Positions 1 through 62,352 of a DNA stretch of 62,352 nt are shown piece by piece. How positions within the stretch are numbered: the stretch's first letter is position 1; every line of letters begins with the position of its first letter. A model generated the notes under the pieces. That model had not been told where the DNA came from. It saw only the letters and a program-made list of their open reading frames with translations, and made no database searches. The translations under genes were made by a program, and so were the position numbers. This DNA comes from Archaeoglobi archaeon JdFR-42 (GTDB taxonomy: Archaea > Halobacteriota > Archaeoglobi > Archaeoglobales > JdFR-42), in NCBI GenBank assembly GCA_002010305.1, contig MTND01000032.1:1-62352 (forward strand), in the 5' to 3' direction.

Positions 1-1098
1 TCCATCTTCACAGCCTCCCACTCCCTCACCAACATCTCCCAGCCAGGCAACCAGATCTCGTGTGAAACCTGCCACAGCCAGATCCAGAGAGAACTGAACA
101 ACTCCACCTACCACAGGGATCTAACCTGTGAGGCCTGCCACAGATACAACGCCAGCATAACCTTCGCCTCGGACAACGGCGTGGTTCAGCCAGGCAACGA
201 AAGCCATGCAGCCTACCTGCCCAGATGCCTGGACTGCCATGGAGGCAATGGAGTATACATCTACAACAAAACCAACAGTCTCGTCTATGCTCCTCCAGCC
301 AAGGCCTTCAACCTAACTAACTATGGAAGCAACTATTCAGCCCACAAAAAGTTTGTTATCGACTCAAACAACTTCTCTGCTGCAAAGGGAGAGAATGAAG
401 CCTGTTTAAGCTGTCATGCAGACTATAAGGTTAATATATCATTCGTAAGACCACTATACTACAACTTCTCCATAAGCTCCTGGACCGTCTCAGTCAATGC
501 CTATGGAAACGACAACACCACCCTGATATTCAAGAATGGAAATGGCTCAAAACATCTGTTTAAGTCTGTGAATCAGATCACATGTGAAGCCTGCCACTCC
601 GACATCTGGCTGGCAATAAATCACACTGAAACAAGCCCCTCAGGCAGTGCACCCAACTCTTCCCATGCCATCTGGTGGTGGAGTGGAGGGATGATGTGGG
701 GAGGATCAGATCCCATGCATGATCCTTCTGAAGTGGGAGTTGCCTATACAAATATAACCGATTACTGTCTTTCTTCTTGTCATAATGCAACCGTACTCAG
801 TGGATCTCCACCTCCAGCCTTAACAGATACTGTTCATGTAGCGAGGCGAATATCCTGTTACAACTGCCATACTGACAATTACGGAACTTTTTATATCGAA
901 AATAAACCTGGTACAGATCAGACTCCGGACTGGAGTACTTGGATGGATGACTTTGATACCAATGTCTTCAATTCCCCTCTTTTTCTCCATGCCGATACCT
1001 GCATTTCATGTAAGAGAGCAGGTGCTCCGTCGAGCGGAAATTTTGTCTCTTACAGCGAACCTAATAATACTGTATACTACAATGGGGGGACAGTGTAG
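1..1098 (+). CDS. Multiheme c-type cytochrome, C-terminal part (5' end outside window)
   Basis: The frame is open from the first base, so the start lies off the left edge; 365 residues are visible. It carries six CXXCH heme motifs (about residues 21, 43, 76, 135, 195 and 286), one CX3CH (CLSSCH, about 256) and a final CXXCK (CISCK, about 334). That is up to eight heme sites. Known for such proteins: covalent hemes outside the membrane, used in extracellular electron transfer. Asn-Xaa-Ser/Thr sites are frequent, as in an exported archaeal protein. The first 300 bases are clearly richer in C-ending codons than the last 300. The heme content is seen directly; the electron-transfer role is inferred, and the exact family is not recognised. 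No transmembrane segment is visible at the C-terminus. Confidence 0.85.
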   Translation, partial: SIFTASHSLTNISQPGNQISCETCHSQIQRELNNSTYHRDLTCEACHRYNASITFASDNGVVQPGNESHAAYLPRCLDCHGGNGVYIYNKTNSLVYAPPAKAFNLTNYGSNYSAHKKFVIDSNNFSAAKGENEACLSCHADYKVNISFVRPLYYNFSISSWTVSVNAYGNDNTTLIFKNGNGSKHLFKSVNQITCEACHSDIWLAINHTETSPSGSAPNSSHAIWWWSGGMMWGGSDPMHDPSEVGVAYTNITDYCLSSCHNATVLSGSPPPALTDTVHVARRISCYNCHTDNYGTFYIENKPGTDQTPDWSTWMDDFDTNVFNSPLFLHADTCISCKRAGAPSSGNFVSYSEPNNTVYYNGGTV

Positions 1099-1236
1099 TA
1101 ATCTGTAGCCGTATTTAAATAATACTCATTTTAGCTAGAGCTGGAAGATAGCCCTACTACCGTAACTCTAAGTGGACAAGAACATTATGGCTGTGAAAGA
1201 TACCAGAATAACCAACACCTTTCTAGTGAATTAGGA

Positions 1237-1650
1237 TCACCACTCCCCTGCTAGAGGCTCCTGATACAGTACGAATTTATCTCCCTTAACACCTATTAGG
1301 CCTACAGGAAGGAGAAGGTATCGTATGGCATCACCTATTACTCTGATCAGCTCTGGTGATGTGGCTACTACATATATTTCAGATATATCGTAGGTAGTGA
1401 GATATGCTAAAGCCCGTCCAATTGTGGCATAAGCAGAAAAAGGAATTGTGAGATCACCCTCTATCTCAACCAGATCGTCAAAAGAGTTGTCTACGAATAT
1501 ATACCCGATAATATCTTCCTCTGAAATTTCTACTACATCAATTAAATCGGTTTTTACGGCCTTAGAATTTCTTCCTTCTATCCAAGATATGAGTTTATCA
1601 ATGAGATCTTTATCACCAATAGATCTTTTAACTTCATCGTTGTCTATCAT
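1237..1650 (-). CDS. Conserved-looking hypothetical protein, 137 aa
   Basis: I do not recognise this protein. It is acidic at the N-terminus, with an alternating hydrophobic pattern in the second half that suggests a small alpha/beta fold, and it ends in LAGEW. There is no signal peptide or clear membrane helix. It lies 29 bases downstream of the ubiquitin-like protein gene on the same strand and probably shares its transcript, so a link to that protein is possible but not shown. It is convergent with the multiheme cytochrome gene. It was kept as a gene because of its length, its protein-like composition and its same-strand spacing. Confidence 0.6.
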   Translation of the reverse strand: MIDNDEVKRSIGDKDLIDKLISWIEGRNSKAVKTDLIDVVEISEEDIIGYIFVDNSFDDLVEIEGDLTIPFSAYATIGRALAYLTTYDISEIYVVATSPELIRVIGDAIRYLLLPVGLIGVKGDKFVLYQEPLAGEW

Positions 1651-1679
1651 GAGAACCTGAAAAAAGAAGCAGTTAAAAG

Positions 1680-1898
1680 TTAGCCACCGGATATTACCCT
1701 TAAAAGTTTAATTTCACCCTCTTCAACAAGGTCGTCTATTGGGACTGGAAACCCATCTCTGATAACAATAACCGTTTCGGGGTTTATATCTATGGTTTCC
1801 AGCAATTTCTCATAAGTAGTCCCTTTGTCCACATCTATTTCCCAAACCTGTTTGTTACTCCCGAGCATCTCAATCCTGACTTTCAAGCTCAGCATCAC
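1680..1898 (-). CDS. MoaD/ThiS-family ubiquitin-like protein (SAMP-like)
   Basis: This 72-residue protein has a beta-grasp pattern and ends in the diagnostic Gly-Gly (VISGG). MoaD/ThiS proteins are adenylated at this C-terminus by an E1-like enzyme, and then either carry sulfur (molybdopterin, thiamine, tRNA thiolation) or, as archaeal SAMPs, are conjugated to proteins. The first codon is GTG at 1898 with ATG directly after it at 1895; ATG is equally likely as the start. It overlaps the end of a 42-codon reading frame upstream and precedes an unrecognised gene. The window also holds moaA and mobA (38.6-40.1 kb) and an E1-like protein (26.9 kb), so either sulfur transfer or conjugation is possible. 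Confidence 0.75.
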   Translation of the reverse strand: MMLSLKVRIEMLGSNKQVWEIDVDKGTTYEKLLETIDINPETVIVIRDGFPVPIDDLVEEGEIKLLRVISGG

Positions 1899-1998
1899 CC
1901 TTCAATGATTCGAGACTTTTTTTAATAAGCTTTTCTTCCAGTTTCTCAATCTTTTTCAACCCCTTTTTTTCAAGGTCCCTTTTTTTGAATTTAGACAT
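1870..1998 (-). CDS. Small lysine-rich protein, 42 aa
   Basis: This short frame begins MSKFKKRDLEKK and ends in ELESQD. The first two thirds is a highly charged Lys/Glu helix, and the protein has no cysteine. ATG at 1996-1998 is preceded by GGTGGTGATC, a good Shine-Dalgarno match. Its end overlaps the start of the MoaD/ThiS-like gene by 29 bases in another frame, which suggests translational coupling. I do not recognise a family. Confidence rests only on the ribosome binding site, its operon position and the charge pattern. Confidence 0.4.
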   Translation of the reverse strand: MSKFKKRDLEKKGLKKIEKLEEKLIKKSLESLKGDAELESQD

Positions 1999-2080
1999 AG
2001 GGATCACCACCACGATAGGAGTTGGATAGAGTAATTAACCTTTTCGAATTAATACAAACACTATGATGAGAATCTTGATA

Positions 2081-2218
2081 TTATTCTCTCACATGAAAAG
2101 CTGTAATGACAGAACAGCTTCTACACTCTGGCTTGGTCGAACGGGCACACTCCGCCCAATCCAGTACCATCTGAGCAGATGGGCATAATACCACACTGTT
2201 TTCAACTTCATTAAGCAT
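2081..2218 (-). CDS. 45-aa four-cysteine protein, copy 1 (paralog of 42448-42585)
   Basis: This protein has cysteines at 12, 24, 32 and 35 (spacing CX11CX7CX2C) and a histidine at 42, near the C-terminal HVRE. A second gene at 42448-42585 has the same length, 30 of 45 identical residues and every cysteine in place. That conservation is strong evidence that both are real genes. Four cysteines of this spacing could hold a zinc or an iron-sulfur cluster; this is inference. It starts ATG CTT with no Shine-Dalgarno, and its palindromic TATA box is centred 26 bp upstream, so the mRNA is probably leaderless. It lies between cofC and the ubiquitin-like gene group on the same strand. I recognise no family. 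Confidence 0.75.
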   Translation of the reverse strand: MLNEVENSVVLCPSAQMVLDWAECARSTKPECRSCSVITAFHVRE

Positions 2219-2230
2219 AGTCGCTTATAG

Positions 2231-2257
2231 TTGTTTAAACTATATATAGTTTTTGTA
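2231..2257 (-). promoter_or_regulatory. Palindromic promoter block shared with the paralog
   Basis: These 27 bases are identical to the plus strand at 42409-42435, and both blocks end exactly 12 bases before the ATG of a 45-residue four-cysteine gene. Inside is the perfect palindrome AAACTATATATAGTTT (2237-2252), which includes a TATA-like core, followed by the overlapping palindrome GTTTAAAC. The TATA centre is about 26 bp from ATG. The arrangement looks like a TATA box with an operator built over it, suggesting autoregulation or a common regulator. Confidence 0.75.
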
Positions 2258-2366
2258 TGTTATTGTAGTTCATACATAAAATAACCAAAGATCTCCCTAC
2301 ACTTTTTGATAAATAACTAACTGTCCAAAACCTCCGTATTCCTCCCCCCTTTTATGAGTTGCTAAC

Positions 2367-2987
2367 TTACGGTAGTAGTTCCTTAGGACGATATAGCTCT
2401 GGAATAGTGGAATCATAATTTAGAGAAAATCCTAGGCTTTTAAGGTATGCTTTTGATTTTCCATTTCCATGTATGAGTAATTCGATTAGTTCCTCTACTC
2501 CGTCTATATCTATAGAAGTAAAAAAAGAATCAAATATTTCCAGAGATAAAGATAACTGTCTCGCTTTTTGTACATGCTTGCAAAAACTTGCACCATAATA
2601 AGAAACTCTGAATTTAGAGGACCTTACAGCAAGAATATTGGTCCCTCCTCTACGTCCAGGAGCAATTACCACATCGGCATTTTTTTCGAGTATCTTTTTC
2701 AGATGCTCTGACTTAATCAAAGGTAGATCCGACATTACCACCATGAGGGGTGTTTTATCCGGTATAAGACTGTTTATGGCCGTATTCAAATCTCTTTTGT
2801 CTATTATAACGTTATCCAAAGGAACACTGGATGTGGCGAGAACTCTCCAGTCAAGAGAGGCTCTTTCCACTTGGTCAATAACATCTTCAAGCATCATATA
2901 GGCGAATTTTCTTCTCTCTGTTTTGGTCATTACTTTACCAAGTCTTGATTTTGGTTCATCTGCTTTAAAAGGTATTATGACAAGCAC
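2367..2987 (-). CDS. cofC: 2-phospho-L-lactate guanylyltransferase (F420 biosynthesis)
   Basis: CofC joins GTP to 2-phospho-L-lactate (or an equivalent three-carbon phosphate) in the cytoplasm, giving the activated intermediate for coenzyme F420. The 206-residue protein opens with the nucleotidyltransferase motif IPFKADEPKSRLG. It then has MSDLPL near residue 85, the guanine-site loop APGRRGGTN near 109, and YGASFCKHVQKA near 130, as expected for CofC. The start is GTG at 2987, preceded by GAGGGAGA; a TATA-like TATTATAAA lies about 25 bp further upstream. No other F420 gene lies in the window. The assignment is firm from motifs and length. Confidence 0.9.
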   Translation of the reverse strand: MLVIIPFKADEPKSRLGKVMTKTERRKFAYMMLEDVIDQVERASLDWRVLATSSVPLDNVIIDKRDLNTAINSLIPDKTPLMVVMSDLPLIKSEHLKKILEKNADVVIAPGRRGGTNILAVRSSKFRVSYYGASFCKHVQKARQLSLSLEIFDSFFTSIDIDGVEELIELLIHGNGKSKAYLKSLGFSLNYDSTIPELYRPKELLP

Positions 2988-3332
2988 ACTCTCCCTCTTG
3001 AAGCCTGTTTATAATACTCTTTCGAAAGGATGACACAATATTAATCTGTTACTGTTCGATTGTTTATTGATGGGTACTGTTTAATAAAAAAGCAATTTAG
3101 AATACTTGTAGAAAACATCAGAAAGATTAGACCGAGATATTTTAGAATTGAAAGTTGTTCCTAAAATACATTTGACCTGTAGAATATGAGAGCATCTTCT
3201 GGAGAAGCAAGGTTAGAACTATCAGTCTCGCCTCACTATGTTGGTTCTGAAATACACCTAAAACTGGTTCGAAGGTGATTAAAGCGATGGGAATATAAAA
3301 GATATACCAAGGGAAATCAACCAAACTGGTGT
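2988..3332. other. Intergenic stretch without a supported gene
   Basis: This holds the cofC promoter at its left side (TATTATAAA near 3010-3020, read on the minus strand). A 60-codon minus-strand frame (3142-3324) has no convincing ribosome binding site or protein pattern. I see no RNA fold, repeat or other gene in the rest. Confidence 0.5.
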
Positions 3333-3764
3333 TTACCGTGGTATTTCGGTTTTATCGGTATTGAATCCTTCTCCCACAAAATCGGGATGGTGGTGTTCTT
3401 CCATCACTCTGTATAGTCTCCGCTTCCTTCCCCCCTTTCTCTCAAGTATCCCGAGGTCATGAAGGCGGGAAAGATAAGTAGAAAGTGTGGTAAGTTTAAT
3501 ATCTGTTGCATGAGCCCTTTCAAAAGCCTCCTTGATCTCAGATGAAGTAAACCATCGGTATGGGTACGAATATTTTATAAATAACTCAAGCTGTTCCATC
3601 AAAGATAAAGACTCTTTTTCTATAAAAGCTGAGGAGCGGGGTTCGAACTTTTCAAATTCAATCATGTCGAGGCATCTTACCAATTGCTCCCTGGTAATCC
3701 TACCTTCGAACTGAAATACATTCTTGGTCCCGTCGTCATATTCTATCTCAAGTCGAACCCGCAT
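3333..3764 (-). CDS. Winged-helix DNA-binding protein, 143 aa
   Basis: The N-terminus is an archaeal beta-rich module (MRVRLEIEYDDG... then REQLVRCLDMIE). A winged-helix domain follows, from about residue 60: FTSSEIKEAFERAH, TTLSTYLSRLHDLGILERKGGRKRRLYRV. That is a recognition helix followed by a wing rich in Arg and Lys. The frame extends upstream, but the ATG at 3764 sits behind GGAGCTGAGGGG and directly begins the recognisable domain, so I chose it; ATG at 3782 is the alternative. Upstream DNA carries many TTCACA/TGTGAA half-sites that span its TATA box and presumed transcript start, so autoregulation is likely. The target genes are unknown. Confidence 0.7.
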   Translation of the reverse strand: MRVRLEIEYDDGTKNVFQFEGRITREQLVRCLDMIEFEKFEPRSSAFIEKESLSLMEQLELFIKYSYPYRWFTSSEIKEAFERAHATDIKLTTLSTYLSRLHDLGILERKGGRKRRLYRVMEEHHHPDFVGEGFNTDKTEIPR

Positions 3765-3798
3765 CCCCTCAGCTCCATCCATCCCCTCCGGAAGTAAA

Positions 3799-4079
3799 TG
3801 TGAATGTGTGAAGTGAACTTTGTGAATATACCTAAATAACTCCCCATATATATATTTTCTGGGGAAACACAGGTTCACTCGATAGATATGACTGAATAAA
3901 AGTTTTCTACACTGTATTTAGAAAAAAACTACCAGGAAAATTATCTTATTAGTATTCACGTGTTCACAAATGATTACTTATGTGAATGTCTTCTAATTAT
4001 TTTTATCATCATTTTAAAGGAAAAAAAGGTTTTGATATTAGTTCTCTTTCATTCACATATGTTATTCATATTCACATAT
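3799..4079. promoter_or_regulatory. Array of TTCACA/TGTGAA half-sites
   Basis: Half-sites read TGTGAA at 3799, 3807, 3821 and 3981, GTGAA at 3813, and TTCAC(A/G/T) at 3874, 3955, 3963, 4052 and 4071. The last two extend to TTCACATAT, 19 bp apart. The minus-strand TATA box of the winged-helix gene (ATATATATA, about 3846-3858) lies among them, and the cluster at 3799-3826 sits just after the expected transcript start. This is seen in the sequence; binding by the adjacent regulator is inference. Confidence 0.6.
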
Positions 4080-4090
4080 CATGTATATGT

Positions 4091-4867
4091 CTATAGCTCT
4101 TCGATGGTAAAAAAGATGTCTTCTTCTTCGAGTTTCTTGATTACAGATAAGATCTCGCTCTCCACACAAACTAGGATGGATGGCACACCATGATGGGCTG
4201 ATTCTATAACGACCTCTTTTGAACCAAAAAATATTGGCTCAATTCCAGTTTTTCTGACTGAAATCAAAGCCTCTATACCAATGGCTGCGACAATAGACTC
4301 CCTGTTCTCATTTATTATTTTCTTCAATCTTTCAATATTCACATTTTTTGAACCACCTTCAATCGCATTAGGTACTTTTATGATGTTTACTGTTCCCTTG
4401 CTTATGGAAAAAGTAAAGGTAGTGGGTTTAATCACAATCTCTTCCCCTTCCCTCGCTGTAGTTACAGCTGTTCCCTGTGATTGCGTCTCACTTTTGAAAG
4501 CAAAAACCAATCCATGACGAACGTGGAGTGAAACCAGATCTCCTTCTCTCACATCCTCTCCGGCAACAGCTACTATAAAACTGGTCTTATCAAGGACTTT
4601 CCGCAGTAGTTCTTCTGAAAATCTGAAAAGGGTATGAGCTTGCTTTGACACCCAGTCGATTCCATACTTGGTTACTTCATATTCTCCTCTGGATCGAACA
4701 GCAATAAATCCTTCTTCCACCAGCTCTTTAAAATATTCGGAAATTGCTTGGGGAGTAACATGAAGTTTATTAGCGATCTCTTTTTGATTTGGACTCGGTA
4801 CATGGAATAGAAGCTCACTCAATATAAGAAACCACATGACAGATTTTCTATTTCTGAGAAGCTCCAT
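4091..4867 (-). CDS. Archaeal winged-helix regulator with C-terminal ligand-type domain
   Basis: The first 80 residues form a winged helix: NQKEIANKLHVTPQAISEYFKELVEEGFI, then a wing with SRGEYEVTKYG. The remaining 180 residues carry an archaeal-specific domain with GEDVREGDLVSLHVRHGLVFAF near residue 105 and a C-terminal ESAHHGVPSILVCVE segment. I know such two-part proteins from archaeal genomes as predicted regulators with an uncharacterised domain that may bind a small molecule. ATG at 4867 has no clear Shine-Dalgarno; a TATA-like TTAATTAA lies about 28 bp upstream, consistent with a leaderless transcript. It is upstream of, and on the same strand as, the other winged-helix gene. Confidence 0.7.
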   Translation of the reverse strand: MELLRNRKSVMWFLILSELLFHVPSPNQKEIANKLHVTPQAISEYFKELVEEGFIAVRSRGEYEVTKYGIDWVSKQAHTLFRFSEELLRKVLDKTSFIVAVAGEDVREGDLVSLHVRHGLVFAFKSETQSQGTAVTTAREGEEIVIKPTTFTFSISKGTVNIIKVPNAIEGGSKNVNIERLKKIINENRESIVAAIGIEALISVRKTGIEPIFFGSKEVVIESAHHGVPSILVCVESEILSVIKKLEEEDIFFTIEEL

Positions 4868-4930
4868 AGAGGTAACTTATAACTTATCATTAATTAAGGT
4901 TATTCAGGGGGATTCTATAATATGGGTATC

Positions 4931-4950
4931 GAGATACCATAAACCTTATA
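4931..4950 (+). promoter_or_regulatory. 20-bp element upstream of tRNA-Lys, shared with tRNA-Val region
   Basis: The element reads GAGATACCATAAACCTTATA and matches 19 of 20 bases at 8973-8992. It ends 52 bp before tRNA-Lys. The CTTATAAA at its right end can serve as a TATA box. The sharing is seen directly; a promoter role is inferred. Confidence 0.4.
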
Positions 4951-5002
4951 AACTCTAACTCTGGATAAAAGAGCGTCTCAGTCAAACTGGTTTCTTAAAA
5001 CT

Positions 5003-5095
5003 GGGCCGGTAGCTCAGTCAGGCAGAGCAACGGGCTCTTAACCGCTTGTGCGGGGAGATACCCGTCGGTCGAGGGTTCAAATCCCTTCCGGCCCG
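5003..5095 (+). tRNA. tRNA-Lys (anticodon CTT) with a 19-nt intron
   Basis: The acceptor arms GGGCCGG (5003) and CCGGCCC (5088-5094) pair fully, with discriminator G. The T arm is GAGGG-TTCAAAT-CCCTT. The anticodon stem ACGGG (5030-5034) pairs with CCCGT (5061-5065) only if 5041-5059 is removed, which leaves the loop CTCTTAA with anticodon CTT at 5037-5039. The insertion lies at position 37/38, the canonical archaeal site. It contains a CCGC-TTGT-GCGG hairpin compatible with a bulge-helix-bulge substrate for the splicing endonuclease. The exact cut may shift by one base because A flanks both sides. Confidence 0.93.
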
Positions 5096-5511
5096 TTCAC
5101 CATTGTAAAGCCATGCTTTACAATTTGTTAGCATTCACTGATAGTATTCCTATAGTTTGCTTTTTCAAATCTAATATCTCTTACTTGGCTAGAAGTTTCA
5201 AGTCAAGTTACATGGATATTAGTTGTCGAATGCATCAAGTCACATTACCTTGGGTTGGATTTTACCCACTGCCAGAAACTATGAATTGTTTGAAGCATTT
5301 TTCCAAGAGTCACGTGAGTAACAGAAAATCCATTTTATCAAATCCTTATTTCGTAGAAAAATTCGCCATGAGAACAAAATAGTCACAGTTCCACTCTAAA
5401 AAGTCATTCGGAGTTATTATCCGGTTTTCAAGTATTGCTTTTTTATCCAAAAACTATTTATACGAATATTTAATATATCTATACAAGATATATCATGGGG
5501 GGATATGTTAA
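5096..5511. other. Gene-poor stretch after tRNA-Lys
   Basis: After the hairpin at 5102-5124 there is an 89-codon frame (5113-5382). It starts inside the hairpin, has no ribosome binding site and has an atypical composition, so I do not call it. The right end carries an A/T-rich promoter zone (5450-5480) and a GGGGGGA ribosome binding site for the Rieske gene. No transposase, att duplication or RNA fold was recognised. Confidence 0.45.
5102..5124. terminator. Perfect 10-bp hairpin just after tRNA-Lys
   Basis: ATTGTAAAGC, a CAT loop and GCTTTACAAT form an uninterrupted stem 7 bp after the tRNA. A short TTTG follows but no long T-run, so it may be a terminator, a processing signal or an operator. 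Confidence 0.5.
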
Positions 5512-5979
5512 ATGCAACGGAGAAACTTCTTAAAATTCATAGGAGGGATATTTGGTGCAGTTCTTACCATCGATATAACTGGCACCCTTATCAGGTTCCT
5601 CTGGCCTACCACTTCTGGAAAGGCTATGTCGGGAGAGGTCAAGGTGCTGGAGAGGGGAGAAAGTCTTAACGTGTGGCAGGCCAAGCATTTTACTTTCATG
5701 GGTAAAGCTGCCATCATCGTCAGAACCCCATCTGGCTATCATGCCTATGGAGCCATATGCACACATCTCGGGTGTATTGTTAACAATAAGCTTACCAACG
5801 ACAATCTCATTATATGTCCCTGTCATATAGGTCTGTACGATCCTGAAACTGGGAATGTAGTTGGAGGACCACCACCAAGTCCTTTGCCGGTTATAATAAT
5901 TGAGGAAAGGGATGATGGAGTTTACGCCCTTGGTTGGGAGGATCCAGAGTATCTAAAATCCCTTTCAATGTATGCTTGA
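5512..5979 (+). CDS. Rieske [2Fe-2S] protein with twin-arginine-type N-terminus
   Basis: This 155-residue protein starts MQRRNFLKFIGGIFGAVL, a twin-arginine motif followed by a hydrophobic helix. It is therefore probably exported folded and anchored by its N-terminus. The cluster ligands are CTHLGC (about residue 83) and CPCHIG (about 103), the two Cys and two His of Rieske centres, followed by the Pro-rich GGPPPSPLP loop. Known role: an electron carrier of cytochrome bc-type complexes. Here no cytochrome b gene is adjacent, so the partner is unknown. tatC is present at 27509. ATG lies six bases behind GGGGGGATATG; the start is well supported. Confidence 0.9.
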   Translation: MQRRNFLKFIGGIFGAVLTIDITGTLIRFLWPTTSGKAMSGEVKVLERGESLNVWQAKHFTFMGKAAIIVRTPSGYHAYGAICTHLGCIVNNKLTNDNLIICPCHIGLYDPETGNVVGGPPPSPLPVIIIEERDDGVYALGWEDPEYLKSLSMYA

Positions 5980-6188
5980 GGTGTAAAGTATTAATCGAGA
6001 TATGGAAACCCTGGTGAATGCTTACTATATGCCTTACTATATGTCCGCTCGTTTCGTAAACAAGTTTTCGGGAGGCTATAGACATTGAGTGTGGGATTTA
6101 AAAGCAGATTAGCTTCCCCATTTTTCCTACCACAATCCTTTTAAACCCCTATTGGGAATAATATATCATAAAACAACAGGTGATAAAA

Positions 6189-7070
6189 ATGCGTCAGAGG
6201 TGGTACAGGGACTGGGGCCTTACTTTCAGAATGGTATTGACCTCTTTTCTATTATTCGTAGTGTACATTATATTCCTGAGCCTTTTGTATGCTTATGGTG
6301 TAGGTTTTCTTGTCATCGCAATGTTTGCAGGGGTATTTATTCTAGCTCAGTTTCTTTTCTCGGACAGGCTTGTTCTTTTAACAACAGGTGCAAGAATTGT
6401 CAATGAAAGAGAAGCTCCTGAACTCCATGAAATTGTATCCAGATTGTGCATGATGGCTAATTTACCTAAACCCAAGATAGCCATTGTTGACATGGCCATT
6501 CCCAATGCGTTTGCCACGGGCAGGAGTAGGTCAAAATCCGTTGTAGCGGTAACAACTGGATTGCTCAGGACCCTTAACAAAACTGAACTGGAGGCGGTTA
6601 TAGGCCATGAACTCAGTCACATTAAAAATAGAGACATGGCTGTACTAACCATAGCCAGTTTTCTGGCCACAATAGCGTGGTTTATAATGCGTTTCTCTTT
6701 ATATGCAGGTATGTGGGGTCGAAGAAGGGATAACAGTGCCATTATAATTGCCATTATCTCTGCAGTGGTATGGTTCGTCAGTTTCTTGCTCATAAGGGCG
6801 TTATCTCGTTACCGGGAATTTGCTGCAGACAGGGGAAGTGTTCTTATAACTGGTAACCCTGGAGCACTGAAAACAGCTTTGTTAAAGATCAGTGGCCTCA
6901 TGTCGAGAATTCCTTCCAGAGACCTAAGGGAAGTAGAAGGGATGAATGCCTTTTTCATAATCCCTGCTATTTCAGGAGAGACTATCATGTCCCTGTTTTC
7001 CACCCATCCACCGATTAAGAAAAGAATTGAAAAACTGGATGAGTTAGAGAAGGCCATGGAAGGGCTCTGA
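6189..7070 (+). CDS. htpX: HtpX-like M48 membrane metalloprotease
   Basis: The protein has two N-terminal membrane helices, the zinc motif HELSH near residue 140, two more hydrophobic segments (about 155-200) and the downstream zinc-ligand region REFAADR. It ends with STHPPIKKRIEKL, all typical of HtpX. The family degrades damaged membrane proteins. A GTG lies three codons upstream, but the ATG at 6189 follows GGTGAT at proper distance and is preferred, giving 293 residues. pspAB lies 17 bp downstream on the same strand, and pspA-pspAA converge on them, pointing to a membrane-stress module. Confidence 0.92.
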   Translation: MRQRWYRDWGLTFRMVLTSFLLFVVYIIFLSLLYAYGVGFLVIAMFAGVFILAQFLFSDRLVLLTTGARIVNEREAPELHEIVSRLCMMANLPKPKIAIVDMAIPNAFATGRSRSKSVVAVTTGLLRTLNKTELEAVIGHELSHIKNRDMAVLTIASFLATIAWFIMRFSLYAGMWGRRRDNSAIIIAIISAVVWFVSFLLIRALSRYREFAADRGSVLITGNPGALKTALLKISGLMSRIPSRDLREVEGMNAFFIIPAISGETIMSLFSTHPPIKKRIEKLDELEKAMEGL

Positions 7071-7087
7071 ATTTCATTTTTATTGAA

Positions 7088-7648
7088 ATGAAATCAATAC
7101 GATCCCTTTTTTCCCGGAGCAAAAAAAGTGAAAAGTCCTTGTTGGGCATACTGGACGCTGTAGTGGATATGGAGTTCTATCTAGATCTTAGACCTTCGTC
7201 TAATGCAGGGATACTTGTTAAACCACTTAAAACTCACTATTACAGAGAATCAGAGAATATAATCCGAGAAATGCTTCAATTGATTGAAGATTCATACAAG
7301 ACCAGATCACAAATAGAAAAGGACTCTTACGGATATACATGGATCCTGATGGAAGATGAAGACTTTGAGGATTTGGTTAATGCAGTGTATATGCTGGAAT
7401 CGGTTTTTGAAGACCACAATTTGAAAAATCAGATTTTGGTGGGGGTATTCAGATTTGAGGGAGATTACAGACTGTACTGGATATATAGTTTTAAGAAAGG
7501 GAAGTTTTATCCGTTCATACCAGAAGAACCCTCAGAGAAAAAGAGAAATACAGCCCAGGAACTTAGAGTGGCCAATCTCATGGAAAAAATTCTACCTGTG
7601 GAAAAAAAAGTTGAAGAATGGTTCCCTTTGTGGGATATTCCTTTCTGA
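7088..7648 (+). CDS. pspAB: PspA-associated protein PspAB
   Basis: This 186-residue soluble protein has the PspAB pattern known from haloarchaea and methanogens. YTWILMEDEDFEDLVNAV lies near residue 80, YWIYSFKKGKFYPFIPE near 140, and the C-terminus is EEWFPLWDIPF. The name comes from gene association with PspA; the biochemical role is not known. It follows htpX by 17 bp, so the two are probably co-transcribed. The product is acidic overall, with no membrane segment. I see no strong Shine-Dalgarno at this ATG, so coupling to htpX is possible. Confidence 0.78.
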   Translation: MKSIRSLFSRSKKSEKSLLGILDAVVDMEFYLDLRPSSNAGILVKPLKTHYYRESENIIREMLQLIEDSYKTRSQIEKDSYGYTWILMEDEDFEDLVNAVYMLESVFEDHNLKNQILVGVFRFEGDYRLYWIYSFKKGKFYPFIPEEPSEKKRNTAQELRVANLMEKILPVEKKVEEWFPLWDIPF

Positions 7649-7677
7649 TCTACATATGATTTTTAAGTATGAAAGAT

Positions 7678-7953
7678 TTATCCGGGAAAAGCCCCTTCGC
7701 CTTTAAAGATCTCTCTTGCCTCTTCCAGACTTATCTCGGGGTCAATGATTATATCAGACTCAACAATCTCTTCATCATCCACTTTTTCTGCACCGGATAA
7801 TATAAGATCCACCATCTCTTTGAGTTTTTCCCTGAACTCTTCTTCATTTATACTCTCAAACTTTTCAGTTATCTGGTTATCTATGGCATTTAACTGCTGG
7901 AGAAGACTGGAATCAATTCTGTACTGTCCGTGTCCTACAACTCTTACAATCAT
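7678..7953 (-). CDS. pspAA: PspA-associated protein PspAA
   Basis: This 91-residue protein begins MIVRVVGHGQYRIDSSLL, the characteristic PspAA opening. An acidic C-terminal half follows, with helices EEEFREKLKEMVDLILSG and EISLEEAREIFKGEG. Its start codon overlaps the end of pspA by four bases (ATGA), so translation is coupled. It is predicted to work with the PspA membrane-repair protein; the mechanism is unknown. It converges with pspAB, with only 29 bp between the stop codons. Confidence 0.82.
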   Translation of the reverse strand: MIVRVVGHGQYRIDSSLLQQLNAIDNQITEKFESINEEEFREKLKEMVDLILSGAEKVDDEEIVESDIIIDPEISLEEAREIFKGEGAFPG

Positions 7954-8642
7954 TTCCCCATCTCCTCCTTCAGTTTTTTCAACTCTTCATCTACTTCAGT
8001 CTCAAGTGTGATCTTTTTCAATTCTGCATCGATGCTATCTCCTTCAAGGCCTTCGAGTACACCTTTATCAACCAGCTCATCAATTGCCTGGGCTCTGGCT
8101 TCCATGTCCTCAAGTTTGTTTTCTGCCCTCTCAAGGATGGTGGAAGCATCTGTAACTTCCTCAGAAATTCCTGTAAGGGATTTCTTTATCTCCACCTGAG
8201 CCTCAGCAGCGGTATATCTGGCTTTTACCACTTCTTTCTTGACCTTAAAAGCGTCTACTTTTGCTCTCAACCTCTGTTCAGTATTGATTAGCTTCTGTTC
8301 TTCCATCTCAAGCTGTTCAATCTGAGCATCAATTGAAGGTAGTTCCAGTTCCAGCACTTTCTTCCTTTCTAGGGCGGCCTTTGCCAGATCCTCTCTTCCA
8401 ACTCTTAACGCATCTCTTGCCTTTCTCTCCAGATCAGTGATGTTCTTCTTTATCCTGTTTTTCTGCAATTCCAGTCTCTTTTTCGATGAGGTTACGTCGA
8501 GGATGCCTTTTCTCACTTTCCTCAGCATTTCAAGCTGTTTTTCATAAGAGTAATCAAGAGCTTCTCTGGGATCCTCTACTTTATCCAAAAGCTTATTTAC
8601 CTTCGCTTTAACCACCATCGACATTCTATCTAAAAGTCCCAT
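7950..8642 (-). CDS. pspA: PspA/IM30-family membrane-stress protein
   Basis: This 230-residue protein is nearly all helical. It starts MGLLDRMSMVVKAKVNKLLDKVEDPREALDYSYEKQ, the PspA signature that includes the conserved PREALDY segment. Long charged coiled coils fill residues 40-160. PspA/IM30/ESCRT-III relatives polymerise on membranes and seal damage. ATG at 8642 is about 25 bp from a palindromic TATA box with no Shine-Dalgarno, so the transcript is probably leaderless. It heads a two-gene operon with pspAA. Confidence 0.93.
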   Translation of the reverse strand: MGLLDRMSMVVKAKVNKLLDKVEDPREALDYSYEKQLEMLRKVRKGILDVTSSKKRLELQKNRIKKNITDLERKARDALRVGREDLAKAALERKKVLELELPSIDAQIEQLEMEEQKLINTEQRLRAKVDAFKVKKEVVKARYTAAEAQVEIKKSLTGISEEVTDASTILERAENKLEDMEARAQAIDELVDKGVLEGLEGDSIDAELKKITLETEVDEELKKLKEEMGK

Positions 8643-8661
8643 AGCCTATAGTCCGATCATG

Positions 8662-8673
8662 GAGTATATATAC
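8662..8673 (-). promoter_or_regulatory. Palindromic TATA box of pspA
   Basis: AGTATATATACT is a perfect 12-bp palindrome centred about 25 bp before the pspA ATG, with an A-rich upstream side on the minus strand like a BRE. This fits transcription that starts at or next to the start codon. Confidence 0.6.
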
Positions 8674-8972
8674 TTTCCCGGCATTTATCTGTCTTGTTAC
8701 TGGTTAAAATCAAAAAATCATTGTAATTGATGCTCCAAGCCTTTATTGAGTAATCTCGGGCGATTTAGAAGAAATGGACCCAAGAGTATGGAAACTATAG
8801 ATTACCAAAGTAATGAGGGAAAGTACTTGTAGGTTTGGTTCCTCATATTAATAAATTAATGGCTTTTGTTGTGGATATTTAGAAGAGATCTAGCAAATAT
8901 TGAATGCACTCTTTTACGTTATGTTGAGAGAGTTCTATCTCATTAGAAGGTTTTATTAGAACAGAGATAGAG

Positions 8973-8992
8973 GAGATACCATAAATCTTATA
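8973..8992 (+). promoter_or_regulatory. 20-bp element upstream of tRNA-Val, shared with tRNA-Lys region
   Basis: GAGATACCATAAATCTTATA differs at one base from 4931-4950. Here it lies 98 bp before the tRNA, rather than 52 bp, so if it is a promoter the primary transcript has a long leader. Confidence 0.35.
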
Positions 8993-9089
8993 TCCCGTAG
9001 GTGTGTATCTAAATAAAAAACGAGGAAAAGAAGCATAGCCTGAATGATGAGTCGACTTTAATCCAATATGTCATCCATATATAGGAAAT

Positions 9090-9162
9090 GGGCTCGTGGT
9101 CTAGGGGTTATGACGTCTGCCTCACACGCAGAAGATCGGGAGTTCGAATCTCCCCGAGCCCA
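9090..9162 (+). tRNA. tRNA-Val (anticodon CAC)
   Basis: The acceptor GGGCTCG pairs with CGAGCCC (9155-9161) and the discriminator is A. The anticodon arm is TCTGC-CTCACAC-GCAGA with anticodon CAC, and the T arm is GGGAG-TTCGAAT-CTCCC. There is no intron and CCA is not encoded. Confidence 0.96.
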
Positions 9163-9286
9163 TTTATTTCACAGGTTAATCTTTTTAGTTTTTGTAATGC
9201 AGCTTAATTGTGGAGATCAAGTCTATTGGCACTCATCCTGATCCAACATGTTATATTGTGGAACAGGTTATCAGTTTCTATGAATG

Positions 9287-9691
9287 TCAAGGTCCAGTAA
9301 TTTCAAAAAGGACTCCTGTAGTATCTTTTGGGTGAAGGAATGTATATTTCCTCCCTTCTATTGTAGTAGGAATTTCCCGTAAAACCCTCAACCCTCTTGC
9401 TTTGAACTCATTAATAGCTCGATCTAGATCTTCCACTTTGAGTGAAATGTAATTTACTCCCTCTCCTCTTTTGGCCAGGAATTTAGCCACTGGAGAGTCA
9501 TCTGAAAGGGGTTGGATTAGTTCAAGAATACAGCCATCAGAAAAGATAACTGCAGTTCTAACTTTCTCGACTTCATTTTCATAGATTTTATCTACCTTAA
9601 ATCCGAGTCTTTTCGTATAAATTTCGATGGCAGAATCCAGATCTCTAACTCCAATCCCTACTCTGTCTATTCCTCTTATCATAGTTTTCAC
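9287..9691 (-). CDS. mce: Methylmalonyl-CoA epimerase (VOC fold)
   Basis: The enzyme interconverts R- and S-methylmalonyl-CoA in the propionyl-CoA/succinyl-CoA route. The 134 residues show two VOC beta-alpha-beta modules: the first starts IDRVGIGVRDLDSAIEIYTKRLGF, and the second has GEGVNYISLKVEDLDRAINEF. Metal-ligand positions include a Glu in VIFSDGCILELIQP and the terminal GVLFEITGP. Length and order match the family. Start choices are ATG at 9691 or ATG three codons later. Methylmalonyl-CoA mutase is not in the window; the gene stands alone after tRNA-Val. Confidence 0.82.
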   Translation of the reverse strand: MKTMIRGIDRVGIGVRDLDSAIEIYTKRLGFKVDKIYENEVEKVRTAVIFSDGCILELIQPLSDDSPVAKFLAKRGEGVNYISLKVEDLDRAINEFKARGLRVLREIPTTIEGRKYTFLHPKDTTGVLFEITGP

Positions 9692-9997
9692 TTTTCTTTT
9701 TTAATTATATGAATATTTTATCTGATTTAACTGAGGTTTATAAACTTGAAATTATCTTTTTTCCCTCCTTTGTGTGAGTTTTTCCTCTGTGAAGGCATAC
9801 TATATAATTGAATGAATCCATCTATTGAGAGTGAAGTAAAATAACAGATATCATGTAGAATCTTCGGTAATATGTACTTGGTGGAAAATCTATTGTCTAA
9901 AACTCTATTAAATTTTATCTAGGTACTTAAAACATTGATAAATTTTCTCTTTCTAGCAAAAAAAATATATATCCATAAAAAACATTGCCTTTATCGC
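9692..9997. other. Intergenic region with promoter of the membrane protein gene
   Basis: A TATA-like AAATATATAT at 9963-9974 lies about 28 bp before ATG 9998. The rest is A/T-rich; no small gene or RNA was recognised. Confidence 0.5.
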
Positions 9998-10690
9998 ATG
10001 GATATGTTGGACCAAGCGAGGATGATAATAATATTCACCGGATTTTTTGTGGTTGCGTTTTCCGGTTTTGCTCTGAGTTTTCTCCTTCAACCAGACAGAA
10101 AAGAGATTGAAGACTATTTGAACAGAAAGGTTGACAAAGCAATTTATCATATTGCCATACTTTCTCTCTCCCTCATCCTGATATGGGTCACGGGAGTTTG
10201 GAAACTTGCCAGGCCAAACTATGTGAACACGATATTGTTGGATATTGCAGCAATTGTAATGGGTACGATTCTGATATATGTCAATATATCTATGATATAT
10301 ATGTTAATCAAAATTGGTTACAGGCCGGTTTTCAATAGAATTATTATTGATATTGGGGCATCTCTGGCAGTAATATGGCTGGTATTCGAAAAATTCAGTT
10401 TATCCTGGTATGTTGTAGTACTCATTTCGGCGGTATGTGTGGGAATCATTCTCTATTTCCTTTTCTGGCTGCTCAAATATCGTCAGATAGTAAATATAAT
10501 CGTTGAGCCTATTAGTATATACAGATCCGGAGTGGGTTTTAGAATTTTCTCAATTCTTTATGGGATGAGCTTGATCTCGTCTGGCTACTCAGAAGAGGCG
10601 TACAAAGGATATATTGTTCTCTCTTTTACAGTTTTCGCAGCAGTATTTTGGTTTACGTCAAGAGAGCTCAGGAAGCTGTTAAAACTGTAA
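9998..10690 (+). CDS. Integral membrane protein of unknown function, 230 aa
   Basis: Hydrophobic stretches make about seven membrane helices: near residues 10-30, 50-70, 80-105, 118-140, 142-165, 180-200 and 205-225. A short charged loop (RKEIEDYLNRKVDK) follows the first helix, and the C-terminus is basic (SRELRKLLKL). I recognise no family or catalytic motif. The frame extends upstream, but ATG at 9998 lies about 28 bp after a TATA box and is the best start, probably leaderless. It is convergent with the sirtuin gene. Confidence 0.7.
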   Translation: MDMLDQARMIIIFTGFFVVAFSGFALSFLLQPDRKEIEDYLNRKVDKAIYHIAILSLSLILIWVTGVWKLARPNYVNTILLDIAAIVMGTILIYVNISMIYMLIKIGYRPVFNRIIIDIGASLAVIWLVFEKFSLSWYVVVLISAVCVGIILYFLFWLLKYRQIVNIIVEPISIYRSGVGFRIFSILYGMSLISSGYSEEAYKGYIVLSFTVFAAVFWFTSRELRKLLKL

Positions 10691-10758
10691 TTTCCCCCAT
10701 CTCCTCCATGGCTCTTGATATCCTAAGTTAGAAAAAATATTTTTAGAGCTCAACTCAT

Positions 10759-11505
10759 TTACATCAGGAGATCAAGTATTCTGGGTAAAATCTCTCCTGC
10801 TTTTCCAAGAATGGATAAGTTAACGACAGAAGAGAGATATGTTGGCTCTAAATTTATTTCAATCACCTTTCCACCGTTTTGGGCGACAATCAAAGGAAGA
10901 GATGCTGCTGGCTGGACAACAGCAGATGTGCCTACAACCAGCATAACTTCACAATTTTCAGCGATTTCATATGCCTTATTAATGGCATCAGGAGGCAAGG
11001 ACTCTCCAAACCAAACCACATCGGGTCTCATTAGATACCCGCACTCACAAGTAGGCGGAATTTTTTTCAAAGGAACCTCGTAGTTATAGATGGGATTATC
11101 AAACCTGTAACAGTTTTTATTTATACATTTCAATCTCCACAGATTCCCATGAAGTTCAACAACTTTCTTGTTTCCAGCTTTAAAATGGAGTCCATCAACA
11201 TTCTGAGTTATCAAATAAAAATCTTTGAAGATCTTTTCTAGCTCAACAAGGGCCATATGGGCAGGATTGGGCTTTGCTTTGGATATAATACCACGTCTCC
11301 AATTATACCATTCCCATACTAGCTTTGGATCTTTTTTAAAGGCTTCTGGGCTTGCCAGATCCTCTGCTCTGAAATTTTTCCACAACCCGTCTTTCCCTCT
11401 GAAAGTGGGAACGCCACTCTCTGCTGAAACACCTGCACCAGTAAGAACTGCCACAAATTCGGCATCTTTTAGGATGTTGGCGCTTAGAACAAACTTACTA
11501 TTCAT
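10759..11505 (-). CDS. cobB: NAD-dependent protein deacylase (sirtuin, Sir2/CobB)
   Basis: Sirtuins remove acetyl or other acyl groups from lysine using NAD+. The 248 residues contain the NAD motif LTGAGVSAESGVPTFRG near residue 19, ITQNVDGLH near 98, the catalytic-His segment VVELHGNLW near 115, and zinc ligands in CINKNC and CECG (about 127-153). VVGTSAVVQPAASLP near 190 binds NAD. Known archaeal sirtuins deacetylate Alba and other proteins. A small winged-helix gene lies 47 bp upstream on the same strand and may be co-transcribed. Confidence 0.93.
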   Translation of the reverse strand: MNSKFVLSANILKDAEFVAVLTGAGVSAESGVPTFRGKDGLWKNFRAEDLASPEAFKKDPKLVWEWYNWRRGIISKAKPNPAHMALVELEKIFKDFYLITQNVDGLHFKAGNKKVVELHGNLWRLKCINKNCYRFDNPIYNYEVPLKKIPPTCECGYLMRPDVVWFGESLPPDAINKAYEIAENCEVMLVVGTSAVVQPAASLPLIVAQNGGKVIEINLEPTYLSSVVNLSILGKAGEILPRILDLLM

Positions 11506-11552
11506 AGGAGACCTCTCGATTAAATCACATAATAACGGTGATGTTAGTTTGG

Positions 11553-11795
11553 TTAGACCCCCTTAATTTTTTTTGCCACTTCATCTCCCAGCTCAGTTAG
11601 AACATATGCCCCGCCTTCATGTTTTACCAATCCCTTAGTTTCCATTTCATCCATCATTGTGGAAATTATTTTTGCGGGGCTGTGAGTTTTTTTAGAGAGT
11701 TCAGCTAGAGTTGCTTTTTTACTCGCTTCCAGTATTTCTATAATCTGCCTTCTCCTTGCATTTCCAGCAATAAAACCTATAGCTTCTTCATACAT
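11553..11795 (-). CDS. Small winged-helix transcriptional regulator, 80 aa
   Basis: A single winged-helix domain fills the protein: GNARRRQIIEILEA, then ATLAELSKKTHSPAKIISTMMDEMETKGLV, and a wing ending in YVLTELGDEVAKKI. This is the pattern of archaeal ArsR/MarR-like mini-regulators. There is no ligand domain and no cysteine. It lies upstream of, and on the same strand as, the sirtuin gene, and is divergent from the SRP RNA gene. The regulated genes are not evident. Confidence 0.75.
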   Translation of the reverse strand: MYEEAIGFIAGNARRRQIIEILEASKKATLAELSKKTHSPAKIISTMMDEMETKGLVKHEGGAYVLTELGDEVAKKIKGV

Positions 11796-11847
11796 ACTAT
11801 AAGATTAACCGACAGAGATATTAAATAGTTTGCCTTTATGATGAGAT

Positions 11848-12162
11848 GGTGGGCTAGCCCGGGTGGCTCGGCGTCACCTGTAACCCGAAATCGTCGATAT
11901 GCGGGGGGCGAAGCCGATGGGAGTCCGAGCATACCACCATGAATACCTTGGTCCAGACCATGAGTCCCCGTCTCATGGGATCGGCGGTTATGAGGGGGCT
12001 TTCCGTAGGGACTGTCTCCTCATATTTACCGTGGGCACCGGTTTAGGCCCGGAAGGGAGCAGACCTACCACGGACGTTCGATGCTCATGAGGTTCCGGGG
12101 ATGAGAATGGATCAGGGACCGTTCTGGTGGTGGTGTTCGGGCGACCTGAGGCGGGCCCACCA
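11848..12162 (+). ncRNA. ffs: Signal recognition particle RNA (7S RNA)
   Basis: The RNA folds end to end: GGTGGGC at the 5' end pairs with GCCCACC at the 3' end (12154-12162). It carries the near-invariant helix 8 core GGCCCGGAAGGGAGCAGACC (about 12045-12064) and the CCAGACCATGAGTCCCC tract. About 315 nt is the usual archaeal size with helices 1-8. It is the scaffold for SRP54 and SRP19; srp19 lies at 47505. Confidence 0.95.
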
Positions 12163-12206
12163 TTATGTTTATATAACCCAAAAACCAGAGATGAAGTGCT
12201 GATGAA

Positions 12207-12289
12207 GCCGGAGTAGCCGAGCGGTTAAGGCGCTGGTTTGCTAAACCAGTGTCCATACGGACGCGAGGGTTCGAATCCCTCCTCCGGCG
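12207..12289 (+). tRNA. tRNA-Ser (anticodon GCT)
   Basis: The acceptor GCCGGAG pairs with CTCCGGC (12282-12288) and the discriminator is G. The anticodon arm is CTGGT-TTGCTAA-ACCAG with anticodon GCT. A long variable arm (GTCC-ATAC-GGAC) marks a class II tRNA. A TATA-like TTATATAA lies at about 12169-12176, and the gene is 44 bp after SRP RNA. Confidence 0.96.
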
Positions 12290-12315
12290 CTAGATTTGAT
12301 GTTAAAGAAAAAGTA

Positions 12316-12335
12316 AGAGAGAATTTTCACTCTCT
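12316..12335. terminator. Small hairpin between convergent tRNA-Ser and dgcA
   Basis: AGAGAG and CTCTCT flank an eight-base loop (12322-12329) between converging genes. T-rich and A-rich runs lie beside it. A bidirectional terminator role is plausible but weakly supported. Confidence 0.35.
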
Positions 12336-12352
12336 AAAAGACTCAAAAAAGT

Positions 12353-13360
12353 TTAAAAAAACGTAAACGAGGGTGAAAAATCAACACCAATTCCGGGTTT
12401 TAGGGGGGGCTCAATACTACCACCTGTTATTCTAGCCCCAGTGAATGGATCATTCTCAAGGAACAGGTTGCCATCAAGGTCCACAAAATCCACCAAGCTT
12501 AAGAGATGTGAAGCTGCTGTTATTCCCAGAGAGGTCTCGAGAAAGCATCCAATCATCACCTTTTTTTCCAGCTCTTTGGCCCTCTTTATACATTTAAGTG
12601 TAGGAGTCACCCCTCCATGTTTCATAACTTTTACAACAACTCCATCGCACGCATCAGCATATTTTTCCACATCTTCTGGAAATACTATGGGTTCGTCAAT
12701 GAAAATAGGTATGTCTGTAAGGGATCTGAGTTTTCTCAGTCCTGATATATCATCTTTCTGCAAAGGCTGTTCTACCAGTTCAACTTCATGTCTCTCTAGG
12801 AGTTTTAGCATTTGAGTTGCCTCGTTTCTAGTCCATCCTTCATTGGCATCCACTCTTACAGGACAGTCTGTATGTTCTCTGATAGCTTTTAATCGTTCTA
12901 AATCTTTTTTCACTCCTTCACCCAGTTTTAACTTAATGATGCTGATTCCAGACTCGTCAAGTATCTCGGGTATGTGAGAACTCTCGGTAAGAGGGATAGT
13001 TATGGAAGACTCCTTTTTTTCATGGCTCAAATTTAACAGTTTAAATAAGGGTTTTTTATCCTCTTTCCCCTTAAGGTCATGGTAGAGAAGGTCAATAGAG
13101 GTTTTTAAGGGTGTTAATTCGGTTTTAATGATTTTCAAGTCCTCTAATGAATGGATTTTTTTGTGGTCTATGCAGGTGCACTCTTCTAGGACATCCTTCA
13201 AAGTATGTCCATAGTATGAAGAAGGCACTCCCTCACCAGTTCCAGTAATTCCATCATGTTCTGCGATAATAATCAACCCCTTATAGTTAACCATGCTTTC
13301 TCTAGAAATTCTGAATTCAAGATTAAGAGGAGTTTCCAGGGGAATACAGTGGATTTTCAT
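12353..13360 (-). CDS. Enolase-superfamily epimerase/racemase (DgcA or dipeptide-epimerase type)
   Basis: This 335-residue protein has the muconate-lactonizing type fold: a capping domain to about residue 115, then a barrel. Acid/base lysines lie in IIKLKLG (about 160) and VVVKVMKHGG (about 250). The metal ligands are in RVDANEGW, LVEQP and FIDEP. The family includes L-Ala-D/L-Glu epimerase and the N-acetyl-D-glutamate racemase DgcA. The neighbour six bases upstream is a DUF1611 protein, which partners DgcA in the described D-glutamate pathway, so the DgcA reading is attractive. A peptide epimerase remains possible. Confidence 0.78.
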   Translation of the reverse strand: MKIHCIPLETPLNLEFRISRESMVNYKGLIIIAEHDGITGTGEGVPSSYYGHTLKDVLEECTCIDHKKIHSLEDLKIIKTELTPLKTSIDLLYHDLKGKEDKKPLFKLLNLSHEKKESSITIPLTESSHIPEILDESGISIIKLKLGEGVKKDLERLKAIREHTDCPVRVDANEGWTRNEATQMLKLLERHEVELVEQPLQKDDISGLRKLRSLTDIPIFIDEPIVFPEDVEKYADACDGVVVKVMKHGGVTPTLKCIKRAKELEKKVMIGCFLETSLGITAASHLLSLVDFVDLDGNLFLENDPFTGARITGGSIEPPLKPGIGVDFSPSFTFF

Positions 13361-13366
13361 TGTATT

Positions 13367-14398
13367 TCAGTCCTCCATTATCGCCCTGAAAAGTTTTTCA
13401 ATTCCAAATCTAACGGGATCAGTAACAGGAACACCAAGATCCTCTTCCAGCTTTTGGATGGACTTAAGGGCCTCTTTCTCGCCATAACCCCATGTATTTA
13501 AAGCCACACCAGCTACCTTGGCCTCTTTTATATATCCAGCCAGTCTCTCGTACAGGAATATCAATTCCCTCAGGGGGGGAATCGGTCGATTGTAGCCTTC
13601 TATGGTATCTCTTCCAAGTTGATGGCATAATACCAGTTTTGAAGGAGCACATCCATGGAGAAGGCCGAGAGTTACTCCGCTGTATGCTGGATGAATTATT
13701 GAACCCTGTCCTTCTACACTGATAAACTCATAATCCCTGTATTTCATGATCTCAGCTTCGATAGCTCCAGCCAGGAAATCGGATATTATCCTGTCAGCAG
13801 GGATTCCATCTCCCTCTATCATAATCCCAGTCTGGCCAGTTGCGATAAATTTGGATTTCAGACCCTGATGGGCTGCAAATCGTGCCAGCTCAATAGAGGT
13901 GGTCATTTTTCCCACAGAACAGTCTGAACCTACTGTATGTACAATTACCCCGTCAAAATCTTTCAGTTTATCTGAGGAAACCGTAAGGTTGTCTGAAGGT
14001 TTTCTTACATCAATTATATTCACTCCATTCTGTTCTGCTTCACTCATTATATCAGGGTCTTCACTCAGGAAATAATGTAAACCGCTAATCACATCCAGTC
14101 CACGTCTAATCCCTGTGATCACGATACTTTTCCATTCTTCAGGAAAACCACCTCCGATAGGGGCTATGCCTATTATCAGGCTGTCAGGCTCAAACTTCAT
14201 GGCATCAATAATATTTCCTACTATGGGTATGTCTTGTATTCCTACAATATCTTTGGTTGTGTATCCGGCTTTAGTACTATCTAACACACAGACAACTTTT
14301 TCAGGGCTGTAGCGGATCAATCCTACTGCTGTTTTGGAATGTGGCTCACCAAACAATCCCTCTGCAAGGATTATTGCTCGGTTAAAGTTCAGCCTCAC
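13367..14398 (-). CDS. DUF1611 / DgcN-like protein
   Basis: This 343-residue protein has an N-terminal Rossmann-like half (VLDSTKAGYTTKDIVG near residue 40, IIGIAPIGGGFP near 97) and a P-loop-like VHTVGSDCSVGKMTT near 155. Later motifs are FIATGQTGIMIEGDG, FISVEGQGSIIHPAY and VLCHQLGRD. These match DUF1611, whose characterised member DgcN acetylates D-amino acids with acetyl-CoA. It shares a transcript with the racemase-like gene downstream and overlaps the GTPase gene upstream by 17 bases. The family call is firm; the substrate is inferred from the pair. Confidence 0.78.
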   Translation of the reverse strand: MRLNFNRAIILAEGLFGEPHSKTAVGLIRYSPEKVVCVLDSTKAGYTTKDIVGIQDIPIVGNIIDAMKFEPDSLIIGIAPIGGGFPEEWKSIVITGIRRGLDVISGLHYFLSEDPDIMSEAEQNGVNIIDVRKPSDNLTVSSDKLKDFDGVIVHTVGSDCSVGKMTTSIELARFAAHQGLKSKFIATGQTGIMIEGDGIPADRIISDFLAGAIEAEIMKYRDYEFISVEGQGSIIHPAYSGVTLGLLHGCAPSKLVLCHQLGRDTIEGYNRPIPPLRELIFLYERLAGYIKEAKVAGVALNTWGYGEKEALKSIQKLEEDLGVPVTDPVRFGIEKLFRAIMED

Positions 14399-15971
14399 AG
14401 GAAATAACCCTCCCGAATCCTTTACTTCTTCCTTCTCGAAAAATGAATTTCTGACCTTTAAGGATGTGGTATGGGTGATATTTAAACCTGATCTTAACCC
14501 GGCCCCTGTCTCCAGCTTTTAGGTATTTTTTTTCAATTTCTTCAAATACCACGCTTTCTGATATGGTCTCGAGATGTATTACTGGCTCATACCCGACTCC
14601 AATTCTGGTGGGATGGTTGAATACAAGGACTTCTGCCGTAAAGGTTCTTACAGGAGCAGGTTTACTTTTTGTGAGGACCATTCCTCTTCGAATGTGCTCA
14701 CTTTTAATACCTTTTACTGCAATACCTACCACATCTCCTGCCATCCCCTGTTCAACTCGATAATGATGGATCTCAATAGACTGTACTTTTGTCTCGATGA
14801 ATTCTCCCGTGCTGTCCGGACCTAAAAATACTTCGTCACCCTCCTTCACAATTCCCTGTTTTATGGTTCCACTTACTACAGTTCCCACTCCAGAGACTAC
14901 ATACACTTTATCCACATACATGAGGAAATCCTCTTTATAACGGAAACTACGTTTAGGAAGCTGTTTTATCAGTTCGTTCAGAATATTCAGCCCTGTTCCA
15001 GTAACAGCAGAGGTTTCAATTATGGGGACAAAAATATGACCCTGTTCGCCAAACAGATGGACCACTTTACTTATATCACTCTTTTCGGTGAGGGTGAAAG
15101 GAATCCTCCCAATACTTTTCAGAAGTTGATGTATTTCTTTGATAATCATCGAAACAGTTTTTTCTGACACTCTATCAATCTTGGTCACTGCTATTATTGT
15201 GGGTAGTTCCAGGGCAAGAAGAATTCCAAGATGTTCTCTGGTAGTTCTCGTGATACCATCATCTGCGGCTATTACCAGCAAACCATAATCCAGTTTCTGA
15301 CCCACCAGTCCACGGATGGTAGTTCGGAGCCATGGTTCATGGCCTACAGTGTCAACAAATGACACGAGTTTTTCAGCTTCTTCTACCACTCTCGCTTTCT
15401 CATGTTTGTTTAAAGGGTTTTTAAGATATATGGTCTCTCCATTCTTGAAGCCATACACAGCATAGGATATATCGGCAGAAAGTCCTCTCTCGATTTCATG
15501 TTTTTGAACATCCAGAAATAAACGTGTTTTTCCTGCTCCATCGTCTTTTGTTCCAGTGACAATAGTCCCAACAAGAGTGCTTTTTCCGTGGTCCACATGA
15601 CCTGCAGTACCTATTAAAATATGTTCCTTGGGCTTACCCCTTTTTACTATAGTGACAAGAGATATATATCCACCATCTACTCTGTGATTCTCTATATCCT
15701 TGATTTCGGCCCCTAACTCAGTAGCCATGATATCAAGAATGTATAGGCTCTCTTCAAGCCTTTTGGCGGGGATGCCTTTTAAGTCGCCACTATCAGTAAC
15801 TCCAATGACATATAATGCTTCTCCTTTTCCCATAATGAGCCTATGGTTGAGCTGGCAGACAAGATTTTCAAATCTACTTTCAGAAAGATGAATATCCCGA
15901 GTAAGGTACTCTTTAAATTCGATATTTTCCTTCTCGCCTTCTCTTACCAGATATTCTATATTCTTAGGCAT
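14382..15971 (-). CDS. GTPBP1-like translational-type GTPase
   Basis: The 529-residue protein has an N-terminal module of about 110 residues, then an EF-Tu-type G domain. It has GTAGHVDHGKS (G1, near residue 125), a DTVGHEP switch II (near 208) and TKID (near 262), followed by beta-barrel domains with HYRVEQGMAGDVVGIAVKG. Archaeal and eukaryotic GTPBP1 relatives combine this order. They are thought to act on RNA or stalled translation; the precise role here is unknown. Its stop lies 17 bases inside dgcN, so the three genes form one transcription unit. Confidence 0.82.
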   Translation of the reverse strand: MPKNIEYLVREGEKENIEFKEYLTRDIHLSESRFENLVCQLNHRLIMGKGEALYVIGVTDSGDLKGIPAKRLEESLYILDIMATELGAEIKDIENHRVDGGYISLVTIVKRGKPKEHILIGTAGHVDHGKSTLVGTIVTGTKDDGAGKTRLFLDVQKHEIERGLSADISYAVYGFKNGETIYLKNPLNKHEKARVVEEAEKLVSFVDTVGHEPWLRTTIRGLVGQKLDYGLLVIAADDGITRTTREHLGILLALELPTIIAVTKIDRVSEKTVSMIIKEIHQLLKSIGRIPFTLTEKSDISKVVHLFGEQGHIFVPIIETSAVTGTGLNILNELIKQLPKRSFRYKEDFLMYVDKVYVVSGVGTVVSGTIKQGIVKEGDEVFLGPDSTGEFIETKVQSIEIHHYRVEQGMAGDVVGIAVKGIKSEHIRRGMVLTKSKPAPVRTFTAEVLVFNHPTRIGVGYEPVIHLETISESVVFEEIEKKYLKAGDRGRVKIRFKYHPYHILKGQKFIFREGRSKGFGRVISCEAEL

Positions 15972-15993
15972 TATCTCGATTTAAATCCATAAA

Positions 15994-16251
15994 TTACAGT
16001 TTACCACCTGGAATTGCTGGTCCAGTCGTATTATCTGTTTTCAATTTAAACAAGACTTTCATACCTTTAAGGGTAAGATGAACTTTGTCTGCCAGAGAAA
16101 GAATTTCTTCCATTCGAGGATCTCTTTTCCAATCGTAGACGTAATCGTACTCTCCCTGGATGGGTTCGAATCCAAGGGACATGAGCCTCTGATTGATGTC
16201 CGAAGGGGTAGCACCCTCACTGCTGAACCAGATTTTCATATAGCTCTTCAT
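15994..16251 (-). CDS. Conserved archaeal hypothetical protein, about 85 aa
   Basis: The core MKIWFSSEGATPSDINQRLMSLGF, followed by YDYVYDWKRDP and ILSLADKVHLTLKG, looks like a small conserved archaeal protein with a mixed alpha/beta fold. I cannot assign a function. Several in-frame ATG codons exist (16281, 16257, 16251, 16239). I chose 16251 because GGTGG lies six bases upstream of it. It sits 22 bp upstream of the GTPBP1-like gene on the same strand and may lead that operon. It diverges from the archaellum operon across a 290-bp region. Confidence 0.6.
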   Translation of the reverse strand: MKSYMKIWFSSEGATPSDINQRLMSLGFEPIQGEYDYVYDWKRDPRMEEILSLADKVHLTLKGMKVLFKLKTDNTTGPAIPGGKL

Positions 16252-16460
16252 AGGCATCCACCGGTACACTGTATCTATCAAAGATATATAAACAATTCCC
16301 CCATGATTGGCTCTTTAATGTTGGGAGGTCTTTTGCTTTCAAAGAATAATGGTTAGATATGTAATCAAGACCTTATAGCCAAAGAGTTTTAATGTGATGT
16401 GTTACATGCTGAAACTTTTAACTTTTAGATTGACTTGAAGGGAGACCGGGATTCTTAACC

Positions 16461-16532
16461 TACACGTTTACCTACATAAAGCCATACATAGATAACTACG
16501 AATAAATTACTTTTATAATAAACTTTTACATA
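16461..16532 (+). promoter_or_regulatory. Archaellum promoter with TACATA direct repeats
   Basis: TACACG (16461), TACATA (16473), TACATA (16485) and TACGAA (16497) recur with an exact 12-bp period, followed by the TATA-like TTTTATAATA (16511-16520) and another TACATA (16527). In Methanococcus maripaludis the activator EarA binds repeated TACATA boxes before the archaellin promoter, so an EarA-like activator is likely here. Repeats are seen; the regulator is inferred and is not identified in the window. Confidence 0.65.
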
Positions 16533-16541
16533 ATTAAGGAG

Positions 16542-17228
16542 GTGAGAGCCATTAAGAAGAACCTGATTAAAGACGAAAAAGGTGCCATGGGTATAGGCAC
16601 ACTGATTATCTTCATTGCCATGGTACTGGTGGCGGCAGTGGCTGCAGCAGTTCTCATACAGACCGCAGGGTTCTTGGAGCAGAAAGCTTCAACCACAGGT
16701 AGAGAGAGCACTGAACAAGTGGCAAGCGGTATTCAGGTAGATGGGGTAATAGGATACACCAGTGCAAGTCCTCCCACAAGTGGAGATCTGGAGAAAATGG
16801 TGATTTATATATCACCTAATGCAGGAAGTAAAGGGATAGACTTGGCTAATTCAAGAATAATCCTGAGTGATGGATCAAAGAATGCGGAGTTGAAATACAA
16901 TACCAACCTCTTTTTGGATAAAGACGCTACCGGAGTTAACGACATTTTCAACAGTACCGAAATCAGTCTTTGGGCTAGTGCTAATTTGACAGACAAAACG
17001 TTTGGTGTAGTGACTTTACAGGATGCAGACAGCTCTCTCACATCAAGTTATCCGACTATAAACAAGGGAGACAAAGTTGCGTTGATAGTGGACCTAAGTG
17101 ACGTATTTGGAAACGTATCTGAGAGAACAGAGATAACAGGGAAAGTTGTACCTGAATTCGGATCTCCAGGTATTATAGAGTTCACAACACCACCAGCCTA
17201 TACAACGAACATTGTGGATCTACAATAA
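16542..17228 (+). CDS. arlB: Archaellin (archaellum filament protein)
   Basis: A short basic prepeptide ends in DEKG before AMGIGTLIIFIAMVLVAAV, the class III signal cut by the prearchaellin peptidase, leaving a hydrophobic helix that assembles the filament core. The 228-residue precursor is a usual size. N-glycosylation-type Asn-Xaa-Ser/Thr sites occur at FNSTE, ANLTD and GNVSE. GTG at 16542 lies about 26 bp after the TATA box but inside a perfect GGAGGTGA; ATT at 16551 has ideal spacing from that sequence. Either start gives the same mature protein. The peptidase gene is not in the window. Confidence 0.93.
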   Translation: MRAIKKNLIKDEKGAMGIGTLIIFIAMVLVAAVAAAVLIQTAGFLEQKASTTGRESTEQVASGIQVDGVIGYTSASPPTSGDLEKMVIYISPNAGSKGIDLANSRIILSDGSKNAELKYNTNLFLDKDATGVNDIFNSTEISLWASANLTDKTFGVVTLQDADSSLTSSYPTINKGDKVALIVDLSDVFGNVSERTEITGKVVPEFGSPGIIEFTTPPAYTTNIVDLQ

Positions 17229-17233
17229 ACCCC

Positions 17234-17248
17234 TTCTTTTATTTTTTT
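17234..17248 (+). terminator. T-rich stretch after archaellin gene
   Basis: TTCTTTTATTTTTTT just after the arlB stop resembles archaeal oligo-T terminators. It could partly stop transcription, so that the filament subunit exceeds the motor proteins encoded downstream. Confidence 0.4.
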
Positions 17249-17265
17249 GAGAGGAGGAATATTTA

Positions 17266-17766
17266 ATGATAGGCAAACTGGCAAAAAAACTTAGAAGGGT
17301 TCCCGAGACTAAGGAGAGGGATGAGGAGGTGGTAGAAGAAGAACTCGAAGAGCTGGAAATCAAAAATGAGGAAAGTGGTGAAGAGAAGAGAGAAGAAGAA
17401 CAAGAAGAAGGGGAGACGAAGATTATAGAAAGATTGAACGAGATTGATAATCGGCTTCCACGACTTGATATAGCTCTAAACAATCTTAAAAAAGAAATTA
17501 ATGAAATTAGAAACGAGATGTCCCGTATGGATGGAAATATTCAGGATATAATGATGTTATATGAAGTTGTCTCATCTCAGGTTAATCCTTTCATTGGAAT
17601 TTCCAAAGTCACTGCTGTTAGTATGGAGAAGCTGGAAAGGTTGGAAAAGAATTTTGAACGTTTATCCAGTATGATGGATGATCTTCTCATCGATATGAGG
17701 ATAATTACCGGAAAAACCTTCGATGTGGATGAAATCATTAATGAGGTGTTGATGGAGGAGATTTGA
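17266..17766 (+). CDS. arlC: Archaellum cytosolic-ring protein ArlC (FlaC)
   Basis: The protein is 166 residues. Residues 15-75 are extremely acidic (Glu-rich), then a coiled coil leads to the FlaC signature IQDIMMLYEVVSSQVNPFIG near residue 95 and a second helix to the end. ArlC/D/E proteins form the cytosolic complex that links the motor to chemotaxis signals through CheF in Euryarchaeota. ATG follows GAGGAGG by eight bases. Its stop overlaps the arlD/E start (TGATG). Confidence 0.85.
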   Translation: MIGKLAKKLRRVPETKERDEEVVEEELEELEIKNEESGEEKREEEQEEGETKIIERLNEIDNRLPRLDIALNNLKKEINEIRNEMSRMDGNIQDIMMLYEVVSSQVNPFIGISKVTAVSMEKLERLEKNFERLSSMMDDLLIDMRIITGKTFDVDEIINEVLMEEI

Positions 17767-18665
17767 TGGATGAAGAGGATATAAAGAAGGTAATTCGTAT
17801 CGACGAAGATGCTGAAGAAGAAAACAAAAAAGAGCCGGAGAAATTGGCCGAGAAAACTCCCACTAGGGATAGGGGTGAAAGTCTTGAAGAAGTTGAGTCA
17901 AAGGGATATCTTACCCCTGAAGAAATAGAACAAAAAGTAGAGGCTCTTCGCGGGAAATTACCCTCATTCCTTCTCAGAGATCTTAAGGAGAGTCTCTCTA
18001 CTAGGATTCTGACGGAAGCTCAGTTAAATGAAGTGATCAACAGGGCATTAAGGAAGTTTCAAGATGCGGATCAGGGCAGAAAGATCCGTGAGTTATCCAG
18101 CAAGATAGATCAGCTAAGTAATACCCTTGAAAAGTCTCTTTCAAGGATATCTGAACCTCCCAGAGAAATTGCTAAACCTGAACCTGAGGTAGAAAAACTA
18201 CCGAAAGCTGGTGAGAAAATGGAGAAAGTGGAAGAGGTAATAAAAGGAGTTGAACCAGGGATTGTAAATCGACATGTACTGGCTCCATCGTATCCTACAG
18301 AAGCTAGGCTTCAGAAACTACCAAAAGATGTAGAAGGGATTATGCTAGCTCTGAAGTGGGTGGAATTTCTCATCGAGAAAGTTGGACACTCAGGACTGGA
18401 AGATGTTTTGGAATACTACGTTGACATAGAATGGATTACTGATGAAGTATTGTCGAAACTTATCAGACTGGCAAGAGGTATAAAACCGTATCATGAGGAA
18501 AGTGACTGGAGACCGGCAGGTTACTTGACAGCTCTTGATCACATACAGTCTCTCCTCTATATAGAGAAACTTAGAGGGGCCAGGCTGGACAAAGATCTGA
18601 TTGATCAGTTGGACAGAGAAATAAGCAGGATTAAGAGGAGGTCAGAGGAATTACATGGGATTTAG
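17766..18665 (+). CDS. arlD: Archaellum protein ArlD/E (FlaD/E)
   Basis: The 299-residue protein has an acidic, helical N-terminal half with LPSFLLRDLKESLSTRILTEAQLNEVINRALRK (about 65-100). The conserved FlaE domain lies in the last third: ARLQKLPKDVEGIMLALKWVEFLIEK, DVLEYYVDIEWITDEV, AGYLTALDHIQSLLYIEKL. It belongs to the cytosolic chemotaxis-coupling complex with ArlC. ATG at 17766 overlaps the arlC stop. No separate arlE is present, so one protein probably covers both roles. Confidence 0.88.
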   Translation: MDEEDIKKVIRIDEDAEEENKKEPEKLAEKTPTRDRGESLEEVESKGYLTPEEIEQKVEALRGKLPSFLLRDLKESLSTRILTEAQLNEVINRALRKFQDADQGRKIRELSSKIDQLSNTLEKSLSRISEPPREIAKPEPEVEKLPKAGEKMEKVEEVIKGVEPGIVNRHVLAPSYPTEARLQKLPKDVEGIMLALKWVEFLIEKVGHSGLEDVLEYYVDIEWITDEVLSKLIRLARGIKPYHEESDWRPAGYLTALDHIQSLLYIEKLRGARLDKDLIDQLDREISRIKRRSEELHGI

Positions 18666-19083
18666 CACGATTGCAGCATTTTCAATCATACTTGTGGCAT
18701 TTATTGCTTCAGTCTCTATTGTATACAGTGCAGTTGATGCCGGATTTGAAAAGGTAAAGGAGGTGATGGAGGAAAGAAAGGAAAGTTTTGTGGAGAAACA
18801 AAATACAGAGATTACAGTCAATAATACATCTATATCAGGCAACGCCACTGAATACATGCTGATCATATCTATAAAAAATGATGGCTCCATCACTTTAGAT
18901 GTAAACGATTTTACAGTGCTGGTAGATGGAACTCCTCGTAACTTTGTGTTCAGTCCGGATGGTTTGTTGTACCCTGAAAATAGTGTGATGATTTATGTTT
19001 CTGGATTATCTGGAAGCGGCTCTCATAGATTCAAGGTGGTAACTGGAAATGGAATAGAGATATATGGTAGTTATGTGGTGTGA
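18655..19083 (+). CDS. arlF: Archaellum stator protein ArlF (FlaF)
   Basis: This 142-residue protein has an N-terminal membrane helix (MGFSTIAAFSIILVAFIASVS) and a beta-sandwich with IKNDGSITLDVNDFTVLVDG. ArlF binds the S-layer outside the membrane and anchors the motor together with ArlG. Its start lies 11 bases inside arlD/E. Asn-Xaa-Thr sites (NNTS, GNATE) fit extracytoplasmic glycosylation. Confidence 0.85.
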   Translation: MGFSTIAAFSIILVAFIASVSIVYSAVDAGFEKVKEVMEERKESFVEKQNTEITVNNTSISGNATEYMLIISIKNDGSITLDVNDFTVLVDGTPRNFVFSPDGLLYPENSVMIYVSGLSGSGSHRFKVVTGNGIEIYGSYVV

Positions 19084-19086
19084 AAT

Positions 19087-19539
19087 ATGGGATTTGGAAC
19101 AAGTGCTGCAAATATAATATTGTTTATAGCCACTCTTATTGTGGCAACTTCTGTTGCTGCAGTACTTGGGACCACAACCCATAAAATCACCATAGGTCTA
19201 CAGGCCAAAGAGGAATTGCTCACAAAAGCTCTATCTTCTGACATTGAGATAATTAACGATCCCGTTGTTATACCAAAGCAGGGAAACTATTATCTCTTTT
19301 ATGTTAAGAATATTGGAAAAGAGAAGATACTTTTTGATTCCACTTCTTTATCTGTTCTCATAGATGGTCAGCTTATACCAGCAGCCAATCTCACTGTAAC
19401 ATCTCCGGGAAATCAGGGATATCTCTCTTTGGCTGACGTGGGTACTATTGGGGTTATGACAAATCTGACTTCTGGTGACCATACCATCAAAGTAATCACC
19501 TATGAAGGAGCTTCCGATTCTCTGGATTTCCGCATATGA
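19087..19539 (+). CDS. arlG: Archaellum stator protein ArlG (FlaG)
   Basis: This 150-residue protein has the N-terminal helix SAANIILFIATLIVATSVAAV and the beta-sandwich YYLFYVKNIGKEKILFDSTSLSVLIDG. In known archaella, ArlG forms a filament capped by ArlF in the pseudoperiplasm. The gene begins three bases after arlF and precedes arlH by nine. Confidence 0.87.
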   Translation: MGFGTSAANIILFIATLIVATSVAAVLGTTTHKITIGLQAKEELLTKALSSDIEIINDPVVIPKQGNYYLFYVKNIGKEKILFDSTSLSVLIDGQLIPAANLTVTSPGNQGYLSLADVGTIGVMTNLTSGDHTIKVITYEGASDSLDFRI

Positions 19540-19548
19540 GGGTTGCAC

Positions 19549-20235
19549 ATGCTAGAAATCCAGCTTTCTGGGGATGAATTTCACAAGAAAGTGGGTGGAG
19601 GGATTCCTACTGGGTCCCTTGTTATGATAAAAGGAGAAAATAGTTCAGGCAAATCAGTGATATGTCAGCGAATTGCTTATGGTCTTCTGAACAGCAGAAC
19701 TCCAGTTACCTTTATTTCAACTCAACTGACAACAGTGGATTTCATCAATCAGATGAACTCTCTTGGGTATAGGGTCTCTCAACATCTGATAAACGGTCTG
19801 ATCCTTTTCATACCCGTGTATCCTCTTATCAGTGAACCTAAAAGCAGAGATGATTTCGTCGATAAATTGATGAAAGCCCAATCTCTGTTCGAACATGATG
19901 CGATTTTCATAGATTCCCTCTCTTCTTTGATAAAGCAGGAAATAAATGAAGAAAAGGCAGTAGACCTTCTGGCGTTTATGAAAAGGATAACAGGAACGGG
20001 AAAAGTAGTGATTTTTACAGTTAACTCAGGTGAGTTACCCCGCGAGATAGAAAAAGAGCTGGAGTTTGCAGCAACCATTCTCATAGAAACGAAGGTAAAG
20101 GAGTTTGGAGGAGATTTGAAGAACATCATGATCATCAAAAAATACAACCGGGCCCAGGGTAATTACCAGAAAATCACTACCTTCAGAGTGGAACCAAAAA
20201 TCGGCTTGGTGGTAGAGATAGCAGCAGTATCGTGA
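19549..20235 (+). CDS. arlH: Archaellum regulatory ATPase ArlH (FlaH, KaiC-like)
   Basis: This 228-residue RecA/KaiC-like protein opens MLEIQLSGDEFHKKVGGGIPTGSLVMIKGENSSGKS. The GENSSGKS loop is Walker A, and the Walker B region is DAIFIDSLSSLIKQE. ArlH binds the ATPase ArlI and gates motor assembly in an ATP-dependent way. A TTG lies two codons upstream, but the ATG at 19549 follows GAGGGTT at good distance and is preferred. Confidence 0.92.
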   Translation: MLEIQLSGDEFHKKVGGGIPTGSLVMIKGENSSGKSVICQRIAYGLLNSRTPVTFISTQLTTVDFINQMNSLGYRVSQHLINGLILFIPVYPLISEPKSRDDFVDKLMKAQSLFEHDAIFIDSLSSLIKQEINEEKAVDLLAFMKRITGTGKVVIFTVNSGELPREIEKELEFAATILIETKVKEFGGDLKNIMIIKKYNRAQGNYQKITTFRVEPKIGLVVEIAAVS

Positions 20236-20244
20236 GGGTGTGAC

Positions 20245-21855
20245 ATGACTTTGGAAGAGGCATTGAAAAGAAACCCTCATCTAAGAACGTATCTTGAGAA
20301 TCTCAGGAAAAAAGAGGGTAAAATTCCAGAGTTCACTCCAACAGTATCTAGAGAACTAAAGGAACTCCCATATCCAAACATTCTGTACCCAGTAGGAGAC
20401 CCAATCTTTGTACATGTATCTACAACCAGAGAAGGAATAAAGAGGTATCTGGCGATTGAACCACGGTTACAAACAGAATCTGAGGAGACGAGATATGAAG
20501 CTATTTTGAATAAAATGCTAGAATATGCTGCAACGGAAGAGTTGCCAAAAGATGATAGAGAAATGGAAGCTCTAGTAGATAAATTGTACCGGAAAACCAT
20601 CAAAGTGAGCAATGTCTCAAAAAATGGTAAGTTCAAAAAAGGAAAGATTCCAGTATCTAAAGCAGAAAAAGAGAAATTCCTCTATCTTATCAAAAGGGAT
20701 GTACTTGGTACAGGAGCATTAGAACCGTTAATCCGGGATCCGTATATCGAGGATATTCACGTTATAGGACCAAAAAACACCCATGTGGTTCACAAGGTTT
20801 TTGGAATGATGAACACCAATATTTTTTGGGCAGATGATATAGCTCTCACTGAATATCTAAAAAACATGGGAGAGAGGATCGGCAGGCCGGTAAGTGAGGC
20901 GAACCCTATCGTGGATGGTTCTCTTCCAGATGGTTCACGAATAAACATTGTTTTCAGTACAGATGTCAGTTTGAAAGGTCCAAGTTTCACCATTAGGAAA
21001 TTTTCAGAAGTTCCTCTAAGTATCACACAACTAGTAGCATGGGGTACTCTTTCTTCAGAAGAAGCAGCATACTTGTGGCTCTGTCTTGAATATGGGATGA
21101 GTGTGTTTGTCTGCGGAGAAACTGCTTCGGGAAAAACCACTACGCTTAATTCTATGCTACCATTCATCAAACCAGATTCGAAGATATATACTGCCGAAGA
21201 CACTGCTGAAGTTCTCCCACCACACAGTGTGTGGCAACAATTACTTACCAGAGAGAGAGGAGAGACTGGAAGGGTGGATTTATTTGACCTTCTAAGAGCT
21301 GCATTGAGATCGAGACCTAATTATATAATTGTAGGGGAAATAAGGGGTAAAGAAGGGAATATAGCTTTTCAAGCAATGCAAACTGGCCATCCTGTGATTT
21401 CAACTTTCCATGCGGCTTCAGTAAAAAAGATGATTCAGCGGTTCACTGGCGATCCAATAAATGTGCCCATCACCTTTATAGATAATCTGAATGTTGTTTT
21501 AATTCAGCAGGCAGTATATCGCCAGGGAAAATTTCTGAGGAGATGTACTTCTATAGAGGAGATAGAGGGTTACTATGAAGAGGTAGGTGGTGTTGTTACA
21601 CGTTCGGTGTTTCAGTGGGACCCGGTAACAGATCGGCATATCTTCAGGGGTCTTAACAACAGTTACATTTTGGAAAACAAAATTGCTGAGACAGCAGGAT
21701 TTGAAGATACCAGAGAAATATACAATGAACTGGAGTTAAGGGCAAAAATCATTGAAGAGATGATAGCTCACAATGTGTTTGATTATTTTAGAGTAAATGA
21801 TCTCATCAGAGCTTTCTATAGAAAGGGACTGGAGGGTTTACCTTTTACCATATGA
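20245..21855 (+). CDS. arlI: Archaellum motor ATPase ArlI (FlaI)
   Basis: This 536-residue type IV secretion-like ATPase powers assembly and rotation. The N-terminal domain holds PYPNILYPVGDP, followed by IEDIHVIGPKNTHVVHKVFG. The core has Walker A GETASGKTTT near residue 292, the Asp box YTAEDTAE near 315, Walker B IIVGEIRG near 365 and the His box GHPVISTFHA near 382. It starts with ATG ten bases after arlH, behind GAGGGTGTG. Confidence 0.96.
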   Translation: MTLEEALKRNPHLRTYLENLRKKEGKIPEFTPTVSRELKELPYPNILYPVGDPIFVHVSTTREGIKRYLAIEPRLQTESEETRYEAILNKMLEYAATEELPKDDREMEALVDKLYRKTIKVSNVSKNGKFKKGKIPVSKAEKEKFLYLIKRDVLGTGALEPLIRDPYIEDIHVIGPKNTHVVHKVFGMMNTNIFWADDIALTEYLKNMGERIGRPVSEANPIVDGSLPDGSRINIVFSTDVSLKGPSFTIRKFSEVPLSITQLVAWGTLSSEEAAYLWLCLEYGMSVFVCGETASGKTTTLNSMLPFIKPDSKIYTAEDTAEVLPPHSVWQQLLTRERGETGRVDLFDLLRAALRSRPNYIIVGEIRGKEGNIAFQAMQTGHPVISTFHAASVKKMIQRFTGDPINVPITFIDNLNVVLIQQAVYRQGKFLRRCTSIEEIEGYYEEVGGVVTRSVFQWDPVTDRHIFRGLNNSYILENKIAETAGFEDTREIYNELELRAKIIEEMIAHNVFDYFRVNDLIRAFYRKGLEGLPFTI

Positions 21856-21872
21856 TTCTGGAAGGTGAGTGA

Positions 21873-23543
21873 ATGAGATACGTAGAGAGAGCTGGACTTC
21901 ATCCAGAGACCTATAAGAAAAAGATTTTATTGCCAGTCGTCGTTCTGGCAGCAGTAGCAGCTTTAGTCATGCTGCTCTTTGTGGTTCCACTTCTATCTCT
22001 TCTTGGACCCATTTCTTACCTGGTCATGACGGTTCCCGTTTTCATTGTTATAGTGGGCCTGCTATATCCCAAAATAATCGCAGATAGTAGAAGGAATGAG
22101 ATAAACAATAACCTCCATTTTTATATTACTAATCTTGGAGTATTATCGACCTCTGAAGTGGATAGAAAAACAGTCATGAGACTCCTTTCTGAGAAAAAGG
22201 AATATAAAGAGCTGGCCAAAGAGACTGGAAAACTGTATGTAATCATGGAAAAATGGGGACGAAGTCTAGCACAAGCTTGCAGATTCCTTGCAAAACGAAC
22301 TCCCAGTGAGATATTTGCTGATTTTCTTGATAGGTTTGCTCATTCTCTTGACAGTGGGGAATCTATGGACTCTTTCCTCAAAAAAGAGCAGACTGTGGTG
22401 ATGTCGGACTATGCTACAGTCTACAGAGGGAAACTATATGATATTGATGTTTTTAAGGAGATCTATATATCGATAATTCTATCCATCGCTTTCTTTGCCT
22501 CTTTTGCCATGATTGTTCCATTTATCACAGGTCAGAGTCTGAAGTTTTTTGTCATCATGATTGCTTTTATTTTAATGTCAACAGAGGTAGCCATAGTGTA
22601 CTTTCTCAAGAATAAAGTTCCTGAGGATAACATATGGCATACTTCTGAAATTGTAACTGATGTGGATCGAATGTTGTTGAAGAGGCTTGTAATCTCTATC
22701 GTCTCCTGTGGCGCTGTTGTAGCAGCTTATTACTTTATTTCTCCTGTTTTTGGAATCTCTATTCCCTTTGAGTTTGTAGTATCACTATCATTAACACCTC
22801 TGATAATCGCAGGAATGACTGTAAGGAAAGAAGAGGAGAAAATAAAGCGAAAGGATCTTAACTTTCCAAGTTTCTTGAGAAGTCTCGGGGGATCTGCAAG
22901 TGCTCGTGGTAGACAGATTCTTGAGTCAATGAAATATCTAACGGCTCATGATTTTGGACCCCTCACTGAGGACATACAGAACCTGTATAAGCGCTTATGC
23001 ACCAGACTCAACAATGACTATGCATGGAGACTGTTTTCTGTTGATACTGGTAGCAATCTTATTTATCGATTTGTGGAAATGTTTGTTGAGTCCATCAGGC
23101 TGGGTAGCGAACCGGAAGAGGTAGCAGATATAATTGCAGACAACTTTACGAAGATAAATGAGCTCAGAAAGCAGAGGTTCCAGACAACAGCCAGTTATAT
23201 AGGTCTGAGCTATGGTCTCATTGTTGGTGTGGCCTTTGCCCTCTTCGTCTCATTCGGGATAGCAAAAGGGATCAATGAGATGTATCTCTCCATGAACATT
23301 ACCTCTGAGTTTGTACAGAACATCATATATACGACTCCAAAAGAAGATCTTTCTTGGGTGTTCAACCTTATATACTTCGTTCTCATAGGTCATTCGTTCC
23401 TCGCAGCAATTTCTATCAGAATCACTGATGGAGGACATTTAATGAATTCTCTGAATCACTTTGTAGGTATGGTATGGGTCTCATCGGTGATAGTGTATAT
23501 AGCTTCAAAGGTGATGGTGAATATGTTATCCTTTGGCTCTTGA
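21873..23543 (+). CDS. arlJ: Archaellum membrane platform protein ArlJ (FlaJ)
   Basis: This 556-residue polytopic protein has two TadC/GspF-like cytoplasmic domains. One holds SLAQACRFLAKRTPSEIFADFLDRFAHSL near residue 130, the other FPSFLRSLGGSASARGRQILESMKYL near 335. They are separated by membrane helices, with more at the end (YGLIVGVAFALFV, WVFNLIYFVLIG). It is the membrane base on which ArlI acts. The gene follows arlI by 17 bp and closes the operon. Confidence 0.95.
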   Translation: MRYVERAGLHPETYKKKILLPVVVLAAVAALVMLLFVVPLLSLLGPISYLVMTVPVFIVIVGLLYPKIIADSRRNEINNNLHFYITNLGVLSTSEVDRKTVMRLLSEKKEYKELAKETGKLYVIMEKWGRSLAQACRFLAKRTPSEIFADFLDRFAHSLDSGESMDSFLKKEQTVVMSDYATVYRGKLYDIDVFKEIYISIILSIAFFASFAMIVPFITGQSLKFFVIMIAFILMSTEVAIVYFLKNKVPEDNIWHTSEIVTDVDRMLLKRLVISIVSCGAVVAAYYFISPVFGISIPFEFVVSLSLTPLIIAGMTVRKEEEKIKRKDLNFPSFLRSLGGSASARGRQILESMKYLTAHDFGPLTEDIQNLYKRLCTRLNNDYAWRLFSVDTGSNLIYRFVEMFVESIRLGSEPEEVADIIADNFTKINELRKQRFQTTASYIGLSYGLIVGVAFALFVSFGIAKGINEMYLSMNITSEFVQNIIYTTPKEDLSWVFNLIYFVLIGHSFLAAISIRITDGGHLMNSLNHFVGMVWVSSVIVYIASKVMVNMLSFGS

Positions 23544-23586
23544 AGGTCTATTGAGCTGTATTAATAACAATGTGAGAATTAAAACA

Positions 23587-23600
23587 AAAAATATATATAT
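23587..23600 (+). promoter_or_regulatory. TATA-like box after the archaellum operon
   Basis: AAAAATATATATATA lies 44-58 bp after arlJ and is followed by an AGGAGGGG sequence at 23638-23645. It suggests a separate promoter for the four-gene group that starts at 23726. Confidence 0.4.
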
Positions 23601-23725
23601 AGTGAGCTATGATGATTATGATGACCATTGATAATTTAGGAGGGGATGGATGGTAGGCATAAAAATCTCGTTAGGTGAGCCTGTAATAGTTTTAGCGATT
23701 ATTATTGGTGAGGGAGGGTAATCAG

Positions 23726-24058
23726 GTGATAAACACAAAGATCTTCCTGATTGACCCTTTAATAATTCGCTCTTTAAACAAGAGTGATCTCAGAAAAAAA
23801 ATTCTCATTTTTCTTGCTAGGATCTATCCCCGGTATACATATCTTTCTGAAATCGCAAGAGGTGTTAGGTCCGACCCCTCCAATGTCCTCGGGTGCCTCA
23901 AGGGCATGGGCAACAGATATAATGGCAACAGCTCACTTATAGAACTCGGTCTTGTAGAGATCCTTGAAAAAGATGGATACCGGTATTACAGAATTACGGA
24001 TTATGGGAATGAAGTGGCCGAATATATCAAAGAGACTTATTTAGGAGGGTTACAGTGA
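23726..24058 (+). CDS. Winged-helix regulator, 110 aa
   Basis: The N-terminus [46 protein letters not shown] is followed by the recognition-helix region [29 protein letters not shown] and a wing [17 protein letters not shown]. This pattern belongs to archaeal winged-helix proteins that often sit beside methyltransferase or archaellum genes. GTG at 23726 has a GGGAGGG seven bases upstream; starts further upstream lack one. It overlaps the methyltransferase gene by four bases. It may regulate this operon or the archaellum, but that is not shown. Confidence 0.7.
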
Positions 24059-25128
24059 TAAAGAAAACAGATAAAATTCTAGAGTTGTTAAGGACACATG
24101 AGAAAACGTTGAATGAATTGAAGACCCTAATCCTGAACGGAGATAACCCTGAAATGGAACTGAATCTGGACATGGAGGAGAACACAACTTCGGATAGACA
24201 TAAAATCATCAAAAATTCCCTTGAATTTGTCTATCATCATCTTCAGGCGCAGTCCATTCTTTTTGGAGTTAGGACAGGAATTCTTCAGCTCATGGAAAAG
24301 GGACTGAGTCGGGAAGAAATACTTTCTAAAATCGATTTCCCAAACAAGGAGTATCTGGAAAAGACTGTATCCTATTTTGAAAGGATGTTTGAAAATGAAA
24401 ATCCGTATAAAATAAATTTCAGAGATGGATGTGTTTTTCTCAATGTAGATCCAGATCTCATTGCGTTTTATCAATCAGTGGCTAAGACCTCTTACTATTA
24501 TCTGATCAGCAATAATCATCCGAATATCACCTTGGGTTTTGAAAAAGACTCTGATCTATGGGATATATGGCTTCATGGAACTTGGTTCAGAGTTGTCAGA
24601 GAGGTTATAGCGGATCTGATGAGTCCATCCAATGGAGACTCAATTCTGGATGTGGGATGTGGGAGCGCATCTCCACTTTTTTTCGCTCCATTAGTAGGTC
24701 CAAATGGGTTGTATACGGGAATAGATAGATCAAAAAACCTCCTGAATATGGCCAGTAGGCGAATCCGATCATCTAGAATAGACTGGGCTGTTTTGAAGAA
24801 TTTATCTGTAGAAGAAAGGATAACCATAAAAAGGAAATACGATTACGTAGTATGCAACCTCACGTTTAAGTACATCCATAATTTCAGACAGGCTCTGAAG
24901 AACATGGTAAATGCAGTAGCCAGAGGTGGCAAGATACTGATTTTTAATGAGTTCTTTCCAGATGTCACTCCAAAATTCGATAGTAGTTTTTCTTTTTATA
25001 ATTCTCTCATCCCCTCTTTTAACAGATACATATCTTTAACAGAAATAGAGGACTGGCTTTCATCAGTAGCCAAGGATTTTGACCTGAAAGTACATGATGG
25101 TATGTTTTTAGAAATCACATTGAGGTGA
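24055..25128 (+). CDS. SAM-dependent methyltransferase-like protein, 357 aa
   Basis: A helical N-terminal domain of about 180 residues precedes a class I methyltransferase domain. Motif I is [14 protein letters not shown] near residue 199, and [18 protein letters not shown] is the acidic-loop region. [38 protein letters not shown] covers motifs IV to VI. The substrate is unknown. It sits in a tight operon directly downstream of the archaellum cluster (overlaps of four bases on both sides), so a role in taxis or archaellum control is possible but only inferred. Confidence 0.78.
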
Positions 25129-25640
25129 TTAATCTGGAAAAGAGAGATTTTTTTAAAGTTGGTGAGAAATATGAAAAAGCCATGTTGCTTGAAATGCTGC
25201 TATTGAGAACTCTTATTGCCTCTCTCCAGGATTTCGGTATGGAGAAAGAGATAATGGATCATCTAGTGTCTAAATATGGTGAACGAATCTTAGGATTTAT
25301 GTCGGAAAATTTGAGCTTTGAAAAGTTCTCTGAAGAGAGTTTCAGTAATGTATACGGTGAATTTCTGGAACTGGTACTTAAAAATGCAGTGGGCTCCGAT
25401 AAGATTGTGGTAGAGGCCAATGAATCTATATTGAAAGTGACCATACATGGATGTCCCCACCATATGGGGAAAAAAGTAAGAGAGAAACTTGATATGGATC
25501 CTCCCTCCCAATGTCCTGTTGAGCTTTTAATTTCTAGCATTTTGAATTCTGTGGTTATGGAACACTCTCTTATTGATAGGAAGATATTTAAAACAGAAAA
25601 AGGTTACAAATGCAAGATGGAGTTCGGGGTTCGTATATAG
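25125..25640 (+). CDS. Possible V4R-like ligand-binding protein, 171 aa
   Basis: The N-terminal two thirds is helical. The last 70 residues hold HGCPHHMGKKVREKL and SQCPVELLISSILNSVV. A strand then ends GYKCKMEFGVRI. The cysteine spacing and C-terminal pattern resemble the 4-vinyl-reductase (V4R) fold, a small-molecule or heme/metal sensor domain, but similarity is only by eye. It starts GTG overlapping the methyltransferase stop, and the zinc-ribbon gene starts immediately after it. It may be the sensor of this small operon. Confidence 0.5.
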   Translation: MINLEKRDFFKVGEKYEKAMLLEMLLLRTLIASLQDFGMEKEIMDHLVSKYGERILGFMSENLSFEKFSEESFSNVYGEFLELVLKNAVGSDKIVVEANESILKVTIHGCPHHMGKKVREKLDMDPPSQCPVELLISSILNSVVMEHSLIDRKIFKTEKGYKCKMEFGVRI

Positions 25641-26213
25641 GTGCTGGAGCTCATGTCGTTGATCCCCCTCACTGATGAGGAAAAGAAAAGAATAATTTTT
25701 GGTTTAAGAAGTTCGGTAGTTGCTACTAGGTTTCTTACCATAAAAAAGATCTTTGAACTGGTGGAAAAGGCTCCTGATAAACTGAGATATCTTGAAGTAT
25801 CTGATGAGACTGCCATGAGGGATATCCTGAATCTTCTTGAATACCTAGCTTCCAATGATACCGATGCTGTAGTTAGAAGAGAAGCTGCAATATCTCTCAG
25901 AGCCATCCGTAACATTCTTGGTCCTAAATTTAAGTATGAGGTCATAATGTGTCCAAACTGTAAAGAGATGCTCACTTTTAACTGGAGATTTTGTCCAAAG
26001 TGTGGGACAGAAATGGAGCTGGAGTCTCTTGAGAAAGAATTCTCAAAATGCAGCAACTGTGAAAGTCTTATCTCCGGAAAATGGAATTACTGTATTAATT
26101 GTGGATATCAGTTGAAGAAAAGCACTCTGGAAGTTAGATGTCCCAATTGTAAAAAAGAAATCAAAGAAGAGTGGGTGATCTGTCCTTTTTGTGGCACGAG
26201 GCTTAAAACGTAA
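25641..26213 (+). CDS. HEAT-like protein with three zinc-ribbon motifs, 190 aa
   Basis: The first 95 residues are helical repeats (GLRSSVVATRFLTIKKIFELVEKAP, DTDAVVRREAAISLRAIRNIL). Three double-CXXC ribbons follow: CPNC...CPKC (about 102-121), CSNC...CINC (about 137-154) and CPNC...CPFC (about 167-184). Such modules often mediate protein contacts. Start choices are GTG at 25641 directly after the previous stop, or ATG four codons later. It is the last gene of the four-gene group and its function is unknown. Confidence 0.7.
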   Translation: MLELMSLIPLTDEEKKRIIFGLRSSVVATRFLTIKKIFELVEKAPDKLRYLEVSDETAMRDILNLLEYLASNDTDAVVRREAAISLRAIRNILGPKFKYEVIMCPNCKEMLTFNWRFCPKCGTEMELESLEKEFSKCSNCESLISGKWNYCINCGYQLKKSTLEVRCPNCKKEIKEEWVICPFCGTRLKT

Positions 26214-26270
26214 ATCTTCTCTCTTGCTATCTATTGTTTCTCTTTCCTGGATGTCAAAAATTTTATATGG

Positions 26271-26284
26271 TCTGGCCTGCCAGA
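26271..26284 (+). promoter_or_regulatory. Inverted repeat at promoter of XRE-CBS gene
   Basis: TCTGGC-CT-GCCAGA starts directly after the TATA-like TTTTATATGG (26260-26269) and covers the region up to the expected transcript start. This is a classic repressor-operator position, most simply for the XRE-family protein encoded next. Confidence 0.55.
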
Positions 26285-26329
26285 TTAATCCAGGTGAACC
26301 GGGAACGATAGAATAGATGTGAATCTGCC

Positions 26330-26887
26330 ATGTATGATGTCGAAGAGATTAAGCGGAGAAGAAAAAAACTAGGAATAACTCAAAAGCGTCTTGCAGAGCT
26401 GGTTGGAGTTAGTCAGCCAATGATAGCGAGGATTGAATCGGGAACAGTTGACCCTAAACTTTCTTTGGTGAGGAAAATATTCAGGGCTCTTGAAGAAATT
26501 GACGGTAAGAACATCACCTCTATGGACATTATGACATCTCCTGTTGTCACTGTAAACGTAGACGATACCCTTCTAAAGGCTATTGAGCTAATGGAACGTC
26601 ACAATATATCTCAGTTACCCGTAATAGAGAGTGGTACCCCAATTGGTAGTATATCAGAGGGTACAGTCTTAAGACTTATAGTGGAAAAAGGTCTAACCGA
26701 AGCTGGGGGAGTTTTGGTAGGTGATGTAATGTCTGAACCTTTTCCTTTCATCACGTCAGAAACCACTCTCGACAGGATTTCCCGGCTGCTTATGGAACAT
26801 CAGGCTCTTCTCGTTATGGAGAGGAATAAAATCAAGGGAATAGTAACCAAATACGATCTGATGAAAGCACTGCATAGAGGGATATGA
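26330..26887 (+). CDS. XRE-family HTH regulator with a CBS-domain pair
   Basis: This 185-residue protein has an HTH at 5-55 (KRRRKKLGITQKRLAELVGVSQPMIARIESGTVDP). Two CBS motifs follow: DIMTSPVVTVNVDDTLLKAIELMERHNISQLPVI from about 65, and DVMSEPFPFITSETTLDRISRLLMEHQALLV from about 127. CBS pairs bind adenosine nucleotides, so DNA binding may respond to energy or SAM-type ligands. A promoter-proximal inverted repeat fits autorepression. Its stop overlaps the next gene by four bases. Confidence 0.88.
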   Translation: MYDVEEIKRRRKKLGITQKRLAELVGVSQPMIARIESGTVDPKLSLVRKIFRALEEIDGKNITSMDIMTSPVVTVNVDDTLLKAIELMERHNISQLPVIESGTPIGSISEGTVLRLIVEKGLTEAGGVLVGDVMSEPFPFITSETTLDRISRLLMEHQALLVMERNKIKGIVTKYDLMKALHRGI

Positions 26888-27498
26888 TGGGTCTGGAGAC
26901 TTTTTTCTGGAAAAAATGGTTAACAGCAGACAAAGTCGAGTATCTAAAAAAGAACAAAGTGGGTGTAGTTGGGAGCAGACTTCTTGCAGAGCTGCTCTGG
27001 AGATCTGGAGTTGGGTGTATCAGATATGTGGGTGACCATATAACTGCATCCGATGTTTCCATTGATCCCGTCCTTAATGTTGAGGAAGCCAATTCTTATG
27101 ATGATATGCCCCCTAAAAAAGAGGGAGTTGAGATTACCACATATACCTTTCCTGAGGATGACTACCTAGCTTTTAAGAGACAATTGAGGGGTGCAGATGT
27201 TATTGTAGCTCATAAACACATGGAACTTAGCTCCAATGTGGCAGAGGATCTAGGAGTACCATTTATTCCAGAGATAATTACTACATTTCTGCCGGATGGC
27301 ATTAAATATTGTGCAGTAAGATACGAGAAACCAGTCACCAATCCTGTCATCTATACTTTAACCTGTGCAGTTCAGGCAGGAGAGATCATACGAATACTGA
27401 CCGGGTATGGATTACCTGTCATAGCTCCAACAGCATATGTGGTAGATTTTGGTTCCCCCGGGTACCTGAGGCAGATCAGGCTGAAGGCTGTCAGATAG
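26884..27498 (+). CDS. Degenerate E1/ThiF-like protein, 204 aa
   Basis: VGVVGSRLLAELLWRSGVGCIRYVGD near residue 26 resembles the nucleotide-binding start of ThiF/MoeB E1 enzymes, though the usual GxGGxG is reduced. A later stretch (TNPVIYTLTCAVQAGEIIRILTGYG) matches the conserved E1 helix near the crossover region. No catalytic cysteine or zinc CXXC pairs are evident, so it probably does not adenylate in the standard way. It is co-transcribed with the XRE-CBS gene and precedes tatC by ten bases. A Rossmann protein of other function is the alternative. Confidence 0.5.
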   Translation: MMGLETFFWKKWLTADKVEYLKKNKVGVVGSRLLAELLWRSGVGCIRYVGDHITASDVSIDPVLNVEEANSYDDMPPKKEGVEITTYTFPEDDYLAFKRQLRGADVIVAHKHMELSSNVAEDLGVPFIPEIITTFLPDGIKYCAVRYEKPVTNPVIYTLTCAVQAGEIIRILTGYGLPVIAPTAYVVDFGSPGYLRQIRLKAVR

Positions 27499-27508
27499 AA
27501 GGGATTGG

Positions 27509-28354
27509 ATGGAGGACGACAATATAGAAAATAACGGGAATAACAGTGAACGGGATATTGATAACGGAGAAAACAAAGAAGAGATCCATGATTCGGAGTT
27601 ACAGGGAGAGAACCTGAAAAACGCTACCACAACTGATAGGCCTTATCCACCTGAAGATAAAGAAATGCCTCTAAGTATGCACATAAAAGAATTACGTGAC
27701 CGCTTGGTCCGAGTATTGATCTCTGTTGCTGTTCTGTTTGCTATTTTTTTCCCCTTCTCTGATGACGTTATGGTGGCTTTATGGTACAGGCTTTTTGCTG
27801 AAAATATTGACATTGTGGCTTACAGTCCACCAGAATGGATAATCTCAAGGTTGATTCTTTCACTGTTCGTTTCCATTTTGGTTGCATTCCCCTATCTGAT
27901 TTATGAGACATACATGTATCTCAAACCAGGCCTTTTCCATCATGAAAGAAAATACCTGAAGTACCTGATCCCCATGTCCTACCTTCTGTTCATTGGGGGG
28001 GTCTCTCTAGCCTTTTTTGTCATAGTTCCACGAGTTCTTGATATTGTAATCGCCCATTCAGGGGAGATAGCTCCTGAATTCTCTGTTCAGAAAACCATGA
28101 TGGGACTTTTCAGAATTTTCTTTGCTTTCGGTCTTGTATTTCAGTTACCAATTCCGATGGTTCTGGCAGTCAGAATTGGCATTGTCACTCCTGAATGGTT
28201 TGAAAAAAGGAGGCTTGTGGTATATGGTCTTCTTGCTGTGCTTGCTACTACAATCTCTCCAGACTTTACAGGGGTTAATCAGCTTATTATTCTTGGGATT
28301 GTTGGTCTTCTTTATGAGTTGAGTATAAAAATATCCCGGCTATTTGTCAAATAG
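27509..28354 (+). CDS. tatC: Twin-arginine translocase subunit TatC
   Basis: An unusually long, very acidic and Asn-rich cytoplasmic head (about 50 residues) precedes the TatC core. The core has MPLSMHIKELRDRLVR, the first helix, YSPPEWIISRLILSLFVSILVAFPYLIYETYMYLKPGL, and about six membrane helices. TatC recognises twin-arginine signals and exports folded proteins; the Rieske protein at 5512 is a plausible client. No tatA is seen nearby. The ATG follows the previous stop by ten bases. Confidence 0.93.
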   Translation: MEDDNIENNGNNSERDIDNGENKEEIHDSELQGENLKNATTTDRPYPPEDKEMPLSMHIKELRDRLVRVLISVAVLFAIFFPFSDDVMVALWYRLFAENIDIVAYSPPEWIISRLILSLFVSILVAFPYLIYETYMYLKPGLFHHERKYLKYLIPMSYLLFIGGVSLAFFVIVPRVLDIVIAHSGEIAPEFSVQKTMMGLFRIFFAFGLVFQLPIPMVLAVRIGIVTPEWFEKRRLVVYGLLAVLATTISPDFTGVNQLIILGIVGLLYELSIKISRLFVK

Positions 28355-28392
28355 TTCTTTTTAGAAATTGCTTGGTTTATATCTCAATAGGC

Positions 28393-28411
28393 TGAGGCAA
28401 GAAAAGCCTCA
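28393..28411. terminator. Hairpin between tatC and the redox-protein gene
   Basis: TGAGGC and GCCTCA form a six-bp stem with a seven-base loop, just before the TATA-like ATATATATA (28418-28427). It may end the tatC transcript or act as an operator for the next gene. Confidence 0.4.
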
Positions 28412-28452
28412 TGATAAAGATATATATACCGTTAATTGAGAATTCTCACCCT

Positions 28453-28710
28453 ATGAGGTATATCGAGCTGTATTACTCAGATACATGTCCTAACTGCCAT
28501 ATGGCTAGGAAACTCATAGTCGGGATGTTAAATGAAAAGGTCTTATTCAAAGAGATTAATGTGGGGACAGAGTATGGTAAGAAGAAAGCTGAAGAGCTTG
28601 GAATATGGGTAGTCCCCACACTAGTAGTAGATGGAGAGGTTGTAATGGAAGGAGAGGTTGACGAAAAAGTCATTGCAAAGGCAATAAATGTCACCAATGA
28701 GAATGAGTGA
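28453..28710 (+). CDS. Glutaredoxin/thioredoxin-fold redox protein (CPNC)
   Basis: An 85-residue thioredoxin-fold protein with active site CPNC near residue 11 (YYSDTCPNCHMARKL). It has the cis-Pro loop VVPTLVVDGEV near 55 and an acidic tail. It can act as a dithiol donor or reductase. The frame extends upstream, but ATG 28453 lies about 30 bp after a TATA box, and the upstream codons overlap that box, so I chose 28453. It leads, 12 bp apart, into the SepCysS gene, suggesting it supplies reducing equivalents or handles sulfur there. Confidence 0.82.
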   Translation: MRYIELYYSDTCPNCHMARKLIVGMLNEKVLFKEINVGTEYGKKKAEELGIWVVPTLVVDGEVVMEGEVDEKVIAKAINVTNENE

Positions 28711-28722
28711 GGGTGAGGAAAA

Positions 28723-29910
28723 GTGAATCTTGATAAATATCGTAATCTTACTAGAGATACAGAATTTAAATACATTAATGTCCACCCAATCCAGAGGGGT
28801 GGCGTACTGACTCCAGAAGCGAGAAAAGCTATTCTTGAATTTGCTGATGGATATAGCGTATGTGATTTTTGCTTTGAAGGGAGAGTGGATCTGGTCGAAA
28901 ATCCACCTATAAAGGAGTTTACTGGAGATATTGCCGAGTTTTTGAATATGGATGAGGTCAGGTTCACTGCAGGATGCCGTCATGCTAAATGGACCGTCAT
29001 GGCAACCATGCTTGATAAAGGCGATGCCATTGTTGTAGATAGTTTGGCCCATTATACCTCCTATCTTGCAGCTGAGGCCAATGGTCTTGAGGTATTTGAA
29101 GTTCCCCACAGTGGATACCCTGAATTTAGAATTAATCCCGAGAATTACGCGAAGGTGTTCGAGGAGGTAAAGGAAGAAACTGGTAGTTATCCGAAAATGG
29201 CCCTCCTTACTCATGTGGATTATAGGTATGGTAATCTCACTGATCCAGTTGAAGTGGGTAAGATATGTGAGGATTACGAAGTTATGTTTATGCTTAATAC
29301 AGCCTATTCATCAGGGCTTATGGAAATCAATGGAAAGAAAATGAGAGCTGATTTTATAGTTGGAAGTGGCCATAAAAGCTGGGCAGCCACCGCTCCAATA
29401 GGCTTTGTAGCGACAAATTATGAATACACTGACAGTCTATTCTCCACCTCTAAGATCAGAGGTAGGTGGAGTGGGCGAGGCTTCACGAAGAAAGAAGTAG
29501 CATTTTTCGGCTGTTCTCCTGTTTTTGGAGCGCCTCTTGTAACCTTGATGGCGTCTTTTCCCAAGGTGGTAGAGAGGGTTAAAAGCTGGGAAAAGGAAGT
29601 GGAGAATGCCAGATATTTTGTTAATGAAATGGAGAAGATCGAAGGTTTGCACCAGATGGGTATAAAGCCAACAGAACATACCCTTCAGAATTTTGAAGCC
29701 CTTCCCTTTCACCAGGTGGCTAAACAACATAAACGGAGAGGATATTTCTTATATACCGAGTTGAAGAGAAGAGGTGTGATAGGTGTGCATCCTGGCCTTA
29801 CCAAAAACTTTAAGATTAATACTTTTGGCCTTACCCGCAAGCAAATCGATCATGTGATATGGGCTTTTAAGGATATCGCTGAGAAATACAATCTGGAGGT
29901 GGAAGACTGA
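28723..29910 (+). CDS. pscS: Sep-tRNA:Cys-tRNA synthase
   Basis: This PLP enzyme converts phosphoseryl-tRNA-Cys to cysteinyl-tRNA-Cys using a sulfur donor. The 395 residues match the family. VCDFC gives Cys47 and Cys50, AGCRHAK carries another Cys, GSGHKSW carries the PLP lysine (about 218), and FFGCSPV has the third conserved Cys (about 264). Archaea that lack a standard CysRS, or that make Cys on tRNA, use this with SepRS; SepRS is not in the window. It starts GTG behind GAGGGTGAGG. DUF169 and LarE follow in the same operon. Confidence 0.95.
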   Translation: MNLDKYRNLTRDTEFKYINVHPIQRGGVLTPEARKAILEFADGYSVCDFCFEGRVDLVENPPIKEFTGDIAEFLNMDEVRFTAGCRHAKWTVMATMLDKGDAIVVDSLAHYTSYLAAEANGLEVFEVPHSGYPEFRINPENYAKVFEEVKEETGSYPKMALLTHVDYRYGNLTDPVEVGKICEDYEVMFMLNTAYSSGLMEINGKKMRADFIVGSGHKSWAATAPIGFVATNYEYTDSLFSTSKIRGRWSGRGFTKKEVAFFGCSPVFGAPLVTLMASFPKVVERVKSWEKEVENARYFVNEMEKIEGLHQMGIKPTEHTLQNFEALPFHQVAKQHKRRGYFLYTELKRRGVIGVHPGLTKNFKINTFGLTRKQIDHVIWAFKDIAEKYNLEVED

Positions 29911-29930
29911 CGGAGAAGATTAAAGAGAAG

Positions 29931-30920
29931 GTGGCAAAATTTAGAAAATTTTTCGAGCTACCCTATTCTCCGGTAGGGGTTAAAATAAGCAGAGACTCCT
30001 TAGAGCCAGATTCAAGACCTGCTAGATACTGTGAGCTGGTAAGGAAAGCCTCGCTTTTTGGAGATGAGTTCGTGCTTACAGCAGACAGACTTACCTGTGC
30101 TGGAGCAGAAGTATCTCTCGGATTTTCAGAACCCATGTTTGATGAGGTCTCTCCAAGACTTGAATTTGGAACCAAGGCCATTATTATAAAGCCTCTTGAA
30201 AAAATGAAAGAGAGGCCAGACGCTGTTATAGTGATTGGAACTCCCAAAAAATTGATGCGTTTGTCTTCGGTATATAATCAAATTTTTGGAGAACCTGTTT
30301 TATCCCAGTTTAAGGGATCAAATGCTATATGTGGAGAATGTACAGCCGTTCCGATACTTGAGAACAGGCCAAATTTATCTCTTTTATGTGATGGATGCAG
30401 AACCTTTGCAGATTATAAAGATGATGAAATTGCTGTAGGTATGCCGTACGAAGTGTTTTTGAAGATAGCAGATGGAGTTCAAGAGGACAGGATAATAAGG
30501 GCTCTATGTGGTTGTATAATGGATGACCTTCCGAAAAATGCAGTAAAAGCTATCGCTGATTTTGGATTTGACAAGGCGACGGATCACTTTTTTGGATTTT
30601 TCAATGGACAAATTATCAGGATGTATGCCATAAAAGGTGAAGATGGTAAGGTAAAAGAGTTAACCTTCTATCTTCCAGTTAAATTCAAAAATACTGAAAT
30701 TGCTGGGGGGATGTATAATAAAGCAAGAGAATTCTTTAGCGAGCCTTACATGATACGCTTAAGGGATAACTGGATAGATATAGTTCTGCCTGTAGACTTG
30801 TTTGCTCCCATCCAGAGAGTGGTTCAGCAAAAGGATAAGTTTGAAAGCATTCTTAATTCTGCCATTGACCAGATAACGGAAAAAGTGAAAGAGTTTAAGG
30901 AGAGGTATGCAAATAGCTGA
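29931..30920 (+). CDS. DUF169 family protein
   Basis: This 329-residue soluble protein is recognised by SPVGVKISRD near residue 11, RYCELVRKA near 32 and LTADRLTCAGAEVSLGF near 49. Cysteine-rich segments NAICGECTAVP (about 130), LLCDGCRTFAD (about 150) and IRALCGCIMD (about 188) follow. DUF169 proteins are widespread in anaerobes and lack a settled function; the many conserved cysteines suggest a metal or iron-sulfur cluster. It starts GTG at 29931 behind AAGAGAAGG. The gene lies between SepCysS and LarE and overlaps the latter by 14 bases, so a role in sulfur supply is a reasonable inference. Confidence 0.85.
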   Translation: MAKFRKFFELPYSPVGVKISRDSLEPDSRPARYCELVRKASLFGDEFVLTADRLTCAGAEVSLGFSEPMFDEVSPRLEFGTKAIIIKPLEKMKERPDAVIVIGTPKKLMRLSSVYNQIFGEPVLSQFKGSNAICGECTAVPILENRPNLSLLCDGCRTFADYKDDEIAVGMPYEVFLKIADGVQEDRIIRALCGCIMDDLPKNAVKAIADFGFDKATDHFFGFFNGQIIRMYAIKGEDGKVKELTFYLPVKFKNTEIAGGMYNKAREFFSEPYMIRLRDNWIDIVLPVDLFAPIQRVVQQKDKFESILNSAIDQITEKVKEFKERYANS

Positions 30921-31734
30921 AAAATCAACCGGACATAATCAACATGTTGAAAAAAAGATTGAAGCCATTAAGAAAGAGTTCAAAAATAAAGGTAAGGTAC
31001 TTGTAGCTTTTTCTGGGGGAGTAGACAGCAGTGTCCTTGCAAAAATCGGCTTTCTCTCTCTTGGAGATGATTGTATAGCTGTCACAGCTGTATCTGAAAC
31101 CTACCCCGAATGGGAACTTAGATATGCAAAAAAAATAGCGGAAGAGATTGGCATCAGACATTATGTGATTAAGCATTCTGAGTTATCCGCAGATGGTTTT
31201 TCTGAGAATTCTCCGGATAGATGCTATATCTGCAAGAGGAGCCTTTTTAAAAGGTTACGAGAGTTTGGCAAAGAGCTTGGCTTCACTGTTATCGCTGAAG
31301 GGACAAACAAGAGTGAACTATCAGGCCATAGACCAGGCTACCGGGCTGTGAAGGAGTTTGATGTTTTCACTCCTCTTAAAAATTACACTAAAGAAGAGAT
31401 AAGAGAAATTGCCCAATATCTCGGACTGTCTAACTGGAATAAACCCTCTATGGCCTGTCTTTCATCTAGATTTCCTTTTGGAGAGAAAATTACCTTAGAA
31501 AAGCTAGAAAAAATAGAAAAAGCTGAAAAGTTTCTATTCTCCCTTGGTGTGGAAACCTGCAGGGTACGGTATCATAGAGAGATTGCTAGAATAGAAGTCC
31601 ACCCAGGGGATTTTAAACTGATGGTTAACTATAGAGATGCTATTGTCAGCTATTTCAAATCTCTTGGATTTAAATTTATTACTATGGATCTGGAAGGATT
31701 TAGAAGTGGAAGTCTCAGTGAAGACATGAAATAA
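30907..31734 (+). CDS. larE: LarE-family PP-loop sulfur transferase
   Basis: The 275-residue protein has the ATP pyrophosphatase loop FSGGVDSS near residue 35, AVSETYPEWEL, DRCYICKRSLF (Cys106, Cys109) and MACLSSRFPFG (Cys184). In Lactobacillus LarE a single Cys gives up its sulfur to the nickel-pincer cofactor. Variants with three cysteines, as here, hold a [4Fe-4S] cluster that can carry extra sulfide. larB and larC are not visible, and the operon partner SepCysS suggests sulfur may instead go to Cys-tRNA; that is inference. Confidence 0.88.
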   Translation: MQIAEKSTGHNQHVEKKIEAIKKEFKNKGKVLVAFSGGVDSSVLAKIGFLSLGDDCIAVTAVSETYPEWELRYAKKIAEEIGIRHYVIKHSELSADGFSENSPDRCYICKRSLFKRLREFGKELGFTVIAEGTNKSELSGHRPGYRAVKEFDVFTPLKNYTKEEIREIAQYLGLSNWNKPSMACLSSRFPFGEKITLEKLEKIEKAEKFLFSLGVETCRVRYHREIARIEVHPGDFKLMVNYRDAIVSYFKSLGFKFITMDLEGFRSGSLSEDMK

Positions 31735-31830
31735 TGCTGGATTGTAGTATTGTAACTCAGAGAGTTGCAATTTGTTGACTGTAACTAAACAATATCTTAT
31801 CTCCACCACAAGTAAAATACTGTACGTATG

Positions 31831-31873
31831 TTTACAATTTGTAAATCAGTGATCTACAATACTGATTTGTAGA
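31831..31873. repeat. Nested inverted repeats in convergent intergenic region
   Basis: TTTACAATTTGTAAA (31831-31845) is a perfect palindrome. ATCAGT/ACTGAT (31845-31850 and 31861-31866) and TCTACAA/TTGTAGA (31853-31859 and 31867-31873) are overlapping alternative stems. They lie between larE and a convergent gene and could act as a terminator. Confidence 0.4.
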
Positions 31874-31933
31874 CATGTTCTTGGATTACATATTGGCTAT
31901 TCACATTCGCAGATAAGTTACCTTTTTTGTGTT

Positions 31934-33115
31934 CTACTTCACCGTGGAAATCATATTCTGTAACACATCTCTTTTGCTCGACCCTGCAAATATGGTGGTG
32001 TAGTTGTCATTTTCAATCAACTTGTAATATTTCCCATCCACCATCCAGACATTTCTGTCTTTTTTACCAATATTATCCATCATAGTGGTGACAGATTGTA
32101 CAAATTCTATGCCATCTTTCTCTGTGTCCCATGCAATTTTCCATATGAATAAAAAATCTGTAGTGTTGGAATACATTATAAAGAGATCTCCATTCCATCC
32201 TTCTGCTGCAGTGTAAGCTATGGGCCTGTTTATGTGTGCAGAAAGAAATGTAATAATAAAGAACTCCCCTAATCTGTCCTCACGTATCTCCTTCCATTGA
32301 TTCGGAGGAATGATATCCATAGAGAGTGTAATGAACAATTCTTTATTGAGATATTTTTCAGGATGGATAACTTGTTCTGTGGATTCAGGAGGATCGTTTA
32401 AAGCCATATTAATATACTCCCATCCACCTTCTAAATAGAGAAAAGTTACAAAGGGTTTCCCGTAGTCGTATGGAAAGTAGAAAATGGAGTCGAGAACCTC
32501 CCGGATAGGAACTGGAGCCGGTTCGTAAGAGAAGTTAAAGGTTCTGGCGTATAGCTCGCCTAACAGAATCGCATCACCCTCAATCAGAGCAGAATAAGCC
32601 ATCTCTTCATCAAAGGTATCTGGACTATGTTCTGGGAAATAGTATCCCTGAAATATATGCTCCATTTCGTGGCTAAGAGCTTCTCCCATTCCTGGCTTAT
32701 CTGGATTGAAATGCTCCTTTACAACATACACGTCTCCTTTCCATGCAAAAGCAAGATAGGATCCGATTTGTCTGTTTCTCATTTCAGTGTAATTCAATTC
32801 CTCTGGTATAAGGAGGAGAGCCTTGTAAAATAACTCCTCATCTTTTAGCTCACTGGCAGTATACTCCCATTGCTCCAGAACCCATTTATTAGGTACGACT
32901 CTAATCTCTGTTCCAGGAGGGACATCCAGCCCTCGTATTTTTTCAACCTCTACAGTAACATTGTAAAACAGTAATCGTACACTCTCTTTGTACATATCCC
33001 CTACAATGGATTCTTCGTCAGGAGGAATTTCTGGAACAGGATTCCAGAGTATAATTGCCAGAATCATGGTTATCAATACTGGTAAAGCCAGCTTGATTAA
33101 TTTGGTGGAAAACAT
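31934..33115 (-). CDS. Membrane-anchored gluzincin-like metalloprotease, 393 aa
   Basis: An N-terminal helix (LIKLALPVLITMILAIILW) anchors or exports the protein. The zinc motif HEMEH lies near residue 148 (ALSHEMEHIFQGYY), and an ALIEGDA segment near 178 supplies the downstream Glu, the gluzincin pattern. It resembles haloarchaeal surface proteins of similar layout. Asn-Xaa-Thr sites suggest glycosylation outside the cell. The substrate is unknown. It is 43 bp downstream of the MBL gene and probably ends the same operon. ATG lies four bases after GAGGGT. Confidence 0.7.
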   Translation of the reverse strand: MFSTKLIKLALPVLITMILAIILWNPVPEIPPDEESIVGDMYKESVRLLFYNVTVEVEKIRGLDVPPGTEIRVVPNKWVLEQWEYTASELKDEELFYKALLLIPEELNYTEMRNRQIGSYLAFAWKGDVYVVKEHFNPDKPGMGEALSHEMEHIFQGYYFPEHSPDTFDEEMAYSALIEGDAILLGELYARTFNFSYEPAPVPIREVLDSIFYFPYDYGKPFVTFLYLEGGWEYINMALNDPPESTEQVIHPEKYLNKELFITLSMDIIPPNQWKEIREDRLGEFFIITFLSAHINRPIAYTAAEGWNGDLFIMYSNTTDFLFIWKIAWDTEKDGIEFVQSVTTMMDNIGKKDRNVWMVDGKYYKLIENDNYTTIFAGSSKRDVLQNMISTVK

Positions 33116-33158
33116 GATACCCTCTCATATCTCTGGTGAATTCTTACATATCTTTCGG

Positions 33159-34106
33159 TTATTCAGCTTTTTTGAAGAGAACCACATTCTCATAGACCTC
33201 TTTGGCTTTTCCATCTGCTGTGAGGTATCTGATATATGCAAGAACCTCCCCCAGAGCTAGTTTTTTGTTAAATGAATCCAGATCGGCGAAATCTCCAGCA
33301 TCCCAGTGAACCATTGATGCAATCTCAAGTAAGCTTTTGGGAGTCTTATCGAGGATACTGGAAACTTCTTTCAGACGGTTCTGACAGTGGTGTATGAGAA
33401 ATCTTGCCCTCTCCTTCCAGTTTCGTATGGGTTTACCATGGGAGGGGAAGACGGTTTTGGCTGGCAGTTCTAGTAACCTCTCAAGGGAGTTTAGATAGTC
33501 TTTCATGGGATTCAGTGATGAAGATGGAGTAAAGCTCACATTCGGTGTTATATCTTCTAGGAGGATATCCCCGCTAAAAATAATCTTTTTCTCCTGATCA
33601 TAAAGGCAAATATGTCCAGGAGTATGTCCGGGAGTCCATATTACAATCAAGGACCTTGTGATCCGATCACCATCAGTTACACATGAGATATCTGGTAGCG
33701 AATGAGCCCAGGGAATAGTCTGTATGAGTGGGTCATAGTGGAGTGGAATGCCATATAATTTTGCCCATTCCTGCAATTTCATGGAAAATCGTTGAGGTCG
33801 GTTGTACATATCCATCAAAGCTTGTTCTTTCGGATGCATCAATAGATCTCCTTTACCAGTAGATAGAATTCTCTGGCTCAATCCAATATGATCTGGGTGA
33901 CCATGAGTGCCCACTATCTGAGTGATATTCTCGAAAGAAATCCCGAATGAGTTTAGACTTTCCTGAATTATTTGTAATCCCTTTTCCCAGTTGTATCCTG
34001 AGTCTATTAGCATGACTTCATTACTCACTAGACAGTAAACATTGATTGATGATGGTGATTCAAATGGCAATGGTACTGAGATAGGGTATATCTCCATAAA
34101 ACTCAC
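33159..34106 (-). CDS. Metallo-beta-lactamase-fold hydrolase
   Basis: The 315-residue MBL-fold protein shows the metal motif THGHPDHIG near residue 66, IWTPGHTPGHICLYD near 160, FSGDILLED near 180 and a late FPSHGKPI near 218, all metal-ligand positions. A C-terminal helical domain (about 235-315) with WDAGDF may add specificity. The glyoxalase II/arylsulfatase-like group has many substrates; this one is not known. It overlaps the DUF2070 gene by four bases. Confidence 0.85.
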   Translation of the reverse strand: MSFMEIYPISVPLPFESPSSINVYCLVSNEVMLIDSGYNWEKGLQIIQESLNSFGISFENITQIVGTHGHPDHIGLSQRILSTGKGDLLMHPKEQALMDMYNRPQRFSMKLQEWAKLYGIPLHYDPLIQTIPWAHSLPDISCVTDGDRITRSLIVIWTPGHTPGHICLYDQEKKIIFSGDILLEDITPNVSFTPSSSLNPMKDYLNSLERLLELPAKTVFPSHGKPIRNWKERARFLIHHCQNRLKEVSSILDKTPKSLLEIASMVHWDAGDFADLDSFNKKLALGEVLAYIRYLTADGKAKEVYENVVLFKKAE

Positions 34107-35815
34107 CCCAGAATAGATAATGCCAGACTGATGATAAACGGGCCTGTTATAGTAGGGATAAACAATAATATAGCCTTTCGACCTATTGTTTTCAGAGCTT
34201 TTTCGACCAATCTGAAAAATTCTTCACCCATTACTTGGATTGAAGGTACGTGGAACTTGAAGTATTCCATTCCCCCTCCCCCCATATTCATGAGGGCTTC
34301 TTCCATGGCGATATCAATAGCTTTCAGGATCGCAGCGTTCTCATTGGTCAGATTACCTACTGGAATGTCACCGTATTTCCCTGTGGCGTTTCTGGTGTGG
34401 TTGTCTGTGGTTATGACCTCACACATCTCGACACCTTTCGTAGTAGCTAGATTGATTACATCCTTTTTAAAGTCTCTGTCCATATTATTGCCGTCGATCA
34501 TCACAATTCCAGCAGTTATGGATTTGGATTTAAATATCACTACTCTGATTCCATTATCGCAGACACTTCTTGCATGAATGATTTTTTTTCCAAAACCCAC
34601 TTGATACATTTCCTTAGCTTCGTGAATTGAGCGAGATGCACATTGTTTGAGGATGAATTTCAGATCTTTAAGATATTCTTCTTTCCATGTATCATGGACA
34701 GGCATAGAGTTATGGGAGTCTATCAAAAGGACATTCTGAAATCCTGCCTTCGTAAATATATCTTCTGCAAGTTGATTTATTGAAAAGGGCATATCATCTG
34801 GACCGAAACCATTTTTTGAGATTATAACGAGGGGAGTATTCTCAAAAGGGATGCACATTGCGTTGAAATAAACACCCTTTACCAGAATGGGCTGACCCAT
34901 ACTTTTGTTGAATATTCCTTGGATTTCACCTCTCAACTGATTCAGGCATTCAGTAATACGTGATACGTCTTTATGAGTAGCGGGATTAAGACTATGCTGA
35001 GTAGCAGTATGAGTATAAAGGAAAACTCCTGTACTATCTTCTTTGTTAAAAATGCTCTCTATCAACACTCCTCCTCCGATGTTTCTAAGAGGTCCTGGAT
35101 GAAATGAGGTCTGGATTATGTATCCAGATCCTCTTTTTCCAAAAACTTTGATCCACCCATCGGTCTCTACAGAAAAGTTTTGAATTTCTCTTTCAAAGAC
35201 ATTGTAATCGTTAGAAAGCCAGTTAATTAAAAATGCCTTGAGAAGTTTATTGACTTTCAGTTTTGTCAGATCGAAATTTATGTATTTTAGGAATATCCAC
35301 GCCAGTACAATCCCGACTGTATCGGTTACAGTATATTTCACAAGAAATGGAAAAGATACTGGAGGGAAAAAAGTAATACTGGAAAATAAGAGGACAAACG
35401 GATACATAAAACCCCAGAGAAAGGGTTTTAATTCTTCTTCCATCTCTAGGTTAGTAAAATAGAAAGTTAGAGTTGAAAATGTTGAAAAAACAGAGAGATT
35501 AAGGAGAGGACTTCCTACATTAAAAAGCAGAACTAAAATATCAAACAATCCTTTGAACAGAACGATCACAACGCCGAGAAAGAGTATCCTGGATAAGGTA
35601 AGCCCCTTAAAATGAGTCATGGAGGATATGAAATAAAATCCTATGGAAATCACATAGATCACAAGGTAATGTTCAAAAAAATAAAGAAAACCCCATCTGC
35701 TATTAATAAAAGACAGGAATACGATGGATAGGATACTCAAGGCTATTGTGCTCTTGAACCCGGGAAACGAAAAAAGATACCCTCTGAACCGGTTAAGTAA
35801 CTCTCCGTCCATCAT
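34103..35815 (-). CDS. DUF2070 archaeal membrane protein
   Basis: The first 180 residues form about six or seven membrane helices, and the remainder is a large soluble domain. That domain holds TSFHPGPLRNIGGG near residue 240, LLIDSHNS near 360 and TTDNHTRN near 465. His and Asp in these motifs suggest a metal-dependent enzyme. The family is archaeal and its function is not known. A C-terminal hydrophobic helix returns to the membrane. It overlaps neighbours by four bases on both sides. Confidence 0.88.
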   Translation of the reverse strand: MMDGELLNRFRGYLFSFPGFKSTIALSILSIVFLSFINSRWGFLYFFEHYLVIYVISIGFYFISSMTHFKGLTLSRILFLGVVIVLFKGLFDILVLLFNVGSPLLNLSVFSTFSTLTFYFTNLEMEEELKPFLWGFMYPFVLLFSSITFFPPVSFPFLVKYTVTDTVGIVLAWIFLKYINFDLTKLKVNKLLKAFLINWLSNDYNVFEREIQNFSVETDGWIKVFGKRGSGYIIQTSFHPGPLRNIGGGVLIESIFNKEDSTGVFLYTHTATQHSLNPATHKDVSRITECLNQLRGEIQGIFNKSMGQPILVKGVYFNAMCIPFENTPLVIISKNGFGPDDMPFSINQLAEDIFTKAGFQNVLLIDSHNSMPVHDTWKEEYLKDLKFILKQCASRSIHEAKEMYQVGFGKKIIHARSVCDNGIRVVIFKSKSITAGIVMIDGNNMDRDFKKDVINLATTKGVEMCEVITTDNHTRNATGKYGDIPVGNLTNENAAILKAIDIAMEEALMNMGGGGMEYFKFHVPSIQVMGEEFFRLVEKALKTIGRKAILLFIPTITGPFIISLALSILG

Positions 35816-36429
35816 CGCTTGTCACCCAGTTCGTTCCATATGTAGATAAATCGTTGAACTGCAGTTAGATTTGTCATGACTGCAAAGAAAACCATCAGCC
35901 ATCCTATGATTGTAAGAGTAAAAATGGTAATGGGAAACACAAAAGTGGCAAGAGTCGCTACCATGATAAACATCATGCGATCAGCCCGTCCAAGCAAACC
36001 CCCGTAATATCTACCTAGCCCAAGGGCTTGAGCTTGTGTTCCCAAATAGCTGGTTATCAGAGTCCCGACAATGGCAGCAATTCCAATTAGTGGTGGGACA
36101 TAATCTCCAAACATGATCCCTCCTAGGAGGAATGAGTCTGCATATCTATCTATGACATGATCTACGAGATCTCCACGTTTAGAGTCTTTTTTCAACCGTC
36201 TGGCTACTTCTCCATCCAGAAAATCGAATAAAGCGTTGAGTAATACAAACAAAAAAGCAGGAATAAGATACCATATATTGGATCCTGATAAGGCGTAGAA
36301 AATTCCTGCAAGGAGAGCAAAAAATAAAGATATAAAGGATAAGAAATTAGGACGACTGTTAATTTTTATAAAAATATCTACAAGGGGTGAGAGGTACCTT
36401 GCTCCTTTAGGTCTGAATTTGTGGATCAA
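35812..36429 (-). CDS. CDP-alcohol phosphatidyltransferase (archaetidylinositol-phosphate synthase-like)
   Basis: This 205-residue membrane enzyme carries the family motif D-X2-DG-X2-AR...G-X3-D-X3-D, seen at FDFLDGEVARR and GDLVDHVIDRYAD (about 68-95), with five to six hydrophobic helices. It transfers a phosphoalcohol to CDP-archaeol. Archaeal enzymes of this length usually make archaetidylinositol phosphate; specificity is inferred. It overlaps the kinase gene upstream and DUF2070 downstream by four bases each. Confidence 0.85.
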   Translation of the reverse strand: MIHKFRPKGARYLSPLVDIFIKINSRPNFLSFISLFFALLAGIFYALSGSNIWYLIPAFLFVLLNALFDFLDGEVARRLKKDSKRGDLVDHVIDRYADSFLLGGIMFGDYVPPLIGIAAIVGTLITSYLGTQAQALGLGRYYGGLLGRADRMMFIMVATLATFVFPITIFTLTIIGWLMVFFAVMTNLTAVQRFIYIWNELGDKR

Positions 36430-36983
36430 ATTAGCTCCCCCTTTATGACAGCTTCAATATCTACCTCCTCTAGCCAATTTATTTTTCCTGGAAGGAATTC
36501 AAATTTATGTTTTTCTCCTCTGATTATGTTTAATATGTCATTTTTAACTTCTTCAGGAGGTTTAGCAGTGGTATCTATTTCGAATACTTCCTTACAAGAT
36601 TCCAGTGCTTCTACCAGAATGACATCCACAAGTTCGGCCTCAACATTTTCCATAATCTTTTCTCTGGAATACCCTTTCTTCTTCAGTCGTTGAGCCAGTT
36701 CTTTGGGATTGGTTCGTAGTACAATAGCCATATCTGGGTTTAGCAAATGACTGTAGTGACTCTCCATTATGGTAACAGAATCCTGTGAATTCTTTAGGAA
36801 TTTACTTATCATCTTTTTCAGCCCTTCCAGGTCTACTATGGTGGTGTCTCTTTTTTTGTCTCTTCCCGAGATAAGTTTTTGATTCTTAACTATAGAGTTA
36901 AGATAAATCACTTTGTACTCCTGTATCAACTTGCAAACAGAAGTTTTACCCGTTCCGGGTGTGCCTGTAACTCCAACTAACAT
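36426..36983 (-). CDS. Nucleotide kinase (archaeal adenylate-kinase-like/Fap7 family)
   Basis: The 185-residue P-loop kinase has GTPGTGKTS at residue 7, then VDLEGLKKMI and MESHYSHLL. The lid/nucleotide region is VLRTNPKELAQRLKKKGYSREKIMENVEAELVD. Archaeal relatives phosphorylate AMP or act in 18S-type rRNA maturation with Rps14, so either function is possible. It overlaps hisC by seven bases and the lipid synthase by four. Confidence 0.85.
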   Translation of the reverse strand: MLVGVTGTPGTGKTSVCKLIQEYKVIYLNSIVKNQKLISGRDKKRDTTIVDLEGLKKMISKFLKNSQDSVTIMESHYSHLLNPDMAIVLRTNPKELAQRLKKKGYSREKIMENVEAELVDVILVEALESCKEVFEIDTTAKPPEEVKNDILNIIRGEKHKFEFLPGKINWLEEVDIEAVIKGELI

Positions 36984-38059
36984 TTCACTATCTCTTTAAT
37001 TGACTTAATAAGCAAATCATTTTCCTCAGGTTTTCCAACACTTATTCTTATTTTGGTGGTTCCAGCACCTCTAAATCTCTTTAAATCTCTGATAATCACT
37101 CCTTTTTTCATGAGAGTTTCCGTAAACTCAGAAGAACTAAAGGGGGATACATCAGCCATTAGAAAATTTCCTTGGGAAGGATATGTATGGATGCATAGCT
37201 CTTTTATGAGTCTTTCTCTCTCTTTTTTTATGATCCTCACTATGCTTTTCATATATTTAACATCCTCTAGTGCAGCCATGGCACCCCCAATCGCTAGGTT
37301 TCCTGTGGAAAATGGAGGGTTTATTTTCATATATTCTGGAACGAGCCATTCAGGAAGAAGACCATATCCAATCCTTAACCCGGCAAGGCCAAAAGCTTTT
37401 GAGAAAGTTCTGGTTATAATTAAATTCTCATAAGAACTCACCAGTTCAAGAGCATTCCAGTCAGCAAATTCAGCATAAGCCTCATCTACCACTACCATGC
37501 AGTGGACTCTCTCAAGTATCTCTTTAAGGACGTTGTTTGGTATGGAGTTTCCGGTGGGATTGTTAGGGGAGCAAAGAATGATAAGCTTGGTCCTACTGGT
37601 TACATCCGCGACAATCCTATCTGGGTCAATATCATAATTTTCATTTCTACCCTCATATTTGCTCATTCCTCCATATATTGCACTCAGAATCTCATAATAG
37701 GGAAATGTTGGAGAAGGGATTATTACCTCATCACCTTTTCTGATAAATAATTTAAATAGAGTTTCCAGAACTCCATCAACTCCAGCCCCCAGGACTACCT
37801 GATCACGATCAACTCCAGTATATTCTCCAATTTTATCTCTTAATTCTGGAATATCGATTCTTGGGTATACGTTCAAGTTGTTGAGATGGTCTTTTAAAGC
37901 CCTGATGACTTTCTGACTTGGACCATAGGGATTTTCGTTGGAAGCCAGTTTTATTATCTTTTCAAGTCCAAATTCTTGTTTTACTTCTTCGATGGACTTT
38001 CCAGGAACATAAGCGGGTACATTCTTCACTTCCTTTCTCAGAAGTTCATCGAAAGACAT
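36977..38059 (-). CDS. hisC: Histidinol-phosphate aminotransferase
   Basis: This 360-residue fold-type I PLP enzyme makes histidinol phosphate in histidine biosynthesis. It has KLASNENPYGPS near residue 36, VVLGAGVDGVLE, SPNNPTGN near 165, VVDEAYAEF near 190 and the PLP lysine in TRTFSKAFGLAGLRIGY near 218. No other his gene is in the window; it heads a run of five overlapping genes. Close relatives can accept other amino acids. Confidence 0.9.
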   Translation of the reverse strand: MSFDELLRKEVKNVPAYVPGKSIEEVKQEFGLEKIIKLASNENPYGPSQKVIRALKDHLNNLNVYPRIDIPELRDKIGEYTGVDRDQVVLGAGVDGVLETLFKLFIRKGDEVIIPSPTFPYYEILSAIYGGMSKYEGRNENYDIDPDRIVADVTSRTKLIILCSPNNPTGNSIPNNVLKEILERVHCMVVVDEAYAEFADWNALELVSSYENLIITRTFSKAFGLAGLRIGYGLLPEWLVPEYMKINPPFSTGNLAIGGAMAALEDVKYMKSIVRIIKKERERLIKELCIHTYPSQGNFLMADVSPFSSSEFTETLMKKGVIIRDLKRFRGAGTTKIRISVGKPEENDLLIKSIKEIVKC

Positions 38060-38087
38060 TTCAATCCCTCAAATAATCAGGGGCACA

Positions 38088-38402
38088 TCAGTAATACCCC
38101 TCTATCACCTCAAGGAGTGCCACACCAGCAGTTATCAGAATAAGGGATATGAAAAGTATTATCCCGAAGAGAATGTTTAGGAGACCATAATCCTGAAAAA
38201 ATGCCATGGGAAACATGAAAATCCCGACTAAGCCTATAGAAACACCGAACAGCAAAACAAAAAAACCTCCGAATATAAGCCCAAATCCAGTGGAAGATGT
38301 CTCGAGAAACCTTCTCAGGCTTACAACAAAACCGATGATTGAGGGAATCGCTATAAGGACGAGCACTCCTAATACTGTAGATTGATCCATCATAGGGGAC
38401 AC
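38088..38402 (-). CDS. Small membrane protein, about 104 aa
   Basis: Three hydrophobic helices are seen (about 8-28, 40-65, 75-98), with one charged loop VVSLRRFLET. I know no family. ATG codons at 38402, 38393 and 38390 are all possible. It lies 60 bp after the 51-residue gene on the same strand and 28 bp before hisC, so it could belong to either transcript. Confidence 0.6.
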   Translation of the reverse strand: MSPMMDQSTVLGVLVLIAIPSIIGFVVSLRRFLETSSTGFGLIFGGFFVLLFGVSIGLVGIFMFPMAFFQDYGLLNILFGIILFISLILITAGVALLEVIEGYY

Positions 38403-38462
38403 AATGGTAAAAGGAGTATTAATCAGTTACCCTTTGGCCAGTTATTGCGTCACGTCATAGAC

Positions 38463-38618
38463 CTATTTCTTTTTATTCACTTCTATCTGTAAGGTCTCCC
38501 AGTCTTCGGGAATTGCATGAAGAGTATCAACAAGTCCAAGAATTACGCTAGAAAACACCTTGGTGACGTATTCGTTCAGGGGAATGTTTTTTCCATCTAT
38601 TTTCAGCTCAACATCCAT
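38463..38618 (-). CDS. Small conserved archaeal protein, 51 aa
   Basis: The frame reads MDVELKIDGKNIPLNEYVTK and continues FSSVILGLVDTLH, then an acidic IPEDWETLQIEVNKKK. It has a strong ribosome binding site AAGGAGGTGA seven bases upstream, and its ATG directly abuts the moaA stop. The pattern (beta strand, DGK turn, NEYV helix) is one I associate with small conserved archaeal proteins of unknown function. It belongs to the mobA-moaA transcript. Confidence 0.75.
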   Translation of the reverse strand: MDVELKIDGKNIPLNEYVTKVFSSVILGLVDTLHAIPEDWETLQIEVNKKK

Positions 38619-39518
38619 TTATTTCACCTCCTTAAAAAATGGCTCCCTTTTGTTAACCGCCTCCATAATCAGCTCAGATGGGTCACTCCCTTTCAGGCAG
38701 GTTGTGTCCACCAGATTGTCATTTCTCATCAGACACGGCTTGATTTTTCCATCTGATGTGATTCGAATCCTGTTGCAGTATTTACAGAAGTGTGAATTGT
38801 CCATTGGGCGTACCACTTCGATAACACACCCGTCCAGATAATACTTTTTCCTTCGATGCATGTACCTCTCTTCAATTCGATCTGCTCTCCGGGCAAGGCT
38901 CTCTTCAAGGGCTACCATATCCATTCTTCTATTTTCTAGATCTCCAAAATCCAGTAGTTCTATCAGCTGAAGAATAGCATTTTTCCCACGTACAAATTCC
39001 ATCATGGCATCGATCTCGTCATCATTTATCCCTTTCAGCAGAACCATGTTAACTTTGACAGGAGTGAGCCCTGCATTCAGAGATTCTTCAATACCGTCTA
39101 TAACGCTGTCCAGCACATTTTTACCTGTTATATATCTGTATTTATCAGGGTCCATGGTATCAAGGCTGACGTTAACCCTGTTTACTCCAACCTCTTTAAG
39201 TTCGTAAGCTATATCTGCCAGCATGGTTCCGTTGGTTGTAATGGATATCTCTTCGAATTCAGGTAGTTCATTTATGATCTCTGGAAGATCAGTCCGCATT
39301 AGAGGCTCTCCACCAGTAATTTTAACCTTCCTGACACCCTTTTCATGGAAAGCATGAGCCAGCTGATGAATTAATGTGGGATCTATTTCTTTTCCTGGTT
39401 TATCCTCTCCCTCCCTGTGGCAGTAAATGCAATTCAAGTTACATCGTTTTGTTATGGCTATTCGTAAGTTGGTGATAGGTCGATTATACGGGTCGATGAG
39501 CATATTAGCATCCTCCAA
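38619..39518 (-). CDS. moaA: GTP 3',8-cyclase (molybdopterin biosynthesis)
   Basis: MoaA starts molybdopterin synthesis from GTP with radical SAM chemistry. The 299 residues have the N-terminal cluster motif TKRCNLNCIYC near residue 26, KITGGEPLMR near 67 and ITTNGTM near 94. The second cluster region CKYCNRIRITSDGKIKPCLM is near 252. The C-terminus ends FFKEVK and lacks the Gly-Gly tail of bacterial MoaA. It overlaps mobA by 14 bases. Confidence 0.92.
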   Translation of the reverse strand: MEDANMLIDPYNRPITNLRIAITKRCNLNCIYCHREGEDKPGKEIDPTLIHQLAHAFHEKGVRKVKITGGEPLMRTDLPEIINELPEFEEISITTNGTMLADIAYELKEVGVNRVNVSLDTMDPDKYRYITGKNVLDSVIDGIEESLNAGLTPVKVNMVLLKGINDDEIDAMMEFVRGKNAILQLIELLDFGDLENRRMDMVALEESLARRADRIEERYMHRRKKYYLDGCVIEVVRPMDNSHFCKYCNRIRITSDGKIKPCLMRNDNLVDTTCLKGSDPSELIMEAVNKREPFFKEVK

Positions 39519-40107
39519 TTCTGTTCAGATCATAATACGTGTTGATATTGATAAAGCTTCTAAATTCTGGGTCAATATTCCTAAGATCGTTAACGCTGAT
39601 ATACCGGACGTTTTTAAGCCTGAATACCGGGGCTAGAATCTTTGACTCTCCTTTTTTGAGAGATTTTTCCACTTCTTGGAGAAAAGGATGTTTGCGATAT
39701 ACTGCAAACAAAGGTTCAAATTTCCCGTTTTCCCATACGGGCATAGAGGCATCATATCCTTCTGCAACTTCAAAGAGTTTTACCACTATCTCTCGCTGGA
39801 TAAACGGCATATCACACGCAACGACAATTCCATAATCTCCTGTCATCTCCATAAATGCGGCATGAATACCCCCAAGAGGTCCCATATTTTTGAAGATGTC
39901 TGTTGAGAATTTAAATCCTTCAAATATGCCCGAAAGCAACCTTTTTTGATGTTCATCCCTGCAAGAAATTATAATTTCGTCGCACACTTCGGAAAGGACT
40001 TCGAGTGGATGAGAAATCAGGTATTTACCTCTGAACTTAATCAGTGGTTTTTCAATCCCACCCATTCTTGTTGCTCGCCCTCCTGCCAAAATCACTCCGG
40101 TACGCAC
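39505..40107 (-). CDS. mobA: Molybdenum cofactor guanylyltransferase-like protein
   Basis: The 200-residue nucleotidyltransferase opens ILAGGRATRMGGIEKPLIKF, the MobA loop for GTP. MGPLGGIHAAFMEM follows near residue 78, and the metal site VACDMPFI near 98. It attaches GMP to molybdopterin, or in archaea may serve related cofactors. Downstream moaA on the same transcript supports the molybdopterin role. A MoaD-like protein is present far away at 1680. Confidence 0.88.
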   Translation of the reverse strand: MRTGVILAGGRATRMGGIEKPLIKFRGKYLISHPLEVLSEVCDEIIISCRDEHQKRLLSGIFEGFKFSTDIFKNMGPLGGIHAAFMEMTGDYGIVVACDMPFIQREIVVKLFEVAEGYDASMPVWENGKFEPLFAVYRKHPFLQEVEKSLKKGESKILAPVFRLKNVRYISVNDLRNIDPEFRSFININTYYDLNRIGGC

Positions 40108-40163
40108 ATTGGGGTTTTATTTTAGAAGTATAAAACTTTTACCAATAGGTTAAGCACATGTAT

Positions 40164-41027
40164 TTAACCTTTCAACCTTCGCCTGTTTCCAAAGTGAGGG
40201 CATACGTGGACAGTGGTGTATTTAATTCGGGGATCTCCTTCTTTCAAAACTCTGGATATTTTTTCGGTCAGCCTATCTGCTTCTTCGATAGACATGGAAG
40301 GGTCGAGAGTCACATGGAGGTCTATATGAATGCTATCTTCTCCTATATATTCTGCGATGATATCATGAACCCCCCGAACTTCATTTATTGCATGTACAGT
40401 TTTTTCAACGTTTTCGTAGAAATCATCAGAAGGGGACTTCCCAAGAAGGAAGGATATGTTGTATTTCAGGAGAGTAAATGCGTTAATGGCGATCAGAACC
40501 CCAATCACACCGCCGAAAATGGGGTCCAGAAGTGTATATCCCATTTCGGCGAAAAAAATTCCCAGAAACGCCCCACCAGTCGCCAACTGGTCGTTTATGG
40601 TTTCAACAAATACAGTTTTTTCAAAAGCCCCCTCTTTTTTTCGGGAATAATAGGTTAAAAACATAACCAAACTAAAAGACACCAGCAATACAAAATATGC
40701 AGCTCCAGGACTGCCGTAGATAGGAGGGGTATGATAAATAATTTTGAGTGCAGACTCTTTGATGATTTCAAAACTCACGATGGTAATAAAAGACACAGAA
40801 ACTATCACTGATGCTATGTTCTCCATTCGTTCATGACCAAAAGGATGGGAATAGTCTGCAGGTTTAATGGTTATTTTGCGAGAGATAACGAGTATGAAGA
40901 TAAGGACTGCGTCTACAATAGAGTGAAGTGCCTCCGCAAGAAGTACGAAATACCCTGTATAGAAATACGCACCAAGTTTCAGGAAAAAAAGGCCAGAATA
41001 CAGTACAAGGGGGAGGCGCCTTTTCAT
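40164..41027 (-). CDS. Cation diffusion facilitator transporter
   Basis: This 287-residue CDF protein has about six helices. The first metal site is in AEALHSIVDAVLIF near residue 32, then HPFGHERMEN near 60, and the second-site helix is ETINDQLATGG near 148. The usual second-site His/Asp pattern is partly changed (Asn). The C-terminal cytoplasmic domain (about 200-287) has the CDF ferredoxin-like fold with HIDLHVTLDPSMSIEEA. It probably exports Zn, Fe or Mn; the metal is not evident. Confidence 0.88.
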   Translation of the reverse strand: MKRRLPLVLYSGLFFLKLGAYFYTGYFVLLAEALHSIVDAVLIFILVISRKITIKPADYSHPFGHERMENIASVIVSVSFITIVSFEIIKESALKIIYHTPPIYGSPGAAYFVLLVSFSLVMFLTYYSRKKEGAFEKTVFVETINDQLATGGAFLGIFFAEMGYTLLDPIFGGVIGVLIAINAFTLLKYNISFLLGKSPSDDFYENVEKTVHAINEVRGVHDIIAEYIGEDSIHIDLHVTLDPSMSIEEADRLTEKISRVLKEGDPRIKYTTVHVCPHFGNRRRLKG

Positions 41028-41053
41028 AGTGACATGTTTATTAAAGCGACTAA

Positions 41054-42319
41054 CTAATATTTTTCTGTTTTTTGTATAGTGGTGGTGTTTCCATCATACA
41101 GAAACCTGCCAATTTTCTCCTGTTTAATCCAAGATCCACTCACATGGCCTTTTTTAGCTAATTGACTGAGAAAACGTCCAATAGGAGGTTGGATTACACC
41201 AGGCTTTTCCCTGTAGAAAGGAGTTCCAGGAAGGGGCATGAAAGTATGAACATGGATTTTAGCCCCCTTTCTTACGATTTCTTTAATCAAAGATACAGTT
41301 TGCAGCACATCTTCATGAGTTTCAGTGGGCAAGCCAAAAATGATATCCACCTTAGGTATAAAGCCATGAGACACAGAAATATCGACGGCCTCTAACACAT
41401 CCTCGACACCATGCCCTCTGTTTATATGATCGAGTAACCTCTGACTTCCTGACTGTGCTCCTATGCTTATGTATCTGTTAGATACGTATTCAGATAATTC
41501 TACCATGATATCCTCGGTGATGAATTCAGGTCTGACTTCAGACGGAAAAGTGCCGAAATAAATTTCCATTTCCATTTTTTTCAAGGCTTTTAGAAGTTCG
41601 ATAACTCTCTCATGGGAGATTCTCACTCCATCTCCTCCATATGCAAGAGCATTTGGTGAGATAAACCATGTTCGATTATGACCATGTCTCCTAGCTATGG
41701 ATGCATATTTGGTTATCGAGTCTATGGATCTGTGTCTCATACGACGACCAAATATCCATGGAGTTTGACAGTATTTGCAACCCCAGGGACATCCGCGAGA
41801 TATCTCTATGGGAGAAAATAACGAATGAGTGGCAGAAAAAGGAGGAAACATATCAAGTTCGACATATTCTGATACTGGATTTATCTGGATGCGATTATTT
41901 CTGATAAAGGCAATGCCTGGAATGTCTGTCAACTCCTCTCTTCTGTTGATCGCCTCGACCAAACGAGGGAATGAACTCTCTCCTTCTCCCATGACAGCTA
42001 TATCGAAACCCAAATTCAGGGTTTTTACTGGATCAGCAGTTGGATGAGCTCCTCCAGCAATCAATAACATGTTGTATTCTTTCTTGAGATTTCTCAGAGT
42101 TTCTATTTCTTTCTGTATATCGGGTATATCTACGGACATAAAAGAATGGCATGATATAATCATTTCATGAGGTTCATTTTCTTCTAGGATCTTTACTAAT
42201 TCACTGGAATTCGAGGCGATCTCAAGAGTATAAGCATTTTTCATCTTTTCCTCTAGGATAGCGGCGAGAGGTGCAAAGCTGTATTTATTTTTCTTGGTTA
42301 TGTTGAATATTATCAACAT
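41054..42319 (-). CDS. B12-binding-domain radical SAM protein (MJ1487-like)
   Basis: The 421-residue protein starts with a cobalamin-binding-like Rossmann half (SCHSFMSVDIPDI, IAGGAHPTADP, VMGEGESSFPRL). A radical SAM domain with ISRGCPWGCKYCQTPWIFGRRMRHRS near residue 180 follows. Later parts (IGAQSGSQRLLDHINRGH, DIIFGLPTETHEDV) fit the same family. It corresponds to the archaeal group typified by MJ1487. The substrate is not known. It diverges from the four-cysteine gene at 42448. Confidence 0.85.
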   Translation of the reverse strand: MLIIFNITKKNKYSFAPLAAILEEKMKNAYTLEIASNSSELVKILEENEPHEMIISCHSFMSVDIPDIQKEIETLRNLKKEYNMLLIAGGAHPTADPVKTLNLGFDIAVMGEGESSFPRLVEAINRREELTDIPGIAFIRNNRIQINPVSEYVELDMFPPFSATHSLFSPIEISRGCPWGCKYCQTPWIFGRRMRHRSIDSITKYASIARRHGHNRTWFISPNALAYGGDGVRISHERVIELLKALKKMEMEIYFGTFPSEVRPEFITEDIMVELSEYVSNRYISIGAQSGSQRLLDHINRGHGVEDVLEAVDISVSHGFIPKVDIIFGLPTETHEDVLQTVSLIKEIVRKGAKIHVHTFMPLPGTPFYREKPGVIQPPIGRFLSQLAKKGHVSGSWIKQEKIGRFLYDGNTTTIQKTEKY

Positions 42320-42408
42320 TAGGGGTCCCTGTAAATTCAGAGTGTTGGTAGATTTTTATTTTTCCAAAAAAGAAGGTATAATGTTTTTATGTATACACTA
42401 TAGCCATA

Positions 42409-42435
42409 TACAAAAACTATATATAGTTTAAACAA
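42409..42435 (+). promoter_or_regulatory. Palindromic promoter block, second copy
   Basis: These 27 bases are identical to the minus strand at 2231-2257. They include AAACTATATATAGTTT at 42414-42429 and end 12 bp before ATG 42448. Outside this block the two flanks diverge quickly, so the identity marks selected regulatory DNA, not a recent duplication. Confidence 0.75.
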
Positions 42436-42447
42436 TTACAATAGTAC

Positions 42448-42585
42448 ATGCTTGCTGAAGTGGAAACTAGGATGGTACTATGTCCCTCTTCTCAGAGAGT
42501 GATAGACTGGATGGAGTGTGCACGAGCAACTATGGATGAGTGTAAGAGCTGTTTAGCAATTACAGCTTATCATGTAAGGGAATGA
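42448..42585 (+). CDS. 45-aa four-cysteine protein, copy 2 (paralog of 2081-2218)
   Basis: It has the same length as copy 1, with 30 of 45 residues identical and Cys12, Cys24, Cys32, Cys35 and His42 conserved. The core features are VLCPSSQRVIDWMECARAT, ECKSC and the ending ITAYHVRE. It starts ATG CTT without a Shine-Dalgarno, 26 bp after the palindromic TATA. Most changes are synonymous or conservative, a sign of purifying selection. A role as a small metal-binding regulator or redox protein is possible; the family is unknown to me. It lies upstream of dnaG on the same strand, with about 160 bp to the next small frame. Confidence 0.75.
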   Translation: MLAEVETRMVLCPSSQRVIDWMECARATMDECKSCLAITAYHVRE

Positions 42586-42745
42586 AAAGTGGAAAATTAG
42601 GCATATTTGTGGTTAAATCACTTGATAGATGGTACAGATCGATTCTTCTTCAAAAAATCCCGATCTATGTTATGTTTTCTATAAGCAAAAATATAAATAT
42701 TGTCGAGATAAACCAAACATATATTAATGTGTTTGACCCAATAGT

Positions 42746-42874
42746 ATGTCAGATACACTAACAAAAAATCACAAAAAGTTGGGTATTGGTAAGGATCATC
42801 GTTCATCCATCATAAAAGGAAAATCCGAATATGCCCACTTACCGGTACCCAGCTTTTTTGACATAGGAGGTTGA
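42746..42874 (+). CDS. Small protein upstream of dnaG, 42 aa
   Basis: The frame reads [19 protein letters not shown] and continues [26 protein letters not shown] lies about 25 bp after the TATA-like CATATATTAA (42718-42727), fitting a leaderless message. The stop overlaps the AGGAGGTTGA ribosome binding site of dnaG, so the two may be coupled. It is basic, has no Cys and belongs to no family that I recognise; it may instead be leader sequence. Confidence 0.45.
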
Positions 42875-42879
42875 TATAT

Positions 42880-44049
42880 ATGCAGAGTAATGATACTACC
42901 AAATATCTGATTCACGCTGAAATCACTGCGGAAGGAGTGGTTGAACGTCCTGATGTGGTCGGTGCAATATTTGGCCAGACAGAAGGCCTCCTTGGTGATG
43001 AGCTGGATCTGAGGGACCTTCAAAAGACTGGTAGGATCGGAAGGATTGAAGTTCATATTGAAAGCAAGAGTGGGAGGTCTTCAGGGAAGATTTTGATCCC
43101 ATCCAGTCTTGACAAAGTAGAGACTGCCATACTGGCCGCATCTCTTGAAACCATCGACAGAGTTGGGCCATGTGTGGCGAAAATCAGCGTTTCGAAGATT
43201 GAGGATGTTAGAGCATCGAAGAGACAGAAAATCATAGAGCGGGCTAAAGAAATTTTGACCAATCTGTTTGAAGAGACACTCCTAGAAAGTCAGGAAATTG
43301 CTGAAGAGGTGAAGAAAGCAGTTCGAGCAGAGGAAATCACTCAATATGGGCCAGAGAGATTGCCAGCAGGACCAAGCATTGACGATTCAGATGCGATAAT
43401 TGTAGTTGAAGGGAGAGCAGATGTCCTTACCCTTCTGAAGCATGGTATAAAAAATGTAATTGCTGTAGAAGGAACTAACATTCCAAAGACAATATCAGAT
43501 TTAAGCAGGGAGAAAACAGTTACCGTCTTTCTGGATGGAGATAGAGGAGGAGAATTAATCTTGAAAGAGCTACTTCAAGTCGCAGAAATTGATTATGTTG
43601 CGAGAGCTCCTGATGGAAAAGGGGTAGAGGATCTAACGTATAAAGAAATAATAAAATCTCTTAGAAATAAAATCCCTGCTGAGCAGGTACACGTTCTCAA
43701 AGATAAGTTCAGAAAATCCAACAAAAAAAAAGATAAAGAAAAGAAAAAACAAAAAGAAGATTTGATCTCAGGACTTAAACAACAGTTAAAAGAATTAGAA
43801 GGTTCACTGAGTGCCAGAATACTCGGTGCAGATCTTGAAGTTATTAAGGAAGTCCCTGTAAGAGATCTTGCCAGAGAACTGAAAAATGTGAATGATGGTG
43901 CTGAAGGTGTGGTCTTTGATGGAGTTATAACTCAGAGAATTGTTGATATTGCAGCCCATAAGCAACTGGATTATGTGGTTGGTGTTAAACGAGGGAGTGT
44001 TACCAAACTACCATTAAATCTAAAAATATACACAGCTGGCGATTTTTAA
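42880..44049 (+). CDS. dnaG: Archaeal DnaG (Toprim-domain primase/exosome subunit)
   Basis: The 389-residue protein opens with [43 protein letters not shown]. The Toprim domain holds [11 protein letters not shown] near residue 173, AVEGTNIP and [11 protein letters not shown] near 208. A basic linker ([13 protein letters not shown]) follows. In archaea DnaG is a core or cap subunit of the RNA-degrading exosome and can also prime DNA. ATG at 42880 is preferred, six bases behind AGGAGG. Confidence 0.95.
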
Positions 44050-44161
44050 TTATTTATTCTTAAATTTACAGCTTCCAATTTCTTTTTTTGTATGAAATCC
44101 ACCAATATCTTTTTGTATTATGAGTTATCACTACATATCAAACTATCCAGAGGGGAGAGGA

Positions 44162-44437
44162 ATGCAGAAAGAAGAGTTGATTTTCATCCATATGACGTTG
44201 GCACAGGTCAAACGTTTTTTTGAAGAAGCTGGAATCTCAAATGGCCATTTTGAGTATTACAACCAGCTAAATATCAGCCCGGTGCATATCCATAGAAGCA
44301 AGGCGGATCACAAGAAAGCCATTTTTTGCCTCTGCAGAGATATTTCAGGAATACTGAAAAGAGAGAATATAGAAGAATACAGCAAATTCTCCAAAGTTCA
44401 GGAACTTCTTGAAGAGGTCAGGACTCCCGTTCAGTGA
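44162..44437 (+). CDS. UPF0058 family protein, 91 aa
   Basis: The start MQKEELIFIHMTLAQVKRFFEEAG is characteristic of UPF0058. HIHRSKADHKKAIFCLCRDIS follows near residue 43. The family is archaeal and its function is unknown. ATG at 44162 follows GGGGAGAGG closely and begins the conserved part; the earlier in-frame ATG at 44120 has none. It converges with rimI, and the two ends overlap by 20 bases. Confidence 0.82.
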   Translation: MQKEELIFIHMTLAQVKRFFEEAGISNGHFEYYNQLNISPVHIHRSKADHKKAIFCLCRDISGILKRENIEEYSKFSKVQELLEEVRTPVQ

Positions 44438-44882
44438 GCTGTAATTGCATCAAGAGGGCATCTTCCCCATCATGGTAGTAGTTGGGGATCACGTCCTTAA
44501 CCACAAAACCCATTTTTTTATATAATCTTTGAGCAATTACATTGCTAACTCTCACTTCGAGAATCACATATTTTTTCCCAGTTTTTCTGATTTCAGAAAG
44601 AACATGGTTTAACAAGAGTTTCCCTAGTCCACGCTGTCTGAAATTCTTTTTGACGGCAAAAGAAATAATCTTTTCTTCCCATGGGGACAGATCCATGGTG
44701 GCGATATATCCAGCAACCTTTCCATGGAAATCAACCACAAGGAATCTGTTACAGAAGGTTGAGTACAGATATACGTTATATGAAGGATTTACGGGGTTAA
44801 ATGCTTCCTTCTCTATCTCGAGTATCTGTCCGAAATCAGAAGGATTGTAGGGTCTGATGACCGCACTCTGAAGCATAAACAA
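44418..44882 (-). CDS. rimI: GNAT N-acetyltransferase (RimI/Ard1-like)
   Basis: The 154-residue GNAT protein has IRPYNPSDFGQILEIEKEAF at the start, VVDFHGKVAGYI near 50, and the acetyl-CoA loop VKKNFRQRGLGKLLLNHVL near 78 (R/Q-x-x-G-x-G/A). VLEVRVSNVIAQRLYKKMGF near 105 is typical of RimI. It acetylates protein N-termini, such as ribosomal S18 in bacteria and many archaeal proteins. Its start lies just 30 bases from the divergent UPF0146 gene. Confidence 0.9.
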   Translation of the reverse strand: MFMLQSAVIRPYNPSDFGQILEIEKEAFNPVNPSYNVYLYSTFCNRFLVVDFHGKVAGYIATMDLSPWEEKIISFAVKKNFRQRGLGKLLLNHVLSEIRKTGKKYVILEVRVSNVIAQRLYKKMGFVVKDVIPNYYHDGEDALLMQLQLTERES

Positions 44883-44911
44883 TAATACTGGTAAAAAGAA
44901 ATAAATGGTTT

Positions 44912-45304
44912 GTGGATTGGGTAGATGACTTTGTTGAATATATCCTTTCGCACTACCGGGGAAAGGTCATAGAGGTGGGTATTGGAAAATTTCACAAAGT
45001 TGCCGAACGCCTGAGTGAGTTTATCCTGGTTACGGCTGTAGATATAGTCCCCATTCACAATAACAGATTTAGATTTGTAAAAGATGACATCACTCATCCG
45101 GACATGTCTATATACAAAAATGCGGTCTTGCTGTACTCAATTCGCCCTCCGACAGAGATTCATAAGTCGATTCTAGAGGTTGGACGTGCCATTGGTGCAG
45201 ATGTGATTATAAAACCCCTCGGAAATGAATTTCCAATGGATATGGTACCAGTGAATTATGGTAGGGCGGTATTTTACCTTAAAAAATGGTCCGAAGAAGA
45301 GTAA
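44912..45304 (+). CDS. UPF0146 family protein
   Basis: The 130-residue protein resembles a shortened class I methyltransferase: GKVIEVGIGKFHKVAERL near residue 17, VTAVDIVPIHNNRFRFVKDDITHP near 40 and AVLLYSIRPPTEIHKSIL near 70. The ending is AVFYLKKWSEEE. UPF0146 is archaeal and lacks a known function. It starts GTG at 44912 without a clear ribosome binding site. Confidence 0.82.
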   Translation: MDWVDDFVEYILSHYRGKVIEVGIGKFHKVAERLSEFILVTAVDIVPIHNNRFRFVKDDITHPDMSIYKNAVLLYSIRPPTEIHKSILEVGRAIGADVIIKPLGNEFPMDMVPVNYGRAVFYLKKWSEEE

Positions 45305-45353
45305 CCTTTTAATCTAATATGCTTTTAAGGTTTTACATGGTGATATTAAGGAT

Positions 45354-46238
45354 ATGATCTCATGGACGCCTGCTATGGAAAACATCATCGGTATCATAGA
45401 TGAAAATGAAAAAGAGATAGAGTTGATAGAAGTCAATCCTTGTGTGGGTGGGCTGTACTGGACTTTTGAGCATTTTCGGAAATCCTCATCCCTCATAAAA
45501 AATGCGTGGATTGTTGGCTCAACTGTGCGCTATCTTGTAAATACCGGAATGGGAAAACTATACCTCTCACCCCCATTCACATCAGCAGGTATAAAGGATG
45601 TTGTTGTAGAGAATGGCAAGATCTCTGTAACATATAGGGGGATGGGTGGAGGTGGTGTGGGGGCAACCATTTACAGGGCTAAGGCGAAGGATGTGATAGA
45701 TTACGAGATCTCTGAATATGGGGGAGGACAATGGAGTGAAGGCACCATCACCATTCCTGCCAGAAAAAGAGTGCTGATAGGTATAGATGACACAGATGAT
45801 CCTAAACAGGGTGCAACATGGAGTTTAGCGTATAATATTGGGAAACATTTGGATGATTTTAAAACAAGGTTTGTATCTCATGGGATAGTGCAGTTGTATC
45901 CTGTTGAAGAGAAAACAGGAAATTGTGTTTCAGTGGTACTGGAATTCGCCGTTATTAGGAATACTGTAAATGAGTTGTTCAGGAAGTTGAAAAAACTGGT
46001 TAAAGAGTCTTCTTTTTCAGAAGAGACAGGTCTTGTGGGTGTGAGAAGATTCTATGTAGATTCTATGGAGTCATATTCTTATCAATGTAAGTCTAGAAGG
46101 GTTTCCAAGGAAGAAGCACTGGAAGCTCTAGCTTCTGTGGATGGAAAGATATTACTGAATGGTAGGGGTGTGATTGGGGCTGTAGCAGCTCTTCCTTACT
46201 TTCGAAACCCTGCCAAAGGAGTGAGAATTGATGGATGA
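45354..46238 (+). CDS. Methanogenesis marker protein 11
   Basis: The 294-residue protein has the family start MENIIGIIDENEKEIELIEVNPCVGGLYWTFEHF, GMGGGGVGATIYRAKAKDVI near 97 and RVLIGIDDTDDPKQGATWSLAYNIG near 142. The DDTD motif is also found in the tRNA-Ile2 agmatinylcytidine synthase superfamily. It was named for its presence in methanogens; its role is unsettled. Here it occurs without methanogenesis genes in view. It overlaps the next gene by eight bases. Confidence 0.82.
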   Translation: MISWTPAMENIIGIIDENEKEIELIEVNPCVGGLYWTFEHFRKSSSLIKNAWIVGSTVRYLVNTGMGKLYLSPPFTSAGIKDVVVENGKISVTYRGMGGGGVGATIYRAKAKDVIDYEISEYGGGQWSEGTITIPARKRVLIGIDDTDDPKQGATWSLAYNIGKHLDDFKTRFVSHGIVQLYPVEEKTGNCVSVVLEFAVIRNTVNELFRKLKKLVKESSFSEETGLVGVRRFYVDSMESYSYQCKSRRVSKEEALEALASVDGKILLNGRGVIGAVAALPYFRNPAKGVRIDG

Positions 46239-47172
46239 CCTCTATATTAAAGCCAAATTACTGGAGAAAGGGTGTATTAAACTCAGTGGCATCGAAGGAG
46301 ACACTCCAAAAGCAGGGCCCATGGTAGGTCGTAAAGGAATTTTTATCAGGATTGGCAGTCACAGAGTAAAACTTGAGATCGACAATGATGCCGAGCTTGA
46401 GGGGAGGCTCAAAGGAGATACCATACAGATATTTCATAAGGGAGAATTGCTTGTCGAGGGGCTGGTAGAGCAACCTGTATTCCATGCACCCAGACAGGCC
46501 TACATTGTGGTTTCAGAGTCATGCATTTTTGATTGCATATATTGTGATATTGGGAAAGAAAAAAAGAGAAAATCTCCTGATGAGATATATGCTATGGTTG
46601 ACAGGGTAAAAAATGAAATTGAGGCAATTTCCATTACTTCAGGAGTTCTCTCTTCTCCACAGGAAGAGGTTACATATGTGGCTTCCGTAATTAAAAGGTT
46701 GACAAAGTTTGATTTACCCATCGGAGTTTCCATATATCCCTCAAGGAATTCCTCTCTGATCCTGAAGGCCAATGGAGCCCAGGAAATCAAATACAATATT
46801 GAGATTTTTGATAGGAGGCTTTTTGAGAAGTATTGCAGAGGAAAGAATTATGATCTCATAATATCTTCCCTTGAAAACGCAGTAAACGTGTTTGGAGAAG
46901 GAAAAGTTTTCTCAAATATAATCGTGGGACTTGGAGAGTCAGAAGACTCCATTTTTGAGGGAATTGATTATCTGACTGGTATAGGTGTTATACCCGTGTT
47001 GAGGCCTTTCTCTCCAGGTAAGAAAGTTGTTAAAGGAGCGAGTAGACCCAAGGCTGAACAGCTAATCAAATTGAAGGAATATCTGCATAGAGCGTTAGCT
47101 CGGGAAAATCTTTTGAAGAAAGGGAAAACCATGTGTCATGCATGCGGAGGGTGTGATCTTCTTCCTTTTTAA
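46231..47172 (+). CDS. Radical SAM protein downstream of marker protein 11
   Basis: The 313-residue protein has an N-terminal region of about 90 residues (GIFIRIGSHRVKLEIDNDAE), then the radical SAM cysteines SCIFDCIYC near residue 105, VSIYPSRNSS near 170 and VLRPFSPGK near 265. A second cysteine cluster lies at the C-terminus (MCHACGGCDLLPF). I cannot match it to a characterised enzyme. ATG at 46231 overlaps the preceding stop region. The pair is likely co-transcribed. Confidence 0.75.
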   Translation: MDDLYIKAKLLEKGCIKLSGIEGDTPKAGPMVGRKGIFIRIGSHRVKLEIDNDAELEGRLKGDTIQIFHKGELLVEGLVEQPVFHAPRQAYIVVSESCIFDCIYCDIGKEKKRKSPDEIYAMVDRVKNEIEAISITSGVLSSPQEEVTYVASVIKRLTKFDLPIGVSIYPSRNSSLILKANGAQEIKYNIEIFDRRLFEKYCRGKNYDLIISSLENAVNVFGEGKVFSNIIVGLGESEDSIFEGIDYLTGIGVIPVLRPFSPGKKVVKGASRPKAEQLIKLKEYLHRALARENLLKKGKTMCHACGGCDLLPF

Positions 47173-47264
47173 GAAATCATTCTGGCTTTACAGGCATCTT
47201 TCACTAAAAAATATTTAAATACAAAGAGGGATAAAACATCATTTAATTAAATAGGGGTGGAAAT

Positions 47265-47465
47265 TTGTATCAGAGAAGAGTTCCCGTTGAGGTGGGTGAA
47301 ACCTACCAAGTTAGAATAGAGGATATGGGGGAAGAAGGAGACGGGATTGCAAGAGTCGATGGTTTTGTAGTCTTTGTCCCTGGAACCCATGTGGATGATA
47401 ATATTAAAATTCGGGTTACGAGGGTCCTGAAACGGTATGCTTTTGCTGAGAAAGTCGAAGAATAA
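47265..47465 (+). CDS. TRAM-domain RNA-binding protein, 66 aa
   Basis: A single TRAM domain fills the protein: VPVEVGETYQVRIEDMGEEGDGIARVDGFVVFVPGTHVDDNIKIRVTRV. Such small archaeal TRAM proteins bind RNA and act as cold-shock-type chaperones. It starts TTG at 47265, four bases after GGGGTGG, and a TATA-like ATATTTAAATA lies at 47209-47222. Confidence 0.88.
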   Translation: MYQRRVPVEVGETYQVRIEDMGEEGDGIARVDGFVVFVPGTHVDDNIKIRVTRVLKRYAFAEKVEE

Positions 47466-47504
47466 CCGCAACCATTTTATTGTACAGTAATTCAGTGTAA
47501 ACCA

Positions 47505-47831
47505 ATGAAAAAAGAAGGCAGAATGACCATATGGACTGTAAATCTGGACAAGAATGTGAGTAGAAGTCATGGGCGTGCTATCCCTAAAAGGTTTGCTGTT
47601 CCATCTCCCTCGGTTAATGAGATAGCAGAGATATGTGAGAAATTCAATCTGAATCCCGAAGTGTTTCCTGATAAAAAATACCCGAGGAGATGGTGGGTCG
47701 AGACAGGTTATGTTGAAGTCGACAAGAAAATGCCAAAATCCAGATTACTTGTAAAAATTTCAAATGTTTTAATGGAAATAAGAGAACAAAAAGGAGCCAG
47801 AAAAAGAAAAGGCAGTGCCAGAAGAAGATAG
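47505..47831 (+). CDS. srp19: Signal recognition particle 19 kDa protein
   Basis: The 108-residue protein has MTIWTVNLDKNVSRSHGRAIPKRFAVPSPSVNEI and later NPEVFPDKKYPRRWWVETGYVEV, the SRP19 RNA-binding fold. The tail is very basic (GARKRKGSARRR). It binds helices 6 and 8 of the SRP RNA encoded at 11848-12162 and helps SRP54 join. ATG at 47505 or six codons later. Confidence 0.92.
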   Translation: MKKEGRMTIWTVNLDKNVSRSHGRAIPKRFAVPSPSVNEIAEICEKFNLNPEVFPDKKYPRRWWVETGYVEVDKKMPKSRLLVKISNVLMEIREQKGARKRKGSARRR

Positions 47832-47925
47832 CTTTAAATGGTCTCTGTATGTTAAGTCAATCCTTCTGTTGAATTTTATAAACCTTTATATTATATAACT
47901 TTCTGTCAGTGTTGAGGTGTTTAAT

Positions 47926-48930
47926 ATGGCTGTAGTATATTATGATAAAGATGCAGATCTGGATCTCTTAAAAGGAAAAACTGTGGCTGTGATAGGATAT
48001 GGAAGTCAGGGACACGCTCAGGCTCAGAATCTCCACGATTCTGGTATAGATGTTGTTGTGGGACTCTACAGAGGGAGCAAATCGTGGGAAAAAGTAAAAA
48101 AAGATGGTTTAAGGGTGGCTGAAGTATCAAAGGCGGCAGAAGAAGCTGATCTGATCCAGATTCTGATTCCCGATGAACGACAGCCTGCGGTATACGAGAA
48201 AGAGATAAAAAAACATCTCGGCGAAGGAAAAATTCTCATGTTCTCTCATGGATTCAACATCCATTATGGACAAATTGAACCACCCGAGACTGTAGATGTA
48301 ATCATGATAGCTCCGAAAAGTCCAGGTCACATTCTAAGAAGGATGTATGTAGAGGGAAGAGGCGTTCCTGCCCTTCTGGCAGTTTATCAGGATTACTCGG
48401 GTAAAGCCAAGGAGTATGCTTTAGCCTATGCCAAGGGAATTGGGTGTTCTAGGGCTGGTGTAATTGAAACAACATTCGCTGAAGAAACTGAAACTGATCT
48501 TTTTGGGGAGCAGGTGGACCTATGTGGGGGCATTGCTGAATTGATTAAGGCAACTTTTGAGACTCTTGTAGAAGCTGGATATCAGCCTGAAGTTGCATAT
48601 TTTGAGTCCCTTCATGAAATGAAGTTGATCGTAGATCTGATTTACGAGGGCGGAATATACGCCATGTGGTATTCTGTCTCCGACACCGCTCAGTATGGTG
48701 GCATGACGCGGGGAAAGAGAGTGATTAATGAAGAATCGAGAAAGGCAATGAAAGAGATTCTTGAAGACATTCGGAGCGGTAAGTTTGCCAGAGAATGGAT
48801 TCTGGAAAATAAGGCAAATAGGCCCGTCTTCAAAAAACTTGCAAAAATGGAAAGAGACCATCCAATTGAGAAGGTTGGAAAAGAACTGAGAGCCATGATG
48901 CCTTGGATAGAGGGTATCGACATCGAGTAA
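47926..48930 (+). CDS. ilvC: Ketol-acid reductoisomerase
   Basis: IlvC makes the dihydroxy-acid precursors of valine and isoleucine with NAD(P)H and Mg2+. The 334-residue class I enzyme has [17 protein letters not shown] near residue 19 and [16 protein letters not shown] near 76. Metal residues lie in [13 protein letters not shown] near 190 and the [14 protein letters not shown] segment. The GTG upstream is disfavoured because ATG 47926 lies six bases after GAGGTG. No other ilv or leu gene is adjacent. Confidence 0.96.
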
Positions 48931-49043
48931 ATTCTATTTTTATTTCTATTTATTGGTATTATGTTAATATCCTTTTCTGTTCTTGAACAGTAAGTTATGT
49001 GGGAAGTCGATATTGGCCTGTAAAAAATATGAGGAATAGCAAA

Positions 49044-49685
49044 TCATTGCTCTGATATCAGTGCCTCGATTGCATGCTTCCTGATGTTAATGCCATGAAG
49101 GCAGTAGCATTTTTTACAGTCGGAGCATTTCGTCAAATCCAGTTTTTCTACAAGACCGGACAAATCCCTTTTATTGTATGGATGAAACTGCACTGTCGCG
49201 ATTTTGACCAAACTCCATGGTTCATAATTCCCACTGTAATTCTCACATGTTGCAATACAGGATAGACAGTCGTTGCATCGGGCAAGATCCGCGAATTCCT
49301 CTGGAAAAACTATCTGTTTAAAATCTTCAGAAGGTTCCGGCTGTATGTGTAGGTCATGGGAAACAAGAAAGTCCATCACAAATTCTCTTTCTACAATGAG
49401 ATCTCTAATAATATTTAAATGTTTTAGGGGTTCTATTTTATCTCCCTCTCTTGCTTTTGTGAGACATGCGATTTTTGGCTTTCCATTAACCATAACACTG
49501 CAAAGACCACAGTGTTTATATCTGCAGCCATATCGGAAAGCAAGTGAGGAATCCTCCTCTCTAGCCTTAATGAGAACTCCGAGAATAGTATCGTTCTTAC
49601 TTGCTTTAACTGTGTATTCTTTCCAGTAGCTCTTATCTTTTTCCGGCTTGTATCTCTGTATCTTTACCGTTATTTCCATGCCCAA
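49044..49685 (-). CDS. Fumarate-reductase/succinate-dehydrogenase-like iron-sulfur subunit
   Basis: The 213-residue protein has an N-terminal [2Fe-2S] ferredoxin domain with FRYGCRYKHCGLCSV near residue 50 and a distal Cys near 75. Its C-terminal domain has two cluster sites: RCNDCLSCIATCE near 137 and KCSDCKKCYCLHG near 187. The second site is CX2CX2CX... rather than a full fumarate-reductase set. It pairs with the flavoprotein gene upstream (overlap 16 bases). No membrane anchor follows, so the complex may be soluble. Confidence 0.82.
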   Translation of the reverse strand: MGMEITVKIQRYKPEKDKSYWKEYTVKASKNDTILGVLIKAREEDSSLAFRYGCRYKHCGLCSVMVNGKPKIACLTKAREGDKIEPLKHLNIIRDLIVEREFVMDFLVSHDLHIQPEPSEDFKQIVFPEEFADLARCNDCLSCIATCENYSGNYEPWSLVKIATVQFHPYNKRDLSGLVEKLDLTKCSDCKKCYCLHGINIRKHAIEALISEQ

Positions 49686-51352
49686 CCCTCCATTACTCTG
49701 CTTTCCAGTTTTCCGTGCTCTTTAACTATCACCACATTTGATTTGCTCCATTCTTTCCTTTTTTTCGGGAAATCGCTACGGGCATGACATCCTCGCGACT
49801 CTTCCCTGACCAAGGCACTCAACGCAATCGCCTCTCCAGTGTTCAGCATGAAATGAAGTTCGAGGGCATCCACTACATCCATGTTGTATTTTCTACCATT
49901 TTCCACTCTCAGATTTTTTGCTCTCTCTCTAATATCTTCAAGCTCTTTCAGCGCCCTGTTGAGCCCATCGGCGTCACGTATTGCTCCACAATATGTCCAC
50001 ATAGTCTTTTGAAGATCTCTTTTCAAATCACTTGGCCTGTATTCTCCATCAGTTTCAAAAAGGTTTTCGATTTCACCCCAATCTACGTCAACATCTGTTC
50101 TTTCTGATTCTGGAGGTAGGTGAGATGATGCGTGCTTTCCTGCAAGCCACCCGAATACAATAGTCTCAAGCAAGGAAACAGATCCTATTCTATTGGCACC
50201 ATGAGTCCCTCCTTGATTTTCTCCAGCCGCATATAGTCCTTCCACTCCAGTAAATCCATTTTCATCGACCATTACTCCCCCGCAGTGATAATGTACAGTT
50301 GGTGCAACTTCAATAGGTTTTCCCCATCTGTAGGCCTCCATACCATATACCTCTCTTATGATTTCCAGAAGACCTGCATTTTTCATAGCTTGATAATGTT
50401 TTTTTCCCTCTTCAGTTCTGAGATTGTCCCTCAGATCCAGCCATAAGCCTCCATTGGGTGTGGAGTTGCCATTTAGAATTTCCAGTGCCATTATTCTCGA
50501 GACTTCCGCTCTAGTCATCATTGCGAAGTTTTTCAGGATTACTCTACCATTGTCATCAAGGAGCTTACCCTCTGGACCCCCTAAGGATGGCTCTCCTATG
50601 AATATCCCCCTATAGCAATCAGGAGTAACAACTCCGAAGGGGATAAACTGGACCTGTTCCATATCCACAAGTCTGGCTCCGACATCGAGTGCAAGAGCAA
50701 AACCATCTCCAGCAGATGCTCGTATCATATCTGTATGGGGGTAATACAGCATGCCTAGACTCCCAGCAGCAAGAATGGTATTTCTGGAGAAAATTGCCAG
50801 AGGCTTTCCTCTAGGGATATCGAAGAATAAGCCCCCTATCACTCTTTTACCATCTCTGATAAGCTTGACTGCCATTACTTCTTCCATTACCTGAACTTTT
50901 CTGTCTTTTACCCCTCTGACTAAGGAGGTTCTAAGCATGGACAACATAGAGATACATCGCTGAAGGCTAATCAGTCCTCTTGGTAATGTATGGCCTGCAA
51001 GGTGTAGAATACATTCATCGTCTATAATGCCGGTTTTATTCCGTTTATAGAAGTGTCCAAGTCCTTCCACAATTAGATTGGCTATTTTTGAGTATTTCGC
51101 CACTGTAGAAACAAGTTTTGGGTTGTTAATTCCTTCTCCTGCCCTCATTATATCTTCATACAGACTTTCAGGAGTGTTTCCCTTTGTTATATCCGTTGTG
51201 CAAACAAGGCCAGCGGCAATCTTTGTATTCCCATTACCCAGGGGTTCTTTGCTTACTACTGTGACAGATGAACTTTCTGAGGCTGTTATAGCTGCGATAA
51301 GACCTGCATTACCAGCTCCTATCACCAGAACATCTGTTTCGTAGGTTCTCAT
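49670..51352 (-). CDS. FAD-dependent fumarate-reductase-like flavoprotein
   Basis: The 560-residue FAD protein opens DVLVIGAGNAGLIAAITA and has NGNTKIAAGLVC near 40, where FAD-linked succinate dehydrogenases carry a His. HYHCGGVMVDENGFTGVEGLYAAGENQGG lies near 355 and ANRIGSVSLLETIVFGWLAG near 390. The C-terminal helical domain matches SdhA/FrdA/AprA. Substrate is not settled: fumarate, an acrylate-type acid or another enoate are possible. The CoA-transferase genes directly upstream point to an unsaturated acid or its CoA thioester. Confidence 0.82.
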   Translation of the reverse strand: MRTYETDVLVIGAGNAGLIAAITASESSSVTVVSKEPLGNGNTKIAAGLVCTTDITKGNTPESLYEDIMRAGEGINNPKLVSTVAKYSKIANLIVEGLGHFYKRNKTGIIDDECILHLAGHTLPRGLISLQRCISMLSMLRTSLVRGVKDRKVQVMEEVMAVKLIRDGKRVIGGLFFDIPRGKPLAIFSRNTILAAGSLGMLYYPHTDMIRASAGDGFALALDVGARLVDMEQVQFIPFGVVTPDCYRGIFIGEPSLGGPEGKLLDDNGRVILKNFAMMTRAEVSRIMALEILNGNSTPNGGLWLDLRDNLRTEEGKKHYQAMKNAGLLEIIREVYGMEAYRWGKPIEVAPTVHYHCGGVMVDENGFTGVEGLYAAGENQGGTHGANRIGSVSLLETIVFGWLAGKHASSHLPPESERTDVDVDWGEIENLFETDGEYRPSDLKRDLQKTMWTYCGAIRDADGLNRALKELEDIRERAKNLRVENGRKYNMDVVDALELHFMLNTGEAIALSALVREESRGCHARSDFPKKRKEWSKSNVVIVKEHGKLESRVMEGWAWK

Positions 51353-51369
51353 ACTTGTCTCAAGAGAAG

Positions 51370-52137
51370 TTATTTTATGTAAACCTTTTCGGGGTCTATC
51401 TGCTCTCGGAGAAGTCTTAACTGTTTTTCATTAGGCTCTTGTGTGATTTTTATATCATCTGGTATGATGGGCTCAAACCCCATATTGTCCAGTACGTCGT
51501 CAACGGTAACACCAGGATGCAATTTAAGCAGTTTCATTTTACGGGTTTTTTCATCGAATCCCATGACGCAGAGGTCTGTAACTATTACTTCTGGCCCTCC
51601 ATATTTTATTCCTGCTCTCTCTCGGGAATCATATCCTTCTAAGTACCCTGGAGATGTTATGTAGTCGCATTTCTCAGGGAAACGTCTCTTCTCGTGTCTG
51701 GTTATTATAAGAACCCTTTTAGAAAGGATTGAGATATCACAGGCCCCACCACTTCCTGGAAGTCGGATCTTGGGCTTTCTGTAATCTCCGATTACAGTCG
51801 AATTTATATTCCCATACATATCTATCTGGGCCCCTCCTAGGAAACCTGTGTCTATCATCCCTCTCTGAAGAAGGGCGCCCAAGACATCTAGATTACCACC
51901 AAACTTGACTGCCCGATACATAAGTCTTCCATCGGACACACTGAGGGGAGTATGAGCTGGCTCTGGATCAAATGGACCCGTTTCCACGACCATTTTCAGG
52001 TTTGGTGCGTGGGTATATTTTGCAAGGAAAGTTGCCACAATGGGTAATCCAGTACCAACGAACACTATCTCGTTATCTCTCAGATACCTCGAGCCTTCTA
52101 CAGCCATTAATTCAGATTCGGTATACATCTTCATCAC
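51370..52137 (-). CDS. Family I CoA-transferase, beta subunit (GctB-like)
   Basis: The 255-residue protein has NEIVFVGTGLPIVATFLAK near residue 22, the catalytic-Glu region MVVETGPFDP near 48, and LGGAQIDMYGNINSTVIGD near 100. GSGGACDISILSKRVLIIT lies near 128. These match the small subunit of glutaconate- and related CoA-transferases. It starts in the base after the alpha-subunit stop. The substrate pair is not evident from sequence. Confidence 0.86.
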   Translation of the reverse strand: MMKMYTESELMAVEGSRYLRDNEIVFVGTGLPIVATFLAKYTHAPNLKMVVETGPFDPEPAHTPLSVSDGRLMYRAVKFGGNLDVLGALLQRGMIDTGFLGGAQIDMYGNINSTVIGDYRKPKIRLPGSGGACDISILSKRVLIITRHEKRRFPEKCDYITSPGYLEGYDSRERAGIKYGGPEVIVTDLCVMGFDEKTRKMKLLKLHPGVTVDDVLDNMGFEPIIPDDIKITQEPNEKQLRLLREQIDPEKVYIK

Positions 52138-53037
52138 CTATGGTCTGTATCCAAATGTTGGATCTGCTTTTATCTCCAACCATCTTTTCATTCCACCAAT
52201 TTTTTCCAGATACTCCTCATTACTATCAACTGAATAGACATACTTGTCCAGATATTCATTGAATCTTTTATTTCTGGCGTAATCCTGATATTCCCTCATG
52301 TGTTTTTCATCATAGTCGTATTCCATGTAGCATGCTGTTGGATGGGCTCCCAAGGGGACTTCAACAATGGCATCTACATACACGTATGGAATAAGGTTCA
52401 TGTAGGGGTTATTCCTGATATACTCACTTGAGATGACTCTTTCTGCTGTGACTATTACGGTCTCTGCAGCTCTTGCAATATGGAGATCATGGAAATAAGA
52501 ACCGTAGATAACAACATTACCGAGCTCATCGACTGCATTGGCATGAATAACAGCCACATCAGGCTTTAAGGCTGGCAAAAGCAATACTTTATCTCCGCTG
52601 AATGGACACTTCATTTCCACATATTTAGGCGTGGACCCACTCTGATATTTCATCAGGTCAGAGCCGAGAAAAGTTCTAGTAGGCAAGAAAGGTAACCCGA
52701 GTTCTGCTGCAAGAAACCGTGTGGTCATAGCGAGATGACTGTAGTCTTCAACCTCTAATTCTCCCTGCTCAACGGCATATCTGAAATTGTAGGCAACACC
52801 GAATCTCTCTAGATTACCTGTGCCACATTCCACTCTCTTTACACATCCGGCCCCAACCAGCATATCCATTGCGAAAGATAGATTTGTCCCCACGAGAGTC
52901 AGGTTTTTAACACCTTTCCTGACAAGTTCTCTGGCAAAGGCACCCACTCTTCGAGATACACTGAAACCCCCAAGGGCTACTGTATCTCCATCCTTGACCA
53001 TCTTAGTAGCATCTTTAAGACTGATCATCTTGTTCAT
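52138..53037 (-). CDS. Family I CoA-transferase, alpha subunit (GctA-like)
   Basis: The 299-residue protein opens MISLKDATKMVKDGDTVALGGFSVSRRVGAFARELVRKGVKNL. HANAVDELGNVVIYGSYFHDLHIARAAETVIVTAERVI and the C-terminal ADPTFGY region mark the GctA family. A GTG lies two codons upstream (53043); ATG at 53037 is ten bases from AAGGAGGT and the GTG is four. A TATA-like AAATATAAA (about 53062-53070, minus strand) precedes it. It leads a four-gene operon with the beta subunit, flavoprotein and iron-sulfur protein. Confidence 0.86.
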   Translation of the reverse strand: MNKMISLKDATKMVKDGDTVALGGFSVSRRVGAFARELVRKGVKNLTLVGTNLSFAMDMLVGAGCVKRVECGTGNLERFGVAYNFRYAVEQGELEVEDYSHLAMTTRFLAAELGLPFLPTRTFLGSDLMKYQSGSTPKYVEMKCPFSGDKVLLLPALKPDVAVIHANAVDELGNVVIYGSYFHDLHIARAAETVIVTAERVISSEYIRNNPYMNLIPYVYVDAIVEVPLGAHPTACYMEYDYDEKHMREYQDYARNKRFNEYLDKYVYSVDSNEEYLEKIGGMKRWLEIKADPTFGYRP

Positions 53038-53076
53038 GCCCACCAGTACCTCCTTACCTCTTTATATTTTTTCATA

Positions 53077-53144
53077 TTGTATACCATACAAAGTACAAGT
53101 TCAGAAGTAGTTGAATATACAATTTTTGGTCATTATTGTTGTAC
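53077..53144. promoter_or_regulatory. TTGTAT/ATACAA half-site array between divergent operons
   Basis: TTGTAT-ACC-ATACAA at 53077-53091 is an inverted repeat. GTACAA (53093), ATACAA (53117) and TTGTAC (53139) follow. The array lies between the CoA-transferase operon (left) and the cupin-aminotransferase pair (right). A regulator controlling both is likely; which one is unknown. Confidence 0.5.
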
Positions 53145-53195
53145 GAATGGAAAATATTAAATGTATGTAATAGGAATGCATAATAGGTGATTGTG

Positions 53196-53528
53196 ATGCC
53201 TGTCTTTAAAGTAGATGATTTTGAAAAAGTGGATAAGCTGGGTATCAAGTTAAGGCTGGTAATATCAGAAGAGACAGTAAGGGCTAGAGATATAGATATG
53301 GGAGTGGCTTACATAGAACCTGGAGGTTCCACAATAAAACATGTCCACGAAAATAGTGTTGAGGTTTATTTTCCTCTGAATGGGAAAGGTAAGTTGACAA
53401 TTGCAGATGAGGAGTTTGATCTGGAACCCGGGATGATCGGGTACGTTCCAAAGAATACTGAACATCAACTCTCAAATCCGTATGATGAGGAGTTCAGGGT
53501 GTTGTTTACCCATGCTCCACACTTTTGA
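53196..53528 (+). CDS. Cupin-domain protein, 110 aa
   Basis: A single cupin barrel with motif 1 GGSTIKHVHENSVEVYFPLNG near residue 45 (His, His, Glu) and motif 2 PKNTEHQLSNPYDEEF near 85. The metal ligands are present, so it may be an isomerase, an oxygenase-like or a binding protein. GTG three codons earlier is possible, but ATG 53196 follows GGTGAT and is preferred. It is ten bases before the aminotransferase gene. Confidence 0.85.
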   Translation: MPVFKVDDFEKVDKLGIKLRLVISEETVRARDIDMGVAYIEPGGSTIKHVHENSVEVYFPLNGKGKLTIADEEFDLEPGMIGYVPKNTEHQLSNPYDEEFRVLFTHAPHF

Positions 53529-53538
53529 GGTGAGGTAA

Positions 53539-54867
53539 ATGGATTTTGATACAATAAAAGAACTGGATAGGGAATACCTGATGTCGAGCTGGTCAGCTCA
53601 GAAGGCTAGAGATCCTGTGGTGATTACAGACGTAAAAGGGAACTACATATACTCTGGAGACAAGAAGATTCTGGACTTTGGATCTCAGCTGATGTGTGTG
53701 AATGCAGGACATAAGGATCCCAGAATTGTCAACGCAATAAAGGAACAAGCAGAAAAAATCAGTTTTGTGTCACCGGGTTTTGCAGAAGAGGCGAGATCAA
53801 AACTTGTTAAAAAGCTTGCAGAAATCACTCCAGGAAATCTGGTTAAGACTTTTCTTTCTACTTCGGGGACAGAAGCCAACGAGGCTGCTGTAAAAGTAGC
53901 TAAATTTTTTACGAGCAAGTTTAAGATTTTGACCAGGTACAGATCATATCATGGTTCAACCGGAGTCTCTATCGCCCTAACTGGAGATCCCAGAAGGATA
54001 CCTACTGAACCAGGGTTTCCCGGAATACTTCACATTCCTGACACCTATTGTTACAGATGTCCCTTTGGTAAAGAATATCCGGGATGTGATCTACAGTGTG
54101 CCCGGTTTCTGGATGAGATGATCTGTCTTGAAGGGCCCAGTACTGTTGCAGCAATCCTTATTGAGCCCATTATTGGCTCTAATGGTATTCTCGTGCCTCC
54201 AGATGATTATATGCCTTATTTAAGGGAGATATGCGACAAATATGAGGTCCTTCTTATTGATGACGAAGTTATGACAGGATTTGGTAGAACCGGAAAGATG
54301 TTTGCCATCGAACATTGGGATGTTGTACCAGACATAATGACAATGGCAAAAGGATTAACAAGTTCCTATGTTCCACTTGGAGCCACGATCTTTTCCAGCG
54401 ATATTGCAGAATTCTTTGAAGATAACATCTTCATGCATGGCCATACATATGCAGGTCATTCCTTGGCGTGTGCTGCAGCTCTTGCAACCATATCTGTTTA
54501 TGAAGAGGATAGACTCGTTGAGAACGCAGCTAAAATGGGAGACTATCTGTTAAAAAGGCTAAAAGAGATTGGAGAGGATCATAAATCGGTTGGAGATGTA
54601 AGAGGCAAGGGTCTGTTTTGCGGAATTGAACTGGTTAGAAATAGAGAAACCAAGGAACCCATGGCCACTAGAGAAACCAAACTTACTGGAGAGCCAACTG
54701 TGCCAGCAATGGTGGCAAAAGAGGCATTTTCGAAGGGAGTATATTTAGTCCAGATGATATCCACCCTGATCATGGCACCTCCATTGACTATCACAAAAGA
54801 TGAAATCGACTTTGCAGTGGATGTAATTGATCAGGCTCTAGATGTAGCGGACAAGCACACTGAATAA
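53539..54867 (+). CDS. Class III (omega-amino acid) aminotransferase
   Basis: The 442-residue fold-type I PLP enzyme has LSTSGTEANEAAVKVAKFFT near residue 111, ILIEPIIGSNGILVPPDDYMPYL near 210, LLIDDEVMTGFGRTGKMFA near 240 and the PLP lysine TMAKGLTSSYVPLGA near 272. Four cysteines (YCYRCPFGKEYPGCDLQC, about 172-189) form a segment not usual in the core family. Substrate is probably an omega-amino acid or glutamate-type amino acid. It is next to the cupin and divergent from the CoA-transferase operon, so amino-acid breakdown is likely. Confidence 0.88.
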   Translation: MDFDTIKELDREYLMSSWSAQKARDPVVITDVKGNYIYSGDKKILDFGSQLMCVNAGHKDPRIVNAIKEQAEKISFVSPGFAEEARSKLVKKLAEITPGNLVKTFLSTSGTEANEAAVKVAKFFTSKFKILTRYRSYHGSTGVSIALTGDPRRIPTEPGFPGILHIPDTYCYRCPFGKEYPGCDLQCARFLDEMICLEGPSTVAAILIEPIIGSNGILVPPDDYMPYLREICDKYEVLLIDDEVMTGFGRTGKMFAIEHWDVVPDIMTMAKGLTSSYVPLGATIFSSDIAEFFEDNIFMHGHTYAGHSLACAAALATISVYEEDRLVENAAKMGDYLLKRLKEIGEDHKSVGDVRGKGLFCGIELVRNRETKEPMATRETKLTGEPTVPAMVAKEAFSKGVYLVQMISTLIMAPPLTITKDEIDFAVDVIDQALDVADKHTE

Positions 54868-54895
54868 CTCCAATTTTTTACTATTTTTGTTTACT

Positions 54896-55384
54896 TTAGT
54901 GGTATGGGAGAATGTTTTTCAGAATCCGGTCTGTGACTTTCAAAACGTTATCCATCAAGTCTACATCTCGTTTCTCAAGTTCATAAGTACCTCCGTTTTC
55001 TGTAATGTATCCCTGGTCTACCAGTTTTCTGACAGTCTCACTGGAAATTCCTGCAGATTTCAAATCCCCAATTGTGCATTTCCTGTGGAAATGATGGTTT
55101 ATCAATGTTATAAGAGCGAGAAAAGTGGATTTTTCATCCATATCTTTGCACGCCTTATTGAAATGTTCAAAAAACAGTTGCTCGTAGGGTTTTCTAAAAT
55201 ACAGTTTTGATGGAGGAGAGTTATTTTCTTCCAGAAGACCCATATCTCTAAGAGCTCGAAGATATCCGGTAACAATCAGCCGGTGGGTGTGAATTCCTCT
55301 CTTTTTCAACTCATCCGTAATACCGTTTATAGATTTTTTATCTTTCCCAACAATTTCAGAGATCTCTCTGTACAGTTTGGTCAT
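54896..55384 (-). CDS. Archaeal winged-helix protein, 162 aa
   Basis: The N-terminal winged helix runs SEIVGKDKKSINGITDELKKRGIHTHRLIVTGYLRALRDMGLLEENN. A helical second domain has FLALITLINHHFHRKCTIGDLKSAGISSETVRKLVDQGYITENGGTYELE. It is probably DNA-binding or an adaptor. It converges with the aminotransferase gene. I know no family name, and the regulated genes are unclear; the adjacent catabolic genes are candidates. Confidence 0.65.
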   Translation of the reverse strand: MTKLYREISEIVGKDKKSINGITDELKKRGIHTHRLIVTGYLRALRDMGLLEENNSPPSKLYFRKPYEQLFFEHFNKACKDMDEKSTFLALITLINHHFHRKCTIGDLKSAGISSETVRKLVDQGYITENGGTYELEKRDVDLMDNVLKVTDRILKNILPYH

Positions 55385-55504
55385 CTGAACACCGGCATTA
55401 GTTAAACCTAATCAGATAAAAAATATTTTGGATGACAAAAATCCATCAATGTTATATATACCTTCTTAGTAAAAGTAATGAATTAATCATAGCAAGAGTG
55501 CACA

Positions 55505-55798
55505 TCATTTTTTGTTATATTTTACCCACTCTCCTTCTTTTGTTAGCTCATATTTTCCATTTTCGAGCCGGTATATACAAAAATATTGTTCGAGGACCTC
55601 CAGATGGTATCTCAGAATATGAGTAGGGACATCTAATTCTTTTTCTAGTTCTTTCTCGTTTTTCGCTCCTTCAATCAAAGATCTTAGAATTCTAATCCTG
55701 GTTGGATTTGTACTAGCCTTATACAGCGCGGAATGGAAATCTCTACTCTCATTCAGTGATGCGGAATATTTTTCCCAGTTCTCTTTGGGTGGATTCAT
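55505..55798 (-). CDS. ArsR-like winged-helix regulator, 97 aa
   Basis: The domain is in [69 protein letters not shown], a classic ArsR-type helix-turn-helix with wing. The frame reaches 55903, but ATG 55798 ([10 protein letters not shown]) lies about 29 bp after TATA-like AAATATATATTT and is preferred as a leaderless start. It has no metal-binding cysteine motif. It diverges from the Lrp-like gene. Confidence 0.75.
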
Positions 55799-55932
55799 CA
55801 GATATCGGTAGATTGGAAGTAAATATATATTTTGGGGCCGATTCGGGAGGAGTTTCACTGAAGAGTGGATTATTTTATTTCTATTCAAAAAAATTTTATA
55901 CAAATAGAACCATAATGCAATCTGGTGTCAGG

Positions 55933-56163
55933 ATGGTTGTTGGAGTAACCATGATCAATGTAGTTCCAGGAACTGAAAAGGAAGTATACAGGAATATACG
56001 AGATATGGAGGGAGTTAGAGAGATTTATCACGTATTTGGTGAATATGATTTTGTGGCTATAATAGAAGTCGATGGTCTCTCCCATTTAAACAAGGTGGTA
56101 GATGCTATAAGGGAGGTTAAGGGGGTTACTGCAACCCATACAGTAGTAGGAGCAGAACTGTAA
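55933..56163 (+). CDS. Stand-alone Lrp/AsnC ligand-binding (RAM) domain, 76 aa
   Basis: [72 protein letters not shown] is a complete RAM domain without a DNA-binding part. Such proteins bind amino acids and can modulate Lrp-type regulators. The ATG at 55933 follows GGTG at seven bases; a longer frame exists upstream but is not domain-like. Its stop lies one base before top6B. Confidence 0.85.
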
Positions 56164-56164
56164 T

Positions 56165-58024
56165 ATGAGTGATACCGTAGCTGAACAGCTGGCTTTAAAA
56201 CAGAAAGCCATCAGTATTGCTGAATTTTTTGAAAAAAACAAGCAAGTTCTTGGGTTTGATAATCCAGCAAAAAGCCTTTTGACGGCTGTAAAAGAGGCTG
56301 TAGATAATGCTCTTGATGCTTGCGAAGAAGCGGAAATCCTTCCAGATGTATTTGTCAAAATAACCAGATTGAGAAAGGACATCTATAAAATAGCTATCGA
56401 GGATAATGGCCCTGGAATTGTTAAAGAACAGATACCAAGAGTATTTGCTAAACTGTTGTATGGCTCCAGGTTTCATAGTTTAAGGCAGAGCCGGGGACAA
56501 CAAGGAATCGGAATCTCTGCTGCAGTATTGTACTCTCAGCTTACGACCGGGAAGCCAACCACCATAATCTCTAGAACATCTCCACTTCGGAAAGCCAGTT
56601 TTTTTAAAGTGCAGATTAATATAAAATCTAATGAGCCAGAGATTATTGAAGAGAAGGAAACAGACTGGGATAGGCCTAGAGGTACAAGAATTGAGATGGA
56701 ACTAGTAGGGAGCTACTGGAAAAATCGTCGCCAGTCGGTATATGAGTATCTAAAAGCCACTTCTGTGGTTAATCCCCATGCAAGGATAACCTTTGTAGAC
56801 CCTGATGGGGAAGTGCATGTGTTTGAACGGGTTACAGAACAACTTCCACCAAAAGCTATCGAAATAAAACCACATCCCCATGGAATTGGGGTAGGACAGT
56901 TAATACGCATGGCCATGAACTCTGAAGAGAAAACCCTTGTATCCTTTTTAGTGGAAAATTTTGTTAGAGTTGGAAAGAAAACGGCGGAAGAAATCTGTAT
57001 CCGAGCAGGAGTGGATCCCGGAAATATCCCAAATGATATAACTAGATTTCAGGCAGAAAACCTGATTGAGGCTTTTAAAGGAGTCTCTCTTCTCCCACCT
57101 CCTACTGATTGTCTATCTCCGATAGGAGAAGAATTGATCAAGAAAGGAATCCTCAAGGAATATAACGTCGAATTTATTACTACTGTGTCCAGGAAACCTA
57201 AGGTATATGGTGGGAATCCATTTCTTGTTGAAGTAGGTCTGGGTTATGGTGGTTCTCTTTCACGGGATGGAAAAGCAATATTGCTCAGGTATGCCAATAG
57301 AGTCCCACTCCTTTATCAGCAGTCTGGATGTGTTCTGACCCGGGCAGTAGAAAGCATAAACTGGAAAAGCTATGATCTCCAGCAATCTCAGGGAGAGCTA
57401 CCCATGGGTCCCGTTGTGGTGCTGGTCCATGTTGCCTCAACCAACATACCCTTCACATCAGAATCTAAAGAAGCTGTTGCAAGTGTTGAGGAGATTCTGA
57501 GTGAGGTGAGATTGGCCCTTCAAGACGCAGGTCGGAAGTTACGGGAGTATCTTTCGAAGAAACGCAAATTTGAAAAAAGAAAAGAAAAAGAAGAAATAAT
57601 CGCAAAAATTCTTCCCCTTATTGTAAAAAAAGTATCGGAAATCCTTGAAAAAGAGGAACCAGATCTTAATCGAGTTGTGGCCAGAATAATGGGGAAACTG
57701 TATGTCCACAAATATGTTGTTGAAAAGAATGGAATTTATGCCGTCAAAATACTGGTGGAAAATTTTGGCACGTCCATCCAGCAGATCACTCTCTATGATA
57801 CATGTGAAGGAGCTGTTGAAGAGACTGAGAATGGAAAAGTTGTCGAAGTGGATGGAGTCAGAAGTATATCTTGGAATGTTAAGATCAGACCTGGAGAGAA
57901 AATTGTACTGAGTTACGTTACTGAATCTCCCAAAAAAGAAAAACCCTTGATTGAAGGTATTGATGAGGATCTGGTGGAAGGTGCAAGGGTTTTAACCCTT
58001 GGCGGAGATTTTAATGGGGGGTAA
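56165..58024 (+). CDS. top6B: DNA topoisomerase VI subunit B
   Basis: The 619-residue GHKL ATPase has [22 protein letters not shown] near residue 36, [12 protein letters not shown] near 78 and [28 protein letters not shown] near 98. An H2TH domain and the transducer domain with [19 protein letters not shown] near 425 follow. With TopA it relaxes supercoils and decatenates DNA using ATP. It precedes top6A by seven bases. Confidence 0.97.
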
Positions 58025-58031
58025 ATGAAAA

Positions 58032-59117
58032 ATGATGGATATGGATAAAGAAAGTCTGACCAGGCTTCTTGGCATCGTAGAAATTCTCTATAGACAACTA
58101 CAGAAGGGAGAAATACCAGAACTAGACATATCTACACGTACAAAACGGAACATTGAATTCAGAGATAGTTCTAGGGTGTGGGTATATGGTAATAGAACCT
58201 CTACAAGATCTGCCAAGACAGTTAAAGGAGCGTATCAGCTATTGAAAACCACTTTTGTAATTGATTTTCTGAAATACCAATTAAGAGAACAGAAATCATC
58301 CACTCTTAGAGAACTGTATTATATTTCTGAAAACTGGGGACTTGCGAAGTTCCATGATCAGGCTGAAAGTGATCGTCTTGTTGAGGATCTTGAGATTCTC
58401 ACGGAACTTCAGAGAGAGTATTTTCACATAAGGCCAGAGGAAGATGGGGCATCTGTTATAGGTCCTTTGAGAATTAGAGAAGAAACCAGGAGAGGTGTGA
58501 AGGAAATCCACTGTCAGGATGATGTAGGGGAGTCAGGCTATCAGATACCTACTAATGTAGACAGAGTGGAATTTCTGGATCATGATGCTGCTTTTGTAAT
58601 TGCCATTGAGACTGGTGGTATGAGGGATAGACTAGTAGAAAATGGCTTTGATGAAGACTTCAATGCCATAATAGTCCATTTGAAGGGGCAACCAGCCAGA
58701 AGTACCAGAAGGTTGTTAAAACGATTAAACGAAGAACTCAAACTTCCGGTGGTGGTATTTACAGACGGAGACCCTTGGAGCTATAGAATCTTTGCCTCTG
58801 TGGCTTATGGTTCCATAAAATCTGCCCATCTCTCAGAATATCTGGCCACTCCAGAAGCTCAGTTTGTTGGGATCCGACCGAGTGACATCATAAATTATGA
58901 GCTACCCAGTGATAAATTAACAGACAGAGATATTCACGCTCTGAATAGCATTCTTGACGATCCTCGATTTGAGTCAGAGTTCTGGAAGAGTGAAGTCAAT
59001 CTCCAGCTTCAGCTCAAGAAAAAATCTGAACAGCAATCTCTTGCTAAATATGGTCTGGACTTTGTTACTTCTACCTATCTACCAGAAAGGCTTACTGAAA
59101 TGGGTATTATTAACTGA
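58032..59117 (+). CDS. top6A: DNA topoisomerase VI subunit A (Spo11-like)
   Basis: The 361-residue protein has the winged-helix/CAP region with [12 protein letters not shown], where Tyr96 or Tyr97 is the nucleophile. The Toprim motif is seen in [16 protein letters not shown] near 193 and [21 protein letters not shown] near 236. Length and motifs match archaeal enzymes. Starts ATG ATG; the first follows AATGAAAA without a clear ribosome binding site, so coupling to top6B is likely. Confidence 0.97.
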
Positions 59118-59125
59118 CTCTATTA

Positions 59126-60787
59126 TTATTTTCCTGCCTCCTCTTTAAGAACTCTTCTCAGCACTTTCCCCACATGGGATTTGGGTAACTCCTCCCTGAT
59201 TTCTATCTCTCTGGGTACTTTGTAAGGTGCGAGATTTTTCTTGCAGAATTCCCTTATCTCTTCTGGGTCAGCGGGCTCTTTTAACACTACACACGCTTTC
59301 ACACTCTCTCCTCTATATTCATCGGGTATTCCAAATACTGCAGCCTCAAGGACAGCAGGATGTTCGTGAAGAACCTCTTCCACTTCTCGGGGATACACGT
59401 TGTATCCAGAGCAGATTATGATATCCTTTTTTCTATCCACTATGTAGAAATATCCGTCTTCATCCATTTTGGCTATATCTCCTGTTCTGAGCCACTCACC
59501 TTCGAATACTTCTTCCGTTTCTTCATCCATATTCCAGTATCCGAGCATTACCTGAGGACCTTTCACCACGAGCTCTCCTTCCTCTCCAACGGGTAACAGA
59601 TTACCCTCCTCATCCATTATAGCAGCATCAGTATCGGGGAACGGGATGCCAATACAGGGCTTAACCAGACCATAAATGGGGTTGCAATGAGTAACAGGAC
59701 TGGTCTCGGTAAGACCGTAGCCCTCAACGAGTTTTCCTCCCGTCAAGTTTTCGAACTCCCTCTTGACTTCGAAGGGAAGAGGGGCTGAACCGCTGATGCA
59801 GGCCTTCACAGAGGTTATATCGAATTTTTTCACTTTAGGGTGATGGATTATTGCGTTATACATAGTGGGGACTCCACAGAAAATGGTAACTCTGTACTTA
59901 TGGATGGATGAGATAATCCTGTTTATGTCTCTCGGATCTGGAAGTAGAATCATGGAGCTTCCTTTATATACCGGCACGTTCAGGCTGGTAGTCATACCAT
60001 AAACATGGAAAAAGGGTATGGCAGATAGAAAAACATCTTTTTCAGTCAGGTCATTGATCCAGCTTGCAGTTTGAATGGTATTGGCTACAAGATTTTTCTG
60101 GCTTAACATAGCACCTTTCGGCTTTCCAGTAGTTCCGCCTGTATACTGTAAAACTGCTAGGTCATCAGGTTTTATCTCTGGGATGACGTGTTCTGGAGTG
60201 GATCTGAGCACTTTCTTCATGAAATGGATTCCTTTTTCTTCCTGAATTTTAGCTTTTTCACCTTTTAATCGCTGAATTAAAGGGTACAGTATATTCAATG
60301 GTTTGGGAAGAAAATCCTGGATTTTTGTTAAAATCACCGATTCAAGCTCAACACCCATCAATGCTTTCAATCTATCATATAGAATATCCAGGGTTATGGC
60401 AGTTTTTGCTCCAGAATCTTTCACCAGATACTCAATTTCATGAGCAGTATATAAGGGACTGCTCTGGACTACAACTCCACCCAGTTTATGGACTGCATAG
60501 TAGGCTATCACGTACTGTGGAAGATTAGGTAAATTAATAAGGATTGGATCTCCTTTAGAAACGCCAATCGATTCAAGGGCTGAAGCAAGTCTATCTGCCA
60601 GTTGATTAAGTTCTGAATAGGTGATGGAAAGACCAAAAAAGTAAATTGCAGGTTTCTCTGGTAATCGATGGGATGCATCCTCTAGAAAAGTTCTAAGGCC
60701 TATTTCTGGATATTCTATTGAATAAGGAACTCCTTCATCGTAAAATTTAAACCATGGTTTTTCGACGGAAGTCATATCTATCCCCAT
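59126..60787 (-). CDS. Long-chain acyl-CoA synthetase (AMP-forming)
   Basis: The 553-residue adenylate-forming enzyme has LQYTGGTTGKPKGAMLSQKN near residue 213, VEGYGLTETSPVTHCNP near 345, WLRTGDIAKMDEDGYFYIVDRKKDIIICSGYNVYP near 425 and the C-terminal catalytic Lys in HVGKVLRRVL. It activates a fatty or other carboxylic acid to its CoA ester. Chain length is not known from sequence. It is convergent with top6A (8 bp between stops). No other beta-oxidation genes are in view. Confidence 0.9.
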   Translation of the reverse strand: MGIDMTSVEKPWFKFYDEGVPYSIEYPEIGLRTFLEDASHRLPEKPAIYFFGLSITYSELNQLADRLASALESIGVSKGDPILINLPNLPQYVIAYYAVHKLGGVVVQSSPLYTAHEIEYLVKDSGAKTAITLDILYDRLKALMGVELESVILTKIQDFLPKPLNILYPLIQRLKGEKAKIQEEKGIHFMKKVLRSTPEHVIPEIKPDDLAVLQYTGGTTGKPKGAMLSQKNLVANTIQTASWINDLTEKDVFLSAIPFFHVYGMTTSLNVPVYKGSSMILLPDPRDINRIISSIHKYRVTIFCGVPTMYNAIIHHPKVKKFDITSVKACISGSAPLPFEVKREFENLTGGKLVEGYGLTETSPVTHCNPIYGLVKPCIGIPFPDTDAAIMDEEGNLLPVGEEGELVVKGPQVMLGYWNMDEETEEVFEGEWLRTGDIAKMDEDGYFYIVDRKKDIIICSGYNVYPREVEEVLHEHPAVLEAAVFGIPDEYRGESVKACVVLKEPADPEEIREFCKKNLAPYKVPREIEIREELPKSHVGKVLRRVLKEEAGK

Positions 60788-60849
60788 TAAATGTTGAGAA
60801 TTTATCTTATAAAAAACTAAGCATCAATCATTAAGTTAGCTGGTAAGAG

Positions 60850-61773
60850 TTAAAGCACAATAACTCCCTCTTTCATAAGATCATTGCTGTCTCTCAGACG
60901 CCCCTCTCTCGAAAGCTGTTCTGCTATTGAAATGGTCTCTTCCAGTTTTTCAAGCATCCGAGATTTTTCATCCGGGAGATGGCCGTAAATTCCAAGATAT
61001 ACTGGAGTTGTATTGTCCCATAGGTAGTTGGAAACATGGTCTGAGAGAAATATCGTGTTTATCTTAAGTCGAGAAAGAAGAAGATGAGTTTCCTTCAATC
61101 TGGTCACTGGATCAGGAGGTTTGTACTCTCCTTTTTTCATTTTGATGTGTAACGGAGTCCCTGGTATTATTGTAATGGTTCTCACTCTGATAAAATCCGG
61201 TTTAATTATATTGAGGGCATCAGCAGTTGCTATAGCGTGTTCCTGCCATCTTTCCATCCCACCGATTCCAGAAAGAACATACTCTGACACTTCGAATCCC
61301 AGTTTTCTAGCTTTTACTCCACCGGCAATCATCTCATCGATTGAAGCACCTTTTCTTATTGATTTCAGCGTTAATTCATCACCGGATTCTAGACCGATGT
61401 GGAGTCTTGTTAGTCCTGAATCTCTCAATTGTACTAACCGGTCTTCATCCATCCTGTGGATGGTACTGGCTCTAGCGTAGGAAGTCACTCGTTTAAGGGA
61501 TGGAAATGCATTGTATAAAAACCGGATTATTTCTCCGAGGTCGGGGTGTATAAGGCTGTCTGAGTCACCAAGAAAAGCTGTATCCCTATCTTCGAAGATG
61601 ATCCTGGCTTTCAGAATATCTTTTTTAATATCTTCAAGGGGTCTTGGTTCAAATTTTGTAGTTTTGTACATTCCACAAAAGGTACATCGATTCCAGTGAC
61701 ACCCTCTAACAACTCGTATGAGAATGCTCTCAGATTCACTGGGCGGTCTATAAGGAGGAAAGTCATACATCAT
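60850..61773 (-). CDS. Radical SAM protein with CX4CX2C cluster motif
   Basis: The 307-residue radical SAM protein has RVVRGCHWNRCTFCGMYK near residue 22, a CX4CX2C spacing with one residue more than the usual CX3CX2C. AFLGDSDSLIHPDLGEII, LTRLHIGLESGDE near 125 and IIPGTPLHIKMKKGEY follow. The family is widespread in anaerobes but lacks an assigned substrate. It stands alone, 62 bp from the acyl-CoA synthetase on the same strand. Confidence 0.82.
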   Translation of the reverse strand: MMYDFPPYRPPSESESILIRVVRGCHWNRCTFCGMYKTTKFEPRPLEDIKKDILKARIIFEDRDTAFLGDSDSLIHPDLGEIIRFLYNAFPSLKRVTSYARASTIHRMDEDRLVQLRDSGLTRLHIGLESGDELTLKSIRKGASIDEMIAGGVKARKLGFEVSEYVLSGIGGMERWQEHAIATADALNIIKPDFIRVRTITIIPGTPLHIKMKKGEYKPPDPVTRLKETHLLLSRLKINTIFLSDHVSNYLWDNTTPVYLGIYGHLPDEKSRMLEKLEETISIAEQLSREGRLRDSNDLMKEGVIVL

Positions 61774-61898
61774 GGTTAGTTGATATTATATTTTCCCTAT
61801 GTTTATAAGTATTGGGGTGTTTAAAGTACGTATAATCTCCAGTTCCTTGCTCTAACTTTATTTTTAAAAATTATAAAAAAAAATAAAAAATTTATACT

Positions 61899-62352
61899 CT
61901 ATCGTTCTATCCAGGGTGGTAGTTTGAACTCTCCGTTTGCAACGTTAGTAGGCCAGATAATGACTTGTTTCCCATCCTGCCACTGAGAAGGCCAGTATCG
62001 TATAAACTCATCACCCCATATAAGGTCGTGGTTACTGGCGAAAGCAATTTTTCTTGTTAATACGGCTGGATTATCTCTATTGTATTTTTCTAGGTATTTA
62101 ACCACCACATCCGGATCAAATGGATTTTTCTCTCCATTTTTAGCAGCATCTTCCACAGCCATCTTGTAGAGGTAAACGGCATCATAAGCTCCATTTGCTG
62201 TATGTGATTCAGGGTAGAATCCATATCTGGCTTTATAAGATTCTGCAAAGGCTTTTCCTTTTGGAGTAGTTGGTACAGTAGGAACTACACCTCCGTCAGC
62301 AATGAACACCATATAATTGGCTGCTCCCCCCGTCCTTTCATAAAAGTCCGGG
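61899..62352 (-). CDS. Branched-chain amino-acid ABC transporter binding protein, C-terminal part
   Basis: The frame is open to the right edge, so the N-terminus lies outside; about 150 residues are visible. ADGGVVPTVPTTPKGKAFAESYKARYGFYPESHTANGAYDAVYLYKMAVEDAA matches the LivK type I periplasmic-binding fold, and the end is NVANGEFKLPPWIER. It collects hydrophobic amino acids or related compounds outside the membrane for a Liv-type importer; the permease genes would lie beyond the window. It ends 125 bp from the radical SAM gene. Confidence 0.82.
   Translation of the reverse strand, partial: PDFYERTGGAANYMVFIADGGVVPTVPTTPKGKAFAESYKARYGFYPESHTANGAYDAVYLYKMAVEDAAKNGEKNPFDPDVVVKYLEKYNRDNPAVLTRKIAFASNHDLIWGDEFIRYWPSQWQDGKQVIIWPTNVANGEFKLPPWIER

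Follow-up and report, generated by a model that had tools for sequence, protein, structure and literature searches.

Positions 1 to 62,352 of contig MTND01000032.1 of Archaeoglobi archaeon JdFR-42 (assembly GCA_002010305.1), referred to here as the window, carry two paralogous genes that each encode a 45-residue protein with four cysteines and that are preceded by the same block of DNA. Copy 1 is flanked by cofC and a SAMP2 gene, and copy 2 directly precedes dnaG. The features discussed below are the following.

2081..2218, minus strand: copy 1, gene for a 45-residue four-cysteine protein, stop codon included, from the list of open reading frames
42448..42585, plus strand: copy 2, paralogous gene for a 45-residue four-cysteine protein, upstream of dnaG and syntenic with the single ortholog in the genome G001
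2231..2258, minus strand: 28-bp block of copy 1, consisting of the BRE (ACAAAAAC), the TATA box within the palindrome AAACTATATATAGTTT (2237-2252), and then GTTTAAAC
42408..42435, plus strand: 28-bp promoter block of copy 2 (palindrome at 42414-42429)
1680-1898, minus strand: SAMP2 gene beside copy 1

The product of copy 1 is MLNEVENSVVLCPSAQMVLDWAECARSTKPECRSCSVITAFHVRE and that of copy 2 is MLAEVETRMVLCPSSQRVIDWMECARATMDECKSCLAITAYHVRE. The two proteins align without gaps and are identical at 30 of 45 residues (67%), and a search of the whole 2.15-Mb genome identified them as its only members of the family. Both possess cysteines at positions 12, 24, 32, and 35, a spacing of CX11CX7CX2C, as well as a histidine at position 42. 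An initial annotation of this DNA had proposed the minus-strand protein with these five residues and its gapless 67% paralog, and the reading frame and the alignment confirm both. It had also described an identical block of 27 bp ending 12 bp before each ATG; the identity and the spacing hold, and the length is 28 bp, with the sequence ATACAAAAACTATATATAGTTTAAACAA matching at 28/28 positions. The gene pair and its shared block are real and do not represent a chance finding.

The coding regions of the two copies are 73% identical in nucleotide sequence, and the changes between them are biased to third positions. By the Nei-Gojobori method, 60% of the synonymous sites, which are near saturation, and 19% of the nonsynonymous sites differ, giving a dN/dS of 0.18. 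The proposed frame is the only one open in all three known sequences of the family, the alternative frames being interrupted, and its start and stop stand at the same positions in each. That these are protein-coding genes of 45 codons under purifying selection is well supported. The shortness of the frames and the single known ortholog might suggest spurious frames within a duplicated noncoding region, but the low dN/dS, the third-position bias, the shared start and stop with interrupted alternative frames, and the absence of an unusual RNA fold (z 0.30) render this explanation extremely improbable.

The third member of the family is found in G001 (WAJW01000089.1, 'Archaeoglobaceae archaeon isolate S009_4_esom'), which belongs to the same family of organisms and a different genus. 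The initial annotation had made the standing of the gene depend on homologs outside this genome, and one thus exists. The ortholog has 45 residues and aligns without gaps to the two copies, to which it is 40-42% identical. Sixteen columns are invariant across the three members, comprising Met1-Leu2, Glu4, Glu6, Val10, Cys12-Pro13, Asp20-Trp21, Glu23-Cys24, Arg26, Cys32, Cys35, and Arg44-Glu45. Of the motif residues first proposed, all four cysteines are therefore kept, whereas His42 is not conserved, position 42 being a phenylalanine in the sole ortholog. Like copy 2, the G001 gene directly precedes dnaG, and for this reason the dnaG-side locus would most simply be the ancestral place. Since copies 1 and 2 are closer to one another than either is to the G001 protein, the duplication that gave rise to them is most simply placed after the divergence from the G001 genus. 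The SAMP2 gene and the 137-residue protein that neighbor copy 1 have no match in G001; a later insertion, a loss in G001, and an assembly gap all fit the absence of copy 1 there.

The window holds several other features. The gene for the 137-residue protein, which has no Pfam match, follows the SAMP2 gene (1237-1650, minus strand), and a frame at 181-1098 on the plus strand contains several CXXCH motifs and resembles a multiheme cytochrome. An archaeal SRP RNA is located at 11847-12162 on the plus strand with a tRNA 45 bp after it, and further tRNAs lie at 5003-5095 and 9090-9162. An operon of copy 2 with dnaG was considered and rejected, as about 300 bp separate the two, holding a promoter-like element of dnaG's own and a hairpin. 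This long hairpin, just before dnaG at 42773-42859 (and at 5833-5927 of L178), has a stem of about 20 bp (AAAAAGTTGGGTATTGG...CCGGTACCCAGCTTTTTT), lies close to a Shine-Dalgarno-like GGAGG, and has a fold z of -4.46. Its G001 counterpart (z -4.11) shares the left arm and differs in the right arm by two G-U/A-U changes, and the exact left arm occurs nowhere else in either genome. The hairpin had no Rfam match, and none like it preceded dnaG in the other Archaeoglobales loci that were read in dnaG orientation; it is possibly a structured 5' leader that regulates dnaG.

The search for further relatives covered several collections. A profile built from the three members gave no additional convincing relative among 394 genomes of the phylum, only two genomes being positive. 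Weak matches in G072 and G090 sit inside larger frames, presumably DUF169-like, and were rejected, as were other weak matches in short or interrupted frames. Scans of viral contigs and GTDB contigs with short peptide seeds, which distant relatives outside the phylum could escape, yielded no further family member, and tblastn against plasmids and phages yielded none. Diverged homologs were also sought by cysteine pattern near dnaG and cofC, at 30 loci each, and only the two known dnaG-linked copies were recovered; an extra frame with the pattern in L087 is antisense and was rejected as a chance occurrence. Finally, sequence searches of Pfam, NCBIfam, PHROGs, PADLOC, and the PDB gave no match, even at E 10. 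The earlier statement that no such family had been described is borne out for the libraries searched, in which, on this evidence, the family is undescribed. As far as these searches reach, it is a small family so far confined to one Archaeoglobales-related lineage.

In a protein of 45 residues that lacks a signal sequence, four invariant cysteines usually indicate a metal site, and the product is probably a Cys4 metal-binding microprotein. An AlphaFold2 model built from three sequences, of low confidence (mean pLDDT 68, pTM 0.43), consists of a beta-hairpin, a helix, and a strand, an arrangement compatible with a small metal site. With this model, a fold search of the PDB returned nothing significant; among its matches, all of which have E above 2, are several U-box, B-box, and RING folds. 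The closest likeness is to the C(P)XCG zinc-finger micro-proteins of Haloferax volcanii (HVO_2753, HVO_0758), which are likewise archaeal, very small, and equipped with four conserved cysteines. Those proteins have fewer than 70 residues, as do all three members here with 45, their role is mostly unknown, and some bind zinc (PMC11241148, PMC10716476). They differ in carrying two C(P)XCG motifs, whereas the present family has one CX2C (CKSC, CRSC, CDQC) and two lone cysteines (CPSS/CPVT and ECAR/ECSR), with no CG and hence no C(P)XCG, and no sequence match between the two groups was found. Of 14 purified Haloferax proteins of this type, five were zinc-free, and AlphaFold2 could not tell the binders (PMC11241148). 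Zinc as the bound metal is therefore a guess of moderate strength. Alternatively, the cysteines, which include a CXXC pair, might ligate an iron-sulfur cluster or engage in switchable disulfides in a small redox protein of this anaerobic archaeon, but no ferredoxin-, rubredoxin-, or thioredoxin-like match was obtained in Pfam, NCBIfam, or the PDB, and CX11CX7CX2C is, to our knowledge, no familiar Fe-S motif. We regard this alternative as rather unlikely.

The position of the shared block was compared with promoters across 856 kb (about 40% of the genome), comprising 399 upstream regions with the window included. Relative to the start codons of this genome, TWTATA is most frequent at -32 to -29, and an A-rich BRE stands 4-6 bp further upstream. 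Copies 1 and 2 have TWTATA at -30/-28 with ACAAAAAC just upstream, at the genome-wide peak position, and both genes thus display the layout of a leaderless BRE/TATA promoter, with TATA some 27 nt and an A-rich BRE some 33 nt ahead of the start codon. In published archaeal promoters, the positions relative to the start site are near -27 for TATA and near -33 for BRE (PMC5316973), and the positions found here match the layout published for transcripts that begin at the ATG (PMC5316973, PMC4158304). In the G001 ortholog, ATACAAAAACTTTATATAG stands equally far from the start codon and is identical at 18/19 bp, so that BRE and TATA are kept; after TATATA it reads GAATGG, where the right arm of the palindrome would stand. 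It thus has AAACTTTATATAGAAT where the copies have AAACTATATATAGTTT, and the candidate operator is not conserved across species. In a control comparison of the same region across 27 ortholog pairs of the two genomes, one unrelated pair with a BRE/TATA-like core reached 18/19 and another pair 17/19. The conservation of the promoter core in this family is therefore unexceptional.

Within JdFR-42, the identity of the block at 28/28 positions is far beyond what drift would leave, since synonymous sites of the two genes differ at 60% and their coding regions are 73% identical, and this supports constraint on a promoter element upstream of the pair. The identity continues for 10 bp past the TATA box and then falls to 5 matches in the following 12 bp. 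That the two copies also share GTTTAAACAA downstream of TATA exceeds the needs of a core promoter, and something may act on this sequence. The initial annotation had proposed a genome scan for the 16-bp palindrome; exact matches to AAACTATATATAGTTT occur at only these two sites in the whole genome, each centred 26.5 nt before the ATG. However, CTATATATAG is already self-symmetric, and three further matched flanking pairs suffice for 16 bp; moreover, the two palindromes were inherited through one duplication and count as one event. The palindrome is best read as part of an ordinary strong archaeal BRE/TATA promoter rather than as a sign of a novel type of gene switch. It resembles ordinary leaderless promoters in its A-rich BRE, its TATA near -27, and its predicted start at the ATG (PMC5316973), and differs from them in that a perfect 16-bp palindrome encloses TATA in both copies.

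The initial annotation had instead deduced from the palindrome a logic of repression by blocking TBP, which is disfavored by the canonical BRE/TATA distance, the missing 3' half in the ortholog, and the similar core conservation at an unrelated ortholog pair. One form of this idea holds that the palindrome and the overlapping GTTTAAAC serve as operator for a separate dimeric protein, which would block TBP/TFB and so control the two genes jointly. The complete identity of the block despite near-saturated synonymous sites, extending beyond the TATA box, would fit such a regulator, as would the restriction of the exact palindrome to these genes; in the 856 kb, no other palindrome of 14 bp or longer has TATATA at its centre with that centre exactly 26.5 nt ahead of an ATG. 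Operators of this kind are known, and for that reason such a design would by itself be no novelty: that of Pyrococcus furiosus TrmB, with the palindrome TACTN3AGTA, overlaps BRE/TATA, and a palindrome over BRE/TATA would block basal factors or RNA polymerase (PMC4158304). The operator of Archaeoglobus fulgidus MDR1 overlaps the start site. Nevertheless, G001 retains BRE/TATA without the right arm, the two palindromes amount to a single event with an intrinsically symmetric core, and no third exact site exists in the genome that would indicate a regulon. A separate regulator is thus a doubtful explanation.

The form preferred initially, in which the small protein senses metal or redox state and acts on the palindrome as its own repressor, draws on the four conserved cysteines and on the fact that each copy in this genome has the promoter element. 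The family proteins are acidic (pI 4.5-5.2, net charge -2.4 to -4.5), which disfavors direct DNA binding, and no DNA-binding domain was detected by family or fold match in Pfam, NCBIfam, or the PDB. Additionally, His42 is not conserved, and half of the operator is missing in the G001 ortholog. TrmB and MDR1 are winged-helix or DtxR-type proteins and far larger than 45 residues, and the candidate operator here is a palindrome that the ortholog does not keep. We consider autorepression highly improbable, and hardly less so if the metal- or redox-sensing protein is allowed to control its two genes either alone or through a dimeric partner by covering the palindromic TATA. If true, such autocontrol would represent a minimal switch confined to one archaeal lineage.

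For these genes, with their purifying selection, conserved cysteines, synteny, promoter position, and promoter conservation, the reading that we favor, with a probability of roughly 60%, is that of a lineage-restricted paralog pair with ordinary leaderless promoters, encoding a Cys4 metal-binding mini-domain and derived by duplication from the dnaG locus. Both genes would be expressed from ordinary strong BRE/TATA promoters as leaderless mRNAs with the 5' end at or next to the ATG. The product is predicted to fold as a beta-hairpin, a short helix, and a beta-strand that surround a single metal ion, most likely zinc, with the four invariant cysteines as ligands. It is probably a self-contained mini-domain whose binding partner would be a protein or an RNA. 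Copy 1, beside cofC, would have originated after the G001 genus had split off, in a duplication that included the promoter. The locus also offers a caution, in that an AT-rich palindrome over the TATA box of two paralogs with a common ancestor argues only weakly for an operator, and comparison with an ortholog of a neighboring genus suffices to distinguish the promoter core from its symmetric extension. With this pair, the catalogue of archaeal microproteins gains a probably unannotated family whose cysteine spacing is distinct, and the ortholog shows which residues are kept.
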